This document shows, piece by piece, positions 1 through 51,519 of a stretch of DNA of 51,519 nucleotides; the first letter of the stretch is position 1, and the number at the start of each line of letters is the position of its first letter. The DNA comes from an uncultured Methylococcaceae bacterium (GTDB lineage Bacteria; Pseudomonadota; Gammaproteobacteria; Methylococcales; Methylomonadaceae): positions 1 to 51,519 of the forward strand of contig CAJAVP010000053.1 in NCBI GenBank assembly GCA_903945375.1. The letters are read 5' to 3'. Under the pieces are notes generated by a model. It was not told where the DNA came from and did not search any database. It saw nothing but the letters and a program-made list of their open reading frames with translations. The position numbers and the translations under genes are program-made.

Positions 1-65
1 CAACTTACTTGTGCTTTGATAGCTGGGAGCATCTGCTCGATTTTATGTTGGAGGGCTGGTCTCAT
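1..65 (-). CDS. Possible 5' end of a truncated CDS at the window edge
   Basis: An ATG at 63-65 on the minus strand opens a frame that runs off the left edge without a stop. The 21 visible codons begin MRPALQHKIEQMLPA, which reads like an ordinary amphipathic N-terminus. It starts 76 bp downstream of the glutaredoxin gene on the same strand. There is too little sequence to identify a family, and no strong ribosome binding site is visible, so this is tentative. Confidence 0.3.
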   Translation of the reverse strand, partial: MRPALQHKIEQMLPAIKAQVS

Positions 66-87
66 AATCCGAAAAACTCAATTGTCC

Positions 88-122
88 GACCCCGAAAGCC
101 GGAAATAGGATAGCTTGGGGTC
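88..122 (-). terminator. Putative terminator hairpin downstream of the glutaredoxin gene
   Basis: GACCCC at 88-93 pairs with GGGGTC at 117-122, and the stem extends inward with AAGC/GCTT after a 2-nt bulge. It lies 18 bp beyond the glutaredoxin stop codon. No clear U tract follows, so it may be a weak or Rho-assisted terminator. Confidence 0.35.
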
Positions 123-140
123 ATAATGAGAATTGCTGAT

Positions 141-395
141 TTAGTCGGTTAGTAACGCATCGAGTTGATGTTTTTGATCTAAGGCATGGAGGTCATCAAA
201 GCCACCGACATGAACATCACCGATAAAAATTTGTGGTACTGTTCTGCGCTTGGATTTACTCATCATCTCTTCACGTAGTAGGGTGTTTTTGTCAACATTT
301 AGTTCGGTATAGCTTGCGCCCTTTTTATCAAGCAGCCGTTTAGCCATTATGCAGTATGGACAAATTGTGGTGGTATAGATCAGTATCTCAGGCAT
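141..395 (-). CDS. grxC: Glutaredoxin 3 family protein
   Basis: This 84-residue protein is a small dithiol glutaredoxin that uses glutathione to reduce disulfides in the cytoplasm. The active site CPYC lies at residues 12-15, the cis-proline motif TVPQIFI follows at about 52-58, and the GG-D glutathione-binding motif follows that. The length is normal for the GrxC family (about 83-87 residues). It is transcribed on the minus strand with a hairpin just downstream. In many gammaproteobacteria grxC sits beside secB, which is not visible here. Confidence 0.9.
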   Translation of the reverse strand: MPEILIYTTTICPYCIMAKRLLDKKGASYTELNVDKNTLLREEMMSKSKRRTVPQIFIGDVHVGGFDDLHALDQKHQLDALLTD

Positions 396-717
396 ATAAA
401 ATCAATGTTTGTTACTATATGGTGGCATTCTATCGGTAAAGGTTGTCTTATTCAATGTCAGTGCTTTTAAGCGGGCGATATTACGCTGTATTTTTTACTC
501 ATTTGCTATGTCATCGCGTTCTGAGTTTGATTTTTGTGTGAATATAGGTGTTAGGATTAGCTGAGCGACTGATAGCGATGGAGCGCATAAGCTAAATTTT
601 ACAGAAAGTCGCTTTTTCCCAAATAAGTGATAACTTTAGTTACAATATGAAGCATCGTTGAGGATGTGCCTAGGCGATGATGACTCAAATTTAACCACAC
701 TAACTGAGATATTAATT
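396..717. other. Intergenic region between divergent grxC and gcvH
   Basis: This 322-bp AT-rich stretch separates the divergent glutaredoxin and H-protein genes and presumably holds both promoters. A TACAAT sequence at about 641-646 could be a -10 element for the rightward gene, but no convincing -35 element is seen. I looked for a glycine riboswitch before the H-protein gene and saw no recognisable core. Confidence 0.3.
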
Positions 718-1098
718 ATGAGTGATTTGCCAGAAAGCTTGAAATATGCAAGCTCCCATGAATGGGTAAAATTGGAAGAAGACAATATTGTGCGCGTAGG
801 GATTAGCGATTTTGCCCAGCAATCTTTAGGCGATTTAGTTTATATTCAACTGCCCGAACTCGGACGCGCACTAATCATAAACGAGCCTTGCGCGATTGTT
901 GAATCGGTCAAAACGGCTTCTGACTTATTTAGTCCTGTAACCGGTGTGGTTGTTGCAATCAATGAGGCGGCAGCTGATGAGCCTGAACAAGTCAATGATG
1001 CACCGTACCAAACCTGGTTATTTTGTATTAAAGCCGATGATCTTGATGATTTAACGCACCTTATGGATGCCGCCGCTTACCAGGCCTTAATTGATTAG
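718..1098 (+). CDS. gcvH: Glycine cleavage system H protein
   Basis: This lipoyl carrier protein shuttles the aminomethyl intermediate between the P, T and L proteins of glycine cleavage. The 126-residue protein starts MSDLPESLKYASSHEW, the usual family N-terminus, so the ATG at 718 is preferred over an in-frame TTG at 658 that would add 20 unrelated residues. The lipoylated lysine is Lys65 in the motif ESVKTASD. No gcvT or gcvP is adjacent, so the gene stands alone here. It is followed after 60 bp by dgkA on the same strand. Confidence 0.93.
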   Translation: MSDLPESLKYASSHEWVKLEEDNIVRVGISDFAQQSLGDLVYIQLPELGRALIINEPCAIVESVKTASDLFSPVTGVVVAINEAAADEPEQVNDAPYQTWLFCIKADDLDDLTHLMDAAAYQALID

Positions 1099-1158
1099 TG
1101 CATTGCCCCTATCAAATCTAAAATTTTACTTTTTAGCAAATTTAATAAAAATAACAAC

Positions 1159-1518
1159 ATGGCCAATCAAAATGCAAAAGGGGTAAAACGCCTCTATAAT
1201 GCTTGTCTTTTTTCCGCCGCCGGCTTTAAAGCCACTTGGCAACACGAAGAAGCCTTTAGGCAAGAAATCATACTTTTAATTATCACTACACCCTTAGCTA
1301 TTGCGTTAGGTGCTAATGCCATTGAAAAACTACTGTTAATTGGCAGTATTGTGCTGGTTTTGTTGGTTGAGTTACTTAATTCAGCGGTTGAGGCGGTTGT
1401 CGATAGGGTGGGTTTTGAACACCATGAGCTATCGGGACGTGCCAAAGATATTGGTTCTGCTGCCGTGATGATGGCTTTGGTTTGGGCAGCGATTACTTGG
1501 GCTTTAATTTTACTTTGA
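1159..1518 (+). CDS. dgkA: Diacylglycerol kinase, prokaryotic type
   Basis: This 119-residue inner-membrane enzyme phosphorylates diacylglycerol to phosphatidic acid and recycles lipid by-products of envelope synthesis. It shows the three-helix DgkA topology: an amphipathic N-terminus, membrane helices at about 37-52 and 57-72, and a third near the C-terminus. The catalytic signature ELLNSAVEAVVDR has Glu71, Asn74 and Glu78, matching the family ExxNxxxE pattern, followed by HELSGRAKDIGSAAV. The next gene starts 12 bp after its stop, suggesting co-transcription. Confidence 0.93.
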   Translation: MANQNAKGVKRLYNACLFSAAGFKATWQHEEAFRQEIILLIITTPLAIALGANAIEKLLLIGSIVLVLLVELLNSAVEAVVDRVGFEHHELSGRAKDIGSAAVMMALVWAAITWALILL

Positions 1519-1530
1519 AGGAAATTGTTT

Positions 1531-2466
1531 ATGAGTGCTTTAATTTGTGGTTCTATGGCTTACGACACCATTATGGTGTTTCACGATAAATTTAAACATC
1601 ACATTTTGCCAGAGAAGGTACATATACTGAATGTCTCTTTTTTGGTACCTGTTATGCGTCGTGAGTTTGGTGGTTGTGCGGGTAATATCGCCTATAACCT
1701 GAACTTACTCGGCGAAAATCCATTGATTATGGCGGTGGTAGGTCATGATTTTGAAGCATACAGCCAATGGTTAAGCCAAAATAGCTTATCTAGTGAGTTT
1801 ATTCATATTCTTGATAACCACTATACCGGTCAAGCCTATATCACCACAGATGCAGACGGTAACCAGATTACCGCTTTTCATCCGGGCGCAATGGGCTTTT
1901 CGCATTTAAATACCATTCCTGCTCATCGTGATGATATCAGCATCGGCATTGTGTCGCCTGATGGTAAAGATGGTATGCAGCAACACGCTGAACAATTTAC
2001 TGAATTAGGTATTCCTTTTATCTTTGATCCAGGTCAAGGAATGCCGATGTTCAGCGGTGCGGAGCTACTCTCATTTATTGATCAGGCGACTTGGTTGACG
2101 GTGAATGATTATGAGTCTGAGCTGATGCAAGAAAAAACAGCACTCAGTTTAGAGCAAATTGCATCTCGAGTAGAGGCGTTGATTGTGACGATGGGAGCGC
2201 AAGGTTCAAAAATTTACACCGACGGACACTGCATCAGTATTCCTGCCGCGCTGCCGCATACCATCAACGACCCAACCGGCTGTGGCGATGCTTATCGTGC
2301 GGGTTTATTGTACGGATTGATGAACGATATGAGTTGGGAAACAACCGGACGCATTGCCTCATTAATGGGTGCCATTAAAATTGAACATCATGGCACACAA
2401 AACCATAAATTCGATTTGCCTGCTTTTAAACAACGTTATCACGAAAACTTTGGTTGTCATTTTTAG
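1531..2466 (+). CDS. PfkB-family carbohydrate/adenosine kinase
   Basis: This 311-residue protein belongs to the ribokinase/PfkB superfamily of sugar and nucleoside kinases. The N-terminal signature is REFGGCAGNIAYNLNLLG, and the C-terminal PfkB signature DPTGCGDAYRAG, near residue 250, carries the catalytic aspartate. The substrate cannot be read from sequence; the general look resembles bacterial adenosine kinase-like members, which is family-level inference. The ATG at 1531 is preferred because AAGGA at 1518-1522 lies 8 nt upstream; a TTG at 1525 would put the site too close. It sits between dgkA and mazG with 12-bp gaps, probably one operon. Confidence 0.85.
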   Translation: MSALICGSMAYDTIMVFHDKFKHHILPEKVHILNVSFLVPVMRREFGGCAGNIAYNLNLLGENPLIMAVVGHDFEAYSQWLSQNSLSSEFIHILDNHYTGQAYITTDADGNQITAFHPGAMGFSHLNTIPAHRDDISIGIVSPDGKDGMQQHAEQFTELGIPFIFDPGQGMPMFSGAELLSFIDQATWLTVNDYESELMQEKTALSLEQIASRVEALIVTMGAQGSKIYTDGHCISIPAALPHTINDPTGCGDAYRAGLLYGLMNDMSWETTGRIASLMGAIKIEHHGTQNHKFDLPAFKQRYHENFGCHF

Positions 2467-2478
2467 GATATTTAGCCC

Positions 2479-3297
2479 ATGCTAAGCCACACCCAACAAC
2501 TGCTGGACATTATAACCCGCCTGCGCCACCCTGAAACCGGCTGCGCTTGGGATGTCAAACAGGATTTTGCCAGTTTGATTCCTTATGTCATTGAAGAAGC
2601 TTATGAAGTTGTCGATGCAATTGAGCGCGGTGATTATGATGATCTGCGTTCTGAATTGGGTGATTTGCTTTTGCAGGTCGTTTTTCACGCTAGAATTGCC
2701 GAAGAGAGTGGGCTATTTAATTTTGAGCAAGTAGCAGAAGATATATGTGCCAAGCTCATTCGGCGGCATCCGCATGTGTTTGCAGAAGCGGTGTTCAAAA
2801 ATGATGAAGAACGACATTTGGCTTGGGAACAAGCCAAAGCGGACGAGCGGCAGAAAAAAAACACGGCTAACGATAAACTGAGTGTGCTCTCTGGGGTGGC
2901 GAGTAGTTTACCGGCGTTAATGGAATGTGAAAAAATCCTAGATCGTGCGGCACAGCACGGCTTCGATTGGCCTGATGTTGCGCCGGTTTTTGACAAAGTG
3001 CATGAAGAGCTGGATGAAATACGCGAGGCTATCGTTTTGGGCGATCAAGCACATATTCAAGAAGAGGTCGGGGATTTGTTATTGGTCGCTGTCAATTTGG
3101 CTCGACATTTAAACGTTAAGCCTGAAGTTGCGCTTAAACAAAGCACAAAAAAGTTTTCCAAACGCTTTAATTATATTGAGCAGCAAGTTGAAGCCAGTGG
3201 CAGAACCCTACTTGATTGCCAATTGACTGAATTAGATGGTTTTTGGAATGCGGCAAAACAGTTTTATAAAGCACAGAAAGAAGATTCTTTAAGTTAG
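2479..3297 (+). CDS. mazG: Nucleoside triphosphate pyrophosphohydrolase MazG
   Basis: MazG hydrolyses NTPs and dNTPs to monophosphates and pyrophosphate, cleaning the nucleotide pool and modulating the stringent response. The 272-residue protein has the usual two tandem MazG domains. The first carries EEAYEVVDAI and ELGDLLLQVVFHARIAEE, the metal-binding ExxE...ExxD helices. The second carries EELDEIREAI and EEVGDLLLVAVNLARH. The length matches the E. coli protein. It is the last gene of the rightward run and ends at a hairpin shared with the convergent zwf gene. Confidence 0.95.
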   Translation: MLSHTQQLLDIITRLRHPETGCAWDVKQDFASLIPYVIEEAYEVVDAIERGDYDDLRSELGDLLLQVVFHARIAEESGLFNFEQVAEDICAKLIRRHPHVFAEAVFKNDEERHLAWEQAKADERQKKNTANDKLSVLSGVASSLPALMECEKILDRAAQHGFDWPDVAPVFDKVHEELDEIREAIVLGDQAHIQEEVGDLLLVAVNLARHLNVKPEVALKQSTKKFSKRFNYIEQQVEASGRTLLDCQLTELDGFWNAAKQFYKAQKEDSLS

Positions 3298-3305
3298 CGT
3301 AGAAT

Positions 3306-3338
3306 AAGCGTTGGCTTCGATATACTTAGCCAACGCTT
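3306..3338. terminator. Hairpin between convergent mazG and zwf
   Basis: AAGCGTTGGC at 3306-3315 and its exact reverse complement at 3329-3338 form a perfect 10-bp stem with a 13-nt loop. It lies in the 56-bp gap between two convergent genes, the usual place for a bidirectional terminator. No long T tract flanks it on either side. Confidence 0.5.
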
Positions 3339-3353
3339 CAAGCAGGAATTAGA

Positions 3354-4838
3354 TTAGACTTTGCATTCTGGCGTTAATGAACTGCGCCAAAACTGACTGT
3401 CTTTATCAAATAATCGACTATCTTCAGGTCCCCACGAGCCAGCCGGATAAGTGGCAATAAAATCGCGCTCAATGGCCCAAGTTTGCAAAATGGGGTCAAC
3501 AATACGCCACGCATGTTCCACTTCATCAAAACGTAAAAATAATGAGCGGTCGCCTTTTAAGACATCCAATAATAAATCTTCATAAGCGTCGATTGCTTTT
3601 TCATCTTGATTGCGGAAGCTGGCATCTAAGCTGCTGGTGCGCGTATTCATTTCCAAACCTGGCTCTTTAACGGTCATTTCAATGCGAATACATTCTTCGG
3701 GTTGAATGCCCAATAACACCCAGTTGGGATTCATGCACTGCACATTGGTATCACGGAAAAATTGCAAAGGCGGGTGACGGAAGCAAATCGAAATAGACGA
3801 TTGCGCTTTGGTCATACGTTTACCGGTTCGCATATAAATCGGCACACCGCGCCAACGCCAGTTATCAATATACAGCTTCATTGAGGCATAAGTTTCCGTC
3901 GTGCTATTAGCTGGAATATTTACTTCGTCCAAATAAGCTTGCACTTTTTCACCATTCACCTGACCTTTAGCATATTGCCCGCGAAACGCTTGGGCATGAA
4001 CGGCCTCTTTGGAGATCGGGCGAATGGATTTTAATACTTTTACTTTTTCATCACGTAGTGATTCAGCGTCCATAGAAACGGGAGGTTCCATCGTGACCAA
4101 GGTTAATAATTGCAATAAATGACTTTGCAGCATATCGCGCAATGCACCCGCGCCATTGTAATAATCCCCGCGACTGTCTATACCAATACTCTCGGAATGA
4201 GTAATTTGAATATGATCAATGTAATTACGATTCCATAACGGCTCGAGCATGACATTAGCAAAACGGAACACCAGGACATTTTGCACCATGCCTTTGCCCA
4301 AATAATGATCAATACGATAAACCTGTTCTTCGTGTAAATAATGGCTAATGCGTTTTTGCAAGGCTTGGGCACTGTCTAAATCATAGCCAAAAGGCTTCTC
4401 AATAATGACACGTCGCCAACCTATGTCCTCATTGAATAAGTGTTGATCACTTAACAGGCTCATGACTGGGCCAAAATCGGAGGGGCTGATGGATAAGTAA
4501 AACGCAATATTGCTAGGGAACTCTTTTTTCGCTAGTGTTTCAGCGAGCTGTGTATAGCAGTCGGATTGATTGATGTCACCTTGATGATAATGCAGGCGTT
4601 CACTGAAACGTCGAAATACCTGCTCATCAAAATCTTCTTTGGCTTTCGCCATAACCATATCTCTGACTTCATCCAGCCATTTTTGCTGATCCCAAGGTCG
4701 TCGTCCCATAGCAATGATACGCGTACCTTCAGGAAGGCGATTGGCAACATCTAAATGATATAAGGCAGGCATGAGTTTGATGCGCGAAAGGTTGCCGGTG
4801 GCACCAAAGATGACATAGGTACAAGGTTCTGCGTTCAT
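3354..4838 (-). CDS. zwf: Glucose-6-phosphate 1-dehydrogenase
   Basis: This enzyme oxidises glucose 6-phosphate to 6-phosphogluconolactone with NAD(P)+, the entry step of the oxidative pentose phosphate and Entner-Doudoroff pathways. The 494-residue length is normal. Visible motifs are the Rossmann GATGNLSRIKLMPALY at 13-28, EKPFGYD at 147-153, the active-site RIDHYLGK at 175-182, and RDMLQSHLLQLL near the catalytic histidine. Two positions differ from what I recall of the family: GATGN where GASGD is common, and Gly183 where RIDHYLGKE has glutamate. Neither removes a known catalytic residue. Its partner genes pgl and edd are not adjacent. Confidence 0.93.
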   Translation of the reverse strand: MNAEPCTYVIFGATGNLSRIKLMPALYHLDVANRLPEGTRIIAMGRRPWDQQKWLDEVRDMVMAKAKEDFDEQVFRRFSERLHYHQGDINQSDCYTQLAETLAKKEFPSNIAFYLSISPSDFGPVMSLLSDQHLFNEDIGWRRVIIEKPFGYDLDSAQALQKRISHYLHEEQVYRIDHYLGKGMVQNVLVFRFANVMLEPLWNRNYIDHIQITHSESIGIDSRGDYYNGAGALRDMLQSHLLQLLTLVTMEPPVSMDAESLRDEKVKVLKSIRPISKEAVHAQAFRGQYAKGQVNGEKVQAYLDEVNIPANSTTETYASMKLYIDNWRWRGVPIYMRTGKRMTKAQSSISICFRHPPLQFFRDTNVQCMNPNWVLLGIQPEECIRIEMTVKEPGLEMNTRTSSLDASFRNQDEKAIDAYEDLLLDVLKGDRSLFLRFDEVEHAWRIVDPILQTWAIERDFIATYPAGSWGPEDSRLFDKDSQFWRSSLTPECKV

Positions 4839-4931
4839 AAGTTTTTAAGCTAGGCTGGTTAATGTGCATAGGCGGGTTAAGTTATCGCGTATTAGATAAC
4901 GATTCAGCCCCCCCTCTAAAAATTATTGCGA

Positions 4932-5018
4932 TTACAGCGATTTCAGGTAGTGTGAGTAAGCTTTCTGTTGAAGTAAAACAGCTTAGGTTATCATCAACAA
5001 AGATTGAAAACGCGGTAT
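4932..5018. repeat. MITE-like dispersed repeat, copy A
   Basis: This 87-bp element begins TTACAGCGATTTCA and ends TTGAAAACGCGGTAT, so its ends are imperfect inverted repeats. It aligns over its whole length with copy B at 19717-19799, sharing the blocks GAGTAAGCTTT-like and TTATCATCAA. Its right arm matches the half copies at 50264-50340 and 13543-13567. No reading frame or target-site duplication is evident. Confidence 0.65.
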
Positions 5019-5706
5019 GTCGTCATTCCGGTAGGGATTATAGCATGTGGAACTATCGGCAAAATGCTCAAGTGATAATAAGCCAGGTTGTGACTCATGA
5101 GAAGTCACCTATTTTTTAAATAACTCGCCGTAACGGTTCAGGTTTATGGCGTTTACACGACCTCGAAAACTCAGCAATGTCATTAACAAAATACAGAATT
5201 TTTTTGTGACGGTGAAATTGTGGACATTTTTCTTAAAATCGATTCTAGTCGCTTCATGAAATCTTATTTCATAGGTCGGCATGTTAGCAACTATAGTGTC
5301 CTCGGTATGTAATATTACCTCTGTTTTTCAAAAAACTGTCCGAAGTATTGAACGGATAGTGTGGCATGGCAATAATTTGTGGTGGTATACACAATACTTT
5401 GGGCAGTTTTAAGTAGCAATAGCCCTAAAGTTACAACGGCTTGAACAAACTGAGCGGCATTGTAAACCATTATTGGATGCTGGAAGCTTGTAATTTTTAG
5501 CCCTAAAATTACTGCGATTAAGCAACCTACGATGCTGTCTTTCGGGGGCACTATAAGTTGAATGTAAGCTCCCATATCATCAAGGCAATAAAGAGGACAA
5601 ATGTCCCTCGCATATTATGACAATTGTAAGATGTTTTTTTACCCGTATTGGATAGAATTAAGTTCGGGTAAGTATTAACGCAAAGCAATTTTCCCATGAG
5701 TATAGT

Positions 5707-5754
5707 TACGCTATTTTGTTCCAACCATAGCTTAAACGGGTCTTAAATAGCGTA
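5707..5754. promoter_or_regulatory. Inverted repeat upstream of the sorting-signal protein gene
   Basis: TACGCTATTT at 5707-5716 and its exact reverse complement AAATAGCGTA at 5745-5754 form a perfect 10-bp inverted repeat with a 28-nt spacer, about 110 bp upstream of the gene at 5866. It could be an operator pair or an mRNA leader hairpin; nothing else identifies it. Confidence 0.3.
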
Positions 5755-5865
5755 TGAAATCGCCACACCTGTTGTGAAGCAGGGTCGGAAAATCTCAGGT
5801 CTTCATGTCACATTACAGAAGATAGCTGGATTGCAATTTTTTTAATTATTGCAAAAGGAAAAAAA

Positions 5866-6570
5866 ATGAAATTCAAACTTCTTATGATGCCAGGGCTATT
5901 GGTGTTAAATTTGTTCAGTGTCGGTGCAAATGCGTCCACTTTTTTGCCGCTTACTGTCACCACCGGATCGGGTAACAATATCACTTATAACGGGGCGAGT
6001 TATCATTTCGAACCCTCCACAACGCCGCCTATTATAGGTGTTTATGGATGGGATGGGGGAAATATAGAGAATCAAAATGAAGAGAATATTGGCAATATAA
6101 TAAATGATACTTTCAAAATCAAAGCGGAATTTAAGGAAAAAGGCGATTTTGATGATAAGAAAAAAGACGATTCTGATGATAAGAAAAAAGACGATTCTGA
6201 TGATAAGAAAAAAGACGATTCTGATGATAAGAAAAAAGACGATTCTGATGATAAGAAAAATGGCGGTTTAGATAATGATGACAGCACTGATCTCCAATCT
6301 ATCGCTACATCTGATCCTTATAATTATTTGGCGGTTCATGTAGGCGGTGGTGAGCTGTTGTTTAGATTTTATGACACCTTTAATGGTCCATTTAAAATCC
6401 AAAAAACCGATGGTACAGGCGGTGGCTTGAGTAACTATAGGTCTTATCTTAGTCCGGAAATTCATGCCCCAACCGCTACACCCGTCCCAGCCGCAGTTTG
6501 GTTATTTGGTTCAGGCTTGGTTGGTTTGATTGGAATCCGCAGAAAATCAAAAACTGCATTGTCGGCTTAA
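5866..6570 (+). CDS. Exported protein with VPVPA-type C-terminal sorting signal and acidic/basic tandem repeats
   Basis: This 234-residue protein has a signal peptide at about 1-24 (cleavage after VGANA). Its C-terminal tripartite sorting signal is VPVPAAVWLFGSGLVGLIG followed by RRKSK, the PEP-CTERM/VPLPA type recognised by exosortases. Residues about 96-131 are a low-complexity block of DDKKKDDS octapeptides encoded by identical 24-bp units. The remainder shows no domain I recognise. A ribosome site AAAGGAAAAAAA precedes the ATG. It is likely a surface or matrix protein anchored or processed at the C-terminus; the function is unknown. A strong terminator follows. Confidence 0.85.
   Translation: MKFKLLMMPGLLVLNLFSVGANASTFLPLTVTTGSGNNITYNGASYHFEPSTTPPIIGVYGWDGGNIENQNEENIGNIINDTFKIKAEFKEKGDFDDKKKDDSDDKKKDDSDDKKKDDSDDKKKDDSDDKKNGGLDNDDSTDLQSIATSDPYNYLAVHVGGGELLFRFYDTFNGPFKIQKTDGTGGGLSNYRSYLSPEIHAPTATPVPAAVWLFGSGLVGLIGIRRKSKTALSA
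6151..6261 (+). repeat. 24-bp in-frame tandem repeat (DDKKKDDS)
   Basis: Four perfect copies of a 24-bp unit starting GATGATAAGAAAAAAG lie at 6151-6174, 6175-6198, 6199-6222 and 6223-6246, followed by a partial fifth to about 6261. The unit length is a multiple of three, so gain or loss of copies keeps the frame. The identity at silent positions suggests recent expansion by slippage or recombination. Confidence 0.95.
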
Positions 6571-6582
6571 AATACCCGCTAT

Positions 6583-6615
6583 AAAACGGGGGGTATTGCA
6601 ATGCCCCTCGTTTTT
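6583..6615 (+). terminator. Rho-independent terminator
   Basis: AAAACGGGGGG at 6583-6593 pairs with CCCCTCGTTTT at 6604-6614, with one interruption and a short loop, and the 3' arm runs into TTTTT. It lies 13 bp after the stop codon of the sorting-signal protein. Confidence 0.75.
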
Positions 6616-6885
6616 GTGCATGTTTGAGACACCGCATCTCCCGCAGATCAACTCGGGTAGTGGGTTAAATCTGTTACTTAAGCCGAATATCAGGTTTTTA
6701 TACGGAGTCCAATCGCTTTGCTATTGATGATTACTGCGTACCCCGATACGTCCTTACGTAGGGAGCATAAGCGTTGAGTTAGGCCTTTTCAATAATGATT
6801 AAATTCACCGTTCACCCTGCGCTCATCGAGGGCTGGAGGGCTCAGCACGAACGGATTAACTTAAAAAAACCGAAAACTTGACCGT
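6616..6885. other. Intergenic region between convergent genes, with repeat remnants
   Basis: This region between the exported protein gene and hupH has no credible gene. It holds a degenerate GTAGGGAGCATAAGCGTTGAG sequence (about 6758-6778) that resembles the palindrome at 50524-50550, and the palindromic remnant at 6808-6854 listed separately. Confidence 0.35.
6808..6854. repeat. Degenerate palindromic repeat, GTTCG...CGAAC type
   Basis: CCGTTC at 6808-6813 and GAACGG at 6849-6854 bracket a sequence (CCCTGCGCTCATCGAGGG) that looks like a decayed relative of the CTGAGCTTGTCGAAGG repeat at 34768-34835. It lies between convergent genes. It is judged by eye only. Confidence 0.45.
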
Positions 6886-7737
6886 TTAGAGTTTGTATAC
6901 CGCCATAATTTCCTGCAAACGTTGGTGGCTATCAACAATGTCCTCCGGTGAGGCGCAGGCCACACTGGGCACATCACAGACTTCCAAGGTGTTGAGAATC
7001 AAAATATCTTGGGAATTATAGTAGCGTACCCACCAGACGAATTGGGTGGCAGTGGCGCTAATCCGGCAATTGCCGTAGCCCCTAGACAATATCGTCGTAG
7101 TGCCTGTGCCTAAGCTTTGTGTCAAAAACATCAGGTCTTGCTCCGTTTGTGGCAACAGGCTCAAATTGATAGTGTGTGTTTGACGGCTTTGTCGGTATTG
7201 GGCAATTTTAGCGTTTAGTTCAGCCAGCAATGGCGGTGAATTCATCACGCCCAGCGGTAATTCAGTCCAGTGGGTGTCGATTTTTTCTGCGGCATTGTTA
7301 AACGCGGTTTGGGCTAGCTGTTGCGGAATAATGCCGACATCCAACGCATCTGAGATAATCTGCCGACTCTCGTTGATTGTTTGTAAACGCCAGACGCCTG
7401 CCAATAAAGACTCTTGGATACAGGTCTCTTGTTCACCCGAACAAATGATGCTGACTTCTCCTTCGCCAAGCACTTCGTCGATAAATTTACGGTTAATGTC
7501 ATCTAGTCCGGTCAGCTGGTTAGCTTGGGATTGTGTCGGAAACACTGCCAAATCGTGCAGCAATTGCTGTAACACGGCTTTTGCCGATGCCAAATTTGCT
7601 GCGTTTAAATCGACTGAAAGCTGCGGCATTGCATAAGTCGCCATGTTTTGTGGCATTTGCAAATAGTCCAGTTCGACACCGTCGTGTCCTGGAGGCTGGC
7701 TACCTTGACCAAAAATAGGGAGAGTAACAGATGTCAT
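6886..7737 (-). CDS. hupH: Hydrogenase expression/formation protein HupH (HyaF)
   Basis: HupH/HyaF proteins are accessory factors for membrane-bound uptake hydrogenases and help mature the small subunit. This 283-residue protein has the family length and characteristic stretches: an N-terminal LQMPQNMATY segment, GEGEVSIICSG near residue 92, LAGVWRLQ near 112, and a C-terminal ILSRGYGNCRISAT followed by WWVRYYNSQD. It is the last gene of the leftward hydrogenase operon, 38 bp after hupG. No hyp genes follow within the window, so pleiotropic metal-centre assembly must be encoded elsewhere. Confidence 0.87.
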   Translation of the reverse strand: MTSVTLPIFGQGSQPPGHDGVELDYLQMPQNMATYAMPQLSVDLNAANLASAKAVLQQLLHDLAVFPTQSQANQLTGLDDINRKFIDEVLGEGEVSIICSGEQETCIQESLLAGVWRLQTINESRQIISDALDVGIIPQQLAQTAFNNAAEKIDTHWTELPLGVMNSPPLLAELNAKIAQYRQSRQTHTINLSLLPQTEQDLMFLTQSLGTGTTTILSRGYGNCRISATATQFVWWVRYYNSQDILILNTLEVCDVPSVACASPEDIVDSHQRLQEIMAVYKL

Positions 7738-7774
7738 AATGTAGTTGGTTTTTGAGGGTTAAGAAACAAGCATG

Positions 7775-8200
7775 TTAGGTTCTACAAACCTTATCTAAAT
7801 CAAAACGTGGCGGTTGGCTAGGTGTAGTTGCTAATAGCCGTGCTGTTTCTTGTCGATAGTCTTGCCAATCATGGACACCGGTGATGACGCCTAAATAGTC
7901 GCCATTTTGCAAAAACACCAATGACGGCCAACGGGTAAAACGAAACCGCGCTTGCAACTCACGTTCGATGGACTTACTGATAACGGCGGCTTGTAGCTGA
8001 CCACTGAAGGTTTTTAACAATTCAGGTAAAATCACTGCGACATCGTTGCTTTCCGGAAACAGGCTTGGATCGTTACAAAAAAACAGTAGGACATTTCTGT
8101 TACCGTAGACAAATAAATCGTAATTGTCTGCATCCAACAAAGGTAGACCGTGGCGGGTCTGCAGTTGCTCTAGCAAAGGCGAGTTTATGATGCTCATCAA
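7775..8200 (-). CDS. hupG: Hydrogenase accessory thioredoxin-like protein HupG (HyaE)
   Basis: HyaE/HupG is a thioredoxin-fold chaperone thought to bind the Tat signal of the hydrogenase small subunit and delay export until maturation is done. The 141-residue protein has the fold signature around FRFTRWPSLVFLQNGDYLGVITGVHDW at about residues 91-117, with no CxxC, as is normal for this family. Its ATG overlaps the hupD stop by 4 nt (ATGA), indicating translational coupling. Confidence 0.85.
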   Translation of the reverse strand: MMSIINSPLLEQLQTRHGLPLLDADNYDLFVYGNRNVLLFFCNDPSLFPESNDVAVILPELLKTFSGQLQAAVISKSIERELQARFRFTRWPSLVFLQNGDYLGVITGVHDWQDYRQETARLLATTPSQPPRFDLDKVCRT

Positions 8201-8871
8201 TATTTGCCCCGATAATCGACATCGACTTGCAGGCTATGCGGGTTGCACGATTGAGATGAGCGTACCGTGAAGGCGCCATAGTGCAACAGTCGTTCGTCAC
8301 CAACTCGACAGGCTTCGGCGGCAGAAGGGCGCTCCTGTTCGTAACGCTGCATATTCAGCACAGGATCGGACAAATCACTGTCAGCCGTATCGGTTTTTTC
8401 TGCATAGATATCGAAAGTTTGCAAATAATTTAGAGCGATGTCTATTGCCGGTTGGATTTGTGCCTTGACCGACGGGCGTAAGCTGCCACCATAATCGTCT
8501 AATTCTTCGGGCTGCACACCAATCAACAGCAAATGGCTAGGATAGTGCCCCAGCATTTGCGCCATTGCCAACACCTCCTGAAAACCGGTTTGATGCAGGC
8601 TCATTTTCTTAACGCCAAGAAAATGAGGTACGTCATCGTTGGACACGCATTTCAGCGTCGCAGGTGGCAAACCATAATCGATCGCATCAAAAACGACCAA
8701 CACCTCTGCGTTCTGCACCGGCTCGACCAGATAAACACCTTGCGTACCGCCATCTAACACGTTGACGTTATCTGGGAAACGGTAGTTTTTTTGCAGATGT
8801 TCAATGACACGGACGCCAAAACCTTCGTCTGCCCACAATACATTGCCTATGCCCAGTAGCAAAACGTTCAT
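8197..8871 (-). CDS. hupD: Hydrogenase maturation endopeptidase HupD (HyaD)
   Basis: This nickel-dependent protease removes the C-terminal tail of the hydrogenase large subunit once the Ni-Fe centre is inserted. The nickel ligands line up with the E. coli HybD positions: Glu16 in WADEGFG, Asp62 in VVFDAIDYG and His93 in MSLHQTGF. At 224 residues it is about 25-30 longer than typical HyaD, with the extra length in a polar C-terminal tail. It overlaps hupC upstream (8868-8871) and hupG downstream by ATGA junctions. Confidence 0.93.
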   Translation of the reverse strand: MNVLLLGIGNVLWADEGFGVRVIEHLQKNYRFPDNVNVLDGGTQGVYLVEPVQNAEVLVVFDAIDYGLPPATLKCVSNDDVPHFLGVKKMSLHQTGFQEVLAMAQMLGHYPSHLLLIGVQPEELDDYGGSLRPSVKAQIQPAIDIALNYLQTFDIYAEKTDTADSDLSDPVLNMQRYEQERPSAAEACRVGDERLLHYGAFTVRSSQSCNPHSLQVDVDYRGKY

Positions 8872-9578
8872 GAGTGGTGACTGTCATTTAGAGGTTTATC
8901 GTCTTTAAACGTACGCCAACCGGTCACTATGGTTGGCAAGATACTTTGCCGAGATAATTTTTCTTCGCGTATTGCAACGTAAATGTGGATTAGCACAAAG
9001 CAAACAATCAGCCACATAACAAGGTGATGCCAACTGTGCAGGCTTTGGCTACCACCAAACAGTGGCAACACCCAAGAACTAAACAAGCTGTATTGCCAAC
9101 TGTCCTGTCCTTCGCCTTCGCCGTACAAGGCAAAGCCGGTGATTATCATAAACAACGCGCCCCACACGAAAGCAAAGTGCATCGCCAGCACTGCCAATGG
9201 ATTGTGACCAGTGTATTTGCGTGGTTCTTTAACGAGGAACGCATACCATAAAATTTCTTGACCTACGCCTTGCCAGAAATCCCGTGACAACAGCGGTGGC
9301 ATAAAAAGTTGACGGGCATAATCGTTACCGGCATACGCCCAATACAATCGACCTATCAGCCCGATGGCCAATAAATAACCGGCAGCGAAATGCACGAATC
9401 TAATATAACCCATTACAAAATGAGCAGATGCTTCGCCGCCCACGGAAGGCAGGGGCGAGGCGATTAGATAGCCGGTAACGGCTAATAGGACAACGGCTAA
9501 GGCGTTTAAAGCATGCCATAGACGTACTGGTTTTTCGTAAACATAAACGGCTGGAGTAACAGAAGTAGATTCAGTCAT
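8868..9578 (-). CDS. hupC: Ni/Fe-hydrogenase b-type cytochrome subunit
   Basis: This 236-residue integral membrane diheme cytochrome b accepts electrons from the hydrogenase small subunit and passes them to quinone. Four membrane segments are visible, beginning at about residues 22-42, 57-77, 133-153 and 186-206. Candidate heme histidines include those in RLWHALNAL, VHFAAGYL and SLHSWHHLVMW. The C-terminus ends cytoplasmically. The length and motifs match HyaC/HupC. It sits after hupE and overlaps hupD by 4 nt. Confidence 0.93.
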   Translation of the reverse strand: MTESTSVTPAVYVYEKPVRLWHALNALAVVLLAVTGYLIASPLPSVGGEASAHFVMGYIRFVHFAAGYLLAIGLIGRLYWAYAGNDYARQLFMPPLLSRDFWQGVGQEILWYAFLVKEPRKYTGHNPLAVLAMHFAFVWGALFMIITGFALYGEGEGQDSWQYSLFSSWVLPLFGGSQSLHSWHHLVMWLIVCFVLIHIYVAIREEKLSRQSILPTIVTGWRTFKDDKPLNDSHHS

Positions 9579-9587
9579 GACAATTCC

Positions 9588-10196
9588 TTAGGCAGCAAAG
9601 AGTAGCCAAATACCAATCAAGCCGGTTATAGCGCCGTAGGTACGAATCAAGCCAGCGGCATTGATTCGCTGGGCAAGCCTGCCCATTAGCCAACCGAAAG
9701 CCAGCAACACTGCCGTACCTGACACAATCCCAACAATGTACGCATAGCCCGAAGCGGCAAGTGGTATTTCATAAGCATGTGCCAATCCATGTGTGATGGC
9801 AAAGATGCTAATCGACATCAGAGCTAATACTTTGGGTATCTTTACGATCCCAACGCTTAAGATAATGCCGACCGATAGCAACGAAACCAGTATAGCTGTT
9901 TCTATCATGGCAAACCTGAATCCGATTAAACCCAGTTCTGCACCAGCCGACATGAATAACAAAAACAAAACCATCGAACGTTTGGCAAATCGGTGCTTTT
10001 GCATACTTGCCCATAGTCCTAAGCCCAGCATCACGAGAAAATGATCTAGCCCAAACAAAGGATGCTGAAAACCATAGCCAAAGCCCACGTTGGGCAAAGA
10101 GCCGACATGAGCCGACACCAGCTCGGAAAACGTGAGCAAACTAGCCAGCGATAAATATTGAAATTTTATTCTGTTGATTGTGCTTAAATTCTTCAT
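9588..10196 (-). CDS. hupE: HupE/UreJ family nickel-related membrane protein
   Basis: HupE/UreJ proteins are small polytopic membrane proteins associated with hydrogenase or urease operons, and HupE has been reported to take up nickel. This 202-residue protein starts with a signal-like segment ending in ELVSAH. It carries the family motif HPLFGLDH (the HX5DH signature) at about residues 45-52, then multiple membrane helices. A second histidine cluster, ITHGLAHAYE, lies near 133-142. Its position between hupL and hupC, 9 bp from each, places it inside the hydrogenase operon and supports nickel supply as its job. Confidence 0.87.
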   Translation of the reverse strand: MKNLSTINRIKFQYLSLASLLTFSELVSAHVGSLPNVGFGYGFQHPLFGLDHFLVMLGLGLWASMQKHRFAKRSMVLFLLFMSAGAELGLIGFRFAMIETAILVSLLSVGIILSVGIVKIPKVLALMSISIFAITHGLAHAYEIPLAASGYAYIVGIVSGTAVLLAFGWLMGRLAQRINAAGLIRTYGAITGLIGIWLLFAA

Positions 10197-10205
10197 AACG
10201 TTTCC

Positions 10206-12002
10206 TCAGCGAACTTTGACACGGGTTAATTCAGTACCATCAGGGCTGATGATATGTGTGGAGCACGCCAGACAAGGGTCAAAACTGTGCAGCGTACGCA
10301 AGATTTCCACCGGCTCATCAGGGTTTTCTACTTTAGTGTTCATCAAGGCTGCTTCAAAAGCGCCGATATTGCCTTCCCCATCACGCGGCGAGCCATTCCA
10401 CGTTGTCGGCACCACACATTGATAATTGGCAATTTTAGCGTTTTCAATTTTCAGCCAATGCCCCAATGCACCACGCGGCGCTTCAGTAAATCCAACGCCC
10501 TTGACACTGTTGGGCCAAGTTTCTGGTCCCCATTTCGTAACGTTTGCTGTCGCCAGGTCGCCGGCTTTGATATTCGCCATCATCTTATCCATAAAATAGC
10601 GCATCTTGCCTGCCGCCCATTGCGCCTCAAGTCCACGTGCCGCAGTCCTGCCCAAGGTAGAGAACAAGGCCGTAATGGGCACATCCAGGGTTTTTAAGAC
10701 CATAGTAATTTGCTCGGTGATTTCTTTATTGCCTTGTGCATAACCAATGACATAACGCGCTAATGGCCCAACTTCCATTGCATGACCACGCCAGCGCGGT
10801 GCTTTAATCCATGAATATTTGGCATCTTCATCCAACTCTTCAATATGCGTGCGATCGCCTTTAGTTTTTGGGCCGATACGGTAATTGGGTTCAGTGATGC
10901 CATCCCAAGGATGTAGACCCAATGCTTCATCGGGGTATTTGTACCAAGAGTGTGGGATAAATTCCTTAATTTGCTCAGGATCAGCCAAATCGACCTCATG
11001 GACTTTGCTTAAATCGCCATTGATAATTGCACCGCGCGGCATTAATAAATTCGCCGTCGAATAGTCGTTGGCATTATCAGGAATGTCACCGTAAGACAAC
11101 AGGCTAGTGCCAGATAAGCCGCCACCGTAGAGCCAGCCTTTGTAAGTTTGGGCAATCGCCAGCAAGTCGGGGATATAAACTTGGTCGATAAACGCAATAG
11201 TACGGTCGATAATTGAGGAGACCAGATTCAGCCGTTCCATATTGATTGCGCCGACTGCGCCAACGCCATCAATATTGATCGCACACGGCACACCGCCGAC
11301 CAGCCAATTCGGATGCGGGTCTTTGCCGCCGAAGATTGTGCGAATTTTCATGATGTCTTTTTGGAAATCCAACGCTTCCAGATAATGCGTCACTGCCATT
11401 AAATCCGCTTCCGGTGATAACAAATAAGCGGGATTATTCCAATAACCGTTTTTGAACGGCCCTAATTGTCCGGATTGGACAAATTTAAGTAAACGGTTTT
11501 GTGTGTCACGAAAATAACCCGGAGAGGATTTGGGATTATGCGGTGAAATGGATTGCTGCAATGCGGAAGTCGCGGCAGGGTCAGCTTTCAGTGCATTGAC
11601 AGGATTAACCCAATCCAGCGCGTGTAAATGGTAAAAATGCACCAAATGATCTTGCGTTTGCAGGCTTAATTGCATCAAGTTGCGTATCGAATTGGCGTTT
11701 TCAGGAATCGAAATCTTTAACGCATCTTCCACCGCGCGTACTGAAGTCAACGCATGGGTGCCGGTACAAACTCCACAAATGCGCTGAACAAATGCCCACG
11801 CATCACGCGGATCACGACCTTTCAATATCACTTCAAGGCCACGCCACATAGTACCGCTGGATACGGCATTGCGGATAACATTATCGTCATCAAGATTGAC
11901 TTCACAGCGCATATGACCTTCGATGCGTGTAACCGGGTCGACGACAATACGGCGACCTGCGTCATTCAAATTAAAACCGTTGGGGGTATTAGTGACTGTC
12001 AT
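10206..12002 (-). CDS. hupL: Uptake [NiFe] hydrogenase large subunit
   Basis: This 598-residue catalytic subunit oxidises H2 at the Ni-Fe(CN)2CO centre. The four ligand cysteines are in [11 protein letters not shown] near residue 75 and in DPCLACSTH close to the C-terminus. The precursor ends with 15 residues after that histidine, the expected substrate for HupD cleavage. The length and both motifs match HyaB/HupL of the membrane-bound group 1 enzymes. The start codon overlaps the end of the small-subunit gene by 4 nt (ATGA), so the two subunits are translationally coupled. Confidence 0.97.
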
Positions 12003-13078
12003 TGTTGTTCTGCTCCTGATTGTTTGGCGCGATTCAGTGCGGTTAGACCAGCATGTGCGGCAATACCTGCACCGACCAAAGCGGCCGCAGTGCCGCCGAT
12101 GGCATCGGCGTTGGCTTCAATGCCGAATGGGTTAATATCGGTGAGACGTTCATAGAAGCTACCTTTATCCCAAAACCCTTCTTCAGAACAACCGATACAA
12201 CCATGTCCTGACTGAATAGGGAATGATAAGCCTTCATTCCAGCGCACTGTTGAACAGGCATTGTAAGTGGTCGGCCCTTTACAGCCCATTTTGTACAGGC
12301 AATGACCTTGGCGAGCCGCCTCATCGTCCCAGTGCTCGACGAACTGGCCGGCATCAAAATGCGGACGGCGGTAACATTTGTCGTGGATACGTTGGCTGTA
12401 GAACATTTGCGGACGACCTTGTTTATCCAGCGTTGGCAATTTGTCGAAGGTCAGCATATAAGCTACTACGGCGGTCATCACTTCAGCGATTGGTGGGCAG
12501 CCAGGCACTTTGATAATGGGCTTGTTCGCCAAACCAGGCACTTTATGAACGGGTGTGGCTTGGGTTGGATTGGGCTTGGCGGCTTGTACACAACCCCAGG
12601 ACGCACAAGAACCCCAAGAAATGATTGCCTTGCAGCTCTCTGCCGCATATTTGAGCTGTTCGACAAACGGCTTGCCGCCGATAATGCAATACATGCCGTC
12701 TTCAGCCAGCGGCGGATTGCCTTCCACAGCCAGAATATAATTGCCTTTATATTTTTCGACGATCTCATCAATGATGGCTTCTGCGTTATGTCCGGCTGCC
12801 GCCATAATAGTGTCGTCATAATCTAGCGACAACATCGACAATATCACATCTTTTGCTAGAGGATGACCTGAGCGGATAAAGGATTCCGAGCAACACGTGC
12901 ATTCCAAGCCGTGTAGCCACAAGACAGGAATCCGTGGTTTAGTCTCCATCGCGAAAGCAATTTTGGGTGCGAAAACGGGGGCAAGCCCCAATGATGCCGC
13001 AGTCAAGCTACAAAACTTGAGGAAACTACGGCGCGTGATGCCTTGCCTACGCATGACATCGTAAAAGGTTTCATTCAT
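11999..13078 (-). CDS. hupS: Uptake [NiFe] hydrogenase small subunit, oxygen-tolerant type
   Basis: This 359-residue electron-transfer subunit carries three Fe-S clusters. A twin-arginine signal (ITRRSFLKF) and hydrophobic segment end near residue 43, so the mature complex is exported folded. The proximal cluster motif is LECTCCSE and the later motif GSCASWGC. Together these give the two supernumerary cysteines that mark the [4Fe-3S] cluster of oxygen-tolerant group 1d enzymes such as E. coli HyaA. Medial and distal cluster cysteines are in [24 protein letters not shown] and GHGCIGC. A C-terminal hydrophobic anchor precedes the end. It is the first gene of the operon. Confidence 0.97.
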
Positions 13079-13563
13079 TCAGGCTCTCCTGCGTTGTGGG
13101 GCCGCTAAAAACGTTGGTAAATTGTTAAGGGACTTAACCTTTTATCAATCGAAGCGATCGCTAGCATCAACGCCACGTGGAGAACAGCCTAAATTAATAC
13201 TATGGGGATAGAGGACTAGAACCTCATTTCCCCTGTAACTGTTATCCGGTATGCAACAGGTAAGCTGCGACCATAAATAAATACTGCAACATCTATACCA
13301 GATACTAATCGCCTAATAACCTCTGCAATATTAAGGTAAAATAATAGCGAAAGGAGATCCGACAAACTAAATCGATGTTGGTTTTATAACAAATGCAACA
13401 AGAAAGAAGGGGGATTGCAAGAAAGCTGACAGTGACTTGACTACACTGTCTAAATTAACTAAGGGATAAATATGATGGGTAAACGCTGTTAGATGTCATC
13501 AGTAATAAAGCACTCCCCATTCATCAGTATCAAAAAATGATCTTACAGCGTTTTCAATCTCGA
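13079..13563. other. Intergenic region: hydrogenase promoter and end of chemosensory operon
   Basis: This 485-bp stretch has no credible coding frame. It contains the sigma-54-like site at 13285-13300 and a short perfect palindrome GTTAAG-GGA-CTTAAC at 13124-13138. The 7-bp inverted repeat GACAGTG...CACTGTC near 13426-13450 could terminate the cheR transcript. A half copy of the dispersed repeat lies at 13543-13567. Confidence 0.45.
13285..13300 (-). promoter_or_regulatory. Candidate sigma-54 promoter for the hydrogenase operon
   Basis: On the minus strand the sequence reads TGGTATAGATGTTGCA, with GG and GC separated by exactly 10 nt as required for a -24/-12 promoter (consensus TGGCAC-N5-TTGCA). 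It lies about 200 bp upstream of hupS. Hydrogenase operons in several proteobacteria are sigma-54 dependent. The -24 half departs from consensus at two positions (TGGTAT), so this is tentative. Confidence 0.4.
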
Positions 13564-13567
13564 TTAA
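13543..13567. repeat. Dispersed repeat, half copy D at the end of cheR
   Basis: TTACAGCGTTTTCAATCTC matches the arm of copies A-C for its first 19 bases and then diverges. It overlaps the cheR stop codon at 13564-13566. Confidence 0.45.
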
Positions 13568-14424
13568 CTCACTACCGGCGGCTCATGTTTTTGGTAAATG
13601 GATGGGGAAACCATCTGTAACTTGCTGTTGATTCCGTTTAATGATTCTGAATGGCTGATGATGAAATAACCGCCGGGGCGCAGGTGGTGTTGGATACGAT
13701 CAATCAGGCGCTGTTTAGTGGGCATATCAAAATAAATCATTACATTACGCAAAAATATCACATTGAATAACCCTAGCTTGGGCAGCTCATCGTTAAGATT
13801 CGCATACATGAATTTAACTCGACGGCGTAAAGTTGAATTTATCAGGAAAAACCCTTCGTATTCATCCCGGCCTTTCAAACAATATTGCTTTAATAATGGG
13901 CTCGGAATTTTGTCTGCGGCACTCATGGTATACAAACCCTGACGAGCTTTTTCCAGCATTCGCGTAGAAATGTCAGTACCAATGATCTCCCATTGACTGA
14001 ATTTTGAAAATTGGGAGACCGTCAAGGCTAAGGTATAAGCTTCTTCTCCACTGGAGCTGGCTGCACTCCAAAACCGTAGCGGTTGGCTGGGAGGATGGGT
14101 GCGGAGGAAATGCGTAGTGAGAAAATCAAAATGCTGCGGCTCTCTAAAAAAATAGGTTTCGTTAGTCGTCAGTAAGTCAATGGCCATCAATGTTTCGTGT
14201 TCAAATTGCGGTTTGCCCAGCAGGTGGAAATACTCGCTGTAACTGGAGAATCCATAATGACGCAAGCGTTTTTCTAACCGACCGGAAATCAACGCCTGCT
14301 TGTTGTCATTTAAGGCAATGCCGGTCTCTTTGTACAGATAGTCTTTTATCCACAAAAACTCATGTTTTTGCAGTACCAGCGAACTATGCCATTCTGGCTT
14401 AATTGCTACCATGCTCCCTATCAC
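13564..14424 (-). CDS. cheR: Chemotaxis protein methyltransferase CheR
   Basis: CheR uses S-adenosylmethionine to methylate glutamates of chemoreceptors. The 286-residue protein has the N-terminal helical domain with RLEKRLRHYGFSSYSEY and TTNETYFFREPQHFDFL. The SAM-binding domain follows with RFWSAASSSGEEAYTLA, IIGTDIS, FNVIFLRNVMIYFD and LRPGGYFIISHSESL. Length and motifs are standard. It overlaps cheW by up to 26 nt. An ATG at 14412 is an alternative start. No cheB methylesterase is found next to it. Confidence 0.95.
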   Translation of the reverse strand: MIGSMVAIKPEWHSSLVLQKHEFLWIKDYLYKETGIALNDNKQALISGRLEKRLRHYGFSSYSEYFHLLGKPQFEHETLMAIDLLTTNETYFFREPQHFDFLTTHFLRTHPPSQPLRFWSAASSSGEEAYTLALTVSQFSKFSQWEIIGTDISTRMLEKARQGLYTMSAADKIPSPLLKQYCLKGRDEYEGFFLINSTLRRRVKFMYANLNDELPKLGLFNVIFLRNVMIYFDMPTKQRLIDRIQHHLRPGGYFIISHSESLNGINSKLQMVSPSIYQKHEPPVVS

Positions 14425-14956
14425 CCAACGCCGCTTTACTTAAATTTGCCATTTCTTCTACAGACAGCACGCGGTCAACGTTGAGCAAAATGACGAAACG
14501 ATTGTCCCGCCTAGCCATACCGTTGATAAAATCAGGCCGTATACCTGAACCAAAACTAGGAGGCTGCTCGATATCCTGTTGGCTTATTTCGATAACCTCG
14601 TTTACTGCGTCGACGATAATGCCAACATTTTGTTTAGTATCAAGATGTTGGACAATCGTCTCGACGATGACAATGGCAGTACGTTTGACAATTGGCGTGC
14701 TGCCCTTGCCAAAACGGGCAGACAGGTCTACAACTGGAACTACGCTGCCGCGCAAGTTGATCACACCGCGCACAAAGCTCGGCATCATGGGGACTTCAGT
14801 CAATTGCCCGTAATCTATAATTTCCTTAATGTTTAAAATCCCCAAGGCATATATTTCCCCCGCCAAGACAAAGGTAAGGTATTGGCCTGCGCTGGCAGTC
14901 TGTAACTCCCGCTGTACTGCCGGTAGTTTTTCGGTAACCGTTGCGATTGCTGTCAT
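14399..14956 (-). CDS. cheW: Chemotaxis coupling protein CheW
   Basis: CheW is a cytoplasmic adaptor that links the receptor tip to the CheA kinase. The 185-residue protein is one CheW SH3-like domain with YLTFVLAGEIYALGILNIKEII, VRGVINLRGSVVPVVDL, TAIVIVE and VGIIVDAVNEVIEI. A short N-terminal extension of about 25 residues and a short C-terminal tail are normal variation. It lies between the receptor gene (41 bp upstream) and cheR (overlapping). Confidence 0.95.
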   Translation of the reverse strand: MTAIATVTEKLPAVQRELQTASAGQYLTFVLAGEIYALGILNIKEIIDYGQLTEVPMMPSFVRGVINLRGSVVPVVDLSARFGKGSTPIVKRTAIVIVETIVQHLDTKQNVGIIVDAVNEVIEISQQDIEQPPSFGSGIRPDFINGMARRDNRFVILLNVDRVLSVEEMANLSKAALGDREHGSN

Positions 14957-14997
14957 ATTGGGCTCTCTGTGTTTAATTAAACTAATCGGTTAGAACA

Positions 14998-16902
14998 CTA
15001 AAACCGTTCGAATTTGCTTAAATCGTATTCGCTATCAGCTATTTTACGGGCTTGTACAGAGAACGATTGAGTTTTTTCTACTTTTTTCACCGGTCTTGGC
15101 ATGTTGTGTTCAAATGATGTCTTATTGCCATTAATTTTGAAAAAAACCATCAAGCCTTGTAGCTGTTCCGCCTGTCCGGTCATTTCTTCAGCGGTAGCGG
15201 CCAACTCCTCACTGGCTGAGGCGTTTTGTTGGGTGATCTGGCTCATTTGATTCATCGCGGTATTGATCTGATTGGTTCCAGAAGATTGCTCTTGTGAGGC
15301 GGCGGCGATTTCTTGAACTAAATCGGATGTCTTAGCAATACTGGGAACGATTTCGTCCAGTAACTTACCGGCGCTTTCGGCGGTTTTGACGCTGCTTTCT
15401 GCCAACTCGCCAATTTCACGTGCCGCGATTTGACTCCGTTCGGCCAGTTTGCGGACTTCTGCCGCCACAACCGCGAAGCCTTTGCCATGATCACCGGCAC
15501 GCGCTGCTTCAATAGCGGCATTGAGTGCCAGCATATTGGTTTGGTAGGCGATATCATCAATGATACCGATTTTATTGGCGATGTTTTTCATCGCTTCTAC
15601 AGTTTGCCTCACCGCTACACCACCTTCGATGGCTTCTTGAGAGGCTTTACCGGCCATGCCATCAGTAATTTTGGCGTTTTCGGCATTTTGGTTGATGCTG
15701 CCAGCCATTTGTTCGATGCTGGCGCTGGTTTCTTCGACACTGGCGGCCTGTTCACTGGAGGCTTGCGATAGTGATTGCGAGGTTGCGCTGATTTGTTCAG
15801 AGGCATTGCCGAGCTGTTCAGCGGCACTCATAACTTCAGCAATAGTTTGTGAAAGCTTGGCAATGGTATTGTTGACAGTCTCTTTGAAATCACCGAGTTG
15901 GCCTTTGTAGTCTCCTTTGACGGATCGAGTTAGATCGCCTTGTTCAACCAAGGTTAAAATATCTACGGCTTCATTAACCGGCAAAATGATGCCGTCAAGA
16001 ATGTCATTGATGCCTTGTACTAATTTATGGTAATCACCCTGATGTTTGCTGGCATCGGCGCGAACATCCAGTTTGCCTTGGAGGCCTGCCTGCATCAATA
16101 CTTCAGTATCAGCAATTACTGATTTGATCGATAAACTCATATTCTGCATCGCGGTAAGCAATTGACCGGTTTCATCGCTACTCTTTACATCAATAACCGA
16201 TGTTAAATCACCTACAGCAATTTTACTGGCAACATCGACCGCCTGACTTAACGGCTTAGTGATGCTACGGGTAACTAACCAAGCTGCTATCACACTCAAT
16301 GCTAAGGCGATAAACGCAACTAACAGCATCAGGTTGCGGCTGGAATCGTATAACTCAGCCGCCTCTTTGGCACCTTCAGCCATAAAGTCATCTTGAAGAT
16401 CACTCATCGCCTCCAGTAATTTCATGAATGCGTTATTGCTGGGAATAAATTTATCAAACATATAGTCAATCACTTCTTTTCTAGGTTTGCTTTTATCGTC
16501 CAGCAACTGATAGAGCCGATCGTATTTGTCGATCAAGTCTTCACGTTGCTCTTTGATGTTGCTCAGTATTTCTCGCCCTTTTGCGGTGACAATCATGGCA
16601 TCCAATTTATCGAACATAACCTTGTTTTCATCACGGTTACTTTGAATTTCTTGTTTTACAGCTGGAATTTTGACCTCATCAACCAATAGCAGGTTGCGGA
16701 TGAGGCGACCAATATCCGCTGCATTTTTAGTCATGTCGTTAGCCAGTTTAACTTTGACATAACGGTCTTCAACAATCATTCGGGTAGATGCGCTCATGTT
16801 GCTCATATTGCTGATGCCCACACTGACGATAGTGACAAGGAGTGCTAGTACCATTGCGAAACTAAGACTGAGTTTTAATGCAATTTTCATATTGTTAAAC
16901 AT
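14998..16902 (-). CDS. Methyl-accepting chemotaxis protein
   Basis: This 634-residue transmembrane receptor has a first membrane helix at about 8-30. A four-helix-bundle-type periplasmic sensor of about 160 residues follows, then a second helix at about 190-208. A HAMP domain follows, then a second HAMP-like segment at about 280-345. The cytoplasmic signalling hairpin has its tip at [23 protein letters not shown]. No ligand-specific domain such as Cache or PAS is seen, so the stimulus is unknown. No NWETF-type CheR-tethering pentapeptide is present at the C-terminus. It sits between cheA and cheW and is probably this pathway's own receptor. Confidence 0.95.
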
Positions 16903-16944
16903 AATTTTCCCCTAAATTTTTTACAATTTATTGTGTTTTAAGCA

Positions 16945-19098
16945 TCAATTAAAAATCTGACGGTATTCTTGTTGCTGAACCAGCGTCGGCACATCAAGAA
17001 TCAGTGCCACTTCGCCGCTACCCAAGATAGTTGAACCACTCACGCCTTGAACATGCTCAAATAAGCAGCCAAGTGGTTTTATAACGGTTTGTAATTCTCC
17101 CATTAATCTATCGACCACTAATCCTGCTTTTAAGCCGGCATGTTCAACAACAATGACATTTTGTCGCCGCACTGTAGCCCCATTTTTATTGAATAATTTT
17201 CTTAAACGGATAAACGGTAGCACTTCGCCGCGCAGTTCCATAAAGTCGTGATGATCATCACTCGGCAACGCCACGCATTCAACCACCTTATCGAGCGGAA
17301 TCACATACGAGGCATCGCCGACACCGGCTAGGAAGCCGTCAATAATTGCTAGGGTCAACGGGAGCTGGATTCTCAGGGTTGTGCCTTGTCCGGCTTGGCT
17401 GTCAATAAAGATAGATCCGCGCAATTCGGTGATATTACGTTTGACGACATCCATGCCAACACCACGCCCTGACAGGTTGGATAGGTGCTCAACTGTAGAA
17501 AATCCAGGCTCAAAAATAAACGCGTAGATATCTTGATCGCTTGGAACTATGCCAGCAGGAATCAAGCCACGTTCAACAGCTTTGGCCAAAATTTTGTCAC
17601 GGTTAAGCCCACCGCCATCATCGCTAACTTCAATAACGATATTGCCAGAACTGTGATAAGCATTCAGTCTAATGGTGCCTTGTTGCGGCTTGCCGCGTTC
17701 AGTCCGCAGCTCTGCGCGTTCGATGCCATGATCCATTGCATTTCGTACCAGATGCAATAACGGGTCGCCAATTTTTTCCACAACGGATTTGTCGACTTCT
17801 GTTTCTGCCCCATTGATGACCAATTTGATGTCTTTGCCCAATTCTTTACTGACATCGTGCGCCACTCGATGAAAGCGATTGAACGTGGTGCCAATTGACA
17901 CCATGCGTAATTGCAATGCGCTGTCACGCACTTCTTCGACAAGACTGACGACACTGGTGTTAGCTTCTTGAAGTGAAATGTCAGTTGTTTGCATACCCTT
18001 CAGTTTAGCGGCAGCTGAGGAAATGACCAGTTCGCCGACTAAATTGATCAATCTGTCCAATCGATCCGCCTCGACGCGGATATATTGACCTTCCTTGGCT
18101 TTGTTATCTTTGATCTGCTGTTGTTTTTCCAGCGCGGCGTTGATTAAGGGTTGTTGGACGACGCGCTGCTCCACCAGAATTTCACCGATACGGCATGGGG
18201 ATTGTGCTGCCTGCTGCGCCTTAAGACCTTCTTCCAATTCACGCGGGGTGATAACACCGCTTTTAAGTAGTAAGCTCCCAAGTTGGGCATCTTCTTCCGT
18301 TAGTGAATTAATCAATTCCACATAGTAGGGGATTCGGTTTTCTAGCGGCAAAATATGGATATTACTGCCTTCGCGGATAAACTCGAAAACATTTTCAATA
18401 GCTTCTTTGTCGGCATCTGTCTTTAAAATGATTTCAAAAGCCAAATAGCTAAGTTCGGGATTCATGCTGATGACATCGGGAAGGGTATAGCTGAATGTGG
18501 CCAAATCGACAATTTCGCCCAGCGTGGTCAGATAATGGATAAACGACAAAGGATCCATGCCGTCACGCAGGCAGTTTTCGTTGAATTGCAAAAACAGCAG
18601 CCAATTGCCGTACCCACTGTGTTTTTCGGCTAATGTTTCGACCCTCTCGGTGGTTTCAGGTAATACGGTAATATGCGATTCTGTCGTTGCCGTTGTTTGT
18701 TGATAAGGGAGTAATGCGTCCAATAAACGGTTTCCGCATTCGGTTGCTTCCGGATTTTCTTCAAGGCTACCATTAATAACCTCTAAAATCAGGCGACTTA
18801 GGTGATCACAGCACGGTAATAAGGCAGTAATAAGTTCTGACGTAACGGATAATTCGCCATTGCGTAGCCGGTCAAGCAGGCTTTCGATGACATGAGTAAA
18901 TTTCACAATATGATCAAGACCAAACAGTCCGGCTGTTCCTTTAATGGTATGAGCTGCGCGAAAGATGGAATTAATGGTTTGACTAGGTTCTGTACTTGTT
19001 TCAAGTCCAAGCAGACAGGCTTCCATCTCTTCTAATAATTCATTACATTCGACGGTAAAGATTTTTAGTGCTTCTTGCATATCCTCATCAATATTCAT
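16945..19098 (-). CDS. cheA: Chemotaxis histidine kinase CheA with MshEN-like insertion
   Basis: This 717-residue kinase has an N-terminal Hpt domain with the phosphorylated His50 in RAAHTIKGTAG. Residues about 165-256 are a second domain of the P2-like kind. Residues 272-326 contain two 24-residue motifs, QLGSLLLKSGVITPRELEE... and RIGEILVEQRVVQQPLINA..., that resemble the MshEN c-di-GMP-binding repeat. The dimerisation helices start near 340. The ATPase domain has VRNAMDHGIE and a GRGVGMDVV box, and a CheW-like regulatory domain ends the protein. There is no receiver domain. It is preceded by a STAS gene and followed by a receptor gene. Confidence 0.95.
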   Translation of the reverse strand: MNIDEDMQEALKIFTVECNELLEEMEACLLGLETSTEPSQTINSIFRAAHTIKGTAGLFGLDHIVKFTHVIESLLDRLRNGELSVTSELITALLPCCDHLSRLILEVINGSLEENPEATECGNRLLDALLPYQQTTATTESHITVLPETTERVETLAEKHSGYGNWLLFLQFNENCLRDGMDPLSFIHYLTTLGEIVDLATFSYTLPDVISMNPELSYLAFEIILKTDADKEAIENVFEFIREGSNIHILPLENRIPYYVELINSLTEEDAQLGSLLLKSGVITPRELEEGLKAQQAAQSPCRIGEILVEQRVVQQPLINAALEKQQQIKDNKAKEGQYIRVEADRLDRLINLVGELVISSAAAKLKGMQTTDISLQEANTSVVSLVEEVRDSALQLRMVSIGTTFNRFHRVAHDVSKELGKDIKLVINGAETEVDKSVVEKIGDPLLHLVRNAMDHGIERAELRTERGKPQQGTIRLNAYHSSGNIVIEVSDDGGGLNRDKILAKAVERGLIPAGIVPSDQDIYAFIFEPGFSTVEHLSNLSGRGVGMDVVKRNITELRGSIFIDSQAGQGTTLRIQLPLTLAIIDGFLAGVGDASYVIPLDKVVECVALPSDDHHDFMELRGEVLPFIRLRKLFNKNGATVRRQNVIVVEHAGLKAGLVVDRLMGELQTVIKPLGCLFEHVQGVSGSTILGSGEVALILDVPTLVQQQEYRQIFN

Positions 19099-19103
19099 TG
19101 AAA

Positions 19104-19394
19104 TTACTCCTTGGCCGACAAAACAATCTGGTCACCAAAAGCACTGGTCATTCTCGTTAATTCAAGGACGTCCAGTACCGCTTTGCTGTGCATAACGAAG
19201 CGCAGAATTTTACTGTTTTGTGAGGCTTCTCTTTTGACGAGGATTAGCAGTTGTAATCCGGCAGTGTCCATTTCAGAGACATTAGCTAGATTGAGTTCTA
19301 GTTCGTTATCGCTTGTAAGAAAATCGAGTAAGGCAGTTTTTTGTTCGATGGCGGTGTAGATGGTCAATTCACCATCCAGAGCGAGTGTTTGCAT
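19104..19394 (-). CDS. STAS-domain protein of the chemosensory operon
   Basis: This 96-residue single STAS domain (anti-sigma-factor-antagonist fold) has the core GELTIYTAIEQKTALLDFL, followed by LNLANVSEMDTAGLQLLI. In that stretch the aspartate-threonine pair sits where related proteins carry the phosphorylatable serine or threonine. The ATG at 19394 starts MQTLALDGELTIYTA, the usual distance from the first strand. A longer frame to an ATG at 19469 has an unusual N-terminus. STAS proteins often lead alternative chemosensory operons and may tune CheA output. The gene ends 5 bp before cheA. Confidence 0.8.
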   Translation of the reverse strand: MQTLALDGELTIYTAIEQKTALLDFLTSDNELELNLANVSEMDTAGLQLLILVKREASQNSKILRFVMHSKAVLDVLELTRMTSAFGDQIVLSAKE

Positions 19395-19716
19395 GAGCGG
19401 GCAAATCCATATGAAGGGTTGATGTGATGCAGCCATTCTGCGGTTTAAAAACATATTATGAGGCGTCATCGCGACGATTTTTTATCGGGTATTTGCACTC
19501 GAAGGTGAGGTATTTTTTTTCGCTCCACCTTGGCAACTGCTCCTACGTTGCTTAGAGTGCCTATTGTTGGTACTTTATCTTCTGCATCTATGCCGCTGAA
19601 AAGAAAGTATTCAAAGAAAAGAGCGCTGGATTGCCGTTTTCTCCTTCGGACTAATCTCGACAAACGAAATTACCACGTAACGTCAGTGAAGGGGGGTAAT
19701 GATAAGTCGGTTTTTG

Positions 19717-19799
19717 TTACAGCGATTTCATACGGTGCTAGTAAGCTTTTGTTTTATTTCGGCTTAGATTATCATCAAAAGAGATTGAAAACACTGTAA
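19717..19799. repeat. MITE-like dispersed repeat, copy B
   Basis: This 83-bp element begins TTACAGCGATTTCA and ends TTGAAAACACTGTAA. The two ends are inverted repeats with 12 of 14 bases matching. It aligns with copy A at 4932-5018 over its whole length. It lies in non-coding DNA upstream of the chemosensory operon. No coding capacity or clear target-site duplication is seen. Confidence 0.7.
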
Positions 19800-20050
19800 A
19801 TGTTAGCTCTAAATGTATTTGTGGCGCATTTTATCAAAGTCATGGTGATAATAAAACCTAGATAGCAGATTAGACCTGTAATTTTCGATACAATCTGCCC
19901 TCAGATTATTTTTATCCGTATCTAAAATGTAATGATTCAGCCTCTCTGAGATTAAAGACCGGAAGTTTTAGAACAGGATAATCTGAGCGTCGTAAACGCA
20001 TCACCTAAGTAATGAGCATGAAATAAAGTAAACAATGGTGTGCGGCTGGA

Positions 20051-20073
20051 GTGCTTTTTTTCGCCTAAAGCAC
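20051..20073. terminator. Hairpin downstream of the helicase gene
   Basis: GTGCTTT at 20051-20057 and AAAGCAC at 20067-20073 form a perfect 7-bp stem with a 9-nt loop, about 60 bp beyond the helicase stop on the minus strand. There is no strong T tract after the stem, so the assignment is weak. Confidence 0.3.
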
Positions 20074-20134
20074 CTACTGCTGGCAACTTGCCTAAGTTAT
20101 GCAATCTGGAAATGATAACGGATGCGTACATGAT

Positions 20135-23100
20135 TTACAGCGGTTCAAATAAGGCGGTTAAATCATCTGCACTAAGTTTTAATGTGGCTTCTTGTTCTCC
20201 GGATTGGTAAACGCCTTCGGCTAAAGCCCGCTTTTTTTCTTGTAGAGCAAGAATTTTTTCTTCAACGGTATTTTCTGTAATTAATTTATACACAAACACC
20301 GGCTTATCCTGGCCAATACGATGGGCACGGTCTGCGGCTTGGCTTTCAGCCGCAGGATTCCACCACGGATCATAAATAATAACGGTATCGGCTTCTGTTA
20401 GGTTTAAGCCAACGCCACCGGCTTTTAAGCTAATTAAGAAGACGTTAACCTCGCCACTCTTGAATAGATTAATGGCCTCATCGCGTTTTTTGGTTTGACC
20501 GGTCAGTTTGGTGTAAGTGATTTTGGCACTACCTAATTCGCTTTCAATGAGCGCAATCATGCGCGTGAATTGTGAAAAGACTAAGACCCTGCGACCTTCA
20601 GCCAATAACTCAGGAAGCATGTCCATTAATAAATCTAACTTGGCGGATTCTTGTATTTTTTTGGCTTCTTGTAGTGCTAAGGTACGTGGATCGCAGCAGG
20701 TTTGACGTAATTTTAAGAGCGCGTCCAGAATGGTGATGTGACTGCGTGACAAGCCTTTTTGAGCAATGGCATCGCGGACTTTTTGTTCCATTGTTAAGCG
20801 AATACTTTCGTATAACGCGGCTTGTTTAGGGTGCAAGGGCACGGCTCGAATGATCTCGGTTTTTGCGGGTAACTCAGCAACCACGTCTTGTTTGGTTCGA
20901 CGTAACATGAAGGGGGCAATGCGGCGCGATAAACGTTGACGTTGCTCGGAATCGCCATGATTTTCAATAGGCGTACGATAGCGTTTTTTAAAGTCCGCGT
21001 TATTACCCAAGAAACCTGGCATCAAAAAATCAAATTGAGCCCAAAGTTCACCTAAATGATTTTCCATCGGCGTGCCTGTTAGGCAAAGTCGATGTTGGCA
21101 TTTCACTTGACGTACCAGTTGAGCGGCTTTTGCTAATGGGTTTTTGACAATTTGCGCTTCGTCGAGAATAAGATAGTAATAATCATGATCCAATAATGCC
21201 TCTTCATCTCGGGTCAATAACGGGTATGTCGTCAAGATGATATTGAAATCGCTCATTTTGTCGAACCATTGCTTACGCCCAATGCCTTGTAAAATTAGGA
21301 CTTTTAAATCGGGCGTAAAACGCTCGGCTTCTCGCCGCCAATTACTCATTAAGCTAGTAGGCGCGATAATTAAACAGGGGGCTGTCATACGTCCGCTTTG
21401 TTTTTCCAGTAACAAATGACAAAGTGTTTGGACGGTTTTTCCTAAACCCATGTCATCGGCCAAAATGCCGGAAAATCGGTATTCGCGCAAGAATTGCAGC
21501 CAATTTAAGCCGTGTTGTTGGTATTGGCGCAACTCTGCATGGAAGTTATCCGGTAGCGCGACTGTTTGAATGCCGGAAAAATCACGCAGTTTCTGGCCTA
21601 ATTCTCTTAATGCTTGACCGCCTGTTATAGAAAAAAGCCCGTAACTGTGTTCTTCGCAGTGCGCTAAGGTTGCGGCATCAAAACGGCTGAGTTTGAAATT
21701 GCCGTTTTTATCCAGTGAGCTGGTGTTGAATAATTCGTAAAGTACACTAAGAAAAGGTTTTAATCGCTCACTAGGTAGGTTTAGATAGGTGTGATCTAGC
21801 AAAGGAATGCTTAATAATTCCGGCAAATTTTCCAAATCGTAATATTCTAAAACCGGCATAATCAATGGCAATAACGGGTAGGATTTTCCTTCAACCGTAA
21901 TGCTAAAGTGCATTTCAAACCAGTCGCTTTGGCTTTCTGTGATGTCTGCCGACCAGTCGTGTGCGGTTTGAAAATTCAGCAAGAAGCTATCATCAATCTC
22001 AATCTGCCAGCCTTGGTTTTTTAACTCAGGGACGATATCGTGCAGGAATAATCCCCAGCGGGTCGCGCTTTCTAAGATCGTATGAGCTTGGCTGAGAAGA
22101 ACAAGCTCAGTTAAGCTGGGTATGTCTGGCTGGGTAGCGGTAAAGCCGAGCTGATGCAGTGTAGAAATAGCCGAACCTTCGGTTTTTGTATCGCGTTGGA
22201 TGCGTAAAATTTCTTGATCTGTTTTGATAATGCCATAGTCTTGCGGTGTGAGGGCAGAAAGTAAATGCTCACCATAATAAAAATTAACGGCCATGAAATG
22301 GACGTACGAGTTCTTAATGATTTGCTTGCCAAAAAGCCATAGCCTAGGAATCGGTCGTAGATCACTTATTTCGCGGATATTGATTTTTTTGGGCGGAGGC
22401 AATGGTAACTGAGGATGCTCCATAGTCAAACGCTGACTAAATTCATCCGCGAGATTCGCAGGAACTTCAGGTGCGTTCAGTAATTTTTCCAGTTGTGTTA
22501 CGGTGGGGCAGGGGGGATTAAAGTGACCGATAGTCGAGCTAAGGGAGTCAACATACACAGGTGGGGTTGTTAAAATGAGCTGGCAATGGGTCTCGAGTCC
22601 AAGCTGCAAAGCAAAATTACCATTGTCCAATTGTTGCCAAGTAAAGTTTAAATTTCGATCTAGGCCGTGTGTTAAAGCCGGATTGTCACCATTCAGCCAA
22701 AACAATCGTCCCGTTTCAAGCATTTTAGTCAATGCTATATAGCCGGTGCTACCGACTAGGTTTGGATTGCCTGAGGTTGAGTTTAACGCTGACAACAATT
22801 TCGCAATTTCACCATCTTGCTGCGTCATGTAGCTCAAATACGAGTAACTGTATCGTAAGTTATTTAATGTCGTTTTTCTGCCTTTGAGTAACCCACCGGT
22901 TTTTTTTTCTCTGGTAATTAAAAATTCAACCGTTAATTCTCTTGGTTTTTTGTTAGGTTTGAGTAGATAAGCAATAAACTCATCAGTGTTTGTTAATGTT
23001 CGAGGTGCTTCCGTTAAATTAGCCAGCCACTGCATACAATCACTATTGGCTGAATCGGCAGTATTAGTGGTCGCATTTATATATTTTAGGCAAACGGCGG

Positions 23101-23377
23101 CAATGTGTTTACAGTTGAAGGAGTCTGTACAGGAGCAAAAACCATCAATTTCTGCGGAACTAAAGTCAGAACGCCAAACAATACGGATGTTTTGCTTATA
23201 AGGCATGATGGCCATGCCACGGACGGTTGCGGTGATTTGGACAAATAATGCTCCTTCGCTTTTAATAGACCAATCTAATACTAAGCCTCTGCGGAAGCAT
23301 TCTTCACCTTGTTCGTAGGTTGGTGAATCGCATTCTCGGCGAATATCTGAGCGTAACAGTTTTTTTTGATTAATCAT
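20135..23377 (-). CDS. SNF2-family helicase with SWIM zinc finger
   Basis: This 1080-residue protein has an N-terminal SWIM zinc finger, CSCTDSFNCKHIAAVC at about residues 80-95, with the CxC...CxH metal ligands. A long middle region of about 500 residues without a recognised motif follows. The SNF2 ATPase core has LADDMGLGKTVQTL (Walker A) and ILDEAQIVKN (DEAx box), then the helicase C domain with VFSQFTRM, LISLKAGGVGLNL and DRAHRIGQ. Members of this family translocate on DNA and remodel protein-DNA complexes; the bacterial SWIM subgroup is poorly characterised. It stands alone between the small exported protein gene and the chemosensory genes. Confidence 0.92.
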   Translation of the reverse strand: MINQKKLLRSDIRRECDSPTYEQGEECFRRGLVLDWSIKSEGALFVQITATVRGMAIMPYKQNIRIVWRSDFSSAEIDGFCSCTDSFNCKHIAAVCLKYINATTNTADSANSDCMQWLANLTEAPRTLTNTDEFIAYLLKPNKKPRELTVEFLITREKKTGGLLKGRKTTLNNLRYSYSYLSYMTQQDGEIAKLLSALNSTSGNPNLVGSTGYIALTKMLETGRLFWLNGDNPALTHGLDRNLNFTWQQLDNGNFALQLGLETHCQLILTTPPVYVDSLSSTIGHFNPPCPTVTQLEKLLNAPEVPANLADEFSQRLTMEHPQLPLPPPKKINIREISDLRPIPRLWLFGKQIIKNSYVHFMAVNFYYGEHLLSALTPQDYGIIKTDQEILRIQRDTKTEGSAISTLHQLGFTATQPDIPSLTELVLLSQAHTILESATRWGLFLHDIVPELKNQGWQIEIDDSFLLNFQTAHDWSADITESQSDWFEMHFSITVEGKSYPLLPLIMPVLEYYDLENLPELLSIPLLDHTYLNLPSERLKPFLSVLYELFNTSSLDKNGNFKLSRFDAATLAHCEEHSYGLFSITGGQALRELGQKLRDFSGIQTVALPDNFHAELRQYQQHGLNWLQFLREYRFSGILADDMGLGKTVQTLCHLLLEKQSGRMTAPCLIIAPTSLMSNWRREAERFTPDLKVLILQGIGRKQWFDKMSDFNIILTTYPLLTRDEEALLDHDYYYLILDEAQIVKNPLAKAAQLVRQVKCQHRLCLTGTPMENHLGELWAQFDFLMPGFLGNNADFKKRYRTPIENHGDSEQRQRLSRRIAPFMLRRTKQDVVAELPAKTEIIRAVPLHPKQAALYESIRLTMEQKVRDAIAQKGLSRSHITILDALLKLRQTCCDPRTLALQEAKKIQESAKLDLLMDMLPELLAEGRRVLVFSQFTRMIALIESELGSAKITYTKLTGQTKKRDEAINLFKSGEVNVFLISLKAGGVGLNLTEADTVIIYDPWWNPAAESQAADRAHRIGQDKPVFVYKLITENTVEEKILALQEKKRALAEGVYQSGEQEATLKLSADDLTALFEPL

Positions 23378-23504
23378 GGGTGGTTGGCAGAGGAAGAATT
23401 AACAGCGCATTGTATAACAAAAAACTTGGAAATTAGCGATTAGGAAGAAGGGATTTTTATTGAGAGAGATAGTGACAATCGACACAGGCAGTTAAACCGT
23501 CCGA

Positions 23505-23945
23505 TTATTCGTATTCAAGTGGGTCAGATAGTCTGTAGCGTTTGATAGGTCGTCTGTTGCGATAATGTCCTGATGTGTTTCTATTTGCCTGATATTTTTG
23601 CCTAAGTGCTTTTTTCTCTAGTTTTGCCAGTCGCTTTTGCATGGCCATATTTTGCTTTAAAGCGGCAATTTCTGCCTGTGCATTGTGTTCCTGTTGTATT
23701 TTGCGGTGCTCCGCTTCTTGACGTGCTTGTTCGGTTTGCCAAGCTTGAAAACGCGCTTGTGCTTCTGCTTGTTTAGTTGGGTCTAAGGGTTTGATTTGGA
23801 GGATGTGTTGCCGCTCACCTTCGATTAATGGGCAAGGAGTTGATTGATAATAGGTTTTTTGTTGATTACTACATTTATAGTAATCGTCTGCCGAGCTAAT
23901 TGTCGTGCTAGAGAGAAGACATAGAAAGCAAAGTTGTTTTTTCAT
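23505..23945 (-). CDS. Small exported DUF4124-like protein with a charged coiled coil
   Basis: This 146-residue protein begins MKKQLCFLCLLSSTTISSAD, a good signal peptide, so the ATG at 23945 is preferred over an upstream in-frame ATG at 23987. After the signal comes DYYKCSNQQKTYYQSTPCP, which resembles the DUF4124 pattern with two cysteines. Then a long alanine, glutamine and charged helix runs from about 60 to 118, and a basic tail rich in arginine follows. It is probably periplasmic. The function is unknown. It lies between the nif operon tail and the helicase gene on the same strand. Confidence 0.7.
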   Translation of the reverse strand: MKKQLCFLCLLSSTTISSADDYYKCSNQQKTYYQSTPCPLIEGERQHILQIKPLDPTKQAEAQARFQAWQTEQARQEAEHRKIQQEHNAQAEIAALKQNMAMQKRLAKLEKKALRQKYQANRNTSGHYRNRRPIKRYRLSDPLEYE

Positions 23946-24020
23946 AAATTCGCGGGATGCGCTTCGAGAATTTTGGATGTTGAGCAAGATTGATTAGTAA
24001 ATCAAGGTGCGTGCAGTTTG

Positions 24021-24323
24021 TCATGAGAAAAGATGGATGGCAATAATTTCAATGACCTGATCTAAGGTTAAATTTTCATTTTCGCCGATGATGTTGTGCA
24101 GGGTAATGGGGAATTTTAAATCGATGCCGTAGCGACCCGGTGCTTGGGCAAAGCAGTAAATATAGGCGGCAAGTTTGGGATCATTTGGCGTGGCAATTTC
24201 AACAGCTTGGACGTGTTGCTCTTGCGTATTCAGCGTTAGTGCATGTTCACCGTAACGATGAATCAGTTCGAGCAACAATAATTTGATTGGTGTTGCTTTA
24301 TCAATCGCCCAGATGTTTATCAT
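24021..24323 (-). CDS. Conserved-looking 100-residue protein at the end of the nif operon
   Basis: I do not recognise this family. The 100-residue protein starts MINIWAIDKATPIKLLLLELIHRYG and contains PNDPKLAAYIYCFAQAPGRYGIDLKFP; it has no signal peptide or membrane segment. Its ATG lies inside the end of rseC, overlapping by 23 nt in another frame, which indicates translational coupling. The composition looks like a genuine small soluble alpha/beta protein. Its position after nifF and rseC suggests a role in redox supply to nitrogenase, but this is only context. Confidence 0.65.
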   Translation of the reverse strand: MINIWAIDKATPIKLLLLELIHRYGEHALTLNTQEQHVQAVEIATPNDPKLAAYIYCFAQAPGRYGIDLKFPITLHNIIGENENLTLDQVIEIIAIHLFS

Positions 24324-24768
24324 GGGTGCTTATCTTGCTGCTGACAAAAGGGTGTGATAAATGCTGAAAGCACGACATGGTTTGAGTCATGTTGATGAGC
24401 AATAGGCAGAGTAAAAAACTGCCGATACCACTGGCAGCAATCCAAATATCAGCGTTTGCGTTAGTACCTATTAAGCTGTCGGCGATGCCTGCACCACAAA
24501 AAATAGCCAGTAGAGGCAATAAGTAGATAATGAAGGCGGCACGTAGCACGCTGCTTTCGTCTATGCTAACGATGACTTGATCGCCAATAGCCAGCGGCAA
24601 CTCACTGTCTACCCGTATCGGTTTGGGTTTAAACAAGCTATTTAGGGCATGGGTGCTGCAACGGGTTTGTTGTTGACAGCCTCCGCAAGCACTTTGCTGT
24701 GTTCGATGCACCCAGATGTGCGGATAGTCCGCTTTTATGACAATTGACGGTTCTTCGAGCATAGTCAT
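24301..24768 (-). CDS. rseC: RseC/MucC family protein (SoxR-reducing system)
   Basis: RseC-family membrane proteins work with the Rnf/Rsx electron-transport complex and keep SoxR reduced in E. coli. The 155-residue protein has the N-terminal cysteine motif CGGCQQQTRC at about 28-37, a beta-rich segment, and two membrane helices at about 76-96 and 105-127, the family layout. It lies 25 bp after nifF in the nif operon. Because Rnf-type complexes feed electrons to flavodoxin or ferredoxin for nitrogenase in related organisms, a nitrogen-fixation role is plausible. No rnf gene is in the window. Confidence 0.85.
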   Translation of the reverse strand: MTMLEEPSIVIKADYPHIWVHRTQQSACGGCQQQTRCSTHALNSLFKPKPIRVDSELPLAIGDQVIVSIDESSVLRAAFIIYLLPLLAIFCGAGIADSLIGTNANADIWIAASGIGSFLLCLLLINMTQTMSCFQHLSHPFVSSKISTHDKHLGD

Positions 24769-24793
24769 GCGCCCCCAGTCGGATTATTTTAAG

Positions 24794-25336
24794 TCAAAGT
24801 GATGATTCAAGAGGAAGCTTAAGTGTCTTTAGCCAAGTGGCAAGTCGCGTTTCCGTGAGTTCTTTTTGATTTTCTTGATCCAAAACCAGCCCCACAAATT
24901 CACCTTCAACTACGGCTTTAGAGTGCTTGAAGACATAGCCTTCAGTGCTGGTGCTGCCAATCATGTTTGCGCCACAATTTTTAAAGCTGTCGTACAAATA
25001 GAACATGCCGCTCACAAAGTCTTTGGCATAACTTTTTTGGTTGCCCAAGCCGTATAGGGCGACAGTTTTACCAGCAAATTGATGAGCGGTCAGTTTGGGC
25101 AGAAATTCTGCCCAGCTTTCTGTGGTACTGCCGGTGGCAAGACCGGGTAATTCACCTTCGCCGTATGTGGGCGTACCTAAAATTAAGCACTCATAGTGCA
25201 GTAAATCTTCGACTTTGGCGGTGCGGATATTGACCGGCTTGGCAGCGATATCAGCACCTAATAGCGTGTGAATATCTTTGGCAATGCGTCGCGTGTTACC
25301 CGTATCCGTTCCAAAAAAAATGCCAATTTTGCTCAT
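24794..25336 (-). CDS. nifF: Flavodoxin for nitrogenase
   Basis: This 180-residue FMN flavodoxin donates low-potential electrons to the nitrogenase iron protein. The FMN phosphate loop is FFGTDTGNTRRIA at about residues 7-19, and later loops include GTPTYGEGELPG and ALYGLGNQKSYAKDF. The long-chain insertion after residue 120 is present, as in NifF. The ATG at 25336 has GGAG 6 nt upstream and gives the standard MSKIGIFFGT start; an upstream in-frame start would add 27 residues overlapping the preceding gene. Its position after nifM, clpX and the glutaredoxin fusion matches the Azotobacter nif order. Confidence 0.93.
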   Translation of the reverse strand: MSKIGIFFGTDTGNTRRIAKDIHTLLGADIAAKPVNIRTAKVEDLLHYECLILGTPTYGEGELPGLATGSTTESWAEFLPKLTAHQFAGKTVALYGLGNQKSYAKDFVSGMFYLYDSFKNCGANMIGSTSTEGYVFKHSKAVVEGEFVGLVLDQENQKELTETRLATWLKTLKLPLESSL

Positions 25337-25364
25337 GCTAAACTCCAAATGAAGGGTGAAAAAC

Positions 25365-25973
25365 TTAAACTTGTATTTGTAACAGCCCACTTGGTGTTGA
25401 TTTGCTTTGCCATTCATCGGGCGTATAGGTTAGGACACTGACCGCATGGAGTTTGCCGGATGCCAATGGCTCTTTCAGAGTGGCTAAGACGGCTTGCTGT
25501 TTTTTGACTAAAGATTGACCGGCAAAGGCATTACTAATAACTGTCAAACTTAAATCACAACCCGCACCTTCAATTAGCACTTGGGCATCGTTGATGCCTT
25601 GCTGGATGTAATCTGTGATTTCTTTGGGACTTAATGATTCGCTCTCCGGATGTGCGCTTTCCGTGTGAGCGGATTGGAGTAAAGGCAGCAAACTGCCATC
25701 GTTGAACATAGTTTCGATGATGTCGCAGCCACCGACCAATTCAGTCTTAACAAATAATTGTGGATATGTCGGCCAATGGGAAATGCTTGGCAGTTTTTCA
25801 CGAATAAATGGCGCGGCTAAGACATTCACATAGGCATAAGGAATCGTCGTCTTTTTCAGGATGTCGACGGCTTTTGCTGAAAATCCGCACTCGGGCTTTT
25901 CTGGCACACCTTTCATATACAAGATAATAGGGTGTGTATTCAATTGTTCGTAGATTTTGTCTTCGGTTTTCAT
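25365..25973 (-). CDS. Monothiol glutaredoxin-BolA fusion protein of the nif operon
   Basis: This 202-residue protein joins two normally separate partners. Residues 1-100 are a Grx4/Grx5-type monothiol glutaredoxin with Lys21, CGFS at 29-32 and WPTYPQLF at 67-74. Residues about 114-188 are a BolA domain with LTVISNAFAGQSLVKKQQ and the invariant histidine His176 in LHAVSVLTYTPDEW. The usual BolA VKRHR motif is VKKQQ here, so the second histidine is replaced by Gln159. Grx-BolA pairs hold a shared [2Fe-2S] cluster, so this is likely an Fe-S carrier for nitrogenase assembly. The ATG at 25973 is preferred to a GTG at 26009. Confidence 0.87.
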   Translation of the reverse strand: MKTEDKIYEQLNTHPIILYMKGVPEKPECGFSAKAVDILKKTTIPYAYVNVLAAPFIREKLPSISHWPTYPQLFVKTELVGGCDIIETMFNDGSLLPLLQSAHTESAHPESESLSPKEITDYIQQGINDAQVLIEGAGCDLSLTVISNAFAGQSLVKKQQAVLATLKEPLASGKLHAVSVLTYTPDEWQSKSTPSGLLQIQV

Positions 25974-26011
25974 AGTGTTCTCATGAGGGTGATGGTTTTG
26001 AGTCGGCACAA

Positions 26012-27289
26012 CTAACCGACTTGTTCGCGACGGGGTTCTTCGGTTTTTGTTTCTAATTTGACTGGACTTTCGCCGTTGACAACGGCGAGATCGACGATAC
26101 AGCGTTCAATATGATCTAAGGACGGAATGTCAAACATGGATTTGCGTAACAACTGCTCCATAATGCTGCGTAAGCCTCTTGCACCGGTCTCGCGTTCAAT
26201 GGCTCTCTCAGCAATCGCGACTAATGCCTCTTTATCAAAGTCCAATTCGACACCTTCGAACGCAAACAATTGTTGGTATTGCTTGACGAGCGCATTCTTA
26301 GGCTCGGTCAATACGCTGATTAAGGCATCAACATCTAAGGGTTCTAGTGGAGCTAAGACGGGGAATCGACCGATAAACTCAGGGATCAAGCCAAATTTGC
26401 GTAAGTCGCTAGGCTGCGTTGCGTTGAGCATGGCTTCCAGACTGGGCTTTTCGGTGGATTGATTAACATCTGCATGAAAACCGATTGCCGTATTGGTGGG
26501 CGTTAAGCGTTTTTCAACGTGCTTTTCTAGGCCTGGGAAAGAGCCACCGGCAATGAATAAGATATTGCGCGTGTCCATAATAAGATCAACCCCCTCTTTA
26601 CTGTGGCGGCCTTTATTAGGGAGTTTGACTTGCGAGCCTTCGACTAAACGCAATAAAGCTTGTTGTACGCCTTCACCGGAGACATCGCGTGTACCGGTGG
26701 GTTGCTCAGGCGAACGTGCAATTTTGTCGATTTCGTCCAGATAGACAATGCCCCATTCGGCATTGGCCATATTGCCTTTTGCAACATCTAGTAAGCGCAC
26801 TAAGATGTTTTCTACATCTTCGCCCACGTAACCCGCTTGCGTTAACGTGGTCGCATCAGCAACAACAAAAGGTACGCCGACGATTTTAGCTAAGGTACTA
26901 GCGAGTAAGGTTTTTCCTGTTCCGGATGGGCCGATGAGTAAGAGATTGGATTTGCCAATTTCAACGTCTTTATCGTATTGACCTAAACCCATCTCGCCAC
27001 TTTCATGTTTAAGACGTTTATAGTGGTTGTATACCGCAACCGCCAAAATTTCCTTAGCAAGGTGTTGCCCAATCACATATTGATCTAGGTGATCTTTGAT
27101 TTTAAGCGGAATAGGCAGCACAGTTTGCATTTTGGAGAGTTCTTTTTTGCGACTCCAATTACTGACCACTTGATGGGCTAAGCTAACACACGCACTACAA
27201 ATATAGCCTTCTGCACCCGCAATTAAGGGAACTTCGGCGGATTGCTCGATACCACAAAAAGAGCAGTGTTTGATTTCTTTAATGGTCAT
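26012..27289 (-). CDS. clpX: ClpX-type AAA+ unfoldase encoded in the nif operon
   Basis: This 425-residue ClpX has the N-terminal zinc finger (Cys9, Cys12, Cys31, Cys34), Walker A GPSGTGKT at 120-127, the pore loop GYVG, Walker [12 protein letters not shown], and an IGF tripeptide in TAIGFHADV of the kind that docks ClpP. All parts needed for a working unfoldase are therefore present. A clpX paralogue between nifM and nifF is known from Azotobacter, where it is separate from the housekeeping clpPX locus. No clpP or lon lies beside it here. Its targets are unknown; turnover of nitrogenase assembly proteins is a reasonable guess. Confidence 0.95.
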
Positions 27290-27348
27290 AATGGCTTTCC
27301 TTAAAGGATAAGAGGGCTACAAATAAACGGCAAATAATGAAGTAAACA

Positions 27349-28206
27349 TCAGTGTCGGTCGTCATTGTCCCGACTCAAACTGGCTAACCAAGCGCGTTGG
27401 CAGGTGCGTTTAGCGCGATCTGTCATTAGCTGGCGAATTTTAGGGCTGGCTTTTGCCAGTGATAAAGTTTCTGATTTATGGATGTGTTTACAAAGTACGA
27501 CATGAAAGCCAATTTCTGATTCAACGACTTGGCTAATTTCCCCTTCTTTTAACTCAAACAAGACCTTATCGAGTTCTGGATATAATTTGCCTCGCGTTAC
27601 CTTGCCGAGCAACCCACCTTGTAAAGCGGTAGGGCATTCGGAGTTCTGCATGGCTAAGTCAGAAAATTTATAGGGTTTTTTTTGTAGTTTGAGGCTGAGT
27701 TGCTGAATGCGTTGTAACGCCATTGTCCGAGTATTTTCAGGATAATCCGGATTTATGCTGATATAAATATGCCAAGCTTCACGCTGTTCAGGTTTTATGA
27801 ATTGTTCAGGATGAATGTGGTAGTAAATGCCCACTTCCACCTCACTGATATGTGGGCAGCGACTCCCGACAACCTCTAGCACCGTATTTACTTTACATTG
27901 ACGGTATAAAGCTGAGCGCAAACTGTCTTGATCTAATTCATTACGCTCTAAATCCGTTAAAAAATCCTGTTCAGTTTCATAGCGGTTACGGATTTCCATA
28001 AACGCGGCGTGTACTTCCTGCTCCGGAATAACGACATTAGCGGCTTCGGGTGAATTTAATACCCGTGTTTCTAATTTAATTTCATTACTCGCTTGTGTGC
28101 GTACTTGCTGTAATTCATCGGCAGCTAGTTGTGCGGGAGATTTTTGAAATAACGCCAATGCAGCTCGTAATAAATTATAAGCGTCAGTGTGTGAATGACT
28201 CATCAT
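27349..28206 (-). CDS. nifM: Nitrogen fixation protein NifM (peptidyl-prolyl isomerase)
   Basis: NifM is a parvulin-type prolyl isomerase required to activate the nitrogenase iron protein NifH. The 285-residue protein has an N-terminal SurA-like helical region with PEQEVHAAFMEIRNRYE, then a PpiC domain at about 140-245 containing REAWHIYISINPDYPE, GGLLGKVTRGKLYPELD and ESEIGFHVVLCKHI. The length fits NifM. Its start ATG overlaps the nifZ stop (ATGA), so it is coupled to nifZ. Confidence 0.93.
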   Translation of the reverse strand: MMSHSHTDAYNLLRAALALFQKSPAQLAADELQQVRTQASNEIKLETRVLNSPEAANVVIPEQEVHAAFMEIRNRYETEQDFLTDLERNELDQDSLRSALYRQCKVNTVLEVVGSRCPHISEVEVGIYYHIHPEQFIKPEQREAWHIYISINPDYPENTRTMALQRIQQLSLKLQKKPYKFSDLAMQNSECPTALQGGLLGKVTRGKLYPELDKVLFELKEGEISQVVESEIGFHVVLCKHIHKSETLSLAKASPKIRQLMTDRAKRTCQRAWLASLSRDNDDRH

Positions 28207-28682
28207 AACTCCGGCTCGGTAAACGATTCTGGGTGTGCAGGGGCAAGGGCTGTTTCAGGCACTTGCAGGGTGCGATCAGCAAAAGCAATATGGTATTGGA
28301 TGCGCGAATCATCACGAATGACTTTAAACACTTCACCGACCGTACCTTTGCTGACTAAAATTTGACCTTGAACTCCTAAATCTAAGGTGCAAATAACTCT
28401 GTCACGAAACTCAAAACGGCTAGGATTCCACGGCTCATCAATACTAATCAGTTCTTCTAAACGGCAGCCAACCATGATGTCGAGCTGCACAAAGTGTATG
28501 GTGAAAATGACCTGATCTTGCAAAAATGTGCCGACATTAATGACGTGACCGATACTGCCTCGGCGTACGAGTAATACGCCCACATCTAAGCCCGGATAAG
28601 TGCCGTCATTGCGGATGTTACGTGTTACGCGCACCGCTTCGCCGTATTCAAAGCGGCCTTCGTCGAAGCGATCGGCTCTCAT
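28203..28682 (-). CDS. nifZ: Nitrogen fixation protein NifZ
   Basis: NifZ is a small accessory protein that helps form the second P-cluster of the MoFe protein. The 159-residue protein carries the NifZ signature GVLLVRRGSIGHVINVGTFL followed by QVIFTIHFVQLDIMVGCR, and a second related repeat ILVSKGTVGEVFKVIRD. It overlaps nifW upstream and nifM downstream by 4-nt ATGA junctions, giving a coupled nifW-nifZ-nifM block. Confidence 0.93.
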   Translation of the reverse strand: MRADRFDEGRFEYGEAVRVTRNIRNDGTYPGLDVGVLLVRRGSIGHVINVGTFLQDQVIFTIHFVQLDIMVGCRLEELISIDEPWNPSRFEFRDRVICTLDLGVQGQILVSKGTVGEVFKVIRDDSRIQYHIAFADRTLQVPETALAPAHPESFTEPEL

Positions 28683-28993
28683 GTTTTAATATCACCTAAC
28701 GCGACAAAAGCTGTTTGGGGCTCGCCCATTTGAAAGACTTTAAAGACTTTTTCCGTGAGCGCATCTGAGTCAACAAAGTCTTGATAGGCTTGTAAGAGCA
28801 GGCGTTGATAAACCAATCGCTGAGCCTCTTCTTCTGCTGGCATACTGTCAGTGGCTTGTTGTAAATAATCATGAAATCGCTGCAAAATATGCAGACGATT
28901 GACATGCACGATGCTGGGATCGTAATTTAAGTGAAAATACTGCAAAAAGTCTTCAGCAGATTCCAGTTCTTCAAGTTCTTCGGCAAAATTCAT
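28679..28993 (-). CDS. nifW: Nitrogenase-stabilising/protective protein NifW
   Basis: NifW associates with the MoFe protein and is linked to its maturation or protection from oxygen. The 104-residue protein reads MNFAEELEELESAEDFLQYF, then VHVNRLHILQRFHDYL and LLLQAYQDFVDSDALTEKVFKVF, the standard family layout. The ATG at 28993 is chosen because GGAG lies 6 nt upstream; an ATG 12 nt earlier has no ribosome site. It overlaps nifZ by ATGA. Confidence 0.93.
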   Translation of the reverse strand: MNFAEELEELESAEDFLQYFHLNYDPSIVHVNRLHILQRFHDYLQQATDSMPAEEEAQRLVYQRLLLQAYQDFVDSDALTEKVFKVFQMGEPQTAFVALGDIKT

Positions 28994-29072
28994 CGGTCGC
29001 TCCATAAGGGGTGAGGGCTTGTTAATAATGGCTAAACGTAGCCGCGTGACAAGTTAAGTTGAACTACGTTAG

Positions 29073-29570
29073 CTACTCGGAATGCTGGTTTTTTAATAAA
29101 TCTAATAAAGCTTGCGCCCCAATTCGATCTTTGCTGTCTAAGCTGACTAATTTCTCAAAAATAGCTTGGCTTTCGTTAAGTTCACCTAAGCGCATTTTTA
29201 TAAAGCCAATCGCTTTGAGTGTGAATAAATACAACCGAACTTGTGTCAATCGTTCTACAGGTGCAGCTTGTAAGTGCGATAGTTGTACTTCCCGCCAATC
29301 TTCCGGAAAATCAATTAATGCTCTAATGACTGCCAAGGCTTTTTGGGTGGCTTCTAAGGCATCATTTAAACGATGTTGGTAATAATAAAATCGGTTTAAA
29401 GCGACCAAAACATTCAGTGATTGCGGGGCTTTAAAGTATGCTTGTAATAAGGGTAATTCGGCATCGCCACTGGCGTATTTTTCAGCTGCTTCCTGAATCA
29501 ACTCGGGCACACCGGTGGTTTCTGGTTCGTCAAAATATAAACCTTGAGCTTCAAAATCCAATAAATCCAT
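29073..29570 (-). CDS. TPR-like protein of the nif operon (ORF8 position)
   Basis: This 165-residue soluble protein contains two or three tetratricopeptide-like helical pairs, for example LPLLQAYFKAPQSLNVLVALNRFYYYQHRLNDALEATQKAL (residues about 38-78) and YLFTLKAIGFIKMRLGELNESQAIFEKLV (about 113-141). It sits between cysE and nifW, the place of the uncharacterised ORF8 in the Azotobacter nif operon. Its start overlaps the cysE stop as TAATG. A scaffold or adaptor role is likely from the fold, but no function is established that I can name. Confidence 0.8.
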   Translation of the reverse strand: MDLLDFEAQGLYFDEPETTGVPELIQEAAEKYASGDAELPLLQAYFKAPQSLNVLVALNRFYYYQHRLNDALEATQKALAVIRALIDFPEDWREVQLSHLQAAPVERLTQVRLYLFTLKAIGFIKMRLGELNESQAIFEKLVSLDSKDRIGAQALLDLLKNQHSE

Positions 29571-30358
29571 TATTGCACCGTCGATGTGAGTTGAATGGCG
29601 ATATCCGGATGACTCACACAGAGGCTTTCCGCTTCACACGTCTTGCATTCGGCTTGTGCCGTATCGGTAGGTAGTGGCGACTGCTTGGCTTCTAGCTCGT
29701 CAATGCGCTCCATCAAACAAGCGATGGCTTTACCGACGGGATCAGGGACTAAATGATGATCGAGGTCAATGCCATGTTTGTTTTGAATTTTTGTACCTTT
29801 ACTTTGGATAACTCGACCTGGAATACCAACCACGGTGCAACAATGCGGGACATCTTTAACCACGACTGAATTTGCACCGACTCGAACATTATTACCCAAC
29901 GTGATTGCGCCGAGAATTTTTGCTCCCGAGCCAATCAGGACATTATTGCCTAAGGTTGGATGCCGCTTTTCTTTATTCCACGTCGTACCGCCTAAAGTAA
30001 CACCGTGGTACAAAGTGACATCATTGCCAATTACAGTGGTTTCACCAATAACAACACCCAAAGCATGATCAATAAATAAGCGACGACCTACGGTTGCACC
30101 CGGATGAATTTCTACATTGGTTAGCCATTTGGCAAATGCTGCCAGCACCCGCGCAGACAGCTTCCAGTCGGCTTGCCATAATCGGTGACTGATGCGATGC
30201 AGCAATACGGCATGAACGCCTGAATAGGTCAGTAAAATTTCAATGACGCTACGTGCCGCAGGATCGCGTCCAAAAACGCAATTGACATCTTCAGCCCATT
30301 GTTCAAAAAAAGGTAAGGGCGTATCCATCGTCCGTTGCGTTGGCATAACCATGACCAT
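29570..30358 (-). CDS. cysE: Serine O-acetyltransferase of the nif operon
   Basis: CysE acetylates serine to O-acetylserine, the direct precursor of cysteine; a nif-linked copy supplies extra cysteine for NifS-driven cluster assembly. The 262-residue protein has the left-handed beta-helix hexapeptide repeats with [50 protein letters not shown] and [15 protein letters not shown] cysteine-containing C-terminal tail with KTCEAESLC is unusual. The ATG at 30358 overlaps the stop of the upstream small ORF as TAATG; an earlier in-frame start at 30373 lies inside that ORF. Confidence 0.92.
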
Positions 30359-30519
30359 TATCTTAAGCACCAACCCGTTTGAGCTGATGAAGGCGGAGTT
30401 GGAATGCGGAAGAAAGATCCCGGATAGCGGTCATCATCCATAGGTATCTCATCGGTATCGTTGGTGTCAGTCTCAAGCCGATAACAACGATCAATCAACA
30501 AATCAAATTCTTCGTTCAT
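30358..30519 (-). CDS. Small 53-residue protein between nifV and cysE
   Basis: This small ORF encodes 53 residues beginning [18 protein letters not shown] and ending [18 protein letters not shown]. It is acidic in its first half and proline/serine-rich with an aromatic [10 protein letters not shown] segment in the second. The start at 30519 overlaps the nifV stop by 17 nt and has AAGGAG 10 nt upstream. Its TAA overlaps the cysE ATG as TAATG. The coupling on both sides and the good ribosome site make it likely to be translated. I recognise no family. Confidence 0.65.
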
Positions 30520-31654
30520 GGCAGTTATTCTCCTTGGTTTGATAAAAAACTTTTAAATCCGCTGTGCTTGGCGTTTGTTTACGCTCAACGACAAATTGTT
30601 TAATTTTCAACAATAAGCCTTGTGCTTGTTGGCGATTAAGCGTGATGCCCAATTGCTGATAAGCATGAATAACCCCTTGTGTTCCTGAATGTTTACCTAA
30701 CACCAGTTGGTGGCTACGACCCACAATCGCAGGATCGACACCTTGATAATTGTGAGGGTTTTTCAAAAAACCATCGACATGAATACCGGCTTCGTGACTG
30801 AATACACTAGAGCCTATCAGGCTTTTACGGGTTCCAATGGCATCCCCAGAAGCATTGGCGACCAGTGTCGATAAACTTGGAAATTGAGCGAGTTCAACAC
30901 CAGTCGTAAAACCGTACAACTGCTGTAAGCCCACAACCACTTCTTCTAAAGCGGCATTACCCGCGCGTTCACCCAAGCCATTGACGGTTGTATTGACATG
31001 CGTTGCACCGGCTAAGGCAGCCGCCAAGGTGTTCGCGGTTGCTAATCCCAAATCGTCATGCGCGTGCATTTCAATGGCTAAATCTGTCACCTTGCGTAAT
31101 TGTTGAATGGCTGCAAAAACGCCAAATGGTTCCATAATACCGACGGTATCTGCAAAACGAATACGTGATGCGCCTGCGTGTTGAGCGGCTTCCGCTATGT
31201 GCTTGATAAAGTCGCTATCTGCACGAGAAGCATCTTCCATGCCTACGCACACCTCAAAACCTAAATCAGTAGCGGCGCGAACTTGAGTAGCAATGGTTTG
31301 TAACACCCAAGTGCGACTTTGCTTTAGTTTGTGCTGAATATGTTGATCAGACGCTGAGATAGATAAATCAACCAACTGTACTTGCAAACCAATACACGCC
31401 TGTAAATCATCAGCCCGCATTCTTGACCAGACTAGCAATTTAGCCGGCAATGCCAAACTTGCAATCGCTTTGATTTCTTCCCGCTCAATCGCGCCCATTG
31501 CTGGAATGCCGATTTCTAATTCAGGTACACCTAAAGCGGCAAGCTGGGTAGCAATGGCTAATTTTTCTTCCAGAGAAAACGCCACACCTGCGGATTGTTC
31601 ACCATCGCGTAGTGTGGTGTCGTCAATGATGATGGTACGGTTTGGCGTTTTCAT
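30503..31654 (-). CDS. nifV: Homocitrate synthase NifV
   Basis: NifV condenses acetyl-CoA with 2-oxoglutarate to homocitrate, the organic ligand of the FeMo cofactor. The 383-residue protein has the DRE-TIM metallolyase signature DDTTLRDGEQSAGVAFS at about 11-27, RIRFADTVGI near 168-177, EMHAHDDLGLATAN with the metal histidines near 194-207, and GLGERAGNA. Length and motifs match NifV rather than isopropylmalate synthase, as no regulatory domain follows. It is 21 bp from nifS. Confidence 0.94.
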   Translation of the reverse strand: MKTPNRTIIIDDTTLRDGEQSAGVAFSLEEKLAIATQLAALGVPELEIGIPAMGAIEREEIKAIASLALPAKLLVWSRMRADDLQACIGLQVQLVDLSISASDQHIQHKLKQSRTWVLQTIATQVRAATDLGFEVCVGMEDASRADSDFIKHIAEAAQHAGASRIRFADTVGIMEPFGVFAAIQQLRKVTDLAIEMHAHDDLGLATANTLAAALAGATHVNTTVNGLGERAGNAALEEVVVGLQQLYGFTTGVELAQFPSLSTLVANASGDAIGTRKSLIGSSVFSHEAGIHVDGFLKNPHNYQGVDPAIVGRSHQLVLGKHSGTQGVIHAYQQLGITLNRQQAQGLLLKIKQFVVERKQTPSTADLKVFYQTKENNCHERRI

Positions 31655-31675
31655 AGTAGTGATGACCGTAAGGCA

Positions 31676-32884
31676 TTAAGCGTAAGTCGGTTTAAAGGCT
31701 TGTTCTGGGTTAACGACTGGACCATCACCATCCCAATACGGAGATAATTTACGTAAAGTTTGAACAATACCGGGCATAACTTTCAAAACCTCATCAACCT
31801 CGTGCATACCGTTATAGCGTGAGAATGAAAAACGTATTGTGCCATGGGCGGCGGTGTACGGGATGTCCATTGCTCGCATAACATGAGACGGCTCTAGTGA
31901 ACCAGATGTACAGGCTGAACCACTGGATGCAGCGACACCGGCTTTATTGAGTAGCATTAAAATGGCTTCGCCTTCGATGTATTCAAAAGCAATGTCGGTA
32001 GTATTGGGCAGACGGTTATAAAGATCGCCAGTGATAAAACAATGTGGGATTTGTTCAGTAATGCCACGCTCTAAACGGTCACGCATGGCTTTCACATGGG
32101 TGTTTTCGTATTCGAGATGCTCTAGGGCGAGCTCACAGGCTTTGCCTAAGCCGACAATAGACGCGGTATTTTCAGTGCCTGCGCGTCTGCCGCGTTCTTG
32201 ATGACCGCCGCGTAATAAGGGGCGATAACGTGTACCGCGTCGTAAATACAAAACACCAATGCCTTTGGGCGCGTGTAATTTATGCCCCGACAAAGACAGC
32301 ATATCGATTTTGGTATCTTGTAACATCATGGGGATTTTACCGACTGCTTGAACAGCATCGGTGTGAAACATGACACCGGCGGCATGAGCCAGTTCTGCCA
32401 TTTTCTCAACAGGAAACAGGTTGCCGGTTTCGTTATTGGCCCACATGATAGAAACAATCGCTACTTGATCGGATAATAGTTTTTGATAAGCATCTACGTT
32501 CAAGCGTCCCGCTTTGTCAACCGGCATTCGATGAATGGTGTAGCCGTCTTTTTCCAGTGCCTCGCATAAACTGAGAATAGCAGGATGCTCAACCGTAGTG
32601 GTGATAATTTCCTTTTTGTTTGGCTGCGCTTTAATGGCAGATAAAATCGCTGTGGAATTGGACTCTGTGCCACAGGACGTAAAAATAATTTCTGAATCGT
32701 GTTCAGCACCGATCAGATTTTGGACTTGTTGACGCGCCTGTTTAATGCCACGCGCTACGCCATCAGCAAATTTATGTATAGATGAGGGATTACCATATTG
32801 TTCAAGAAAATACGGGATCATCACATCAACGACAGCTCGATCCACTTTGGTAGTGGCATTGTTATCCAGATAAATATCAGTCAT
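31676..32884 (-). CDS. nifS: Cysteine desulfurase NifS
   Basis: NifS releases sulfur from cysteine as an enzyme persulfide and passes it to NifU for cluster assembly. The 402-residue PLP enzyme starts MTDIYLDNNATTKVD. The PLP lysine is in LSGHKLHAPKGIG, with FHTDAVQAVGK before it, and the persulfide cysteine is in SSGSACTSGSLEPSHVM near residue 329. All catalytic residues are present. It lies 13 bp after nifU. Confidence 0.96.
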   Translation of the reverse strand: MTDIYLDNNATTKVDRAVVDVMIPYFLEQYGNPSSIHKFADGVARGIKQARQQVQNLIGAEHDSEIIFTSCGTESNSTAILSAIKAQPNKKEIITTTVEHPAILSLCEALEKDGYTIHRMPVDKAGRLNVDAYQKLLSDQVAIVSIMWANNETGNLFPVEKMAELAHAAGVMFHTDAVQAVGKIPMMLQDTKIDMLSLSGHKLHAPKGIGVLYLRRGTRYRPLLRGGHQERGRRAGTENTASIVGLGKACELALEHLEYENTHVKAMRDRLERGITEQIPHCFITGDLYNRLPNTTDIAFEYIEGEAILMLLNKAGVAASSGSACTSGSLEPSHVMRAMDIPYTAAHGTIRFSFSRYNGMHEVDEVLKVMPGIVQTLRKLSPYWDGDGPVVNPEQAFKPTYA

Positions 32885-32896
32885 GACGGTATTTTC

Positions 32897-33796
32897 CTAA
32901 GCAGTTATTTGCACAAGTTTTGACATTTCAGAGGCGGGTACAACTTTGATAAATTCGCCCATGACTTCCATTAAGCGTTGTTGAATGCCTGCAATGGTCA
33001 TGGCCGCCATTTGGCAACCGTTACACGCGCCGGTCATATTGACATAAGCCGTATTGCCAATTACTTCGACTAATTCAACATCGCCGCCATCGGCCATTAA
33101 TGAAGGTCGTAACGAGTCCAGCACTTGCTCGATTTTTTTAATCCGTTGTAAGTTGGTTAAAGGGACTTTACTGGCTTCTATCACGGGTTGTTTTGACGGT
33201 GTAGCCTCTGGATCAAATTTCTCGCCTTTTTCTGCCAGTACTTTTTCTAAAATCGCTTCAATATCTTCGTGACACGCCGCGCAACCGCCACCTGCTTTAG
33301 TGAAATTGGTGACATCCTGAACCGTACGCAATTTGTTTGCCCAGACCATTTCTTCAATCATCACCGCATCGATAGCAAAACATTTGCAAATTAACGCCCC
33401 TTCTTCGTGGTCATCCGCCCATTCTTCACCACGATAATTGGCAATAGCGGCTTGTAGTGCTTCGCGACCCATGACCGAGCAGTGCATTTTTTCGGGTGGT
33501 AAACCTTCGAGGTGGTCGGCAATGTCTTGGTTGGTAACTTTTAGTGCGTCATCTATGGTCATGCCTTTGATAATTTCGGTGAGTACCGAAGACGAGGCAA
33601 TAGCTGAGCCGCAACCAAACGTTTGAAAACCGGCATCCAAAATAATTTCGCTTTCGTCATCAACTTTTAAGGTTAAACGTAAGGCATCACCGCAGCTGAT
33701 GGAGCCAACCTCGCCAATCGCGTTGGCATCGGCAACGGCGCCGGCATTTTTAGGGTTAAAAAAATGTTCTTTGACTTTATCTGAATAGTCCCACAT
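32897..33796 (-). CDS. nifU: Nitrogenase Fe-S scaffold NifU
   Basis: NifU is the scaffold on which nitrogenase Fe-S clusters are built. The 299-residue protein has three modules: an IscU-like domain with [21 protein letters not shown] and MHCSVMG; a central [2Fe-2S] BFD-type domain with LICKCF and [12 protein letters not shown]; and a C-terminal Nfu domain with [12 protein letters not shown]. The ATG at 33796 has AGGA 7 nt upstream and begins [13 protein letters not shown], the usual NifU start; a longer frame would add 15 residues. Confidence 0.96.
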
Positions 33797-33905
33797 GAAC
33801 GTGTCCTCAAAAGGGTTAGGTGGGCAGATAGTATTGCCCATTAGAAATGCAGTCTAGCCGGTATCTGCTCGATAGACCCCGCGTATTTAGGGGCGTCCAC
33901 CAAAC

Positions 33906-34268
33906 TTAAGAGCAGGTTTTTGTGCCTGTTCCGCTAGGATTTGGGTTGAATGATGAGCCACAAGCACAACTTTTAGCGGCGTTGGGGTTGGTGAATTTAA
34001 ACCCCGACCCATCAATACTGTCGAGAAAGTCAATAGACATCCCCGTGAGCATCGGCATACTGACCGGATCGATAAAGACTTTGACCGAGCCACAGTCAAC
34101 CACCGTGTCTTCGGCGGTATTTTCAGGTTCCAGTTTAAGCCCGTATTGGTATCCGGAGCAGCCGCCGTCGGTGACTTCAATGCGAAGTCCTGCAGTTGGC
34201 GTTTCCGAGCTGGCAATAAAGCGACCGACGGCGTTAATAGCTTTTTCAGTTAAGGTAATCACAGGCAT
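33906..34268 (-). CDS. iscA: Nif-specific A-type Fe-S carrier (IscA/HesB family)
   Basis: This 120-residue A-type carrier starts MPVITLTEKAINAVGRFI and has the three ligand cysteines, in DGGCSGYQYG and in SCACGSSF near the C-terminus. It probably transfers clusters made on NifU to target proteins. It is the first gene of the nif accessory operon, as in Azotobacter (ORF6, IscA-nif), about 25 bp downstream of the predicted sigma-54 transcription start. A TTG two codons upstream is an alternative start; neither has a well-spaced ribosome site. Confidence 0.93.
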   Translation of the reverse strand: MPVITLTEKAINAVGRFIASSETPTAGLRIEVTDGGCSGYQYGLKLEPENTAEDTVVDCGSVKVFIDPVSMPMLTGMSIDFLDSIDGSGFKFTNPNAAKSCACGSSFNPNPSGTGTKTCS

Positions 34269-34304
34269 CTCCAAGAATATGACATCGTACTTAATGTAGA
34301 CTTA

Positions 34305-34320
34305 AGCAATCGTTATGCCA
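34305..34320 (-). promoter_or_regulatory. Sigma-54 (-24/-12) promoter of the nif accessory operon
   Basis: On the minus strand the sequence is TGGCATAACGATTGCT, a near-perfect match to TGGCAC-N5-TTGCA/T with the required 10 nt between GG and GC. Transcription should start near 34294, about 25 nt before iscA. A NifA-type activator site lies about 100 bp further upstream. Confidence 0.85.
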
Positions 34321-34414
34321 GCTTTTTTTAATGCGTTAAGCTAATGATTGAATAGATAAAATTTGAAAAAATAATGCTGTTGCAGTGCTAGCAATGCAAC
34401 AACATTTATTGCTT

Positions 34415-34430
34415 TGTCGGGTTTGCTACA
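34415..34430. promoter_or_regulatory. NifA upstream activator sequence
   Basis: TGTCGGGTTTGCTACA matches the NifA-binding consensus TGT-N10-ACA exactly. It lies about 95-125 bp upstream of the -12 element, the usual distance for enhancer binding. The AT-rich DNA between the two could be bent by IHF, though no clear IHF consensus was found. Confidence 0.75.
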
Positions 34431-34536
34431 AAAATAGGACGTAGCTAGTGACAGATGTGAAATTAGTGGAGGAATGCAGACAAATGGAGGGCTGCATAGA
34501 CATGATTTTTTGGGTGAATTGCACGAGGTCGTTTAT

Positions 34537-34626
34537 ATGAATCAGATGGGAGTAATCAGCCAACAGATTGATACCAAAACCGCTTTAGAAAGTATTGGTT
34601 TGAGCCTGTCAGATGTTGTCTTATAA
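34537..34626 (+). CDS. Possible 29-residue ORF divergent from the nif operon
   Basis: An ATG at 34537, with GAGG 8 nt upstream, opens a 29-codon frame starting MNQMGVISQQIDTKTALES and ending in TAA at 34624-34626. Codon use looks unremarkable. No family is recognised, and it may be chance or the remnant of a larger gene. Confidence 0.2.
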   Translation: MNQMGVISQQIDTKTALESIGLSLSDVVL

Positions 34627-34759
34627 CGTGGCTCTTGCTGCTCGTTTCTAAACGCGCAGTTTAATACGGTGCGGCTTTAGAGACTGTGAAAGACGGTTGA
34701 ATCTTAGCGTCCCTCTCAAAGAAATTGAGGCTACTAACTTACAGGGGATACTCAAACAA

Positions 34760-34835
34760 GGCTTAACCGTTCGCTCTGAGCTTGTCGAAGGGGGACGGTT
34801 AAGCCGATCATGGTTCGACAAGCTCACCACGAACG
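34760..34835. repeat. Two overlapping palindromic hairpins (CTGAGCTTGTCGAAG repeat)
   Basis: GGCTTAACCGT at 34760-34770 pairs perfectly with ACGGTTAAGCC at 34795-34805. A second stem pairs 34768-34789 (core TGAGCTTGTCGAA) with 34814-34835 at 19 of 22 positions. The stems interleave, so they can only form together as a pseudoknot or as alternatives. The core matches a palindromic repeat I know to be common in proteobacterial genomes. It lies 42 bp past the stop of the transporter gene. Confidence 0.75.
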
Positions 34836-34876
34836 ACTTAACCTCAGGCTGTCTCGTTTTAGGTTGTTGGGCGCGA

Positions 34877-36280
34877 TTAAACCGATTGGGTTTGAGATTC
34901 GTAGCGTGTAATTAAGGCTTGTAACCGCTCTTTTTCAAGGCGTTGATTATCAACTTTTAAGAACGCAACTTCATCGGCAAAATTGACTGTAACTTCTTCT
35001 ACGCCTTCAATTTCCAAAAACTCAGTAGTCAATTGGTCTTCATGGACTTGTTTTAAATGCGTTAAGGAAATGAGTAGATTGGCAACATAACGGGGCGGCT
35101 TCATGGACAGGGAAACAAGTAACCAGCTTAATGCGGCGATGGCACAGAATAAAAAAACCGCTGTTTCGCCATAAACGCCTTTAAACCAACCGCCCACTAA
35201 TCCACCCATAAATAAACCCATAAATTGACAGCTGGAATACGCGCCCATTGCGGTGCCTTTTAAATCACCAGGTGCAGTTTTGGAAACCAGTGAGGGCAGG
35301 GTGGCTTCGAGTAGATTAAAGCCACAAAAAAATACGCCTAAGCTGGCGATAGTACCCCATAAAGTGTGTTGGCTTTGTGATAAGCCTAGCTCAGCAAGCA
35401 AAATGACGGCAATAGCCCCGATAAACACGGGTTTCATTTTGCGTCTTTTTTCCGCAATGATGATAAATGGGACAGCTAAACCCATTGATAACACAAACAC
35501 GGGCAAATAAACCATCCATTCATTACCAACCGGTAGACCCGTGGCTCGCATTTGGGTGGGAACAACAACAAATATCGCCATTAAGATCATGTGTAGGATA
35601 AAAATGCCATAGTCTAGTCGCAATAACTCACTGTTTTTCAGCGCATCTAGCATTTGACTGGGTACAAACTCAGCATCTTGATGACGTTTGGATTTTTGCG
35701 GATTTGGGACAACATAAATAATCGTTAAGATCGCCAATAGGGTTAACACAGCGGTTAAGGCAAATACGGCTTGTACGCCGCCAAAGCCTGAGACAATAGG
35801 CCCTGCGACGATGCCTACCCCAAACGATAAGCCGATACTGATGCCAATGGTTGCCATTGCTTTGGTACGATGCACTTCCTGCGTTAAGTCTGCCACTAAT
35901 GCCATGACGGCGGCTGAAATAGCTCCAGCACCTTGAAAAGCGCGTCCGGCTAACACGCCATAAATGCTTGAAGAAAGCGCGGCAATGACACTGCCGATAA
36001 AAAACAACACTAAGCCAAAAATGATAACTTTCTTACGTCCAAACCGATCAGATAAGAGACCAAACGGAATTTGCAATAACACTTGAGGTAACCCGTAGAT
36101 GCTCATGGCTAAACCGATTAAGGCGGGTGTTGAGCCTTCCAATTGTTGTGCGAAGAGCGACAAGACGGGCAAAATCATGAACAGCCCTAACATTCGCAGG
36201 GCGTAAATCCCGGCTAAAGAGAGGGTGGCATAGCGTTCCGATGGGGTCATCGGGCTGGTAATATCCTGTATGGGGGTCAC
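34877..36280 (-). CDS. MFS transporter of the YajR type with C-terminal YAM-like domain
   Basis: This 467-residue inner-membrane protein has 12 predicted helices in residues about 15-390. It carries the MFS loop motif LSDRFGRKKVIIFG after helix 2 and AGRAFQGAGAISAAVMALVADLT in helix 4. Residues about 395-460 form a soluble beta-alpha-beta domain (LLISLTHLKQVHEDQL, IEGVEEVTVNFADEVAFLKVD) like the YAM domain of E. coli YajR. The substrate is unknown, as for YajR. A GTG at 36280 with AGGAG 9 nt upstream is the likely start. It follows the radical SAM gene on the same strand. Confidence 0.85.
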   Translation of the reverse strand: MTPIQDITSPMTPSERYATLSLAGIYALRMLGLFMILPVLSLFAQQLEGSTPALIGLAMSIYGLPQVLLQIPFGLLSDRFGRKKVIIFGLVLFFIGSVIAALSSSIYGVLAGRAFQGAGAISAAVMALVADLTQEVHRTKAMATIGISIGLSFGVGIVAGPIVSGFGGVQAVFALTAVLTLLAILTIIYVVPNPQKSKRHQDAEFVPSQMLDALKNSELLRLDYGIFILHMILMAIFVVVPTQMRATGLPVGNEWMVYLPVFVLSMGLAVPFIIIAEKRRKMKPVFIGAIAVILLAELGLSQSQHTLWGTIASLGVFFCGFNLLEATLPSLVSKTAPGDLKGTAMGAYSSCQFMGLFMGGLVGGWFKGVYGETAVFLFCAIAALSWLLVSLSMKPPRYVANLLISLTHLKQVHEDQLTTEFLEIEGVEEVTVNFADEVAFLKVDNQRLEKERLQALITRYESQTQSV

Positions 36281-36345
36281 GGTGGTTTACTCCTGATTTA
36301 AAACAGTTGCGGTCATTCATTATAACCACTTTTGGCAAATTCTGA

Positions 36346-37197
36346 TTAGGCGCTGACGGATACTGCAAAACCTAATTGTCGAATATCTTCGGCAAACGCA
36401 TTGAGTGTTTCAACAGATATCGCCTGCAATAAGGGGGCTTCGGGTTGTTGTGAATGTCTGGCAATGGTATAGAGCATAATTTTTTGCAAATGGCAGGACG
36501 AGCGAATATCCTTGAGCAGACTAAGGTACGCTTGTTTTTCTGAGTCTTTAAAGCCTTGCTGATTATAATCTACTAAGCAGGTTTGTAATTTGGTGGGGCA
36601 TAATTGGCATGAGATCGTCAAATTTTCAAGGGCTGCTCGCGTGCTTTGACTGGAGTTATTAAACAATTTTCGACCGGCTTCGGTAGCACTATCAAATTTA
36701 AACCAGACTTGACCACCATAACGGTTTAACACGCTGAGTCCTTGTTGTACTTTGGTTTGGTGTATCAAGCTACCATTGGTGATTAAGACATAATCAGCGG
36801 TTGGAAAGACACCGGCTTCCGTGGCAATTGCGCCGATGAGTTCAACCGCTTTGGCAAATTGCTTTAAGCTGGTGGGTTCACCATTGCCGGCGATGGCAAT
36901 ATCTTTAATAACACGTTTTTCTGGCTCAACCTCAAAACGCTCATAGAAGTCGCCATGCAGCACATCGTCGAGAAATGCGCGTAGCTCTTTAGCTAATAAG
37001 TCAAAATCCAGCTCTGGCGCAGAGCCGATGCTTAAATTAGGGACTTGGCAATAGATGCAGCGCCAGTTGCAGGTATTGTTGGGATTAAAGTTAATGCCGA
37101 TGGACAGTCCGCCGGCTCGACGCGATAACACGGGATAAATATACGTTAAACCGATGATGTCGGAGCGGTGATTAGTGATAGATAATTTTGCAGTCAT
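36346..37197 (-). CDS. Radical SAM protein of unknown substrate
   Basis: This 283-residue protein has the radical SAM cluster motif CNWRCIYCQ at about residues 43-51, and downstream SAM-binding segments IAIAGNGEPTS (GGE-like) near 107 and VLITNGSL near 136. There is a short C-terminal region and no auxiliary SPASM or twitch cluster, although a CQLCPTKLQTC stretch near 198-208 holds three more cysteines. Its substrate cannot be inferred. It is divergent from nadC with a 113-bp shared promoter region and lies upstream of the transporter gene. Confidence 0.85.
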   Translation of the reverse strand: MTAKLSITNHRSDIIGLTYIYPVLSRRAGGLSIGINFNPNNTCNWRCIYCQVPNLSIGSAPELDFDLLAKELRAFLDDVLHGDFYERFEVEPEKRVIKDIAIAGNGEPTSLKQFAKAVELIGAIATEAGVFPTADYVLITNGSLIHQTKVQQGLSVLNRYGGQVWFKFDSATEAGRKLFNNSSQSTRAALENLTISCQLCPTKLQTCLVDYNQQGFKDSEKQAYLSLLKDIRSSCHLQKIMLYTIARHSQQPEAPLLQAISVETLNAFAEDIRQLGFAVSVSA

Positions 37198-37310
37198 GAA
37201 TCCTACTTAAAAAGAGACCTTACGCGTGCTATTCTACGGCCTTATTTGCAGTTTATCTGAGTTTTTTAACGGACAAAGCTAACTATGTCCCATTTTTTTG
37301 CGTAATTTTA

Positions 37311-38156
37311 ATGACAATTCCATCTGAAATTAATGAAATAAACACTTTTTTGTCTGAAGATATCGGTTCTGGTGATATCACCGCTTCGATTATTCCAGCC
37401 TCAATGCAGGCGACTGCCGATGTGATCACTCGTGAAAATATGGTGGTTTGCGGGCAAGCCTGGTTTAATGCCGTATTTAGAGCATTAGAGCCTGATTTAA
37501 AAATCAATTGGTTAGTGAAAGAAGGTGCGTGGGTCAAGGCTGACAGTGTACTCTGTCAACTGCAAGGTCAAGCCAGAAGTTTGTTAAGCGGTGAACGTAC
37601 CGCTTTAAATTGGTTACAAACACTATCTGCAACAGCGGGTGTGGCGCGACGCTATGCCGAGGCAATCGCTGGCACAAATTGTAAAATTTTAGATACTCGA
37701 AAAACCATCCCGGGACTTCGGCAGGCACAAAAATATGCGGTGGCCTGTGGCGGTTGTTATAACCATCGTTTAGGTTTGTATGACGGGGTTTTAATCAAAG
37801 AAAATCACATTATTGCCGCCGGTTCTATCGCAGCAGCTGTGCAATTAGCGCGTCAGCAAACTGCCATGCCGGTTGAGATTGAAGTTGAAAGTCTAGCCGA
37901 ATTGCAAGACGCTTTGGCTGTACGCCCAGACCGTATCATGCTGGATAATTTTAATTTAGAGGCATTAAAGTCCGCTGTAAAAATAACGACTGAGATGGTT
38001 GGTAAAGGTCATATTGAATTGGAGGCTTCCGGCAATATTACGCTGGATACCATAAAAGCAGTGGCAGAAACCGGTGTCGATTATATTTCAATTGGTGCTT
38101 TGACTAAGCACGTTATTGCGGTTGATTTATCTATGCGTATCCGCTTAGAGAAGTGA
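37311..38156 (+). CDS. nadC: Nicotinate-nucleotide pyrophosphorylase (carboxylating)
   Basis: NadC converts quinolinate and PRPP to nicotinate mononucleotide in de novo NAD synthesis. The 281-residue protein shows LSEDIGSGDITASIIP at the N-terminus, GERTALNWLQTLSATA at about 94-109, ILDTRKTIPGLRQAQKYAVACGGCYNHRLGLYDGVLIKENHI, and VEVESLAEL and IMLDNF later. All substrate-binding arginines and lysines of the DTRKTxPGxR segment are present. No ribosome site is obvious at the ATG. Confidence 0.96.
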   Translation: MTIPSEINEINTFLSEDIGSGDITASIIPASMQATADVITRENMVVCGQAWFNAVFRALEPDLKINWLVKEGAWVKADSVLCQLQGQARSLLSGERTALNWLQTLSATAGVARRYAEAIAGTNCKILDTRKTIPGLRQAQKYAVACGGCYNHRLGLYDGVLIKENHIIAAGSIAAAVQLARQQTAMPVEIEVESLAELQDALAVRPDRIMLDNFNLEALKSAVKITTEMVGKGHIELEASGNITLDTIKAVAETGVDYISIGALTKHVIAVDLSMRIRLEK

Positions 38157-38234
38157 GTATCTGAATTATCCATCAATGATCGGTATCGTAACACACTGTC
38201 GCCCTTATATTTTTTAATACATGAGTAGTCATAA

Positions 38235-39593
38235 ATGAACTGGTTTACTAAGTTATTTGTTCGTCGCAACGCCAATCCAACCGCACAGGAAGAGAGAACT
38301 AATCCAAGCATAACGCCGAGTCAAGATGGCGTAACGACTTCAGCGCCAACGCAAATAAGCACGAACAAACAACCTTTGTCGGTGTTAAAGAAATTTGCGC
38401 CGTTACGGGATATGGATGAGATTTTTATTGAAAACCTAGAGCAACAAACATTGCGTTTTGATACGGGGGCGATTTTGTTTAATCGCGGGGAAGCGAGAAG
38501 TGCTGTTTTTTATTTACTAGAAGGTAGCGTTGAAATGCAACCCGATAGTAATTCCAGCTACTTATTACAAGGCGGTTCAGTGCTGGCTAATCTGCCATTG
38601 AGTAGTGGTAAAAAATTTGGTGCAACGGCGGTTGCAAAAACATCGCTAAAAATTTTAGCGATTCCTGGCAAGATTATTCATATGTGGACGGATAAAAGTC
38701 GTGCCCAAGTTTTTTCGGTCAAACAGTTGGAGTTGGAATTGCCTAAAGAATTTGCCAACAATCGGTTTTTTTCTTCCTTTTCTGATGCATACCGAAAAAA
38801 CAGGCTCAGTTTGCCGTCTTTACCACATGTAGCCATTAAATTGAAAAAAGCCATGCAATCGGATGTGGGAGTTAAGGAAGTCGTTGATATTATCCAAGTT
38901 GATGCGCCAATCGTGACAAAGTTGTTACAAATTGCTAACAGTTCTTTGTATTCAATGAATGCCAATATTACAAACTGTCATGATGCGGTGTCGCGTTTAG
39001 GCTTGAATACGACACGTAATTTGGTGATGGGAATTGGTATGAAGCAGCTCTTTAGTTGTAAAGACCCTAGTTTGGTTAAAATGATGCAGTCGTTCTGGAA
39101 GAGCAGTTTGTATATTTCTAGTTTGAGTTACGTGCTGGCGGAAGAATCAGGCTCTATCAATCCAGAAGATGCTTTATTGGCTGGCTTAGTTAGCAATATT
39201 GGCGTGATACCGATTTTGCATTTTGCTGAGCAATATCCTGAGGAATATCCTGACACGGCAACCTTAAGCGCGGCTCTGCAAGCACTCAATCCATCGGTGG
39301 GTGCATTAGTGCTGCATACCTTGGGCTTTCCCGAAGACTTAATCCGAATTCCTATGCACGCCGAAGATTGGCTTTATGAAAGTGAAGGTGAGGCGATGAC
39401 GATTATTGATATTGTTATTATGGCTAAGCTACATAGTCTTTTTGGCACACCACGAGCAAAATCATTGCCGTACATCAACTCGATTCCTGCGTATAGCAAG
39501 CTAAAAAACAGTAAACTCACGCCAGATTTTTCTTTAGATGTTCTGGATAAAGCCCATAAACGCATTAAAACCGTGATGAAATTATTTTCCTAA
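38235..39593 (+). CDS. Cyclic nucleotide-binding-like plus HDOD domain protein
   Basis: This 452-residue cytoplasmic regulator has a polar N-terminal tail. A cNMP-binding-like beta-barrel spans about 55-165 (FDTGAILFNRGEARSAVFYLLEGSVEM), and a HDOD domain spans about 190-390 (LPSLPHVAIKLKKAM, VDAPIVTKLLQIANSSLYS, AVSRLGLNTTRNLVMGIG). HDOD proteins are non-catalytic HD relatives found in signalling, often with c-di-GMP pathways. The barrel lacks a clear RxA phosphate-binding arginine-alanine pair, so it may not bind cAMP. It is convergent with a PilZ gene 6 bp away. Confidence 0.88.
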   Translation: MNWFTKLFVRRNANPTAQEERTNPSITPSQDGVTTSAPTQISTNKQPLSVLKKFAPLRDMDEIFIENLEQQTLRFDTGAILFNRGEARSAVFYLLEGSVEMQPDSNSSYLLQGGSVLANLPLSSGKKFGATAVAKTSLKILAIPGKIIHMWTDKSRAQVFSVKQLELELPKEFANNRFFSSFSDAYRKNRLSLPSLPHVAIKLKKAMQSDVGVKEVVDIIQVDAPIVTKLLQIANSSLYSMNANITNCHDAVSRLGLNTTRNLVMGIGMKQLFSCKDPSLVKMMQSFWKSSLYISSLSYVLAEESGSINPEDALLAGLVSNIGVIPILHFAEQYPEEYPDTATLSAALQALNPSVGALVLHTLGFPEDLIRIPMHAEDWLYESEGEAMTIIDIVIMAKLHSLFGTPRAKSLPYINSIPAYSKLKNSKLTPDFSLDVLDKAHKRIKTVMKLFS

Positions 39594-39599
39594 ACGGTT

Positions 39600-39914
39600 T
39601 TAATCGAGGCGTTTTGCGAAGATATTTAAAATGCCTGCGCCAGTCACATCATGATGCCCGCTTTCTTCTCCGACATAAATAATCTCGCAGCGAAAACGTG
39701 ACCAGCTGCCATCAATTAAAATATCTAAATCGCCAAATTCTGACACACTGGACGGTGGCAGACCAGGACTGGGGATAATGAGAAACGCGCCATCAGCGCT
39801 GATATTGCTGGTTTTTCCCGTGTAATGTTGGCCATTTAGATACAGGCGATAGTCGGTTTCAATGGGTTTTCTGATGTGTTTGCGTTTATCAGTGACTGAA
39901 TCTGGTGTTGTCAT
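39600..39914 (-). CDS. PilZ-domain c-di-GMP receptor
   Basis: This 104-residue single PilZ domain has both c-di-GMP binding motifs: RxxxR in RKHIRKPIETDYRL at about 11-24 and the N-x-S-x-x-G motif NISADGAFLI near 38. Such proteins transmit c-di-GMP signals to motility, pili or polysaccharide systems. AAGGA precedes the ATG with good spacing. It lies 104 bp downstream of pntB with a hairpin between, so it is probably transcribed separately. Confidence 0.92.
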   Translation of the reverse strand: MTTPDSVTDKRKHIRKPIETDYRLYLNGQHYTGKTSNISADGAFLIIPSPGLPPSSVSEFGDLDILIDGSWSRFRCEIIYVGEESGHHDVTGAGILNIFAKRLD

Positions 39915-39939
39915 TTTTTTTCCTTATCATGGATTGAAA

Positions 39940-39966
39940 AGGTGGGCAGAACTTGCCTACCCACCT
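39940..39966 (-). terminator. Putative terminator of the pntAB operon
   Basis: AGGTGGG at 39940-39946 pairs perfectly with CCCACCT at 39960-39966 across a 13-nt loop. On the minus strand the stem is followed by TTTTC. It lies 52 bp after the pntB stop. Confidence 0.5.
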
Positions 39967-40018
39967 CATCATTTTTAGTATAAAAAGCTCGCTCATTAAA
40001 ACGAATCTTACGAGTTTG

Positions 40019-41437
40019 TTACGCTTGTAACGCTTTGAGTACCGCTTGCATGGTGGTATTGGCATCACCAAACAACATGCGCGTATTTTCTAACACAAAT
40101 AGCGGATTGCCAACTCCTGCATAACCAGAGGCCATGCTGCGTTTGAGGACGATAGTGGTTTCACCTTTCCAGCATTCTAAGACAGGCATACCGGCAATGG
40201 GGCTGTTTGGGTCATCTAACGCTGACGGATTAACAATATCGTTCGCACCGATGACGATAGAGACATCGACATGTGGGAAGTCATCATTAATTTCATCCAT
40301 CTCATAAACAATGTCATAAGGCACTTTAGCTTCTGCCAATAACACGTTCATATGACCCGGCATACGACCTGCAACTGGATGGATACCAAAGCCTACTTTT
40401 TTGCCTTTTTCTCGCAACAACTTGGTAATTTCATACACCGTATGCTGCGCTTGAGCAACCGCCATACCGTAGCCAGGAATAATCATAATGTTTTTGGCTT
40501 CCATCAATAAAGAAGCGGCTTCATCGGCATTAATCGGTTGTACTTCACCTTCAACCACAGCAGCATCAGCGCCCGATGCTGTACCGAAACCACCCGCGAT
40601 AACGCTGATAAAATTACGGTTCATCGCATGACACATGATATAGCTCAGAATCGCACCACTACTACCGACTAATGCGCCGGTTACGATTAATAAATCGTTA
40701 CTCAGCATAAAACCCGTCGCCGCTGCAGCCCATCCGGAATAGCTGTTCAGCATGGAGACCACCACTGGCATATCCGCGCCACCAATGGCCATAACCATAT
40801 GGACACCAAACGCCAAGGCAAGCAAGGTCATCAGTAATAACGGCAATGCACCGCCATGATCTAATAACGGTAAGCTACCCGCACCGCTTTCGGTTTGTTG
40901 TAAAAAGAGCCCGCCTAACACGATAACCGCAATCAACAGACCTAAATTCAGCCAATGGCGAGCGGGTAATAGCATCGGTTTGCCACTGATTTTTTCGCTT
41001 AATTTGCCAAACGCAATGACGGAGCCTGAAAACGTAATCGCGCCAATTAAAATGCCGATATAAATTTCCAATTCATGAATAGTTTTCTCAACGCCACTGA
41101 CATTGATCGAACTATCCATAAAATTGGCAAAGCCCACCAAAACGGCAGCCATACCGACTAAGCTGTGCATAATGGCAACCAGTTCTGGCATTTGTGTCAT
41201 GGCTACTTTGAGTGCGGCTCTAGCACCGATACTTCCACCAATGGCAATGGCGGCAAGTAAAATAGCAAAGGCCGAGCTTGAGACGTTAAAGGTCGTCGCA
41301 ATAATGGCAATCGCCATGCCTAACATGCCGTAGTAATTACCCTTACGCGAAGATTCTTGATTACTTAATCCGCTCAAACTTAAAATGAACAGAATGGCGG
41401 CAACGATGTAGGACATCGTAACTAAACTATGGGACAT
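40019..41437 (-). CDS. pntB: NAD(P) transhydrogenase subunit beta
   Basis: PntB forms the membrane proton channel and the NADP(H)-binding domain of the proton-translocating transhydrogenase, which makes NADPH from NADH using proton-motive force. The 472-residue protein has about nine membrane helices in residues 5-265 and the cytoplasmic domain III at about 290-472, with [34 protein letters not shown] and [12 protein letters not shown]. The length is standard. It starts 14 bp after pntA. Confidence 0.96.
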
Positions 41438-41450
41438 TCGTTTTCTCCGA

Positions 41451-43010
41451 TTATTTTCTGAACATTTCTAACATGCGACGGGTTACCAAAAAGCCACCCG
41501 CGATATTGATGGAAGCCATAAGCGTTGCCAAACCCGCTAATATCACAACCAAATTATCCGGTGCAGATAACTGCACGAGAGCGCCAATGACAATAATACC
41601 GCTGATGGCATTAGTCACACTCATGAGCGGTGTATGTAGGGCAGGGGTGACGTTCCAAATGACTTGATAGCCAACAAAACACGCCAGCACAAACACGGTA
41701 AAATGTGCCATAAAGGATTCAGGCGCAACAGCACCAAGTCCTAGTAAGGTGATGACACCCAAAAACAGCGGCAAAAAGGGTTTAATGGCTTCAGGAATAA
41801 TCGAGGGTTTTGGGGCAGTGATCACAGGCGTTGTTGCAGCGCTGCTGGCAGCGGGGGCTGCTGATAGTTTTGGCGGTGGTGGCGGCCAGGTGATTTTGCC
41901 TTCTTTAATGACGGTTGCACCACGGATGACTTCATCGTCCATATTGACGTGGATAATGCCATTTTTTTCTGGGCATAAATCGGTCAATAAATGTCTTAAG
42001 TTTGTGCCATACAACTGGCTGGATTGATTAGCGAGACGGCTGGGTAAATCGGTATAACCAATAATCGTCACGCCTTCTCTGACAACCACTTGACCGGCTT
42101 CGGTTAATTCACAGTTACCGCCTTGTTCAGCGGCTAAATCGACAATAACGCTGCCGTCTTTCATCGAAGCAACCATGTCGGCAGTGATGAGTTTAGGGGC
42201 TGGCTTACCGGGAATTAACGCTGTGGTGACAATAATATCGACTTCTTTGGCTTGTTCGGCAAACAACGCCATTTCTGCGGCGATAAACTCTGGCGACATT
42301 GTTTTAGCGTAACCGCCTGTGCCAGAACCTTCTTCTTTGAAATCGAGCATCAAAAACTCGGCATCCATACTCTCGATTTGTTCTTTGACTTCGGGGCGCG
42401 TATCGAATGATCTGACAATTGCGCCCATGCTTTTAGCGGCACCAATCGCGGCTAAACCGGCTACTCCGGCACCGATAACGAGGACTTTAGCCGGTGGAAT
42501 TTTGCCCGCTGCGGTGATTTGTCCGGTGAAGAAGCGACCAAAGTGTTGGGCAGCCTCGACAATTGCACGATATCCGGCAATATTTGCCATTGAACTCAAG
42601 GCGTCCATTTTTTGCGCTCGGGACATACGAGGCACGCTGTCCATCGCCAACACCGTTATATTTTTGGTCGCCAATTCTTGCATTAATGCTTCTTGTTGGG
42701 CGGGCCAAATAAAGCTGATCAACGTACTGCCTTCAGCGATTAAGGCTAATTCATCGAGACCTTGCTCTGGATTACGTTGAGGCGCACGTACTTTCATGAC
42801 AATATCGGAATGCTGCCAGACGCTTTGGGCATCGGCTAACACATCAACACCTACGGCCTGGTAAGCTTCATCGGAAATATTTGCACCCAAACCGGCACCA
42901 CTTTCTATCGCTACTGAAAATCCCAATTTCATAATGTGTGCAGCAGTTTCTGGCGTGGTGGCAACACGCTTTTCTCCGGCGTAAATTTCTTTAGGTATAC
43001 CAATCTTCAT
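41451..43010 (-). CDS. pntA: NAD(P) transhydrogenase subunit alpha
   Basis: PntA carries the NAD(H)-binding domain I and a short membrane domain. The 519-residue protein is the undivided form, with [21 protein letters not shown] at the start, the Rossmann loop [19 protein letters not shown] near 172-190, [13 protein letters not shown], a proline/alanine linker at about 385-415, and four membrane helices at the C-terminus. AGGAG precedes the ATG. With zwf it gives the cell a second NADPH source, useful for biosynthesis from reduced one-carbon substrates. Confidence 0.96.
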
Positions 43011-43093
43011 ACAGTCTCCTGTGAATAAGGGTTAGGTTAAGCAGTTAAGGCGAAAGACATCAGGTTTTGCTGTGTTTTGCCTTAATTGGAAAG

Positions 43094-43137
43094 TTGAAGT
43101 CATTTAAAAAAGCATTCGCTCGAATAAGTGACTTCAA
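43094..43137. promoter_or_regulatory. Inverted repeat upstream of pntA
   Basis: TTGAAGTCA at 43094-43102 and TGACTTCAA at 43129-43137 form a perfect 9-bp inverted repeat with a 26-nt spacer that itself contains ATTCG/CGAAT. It lies 84-127 bp upstream of pntA. On the minus strand the inner arm is followed by GCTTTTTT, so it could instead terminate the upstream membrane protein gene. Confidence 0.35.
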
Positions 43138-43224
43138 AAGCATGAGTCAACAGACAATTGCTAGGCAATGTCGGCGTGGAGCATAGAAGATTAAACTGAG
43201 GTTTTCAATAAAAAACGACGGTTC

Positions 43225-43980
43225 TTAAAGTGAATCACCAATTTGCTTATGATAAAACGGCCAATTTTTGACGTGCAGGTATTTTCTAATCGGTGTTTTT
43301 ATGACGGATACGCATAAGGCAATAGAGAATAAACACCATACTGCGGCATATTCATTAGGGTCATCCGTTGTAATATCAGAAATGAATGGGCCAATAAGAA
43401 AATGAAAGGCAACAAACCGCCATGAGCCATATATCACGGGTAAGCAAAAGCTAACGAGGATATAAGTCAGTGCGTGTAAGCCCCACTCAAAATTAAATAA
43501 CCAAGTAATCGGAGTGGACAGCAAACCGTTTAATGGCATTTGCCAGGCGATATGCCAGGCACCATGCGTAGAGCAGACACTAGGCCCACAAAAACCCTCG
43601 GTGCCAATATGACACATGCCCGTCCACGCTAATGGATACATTTTAATCAGCATTAACAGCGAACCTATCGCGCACAGCGTGTAAACGGTGGTACGGATTT
43701 TTAGTTTGACGCTTTGTGGGATGAAATACATCGCCACCATATTGACAAAAAAGGGCTGAAACGCAACATGCAGATAACCCAGCAATGTCAGTATCTGGTT
43801 GTTTGGGTTATCACATAAATCGATATAAACATAAGTAACGGCTTGTAATAATTCCATCAACGCAAAATACGTCAACGGAATCCAAAGCTCTTTAGACTCC
43901 CCTTGCTTAAGCGCCACATAAGCTGCGGTACTTAAACCTGCAACGGCTAAAACGCCGGATGCCTCTCCACTCCAACACAT
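43225..43980 (-). CDS. Polytopic membrane protein starting MCWS (DUF5765-like)
   Basis: This 251-residue protein begins MCWSGEASGVLAVAGLSTAAY, which resembles a family of uncharacterised bacterial membrane proteins (DUF5765 by memory; treat as tentative). About seven membrane helices are visible. Between helices 4 and 5 an extramembrane loop (residues about 120-150) carries CHIGTEGFCGPSVCSTHGAWH, a cluster of cysteines and histidines that could bind metal or form disulfides. The protein ends with a basic tail. Its function is unknown. It is separated from pntA by a 214-bp gap. Confidence 0.75.
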   Translation of the reverse strand: MCWSGEASGVLAVAGLSTAAYVALKQGESKELWIPLTYFALMELLQAVTYVYIDLCDNPNNQILTLLGYLHVAFQPFFVNMVAMYFIPQSVKLKIRTTVYTLCAIGSLLMLIKMYPLAWTGMCHIGTEGFCGPSVCSTHGAWHIAWQMPLNGLLSTPITWLFNFEWGLHALTYILVSFCLPVIYGSWRFVAFHFLIGPFISDITTDDPNEYAAVWCLFSIALCVSVIKTPIRKYLHVKNWPFYHKQIGDSL

Positions 43981-44111
43981 AGAACTGACCTTTTATAGTT
44001 ATAAAATACAAAAATTTCTTCACCCGCGCACGGCAGGCGTACAAGGCTTGGCATTCTATAATAAGTTGTTGTCGTAAGGTATTTATCAGCTAAGTAATTT
44101 TTATATTGTAC

Positions 44112-44945
44112 TCAAAAACTCTCAATTGGCGGCTGCTTGACTCCGCGCCTTGTGACTTTTACGGCATCACCGATTGCCAACGAACCTTTTTGATTATGCA
44201 AGGCATTTTGCCCAAAATACACTTTATTTTGCCATTTTCTGAGACGGCTTAAGGTGCTTAATGGCTCTTTTCCAACCTGTGCTGTGTCGGGGTCTACGGC
44301 TGGCACGGAGCAACGCGAACAGGGTTTGGGTAATCTGAAATCAAGCTCGCCAATTTGGATTTCACGCCAACTGTCTTCAGCATAGGCGGGGCAACCTGAG
44401 ATGACCAGATTGGGTCGAAAACGGCTCATGGGCAGCTCTAATGACATGGCTTGATTGAGTGATGCTAAGGAATTTTCACTGAGGATTAAAAACGGGAAGC
44501 CATCTGAAAAAGCGGTTTGATCGGTGTCGGTGGCATAGCGAGGATCAACAAGGCGAAGCGCCTTATCATCGTGATAGACCAAACGGCAATCTTGGTTGAG
44601 AAAATCGCTAAACCATTGATCCGCCAGTTGAGATACACTTTTGGCGACACAGTGATCTTGCCAAATTGTGCAAGGAATCGAGCGGCCTTCTTGGGGCTTG
44701 AGTGACAGATGCAAATCGTCTCGGTTCGGTGCCGATAGGATGAGGGTATCACCCTCAATTGCGGTGTGTATTAACGCCATTGTCGGTAAGCTACGCTGGC
44801 TTAAAAAATGCCCGGTCTCGTCGATTAACATCCATTTTCTATCATATTGCAGCCCAGTGTTGGTTACTGGCCAATGAGTGACATGAATACCTGCGAGAGA
44901 TTTCACGGGATAAATCAGGATGTCGCTAAGAAAAAATGCTGTCAT
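44112..44945 (-). CDS. MOSC-domain protein without ferredoxin domain (YcbX/mARC-like)
   Basis: This 277-residue protein has an N-terminal MOSC beta-barrel (ILIYPVKSLAGIHV, YDRKWMLIDETGHFLSQR). A MOSC domain follows with SRFRPNLVISGCPAYAEDSW and KPCSRCSVPAVDPDTAQ; Cys209 and Cys212 include the expected molybdenum-ligand cysteine. Such proteins bind molybdenum cofactor and reduce N-hydroxylated substrates. E. coli YcbX has an added C-terminal [2Fe-2S] domain, which is absent here, so an external electron donor would be needed. Its ATG overlaps the stop of the preceding gene as TAATG, tying it to the PLP/ATP-grasp operon. Confidence 0.88.
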   Translation of the reverse strand: MTAFFLSDILIYPVKSLAGIHVTHWPVTNTGLQYDRKWMLIDETGHFLSQRSLPTMALIHTAIEGDTLILSAPNRDDLHLSLKPQEGRSIPCTIWQDHCVAKSVSQLADQWFSDFLNQDCRLVYHDDKALRLVDPRYATDTDQTAFSDGFPFLILSENSLASLNQAMSLELPMSRFRPNLVISGCPAYAEDSWREIQIGELDFRLPKPCSRCSVPAVDPDTAQVGKEPLSTLSRLRKWQNKVYFGQNALHNQKGSLAIGDAVKVTRRGVKQPPIESF

Positions 44946-46342
44946 TAGAGATTACTCTTTACGTGGTGTGGCTCGGTTGAATGAATTAGCCAAGCCGTTT
45001 TTGCTAACACGGTCAAGGCATCGGCAATAATAATTTCGCCCTGATTCGGATGACGCAGTGCGTTGACGATTAAACGGGCACTTAAACACAGGCGTAGTGC
45101 GCTGACTTCAATACCCTCGCGGCTACCGCAAGCAACCGGCTGACCTAGCTGGCAACGAGCTGTCGCTACTGCGGGCTGATCATTGCTTTGAAAACTTATA
45201 GGTACTTGTTGATAAATCGCTACGGTCTCAGCGGTACTTAAAGGCATTCGTTTGGGGGCGGTATGATAAAGCAAAAAAGGGAAAATACTTTGAATATGAT
45301 CCCATTGGCTGGTCGTGATTAATGGCAATCGGTCGAGTTTAGGTACGGGTAAGGCTTCAAAGCAAGCGTGGGAGCAGAGGGCTTGATCAATCGCTTCGGC
45401 AAATTGAGCTAAAAAACGCTCAATCTCAGCGACGGGCAAGGCTTGAAAGGTTTGTAACTCGTATAAGGCAATCTCCCAGCGCATCAATAAGCCAAAATTG
45501 ACGGGGGGCAGGTCTTGAGATAATGCTATGTCATGGGGCTGTGCTGACAATAAAGCGGCTGAAAAAGAAGGGCCGGTTAGAAACTTAGAGCCGGTTAGTG
45601 CGACCAGAAAGCCTTGTGCTAAATAAGCGCGTAGTGTTGCAGCGGCGATACGAAATTGACAGGCATCGACAAAGATAACTAGATGTTCTTTAAAACGTTG
45701 CTGTAAACGTACGACGCAATGCAGACTGGGCGCGATTAAGCCGGTCTTACTTTGATCAAGGACGATCAGCAACACAGTTTGACCGGATGTTACGGCGGAA
45801 TAGACGAGGCTTTCGGCTTCCGCATCAATCTGATTTTGTGGTTTAGGCTGACCGTCAGCTTGTCTGATAGTCAAGGTACAAAGCTCCACATGCCCTTCTC
45901 CTTTGAGTGCGGCGGCGACACCTTTACCCGTTTCATTGGCTTCGATCATGATAATGCGAGGTGGCAATACCGTTTGACGACTGAGCTGTTTTGCTAAGCA
46001 ATGATGCACATCCGTACCGGAAGCTGAAAAGACTAGCTGAGTTGTCGAGGGTAAAGCCAATAATTCAATCAGGTCTTGACGAATACGCACCAATTCTCGG
46101 CAATACACGGCATCCGATGATTCGCAGGCTAAGTCGAGCTGTAAACGATGATGCAAACGTTCCGCCGCGTGATAGCCGTCATCTGAGACCACCGATGCGG
46201 TAGCAGAGCCATAAGCCAATAGCGTAGGGTCTGGGTAAGGCCGACAACCATACGCATTGATACTGGTCTGAGCATGTACAGCAATACGCGCATCACCGCC
46301 TTCGATTAGTAATTGCTGAATGGGGGGAAGTATGGATTTAAT
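44945..46342 (-). CDS. Class-V-aminotransferase-like PLP protein, start codon uncertain
   Basis: This protein has the fold-type I features of class V aminotransferases: VIFVDACQFR, with the PLP-ring aspartate and glutamine, and LVALTGSKFLTGPSFSAALL, with the probable Schiff-base lysine (Lys212 counted from TTG 46219). The first conventional start is that TTG, but the frame stays open for 41 further codons that look conserved (LLIEGGDARIAVHA, NAYGCRPYPDPTLLAYGSATAS). I therefore extend it to ATT at 46340-46342, which overlaps the stop of the ATP-grasp gene as ATTAA. A CTG at 46358-46360 is another option. The substrate is unknown. It is third in a coupled four-gene operon. Confidence 0.75.
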   Translation of the reverse strand: MKSILPPIQQLLIEGGDARIAVHAQTSINAYGCRPYPDPTLLAYGSATASVVSDDGYHAAERLHHRLQLDLACESSDAVYCRELVRIRQDLIELLALPSTTQLVFSASGTDVHHCLAKQLSRQTVLPPRIIMIEANETGKGVAAALKGEGHVELCTLTIRQADGQPKPQNQIDAEAESLVYSAVTSGQTVLLIVLDQSKTGLIAPSLHCVVRLQQRFKEHLVIFVDACQFRIAAATLRAYLAQGFLVALTGSKFLTGPSFSAALLSAQPHDIALSQDLPPVNFGLLMRWEIALYELQTFQALPVAEIERFLAQFAEAIDQALCSHACFEALPVPKLDRLPLITTSQWDHIQSIFPFLLYHTAPKRMPLSTAETVAIYQQVPISFQSNDQPAVATARCQLGQPVACGSREGIEVSALRLCLSARLIVNALRHPNQGEIIIADALTVLAKTAWLIHSTEPHHVKSNL

Positions 46343-47555
46343 GGGTTTCTCGTTGTGCAGTTTGCATTATTAGTTGCTGGAAGGCGGTAAAAATTTTGTA
46401 CATTTGCGGTTGTTTATAGGGAAATAAAGCCACTGAATCGAGCGCATGAACAATCATGCAGCTATCGACTTCAAAAATCAGTAATTCACCCTCAGGCGTT
46501 TCGCCACAATCAATGCCCACATAATCCAGCCCCATTGTTTCATCAATGCCACGTAAGGCGAGCTGGTGTTTTTGGGCAAATTCGCTATCAAAGGCGGTCA
46601 TGGTGAAGGCTTCTTCAGCGCGTTTCTCACTGCTTTGTTCCATGCCGGCATTAAGATAATGAATCATCCAATGTTCTGATATGCCCAAATGGCAAAGAAA
46701 AGGACGACCTGCGATTAACACAATACGGTATTTGCGGAACAAGCCATCTGCTCCGCGATAATCAATAAAAGGGGATACATAAAATTCAGCCTCCTGATGA
46801 ATTTGTAAATAGTCATCCAATTCGTGTGCCGTGTGGATTTTTTCTAAACCATGACCCGCATGAGAATCAACGGGACGGATAATGATAGGATAATCGGTAT
46901 CTGCCAACAGCTCATCCAAAGGAATAATAGCCTGACTGACAGGCATTAACTGTTGTCGCGTGACACGCGCAGTGACAGGCATCACAATGCCGGGCAGGGC
47001 TGTAAACAAGCGGCAACTTTGGTCACGAGATAATAAGGCGATACGTTCTGGTCGATTGAGTACCGGTTTGTGCCAGCTTTTCAATTCATCCGCCAAATAG
47101 TTTAATAAGGGCATATTGTCATCAGACTGTGCAACGGCCACAAAAAGCAAATCATGTGCGGGCAATTGGCTGAGTAAGGGTTGATGCGCGTTGGGATACG
47201 CTAATATCAACGTGATCTCGGCCTGTTCTAACAAAAACTCCAGCGGAGAATTTGCCATTAAATCACCGGCGACCATCAGTGCACAGAGTTTCAATGAATC
47301 GGTCTTGCCTGCGGTCGGTGCGATGTAAATTTGCTGAAGCGCAAGTGCATCTAACTGTACTTGCAATGCTAAATCGCGGTTACCGCGTAACTGCAATACC
47401 GTCGATAAATCCATCAAGGTATTCGCCTCTGCTTGCGTTTCTGCGCGTTGAATGAGAGCTGTCCCCAATGGGGCGAGATCGTCGCCGTTATAAGCCCGTC
47501 GCATTAACTGAGCGAGACCCATTAATGGTGGTTTGGATAAATCGGTATCGGTCAT
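46338..47555 (-). CDS. TPR-like/ATP-grasp ligase
   Basis: This 405-residue protein has an alpha-helical TPR-like start (LMRRAYNGDDLAPLGTALIQRA, LQLRGNRDLALQVQLDALALQ) and a Rossmann-like pre-ATP-grasp region (AEITLILAYPNAHQPLLSQLP). A C-terminal ATP-grasp domain follows, with YPIIIRPVDSHAGHGLEKI, FRKYRIVLIAGRPFLCHLGI and GLDYVGIDCGETPEGELLIFEVDS. The acidic and asparagine-type metal ligands of the ATP-grasp are EVD near the end. These enzymes join a carboxylate to an amine or thiol via an acyl-phosphate. It overlaps the decarboxylase gene by ATGA. The substrate is unknown. Confidence 0.85.
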   Translation of the reverse strand: MTDTDLSKPPLMGLAQLMRRAYNGDDLAPLGTALIQRAETQAEANTLMDLSTVLQLRGNRDLALQVQLDALALQQIYIAPTAGKTDSLKLCALMVAGDLMANSPLEFLLEQAEITLILAYPNAHQPLLSQLPAHDLLFVAVAQSDDNMPLLNYLADELKSWHKPVLNRPERIALLSRDQSCRLFTALPGIVMPVTARVTRQQLMPVSQAIIPLDELLADTDYPIIIRPVDSHAGHGLEKIHTAHELDDYLQIHQEAEFYVSPFIDYRGADGLFRKYRIVLIAGRPFLCHLGISEHWMIHYLNAGMEQSSEKRAEEAFTMTAFDSEFAQKHQLALRGIDETMGLDYVGIDCGETPEGELLIFEVDSCMIVHALDSVALFPYKQPQMYKIFTAFQQLIMQTAQRETH

Positions 47556-49006
47556 AAATTATCCTGAGTTTGAGAGATGATGGCCTGTTCGCCAAAAGCC
47601 AATGTCGCGTTCAGTAAGGCATCAATATCACAGTGGCTGGTACGGTGATTGACAATGGCGGCACGAATGGCTAAGTGTCCTTGTAGGCGTGTCGTTGAGG
47701 GCGCGGCAATGCCCGATTCTTGTAAAGCAATCACGATGTGTGCATTGATTTTATCGGCATTGTCGCAGCGATAACGAAAACAGACAATGTTCAAGGTCAC
47801 GGGCGCAAGGAGTTCCAGTTGTGGTGTTGTTTCAATGCGTTGTTTTAAGTATTGAGCCAGCTCGCAGGTGTGCGAAATCATTTGTCCAAGCTGCACGGTG
47901 CCATAAACTTTTAAAGTAAACCAGATTTTCAAAGCTCTAAAACTGCGCGAAAGTTCCGGACCTAAATCACAAGGCCACGGCGAGCCGGCAGCTAAGCCCC
48001 GCGTTTCTCGTTGCAAATAGCTTGCTGATGAGGCGAAGGTGTCAAGCTGATACGCCTGATTTCTTACTAAGATAACACCGGCATCATAAGGGACTTGTAC
48101 CCATTTATGAAAGTCTAGGGCAATCGAATCGGCGCATTCAATGCCAGCTAAACGGTGTGATTGATCACTGGCTAAGATAGCTAATGCACCAAAAGCCCCG
48201 TCAACATGAAACCACAGTTGTTCCTGTTGCGCGATGGTGGCTAGGCGGGGCAGTGGATCAATCGCGCCGACATCCGCACTGCCCGCTGTGCCAACCAGCA
48301 AAAAAGGACATAAGCCCGCTGCTTTGTCTGCCGCAATTGATGCCCTTAGGGCGTCGCTATCCAGTTGATAATCGGCATTAACGGGAATAATTCGCAACGC
48401 TTGGCTACCTATACCGGTTATTTCCAAGGCCTGGGTTATGCTGATGTGTGTATTGGCTGAGCAATAGGCGGTAAGTGGCAATTTCAAAATGCCCGTTTGA
48501 CGCGAGGCACTGCCTAATTTGGCGGTTCTAGCCATCAGCACACCGATTAAGTTTGCCATCGATGTACCACTGACGATTAAGCCGCCCGCTGTATCAGGAA
48601 AAGCAAACCACGTTCGTAGCCATTGGATAACTTGGCGTTCCAGCTCAATAGGCGCGTGGTCACGACCACCTACATTGGCGTTTAAGCCCGCTGCTAGCAT
48701 CTCAGCAAGCATACCAACTGGACTGCCGCCACCATGCACCCAGCCCATAAAACCAGGATGAGCATTGCCTACTGAATAAGGCAAAACAGTTTGCATAAAT
48801 AACGTATGCACGTCGGCAAGATCAATAGGCCCGTCATTCAATGCGTGTTGAAAGCTATCTCGAATGGTTTGCGGTTGGGGCTGCCAGACGGCTTGTTCGC
48901 GGATATGTTCTAGGTAATCGAACATATCATCGAGCATTTGATGGCCTTGTCGGCGTAAATGTGCCCAGTCGGTTGGATCTAGCGAATTTTCAAACCTATC
49001 AGACAT
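47552..49006 (-). CDS. Group II PLP-dependent amino acid decarboxylase
   Basis: This 484-residue enzyme belongs to the aromatic-L-amino-acid/diaminobutyrate decarboxylase family. It shows NAHPGFMGWVHGGGSPVGML at about 81-100, SGTSMANLIGVLMAR at about 146-160, His187 that stacks on the cofactor ring (SANTHISI), HVDGAFG with the ring aspartate Asp269, and the Schiff-base Lys301 in LDFHKWVQVPYDAG. The start ATG at 49006 gives the normal N-terminus; upstream in-frame codons add 37 unlikely residues. The substrate is not predictable. It leads the operon with the ATP-grasp, PLP and MOSC genes. Confidence 0.9.
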   Translation of the reverse strand: MSDRFENSLDPTDWAHLRRQGHQMLDDMFDYLEHIREQAVWQPQPQTIRDSFQHALNDGPIDLADVHTLFMQTVLPYSVGNAHPGFMGWVHGGGSPVGMLAEMLAAGLNANVGGRDHAPIELERQVIQWLRTWFAFPDTAGGLIVSGTSMANLIGVLMARTAKLGSASRQTGILKLPLTAYCSANTHISITQALEITGIGSQALRIIPVNADYQLDSDALRASIAADKAAGLCPFLLVGTAGSADVGAIDPLPRLATIAQQEQLWFHVDGAFGALAILASDQSHRLAGIECADSIALDFHKWVQVPYDAGVILVRNQAYQLDTFASSASYLQRETRGLAAGSPWPCDLGPELSRSFRALKIWFTLKVYGTVQLGQMISHTCELAQYLKQRIETTPQLELLAPVTLNIVCFRYRCDNADKINAHIVIALQESGIAAPSTTRLQGHLAIRAAIVNHRTSHCDIDALLNATLAFGEQAIISQTQDNL

Positions 49007-49159
49007 AAAATATGGTGTAAAAAAGACGTGGCTTAGGAGTTGGTATTTTAACCTAACACGGTTGATGAAACGGATTTGTTTGCTTATTGCTCGTTGACTG
49101 AGCGAGGTTGAGAGCAACGATTCGGTGAGATGAGTAAGCCCTTAGGATAAGCTTGTTTT

Positions 49160-49180
49160 TGCTATCTCAACTTGATAGCA
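49160..49180. promoter_or_regulatory. Short palindrome in the divergent promoter region
   Basis: TGCTATC at 49160-49166 and GATAGCA at 49174-49180 form a 7-bp inverted repeat with a 7-nt spacer. It lies between the divergent decarboxylase and coiled-coil genes and could be an operator. Evidence is limited to symmetry and position. Confidence 0.3.
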
Positions 49181-49244
49181 TGACTTGCATGAATTTAAAA
49201 CGCACTAAGATCTTACCTATCAACTGCTAATTGGGAGGTGTACC

Positions 49245-49682
49245 ATGATTGAAAATGGAGATTTAATCACAGAGAGCCGTGAGCATTCTGCTCAAGATTA
49301 TTCGCGGGCTATGACAGAAATTGATCGACTGGAAAAGGAACTGAGTAAAACCCAACTCGCTTTAGATGCCAGTTTAAAAACACGGGATTTAATGGGCGAA
49401 AGTTTAAAGGCCTGTGCAGAAACTTTGTTGGCGGTCGAAGATCAATTGAGAAGCACTGAAGCGGCTATTATGTACTCAAATTTTTGTATTCAGGAGTGCA
49501 TTAATCACTTTAAGTACGAGAACGGCGTAATGAAATCCGCAGCTGACGCATGGCTTAATGAGTGCATCCATCTGAAGTTCGCCCTACTCAGTGCTAATGA
49601 CAGAATTAAAACGCTTGAAGCAGAACGCGAATCCTCCAATAAATCCGTACCGTCAGGTCCAGATCGTGGTTTGCAGTCATGA
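49245..49682 (+). CDS. Coiled-coil protein of unknown function
   Basis: This 145-residue soluble protein is mostly helical, with heptad-like segments at about 19-75 (RAMTEIDRLEKELSKTQLAL) and about 105-132. Three cysteines (57, 80, 84) lie in the middle, including FCIQECINHF. A strong ribosome site GGGAGGTG precedes the ATG. Its stop overlaps the start of the SprA-like gene by ATGA, so the two are co-translated and may act together. No family is recognised. Confidence 0.7.
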   Translation: MIENGDLITESREHSAQDYSRAMTEIDRLEKELSKTQLALDASLKTRDLMGESLKACAETLLAVEDQLRSTEAAIMYSNFCIQECINHFKYENGVMKSAADAWLNECIHLKFALLSANDRIKTLEAERESSNKSVPSGPDRGLQS

Positions 49683-50263
49683 TTTCATCCGTGGCTCATT
49701 CTAGTATGTCGGTTTATTGGGGGGTTATGCAAAAACCTCAAACCGACTCAGTTTCAGCCAATGGCGCTAAAACCGACACGTCTTCGACAACGCTCGATCC
49801 TTCTGCTGAACTTAAGCCTAAAACAGCTAATAGCTCTAATAACTCTAACGGCATTCAATTGTCTGATGCCGATTTAAAAATCATCCAACAATTAAAATCC
49901 AGAGATATCGAAGTTAGGGCGCATGAAATGGCACATTTAGCAGCCGCTGGGGGTATTGCCAGCAGTGGTGCTAAATTTACCTATCAGCAAGGGCCTGATG
50001 GCAGCAGTTATGCCATCGGCGGCGAAGTGAGCATAGATACATCATCAGTGTCTGGTAATCCAGCGGCAACGATTAGCAAAGCTCAAACGATAAAAAGTGC
50101 CGCCTTAGCGCCGGCTCAACCTTCCGGTCAAGATTTTCAAGTAGCCGCTATGGCAACGGCGATGGCAGCCAAAGCAGCCGCAGAACTGCAAACCTTGTCT
50201 AAACTCATACAAGCCAACGGTGTTGCCGGTCACTCATCCCCTAAGCTGGATGTTTCGGCGTAG
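49679..50263 (+). CDS. SprA-like putative metalloprotease (CJM1_0395 family)
   Basis: This 194-residue protein has a low-complexity serine/threonine/asparagine N-terminus of about 60 residues. It then has the conserved segment IEVRAHEMAHLAAAGGIASSGAKFTY, whose HEMAH is a zinc-metalloprotease HExxH motif, then GPDGSSYAIGGEVSIDTS. The rest matches the SprA-related family, named after a putative protease. No signal peptide is visible, although SprA-like proteins are often linked to surface functions. It overlaps the coiled-coil gene by 4 nt. A repeat hairpin starts directly after its stop. Confidence 0.8.
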   Translation: MISSVAHSSMSVYWGVMQKPQTDSVSANGAKTDTSSTTLDPSAELKPKTANSSNNSNGIQLSDADLKIIQQLKSRDIEVRAHEMAHLAAAGGIASSGAKFTYQQGPDGSSYAIGGEVSIDTSSVSGNPAATISKAQTIKSAALAPAQPSGQDFQVAAMATAMAAKAAAELQTLSKLIQANGVAGHSSPKLDVSA

Positions 50264-50340
50264 TTACAGCGTTCTCAATCTCTGTTAATGATGATCTAAG
50301 CTGGAGTAAAACAGCTTTAGCTGCTTTACTCCAGCTTAGA
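50264..50340. repeat. Dispersed repeat copy C with a 21-bp hairpin
   Basis: Starting immediately after the stop codon, TTACAGCGTTCTCAATCTC and following bases match the arm of copies A and B. It then forms a hairpin: 50295-50315 pairs with 50320-50340 at 20 of 21 positions with a 4-nt loop. It probably also ends transcription of the SprA-like gene, although no T tract follows. Confidence 0.7.
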
Positions 50341-50464
50341 TAAGTCGCAATAATAAACCACCACATCCTACAGTATCGTTAGGTTGGATTGCCTGCTGTT
50401 TGGTAACCCAACGCATGGATACCAGAAATGTTAGGTTGCAAACAGCGCAACCGAACCTACACGA

Positions 50465-50493
50465 CTCGTTCCCAAGCTTCGTTTGGGAACGAG
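50465..50493. repeat. Palindromic repeat CTCGTTCCCAA...TTGGGAACGAG
   Basis: A perfect 11-bp stem (50465-50475 with 50483-50493) and 7-nt loop. This palindrome type recurs in many cyanobacterial and gammaproteobacterial genomes, from memory. Confidence 0.8.
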
Positions 50494-50523
50494 CGTAACA
50501 GTATGTACTCACGCTAGTCGTAG

Positions 50524-50550
50524 GGTGCATAAGCGTTAGCGTCATGCACC
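50524..50550. repeat. Palindromic repeat GGTGCAT...ATGCACC
   Basis: GGTGCAT at 50524-50530 pairs with ATGCACC at 50544-50550, with AAGCGTTAGCG inside. It has the form of a widespread REP-like element; a decayed relative lies near 6758-6778. Confidence 0.75.
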
Positions 50551-50645
50551 TTAATAAGGGTTGTGGTGGATGGCGCTTTCGCTTGCTGGCTTATGAGATT
50601 GAGGCGACTGTGGTTAGCGTATCGGTTGCCTCAGTGTAGATTGTT

Positions 50646-50670
50646 GGCGGTTTGCTTGCGCGAAACCGCC
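50646..50670. repeat. Palindromic repeat GGCGGTTT...AAACCGCC
   Basis: A perfect 8-bp stem (50646-50653 with 50663-50670) encloses GCTTGCGCG. It is a third unrelated palindrome family within 200 bp. Confidence 0.75.
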
Positions 50671-50868
50671 CTACAGTTCTAAATTTAACTTGAACAGAGT
50701 ATCTACGCCGCTGGGAGCATTTCATGATGTTTATGCTAGATGGGCAGGAAATTATACCTGTTAAAACCTGTGGTTTTAAATTGGGAATTGCTGGTTACAT
50801 TGGATTGGTTTTGTGTGGGATAAGTCGTCATTTTTTGGCAGTGCCTTGGCAAACGACATGCCAAGATA

Positions 50869-50903
50869 GCCATATCAGGAATTAGAAAAAAACCTGATAT
50901 GGC
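50869..50903 (-). terminator. Terminator-like hairpin after the exported helical protein gene
   Basis: GCCATATCAGG at 50869-50879 and CCTGATATGGC at 50893-50903 form a perfect 11-bp stem with a 13-nt loop containing a T run on the minus strand. It lies 9 bp past the stop codon of the gene at 50913. Confidence 0.6.
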
Positions 50904-50912
50904 TTGATAAGA

Positions 50913-51296
50913 TTAAAGCAAACCTTTCAGGTCTTGGAAGCTTTTTTGAGCATTTTTCAACTCTTGTTCTGCTTCTTGTAAAGCTGAATCTTTTGCATGG
51001 TTACGAGCAGATTTCAATTTGTTATTTGCTCTGGTGCGAGCCATATCCACTTTGTCATTTGCATTGATTTCTTTGCTGGCATCCATAGCGTCTTTAATTA
51101 GCGCAGCAACCGCTTCGCCATCAGAACCGCTGGTAATTGCGTCAATCGCAACTTTAATTTTACCGGAAACCATATCAATAGCTTCTACAGGTTTATAGGT
51201 AACTCTGCCTGCGTCAGTTTCAGCCCAAACTGAAGTAGATGCAGCGCCCATAGATGTGGCAATTAATAAAGAAAGCAAGATTTTTTTCATATTCAC
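50913..51296 (-). CDS. Small exported helical protein of unknown function
   Basis: This 127-residue protein has a clear signal peptide (MNMKKILLSLLIATSMGAAS, cleavage after VWA near 25). The mature part of about 100 residues is alanine-, lysine- and aspartate-rich and mostly helical, with possible coiled coil at about 80-120 (ARNHAKDSALQEAEQELKNA). It has no cysteine or membrane segment. GAGGA lies 9 nt before the ATG at 51296; a second ATG two codons later is possible. It is probably a free periplasmic protein. No family is recognised. Confidence 0.75.
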   Translation of the reverse strand: MNMKKILLSLLIATSMGAASTSVWAETDAGRVTYKPVEAIDMVSGKIKVAIDAITSGSDGEAVAALIKDAMDASKEINANDKVDMARTRANNKLKSARNHAKDSALQEAEQELKNAQKSFQDLKGLL

Positions 51297-51519
51297 TAAT
51301 CCTCTGGTTGTATTTTTAGTAGTGTCATATTAAATTTTGATTACAACTATATGACGAAAGTGATTCTACCATATTTTAAAAGTTTTTAACTGTCAGATTA
51401 GTCCGCAATTCTCGTTATGGCTCTCAGCGCCTAAAATATCCGACCGATTCCCAAATAAAGCCTATTATTTATGGGTGTCCGCCTTTGGATAAAGGTAGCG
51501 CTAAAGCAGGCGACTGCTA

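Follow-up and report, generated by a model that had tools for sequence, protein, structure and literature searches.

A conserved ATP-grasp ligase cassette with exchangeable PLP partners is linked to flagella and may modify the flagellar filament

The minus strand of the window, the whole 51,519-nt stretch of DNA from an uncultured Methylococcaceae bacterium analysed here, carries four co-directional, overlapping open reading frames at positions 44112–49006. In coding order, they encode a group II PLP decarboxylase (P0002, 47552..49006), the first gene of a trio; an ATP-grasp ligase with four N-terminal helices, its core gene (P0001, 46338..47555); a class-V-like PLP protein of fold type I (P0004, 44945..46342); and a protein with MOSC_N and MOSC domains (P0003, 44112..44945). 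An earlier, sequence-only reading had the genes joined by overlapping codons, and this is borne out for the ATGA junction (47552..47555), where the TGA of P0002 (47554–47552) is overlapped by the ATG of P0001 (47555–47553), and for the TAATG junction (44943..44947), where the TAA of P0004 (44947–44945) overlaps the ATG of the MOSC gene (44945–44943). The ATTAA junction proposed between P0001 and P0004 (46338..46342) is also present, with the P0001 stop TAA at 46340–46338; the ATT at 46342 is one candidate start of P0004, an in-frame CTG at 46360 being the second. No ATG, GTG or TTG occurs from the preceding stop to the conserved N-terminus of P0004, and starting at the first such codon, at 46219, would lose the invariant residues G16, D17 and R19.

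P0002 matches PF00282 at 212 bits against a cut-off of 27 (Pfam), and residues H187, D269, H300, K301 and Y330 are invariant among 48 aligned sequences. We take H187, K301 and Y330 to be the stacking histidine, the PLP lysine and the catalytic tyrosine, respectively; their invariance, together with the PF00282 match, places P0002 among the group II PLP decarboxylases. Its best solved relative is the Trp decarboxylase of R. gnavus (4obu, 2e-90), with which, as with the DABA decarboxylase RhbB and PanP, it has the fold and the catalytic residues in common. Unlike these enzymes, however, P0002 reaches no curated subfamily cut-off, scoring 194.3 of 900 bits for DABA decarboxylase, 144 of 606.1 for PanP and 96.4 of 299.4 for the MfnA tyrosine decarboxylase, and a DABA or PanP pathway was rejected on these grounds.

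No Pfam family matches P0001 above cut-off; the fold of the protein was assigned from a structural model (pLDDT 92), in which helices span residues 14–22, 28–40, 44–56 and 60–73 at the N-terminus. The best fold match is LysX/ArgX (5k2m, 2e-12), followed by Ddl and RimK, and K275, R277, D349 and E362 are invariant among 66 aligned sequences. While the ATP-grasp fold is common to LysX/ArgX, RimK and D-Ala-D-Ala ligases, identity to P0001 at fold level is 11–17 percent, and the RimK family alpha-L-glutamate ligase profile (TIGR00768) gives 27.3 of 143.4 bits. LysX/ArgX act on a carrier-protein-bound substrate, and the title of the 5k2m structure mentions LysW. Besides the four modelled helices, P0001 has a TPR_10 match below cut-off (13.9 against 27.5 bits, Pfam), and ligase relatives of 627–799 aa bear strong canonical TPR arrays. 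NCBI records name the ligase only as "RimK family", "tetratricopeptide repeat-containing" or "hypothetical". Partial rows were left out of the alignments (L064 and L071 from A1, L019 from A2, L014 and L045 from A3).

P0004 matches no Pfam family, the class V aminotransferase profile (PF00266) included, and has no solved relative by sequence at E up to 1. Its model (pLDDT 90) matches fold-type-I enzymes (best E ~1e-13, TM ~0.5–0.67), and D226 and K253, the latter in a TGSKF motif, are invariant among 46 aligned sequences; as modelled, P0004 is thus a PLP protein of fold type I with a conserved Asp and Lys. In hhalign comparisons, P0004 showed no relationship with the window's NifS/IscS-like protein, the decarboxylase or a SerC paralogue. 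The folds are consistent with much of the small-molecule chemistry first suggested for the locus: amino acid decarboxylation, a ligase forming amides and a further PLP-dependent reaction. Among the papers listed by literature searches, no described pathway had this set, as had been surmised.

The MOSC protein P0003, presumably of the mARC/YcbX type, scores above cut-off for MOSC_N (PF03476, 98.2 bits) and MOSC (PF03473, 84.2 bits). It lies 3′ of the trio in all five genomes of the window's genus with an intact trio and downstream sequence (the window, L012, L113, L114 and L117). Of 67 loci from other genomes, L012 and L015, which belong to the window's genus, are the only ones with a MOSC gene at this place; the 65 loci without it include two of that genus (L013 and L014) whose sequence ends before or just behind the MOSC place. 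MOSC was therefore rejected as a member of the core pathway, and with it the molybdenum-cofactor-dependent redox step once proposed. The first three genes are, on the other hand, collinear in 44 of the 67 loci, an order kept more often than chance would allow. Methylobacter tundripaludum SV96, a cultured carrier, has the trio as well (L031). The idea that the four genes belong together stands for the trio and fails for the fourth gene: the operon is a conserved trio with a genus-specific MOSC passenger.

Within the trio, the ligase is the constant element and its PLP partners are exchangeable. In the order sample, P0004 is found in 31 of 201 genomes, all of them ligase carriers, and never without the ATP-grasp gene. 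A SerC paralogue adjoins the ligase in G123, G127, G161, G067 and G089, all without P0004, and the decarboxylase is absent in 7/7 SerC-type genomes tested. A general rule of either P0004 or SerC fits the order sample and is broken by the class sample; it was dropped because six of the 12 strong class carriers (G260, G342, G347, G413, G444 and G516) have decarboxylase and ligase without P0004. A PLP partner, whether P0004, decarboxylase or SerC, lies beside the ligase in all 12 of these carriers. The partner types comprise decarboxylase with P0004, decarboxylase alone and a SerC paralogue; in a further type, a fold-III decarboxylase accompanies a distant class-V-like protein. In 12/67 loci, the ligase gene has no known partner beside it.

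This distribution bears on a possible role in methylofuran or other methylotrophy cofactor synthesis, with an MfnA-like decarboxylase and an MfnD-like ligase. The host order oxidises methane, and methylofuran biosynthesis is expected throughout a methanotroph order. MfnA and MptN are matched weakly, at 96.4 and 12.6 bits, which agrees with such a role, yet both scores lie under the cut-offs of 299.4 and 350, the ligase is found in 37 and missing in 164 of the 201 order genomes at E up to 1e-30, and among the carriers are records of Gallionella, Sulfuriferula, Undibacterium and Cupriavidus. This pathway was rejected on the missed cut-offs and the failing order-wide presence, and we regard it as highly improbable.

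A link of the ligase to flagella, which the sequence-only reading had missed, is well supported. In the order sample (n=201), 36 of the 37 genomes with the ligase have FlhA (PF00771), versus 88 of the 164 that lack the ligase (Fisher p 1e-7, relatedness uncorrected), and in the class sample (n=370) FlhA occurs in 12/12 strong carriers versus 213/370 genomes overall (relatedness uncorrected); PF00771 presumably takes in type III secretion relatives too, which these counts do not separate. In the window's genus, counting matches at E up to 1e-30 (a weak G002 match at 4e-4 was ignored, and the G014 match is in two pieces), the ligase is present in 8/8 FlhA-positive versus 1/12 FlhA-negative genomes, the latter as a fragment. 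This fragment lies at a contig start in G018 and is followed by genes (L116) that look the same as those at a diverged second copy in G174 (L087); it is therefore probably a diverged second-copy paralogue of the G174 type, and is still counted as an exception. In G041, a non-carrier, no flagellin was found in 59 kb near flhA.

Gene neighbourhoods point in the same direction. Thirty loci have complete flanks of 8 kb on either side, and in 12 of these the flanks hold a flagellar gene (self-hits and Maf excluded; 13 with Maf), versus 1/40 control windows; taken over all 67 loci, the count rises to 20, or to 21 if Maf is included (self-hits excluded from the 20). The reference proteins for this count were drawn from the same loci; Maf and 30 representatives, including two chemotaxis genes, were checked with Pfam, and motA, motB, fliA, fliI, flgN, flhF, flhG and a second FliT-like cluster were omitted as less specific. 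In L090 and L091, two loci of one genus, the ligase adjoins a fliC-like gene, and in L089, L092, L096, L099 and L110 a fliC-flaG-fliD-fliS-fliT block lies a few genes away. A shared sigma-28 promoter was rejected: 4/43 upstream regions, the window not among them, beat all 20 shuffles where about two were expected.

Since the central gene is found almost only in flagellated bacteria among those sampled, often beside flagellin genes, the trio may synthesise a small chemical group and fix it to the filament of the flagellum. We give an even chance to the proposal that it is a portable cassette modifying the filament, with flagellin as the putative target and the following chemistry. A small amine or amino acid would come from the PLP enzymes; the ATP-grasp enzyme would activate a carboxylate as acyl phosphate and join it to the amine as an amide; and either flagellin or its glycan would receive the group. 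The donor PLP enzymes would be interchangeable: the part could be played by a fold-I decarboxylase, alone or together with the class-V-like protein, by a fold-III decarboxylase paired with a distant class-V-like protein, or by a SerC paralogue.

The cassette could instead make a soluble small molecule for motile life (a signal, osmolyte, metallophore or motility regulator) and leave the filament chemically unchanged, which we consider conceivable though rather unlikely. The cassette contains no transferase, and 17 of the 30 loci with both flanks have no flagellar neighbour. Furthermore, carriers on Rhizobium, Paraburkholderia and Cupriavidus plasmids occur in other contexts, beside diguanylate cyclase/EAL genes or, in one case, amid metal-resistance genes, and not beside flagellar genes. 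All this would suit a soluble product; against it, the commonest neighbours in flagellar loci are filament genes and chaperones (fliC, flaG, fliD, fliS and fliT). The proposal of filament modification is also weakened by 5/6 further class carriers with no flagellar neighbour, by the 12 loci whose ligase stands without a known partner, and by the window, where no flagellar gene adjoins the trio.

If the filament is the target, the ligase might add an amine or amino acid to a glycan of flagellin, for example a nonulosonic acid, and would then need the usual flagellin glycosyltransferases. Legionaminic-type genes lie upstream of fliC in L083 (Pfam, NCBIfam) and, judged by likeness of sequence starts, in L099; L092 has PseI near fliC; and in six of the eight Maf-bearing carriers, Maf and the ligase share a contig and lie no more than 14 kb apart. 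However, PF01973, the one glycosyltransferase family searched, is absent in 28/36 flagellated carriers, the window's genome (G000) included, and Maf is rarer in flagellated carriers (8/36) than in other flagellates (41/88), on which account dependence on Maf was rejected. We judge the glycan version unlikely, precedent notwithstanding: in C. difficile type B, an ATP-grasp gene is needed for full flagellin modification (PMC5207246, PMC5207245). There, the ligase gene lies near fliC (CDR20291_0244-0247), as in relatives here, and the product bears an amine and amino acids (taurine, alanine and glycine). The modification differs in being placed on a glycan made by glycosyltransferases, the ligase domain is Pfam 13535, and ornithine cyclodeaminase-like and sugar aminotransferase-like genes replace the decarboxylase and the class-V-like protein (PMC5207246, PMC5207245).

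A sugar-free route is conceivable as well, in which a TPR-guided ligase would bind flagellin and amidate the carboxyls of flagellin itself with an amine from dedicated, interchangeable PLP enzymes, P0004 among them. We know of no protein-carboxylate amidation of this kind in flagella, and hold this version to be doubtful. Under the broader proposal of filament modification, the helical N-terminus of the ligase may dock the substrate protein, by analogy with Caulobacter FlmG, a modular flagellin modifier whose N-terminal TPR domain binds flagellin (PMC7591256). Several ligase relatives bear long TPR arrays, whereas the catalytic part of FlmG is a glycosyltransferase (PMC7591256) and the TPR signal of P0001 itself is below cut-off. 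The Shewanella oneidensis sfmABCDE operon also carries an ATP-grasp carboxylate-amine ligase gene, sfmE, which is needed for full flagellin modification and mass (PMC3765264). In contrast to P0001 with its lack of a Pfam match above cut-off, SfmE is an ATP-grasp_4 protein; SfmA resembles PseI; and the words decarboxylase, aminotransferase and transaminase are absent from the main text (PMC3765264).

A literature search naming Methylobacter returned no flagellin chemistry for Methylobacter among the matches listed. The proposal of filament modification gives a testable function to the ligase and to a PLP protein family without a Pfam match, and predicts that filaments are modified in environmental bacteria, methanotrophs and iron oxidisers among them. 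Because decarboxylases of two folds, the class-V-like protein and a SerC paralogue replace one another as PLP partners, nature has in effect run an experiment on the group that the ligase accepts.

The minus strand of the window carries four consecutive ORFs that encode, in order, a group II PLP decarboxylase (47552-49006), an ATP-grasp protein (46338-47555), a class-V-like PLP protein (44945-46342) and a MOSC protein (44112-44945). The sequence-only reading had described them as coupled by ATGA, probable ATTAA and TAATG junctions, and these overlaps are indeed present in that order on the minus strand. The third ORF offers no ATG, GTG or TTG ahead of its conserved N-terminus, and its start would be ATT at 46342 or CTG at 46360. 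A DUF5765 gene (Pfam) lies on the downstream side of the operon together with two further genes that we read by eye as pntAB, while the divergent upstream neighbours (49245-50263) are a 145-aa ORF without Pfam match and an SprA-related gene. Chemotaxis genes are found about 25 kb from the operon, and a 234-aa ORF with repeated DDKKKDDS units, without Pfam match, occupies 5866-6570.

Scanning of genome contigs with the ATP-grasp protein as query yielded 67 loci from Methylococcales, Gallionella, Sulfuriferula, Burkholderiales and other taxa. Of the earlier proposal that the four genes act as a set, the part concerning the first three stands, as these are complete and in the same order in 44 loci, but a MOSC gene behind them is confined to the window's genus; the conserved unit is three genes, without MOSC. 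The ATP-grasp gene is followed by a SerC-like gene in 4 loci, accompanied by the decarboxylase gene without the third gene in 4 (L042, L043, L055 and the cut L071) or by the third gene without the decarboxylase in 3 (L036 and the cut L045 and L064), and has neither trio partner nor SerC beside it in 12. A plasmid of Rhizobium tumorigenes has the three genes in a different sequence, namely ATP-grasp, third gene and decarboxylase (43, 28 and 53 percent identity, respectively). In L115, from the lower-quality genome G014, the trio is apparently broken into several frames, and in L042, L043, L107, L108 and L109 a RidA gene stands close behind the ATP-grasp gene, the third gene being elsewhere or not seen. 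A description of the trio was not found among the literature matches, mostly top-ranked ones, in agreement with the earlier statement that no described pathway with the four-gene set is known.

The decarboxylase (P0002) matches PF00282 with 212 bits and falls under the cut-off of every NCBIfam model matched; its closest solved relative is a tryptophan decarboxylase, a kinship that does not by itself define the substrate. For the ATP-grasp protein, Pfam gave nothing above cut-off; the structural model (pLDDT 92) has an ATP-grasp body close to LysX/ArgX, Ddl and RimK, with four helices at the N-terminus. For the third protein (P0004), neither Pfam nor the PDB sequences yielded a match; the model (pLDDT 90) shows PLP fold type I, with Asp226 and Lys253 invariant, and the putative PLP-binding residues are assigned from these motifs.

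Within a sample of 201 Methylococcales genomes, P0004 occurs in 31, and in a class-level sample of 370 genomes it occurs in 4, and all of these genomes have the ATP-grasp gene as well; the two genes are on different contigs in some of them (e.g. G158, G182 and G207). Three of the 31 (G052, G084 and G156) possess it only as a distant homologue. The order carriers without P0004 are G018, with a fragment of the ATP-grasp gene, and G123, G127, G161, G067 and G089, in which a SerC paralogue adjoins this gene. In the first four of these five, which a comparison of SerC copies covered, and in G427 and G215 of the class sample, the ligase-linked SerC is a diverged second copy, with the canonical SerC elsewhere in the genome; G156, bearing a P0004-like gene, has a single SerC. 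None of the 7 SerC-type genomes tested has the decarboxylase, and G052, G084 and G156 lack it too. The distant P0004 homologue of G156 and G084 (32-34 percent) directly adjoins a PLP decarboxylase of the ornithine/DAP type, which has another fold (PF02784, PF00278), and the G052 locus has a similar decarboxylase gene beside its P0004 match. A fold-III enzyme of this type abuts a distant P0004 homologue in L102 (5675-8607) and L103 (6505-7800 and beyond).

The 12 strong carriers of the class sample (E below 1e-100; 2 shared with the order sample) comprise 4 with P0004, 2 with a SerC paralogue and 6 with the decarboxylase beside the ligase but no P0004 (G260, G342, G347, G413, G444 and G516, strict flagellar neighbours being present only in G413). 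A rule requiring either P0004 or SerC thus fails for the class. What the carriers have in common is a PLP enzyme next to the ligase, of one kind or another; this constant partner may be the source of a PLP-made building block.

In the order sample, the ATP-grasp gene (E up to 1e-30) is present in 37 of 201 genomes and the flagellar marker FlhA (PF00771) in 124, with FlhA in 36 of the 37 carriers versus 88 of the 164 non-carriers (p 1e-7, kinship ignored), counts that may pool flagellar and type III secretion proteins, as PF00771 takes in both. Among the 20 genomes of the window's genus, FlhA is found in 8, all of which carry the ATP-grasp gene; across the 12 FlhA-negative ones the only ATP-grasp match is a contig-end fragment in G018, which looks like the diverged second ATP-grasp copy of G174. 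This within-genus pattern speaks against inheritance alone. In the class sample, FlhA is present in 12/12 strong carriers versus 213/370 genomes overall (kinship ignored), and in two of the three weak carriers (G265 and G471, not G282). A diverged second ATP-grasp copy followed by a similar 251-aa gene was seen in two genera (L087, 8269-10291; L116, 1-1372).

Frequent neighbours of the cassette in other genomes are fliC, flaG, fliD, fliS, fliT, flgM-flgA, fliFGHI and fliK, representatives of which were verified by Pfam. Both 8-kb flanks are present at 30 loci. Of these, 13 have a gene from a strict list of flagellar genes when the flagellin glycosyltransferase Maf is included, and 12 without Maf and self-hits, versus 1 of 40 control windows, each 17 kb long and placed at round positions in eight carrier genomes (Fisher p 3e-5 for 13/30). 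The 13 loci are not independent, since six are titled Methylobacter; the others belong to Gallionella, Sulfuriferula, Sterolibacterium, Undibacterium and one Methylococcaceae bin. A fliC-like gene adjoins the ATP-grasp gene in L090 and L091 (a single genus), a fliC-flaG-fliD-fliS-fliT block lies a few genes away in L089, L092, L096, L099 and L110, and the trio of L112 is flanked by a FliT-like gene and, on the other side, by a flagellin-like gene that is probably flgL, judging from its neighbour, which looks by eye like flgK.

The gene neighbourhood and the dependence on flagella, together with two precedents for ATP-grasp genes in flagellin modification, point to the flagellar filament as the probable target of the cassette. 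The precedents are sfmE of Shewanella (PMC3765264) and CDR20291_0245 of C. difficile, the latter linked to a glycan that bears taurine, alanine and glycine (PMC5207246, PMC5207245). A real rival is that the product is a soluble compound that motile cells need, because no flagellar gene adjoins the trio in the window, 17 of the 30 fully flanked loci lack a strict flagellar neighbour, the plasmid carriers examined (4 of the 7 records, one of them unannotated) lie in other contexts, a sigma-28 test gave next to nothing, the cassette has no transferase of its own, and flagellated carriers have Maf less often (8/36) than other flagellates do (41/88; p 0.015). On a Paraburkholderia plasmid (L163, 8941-11306), the ATP-grasp gene overlaps serC, with integrases on the downstream side and a diguanylate cyclase gene on the upstream side.

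ATP-grasp enzymes form an acyl phosphate first and an amide next. In the simplest scheme, the decarboxylase would supply an amine, or in other genomes a transaminase an amino acid, and this small PLP product would be joined to a carboxylate by an amide bond. The class variant lacking P0004 leaves the odds of the claim unchanged, since what carries the claim is the ligase with its PLP partner. Read as a locus that modifies flagellin by means of an ATP-grasp ligase, the cassette would be of a kind already known, in a new version; direct amidation of flagellin, if true, would go beyond a version of known loci. A docking role of the ligase N-terminus is plausible, since the TPR domain of the Caulobacter enzyme FlmG binds flagellin (PMC7591256), and larger ligase relatives carry strong TPR arrays. 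Long canonical arrays are seen in the relatives encoded in L081 (7420-9741), L082 (7079-9478) and L083 (8830-10713), the last being located where a fliC-flaG-fliD-fliS block ends.
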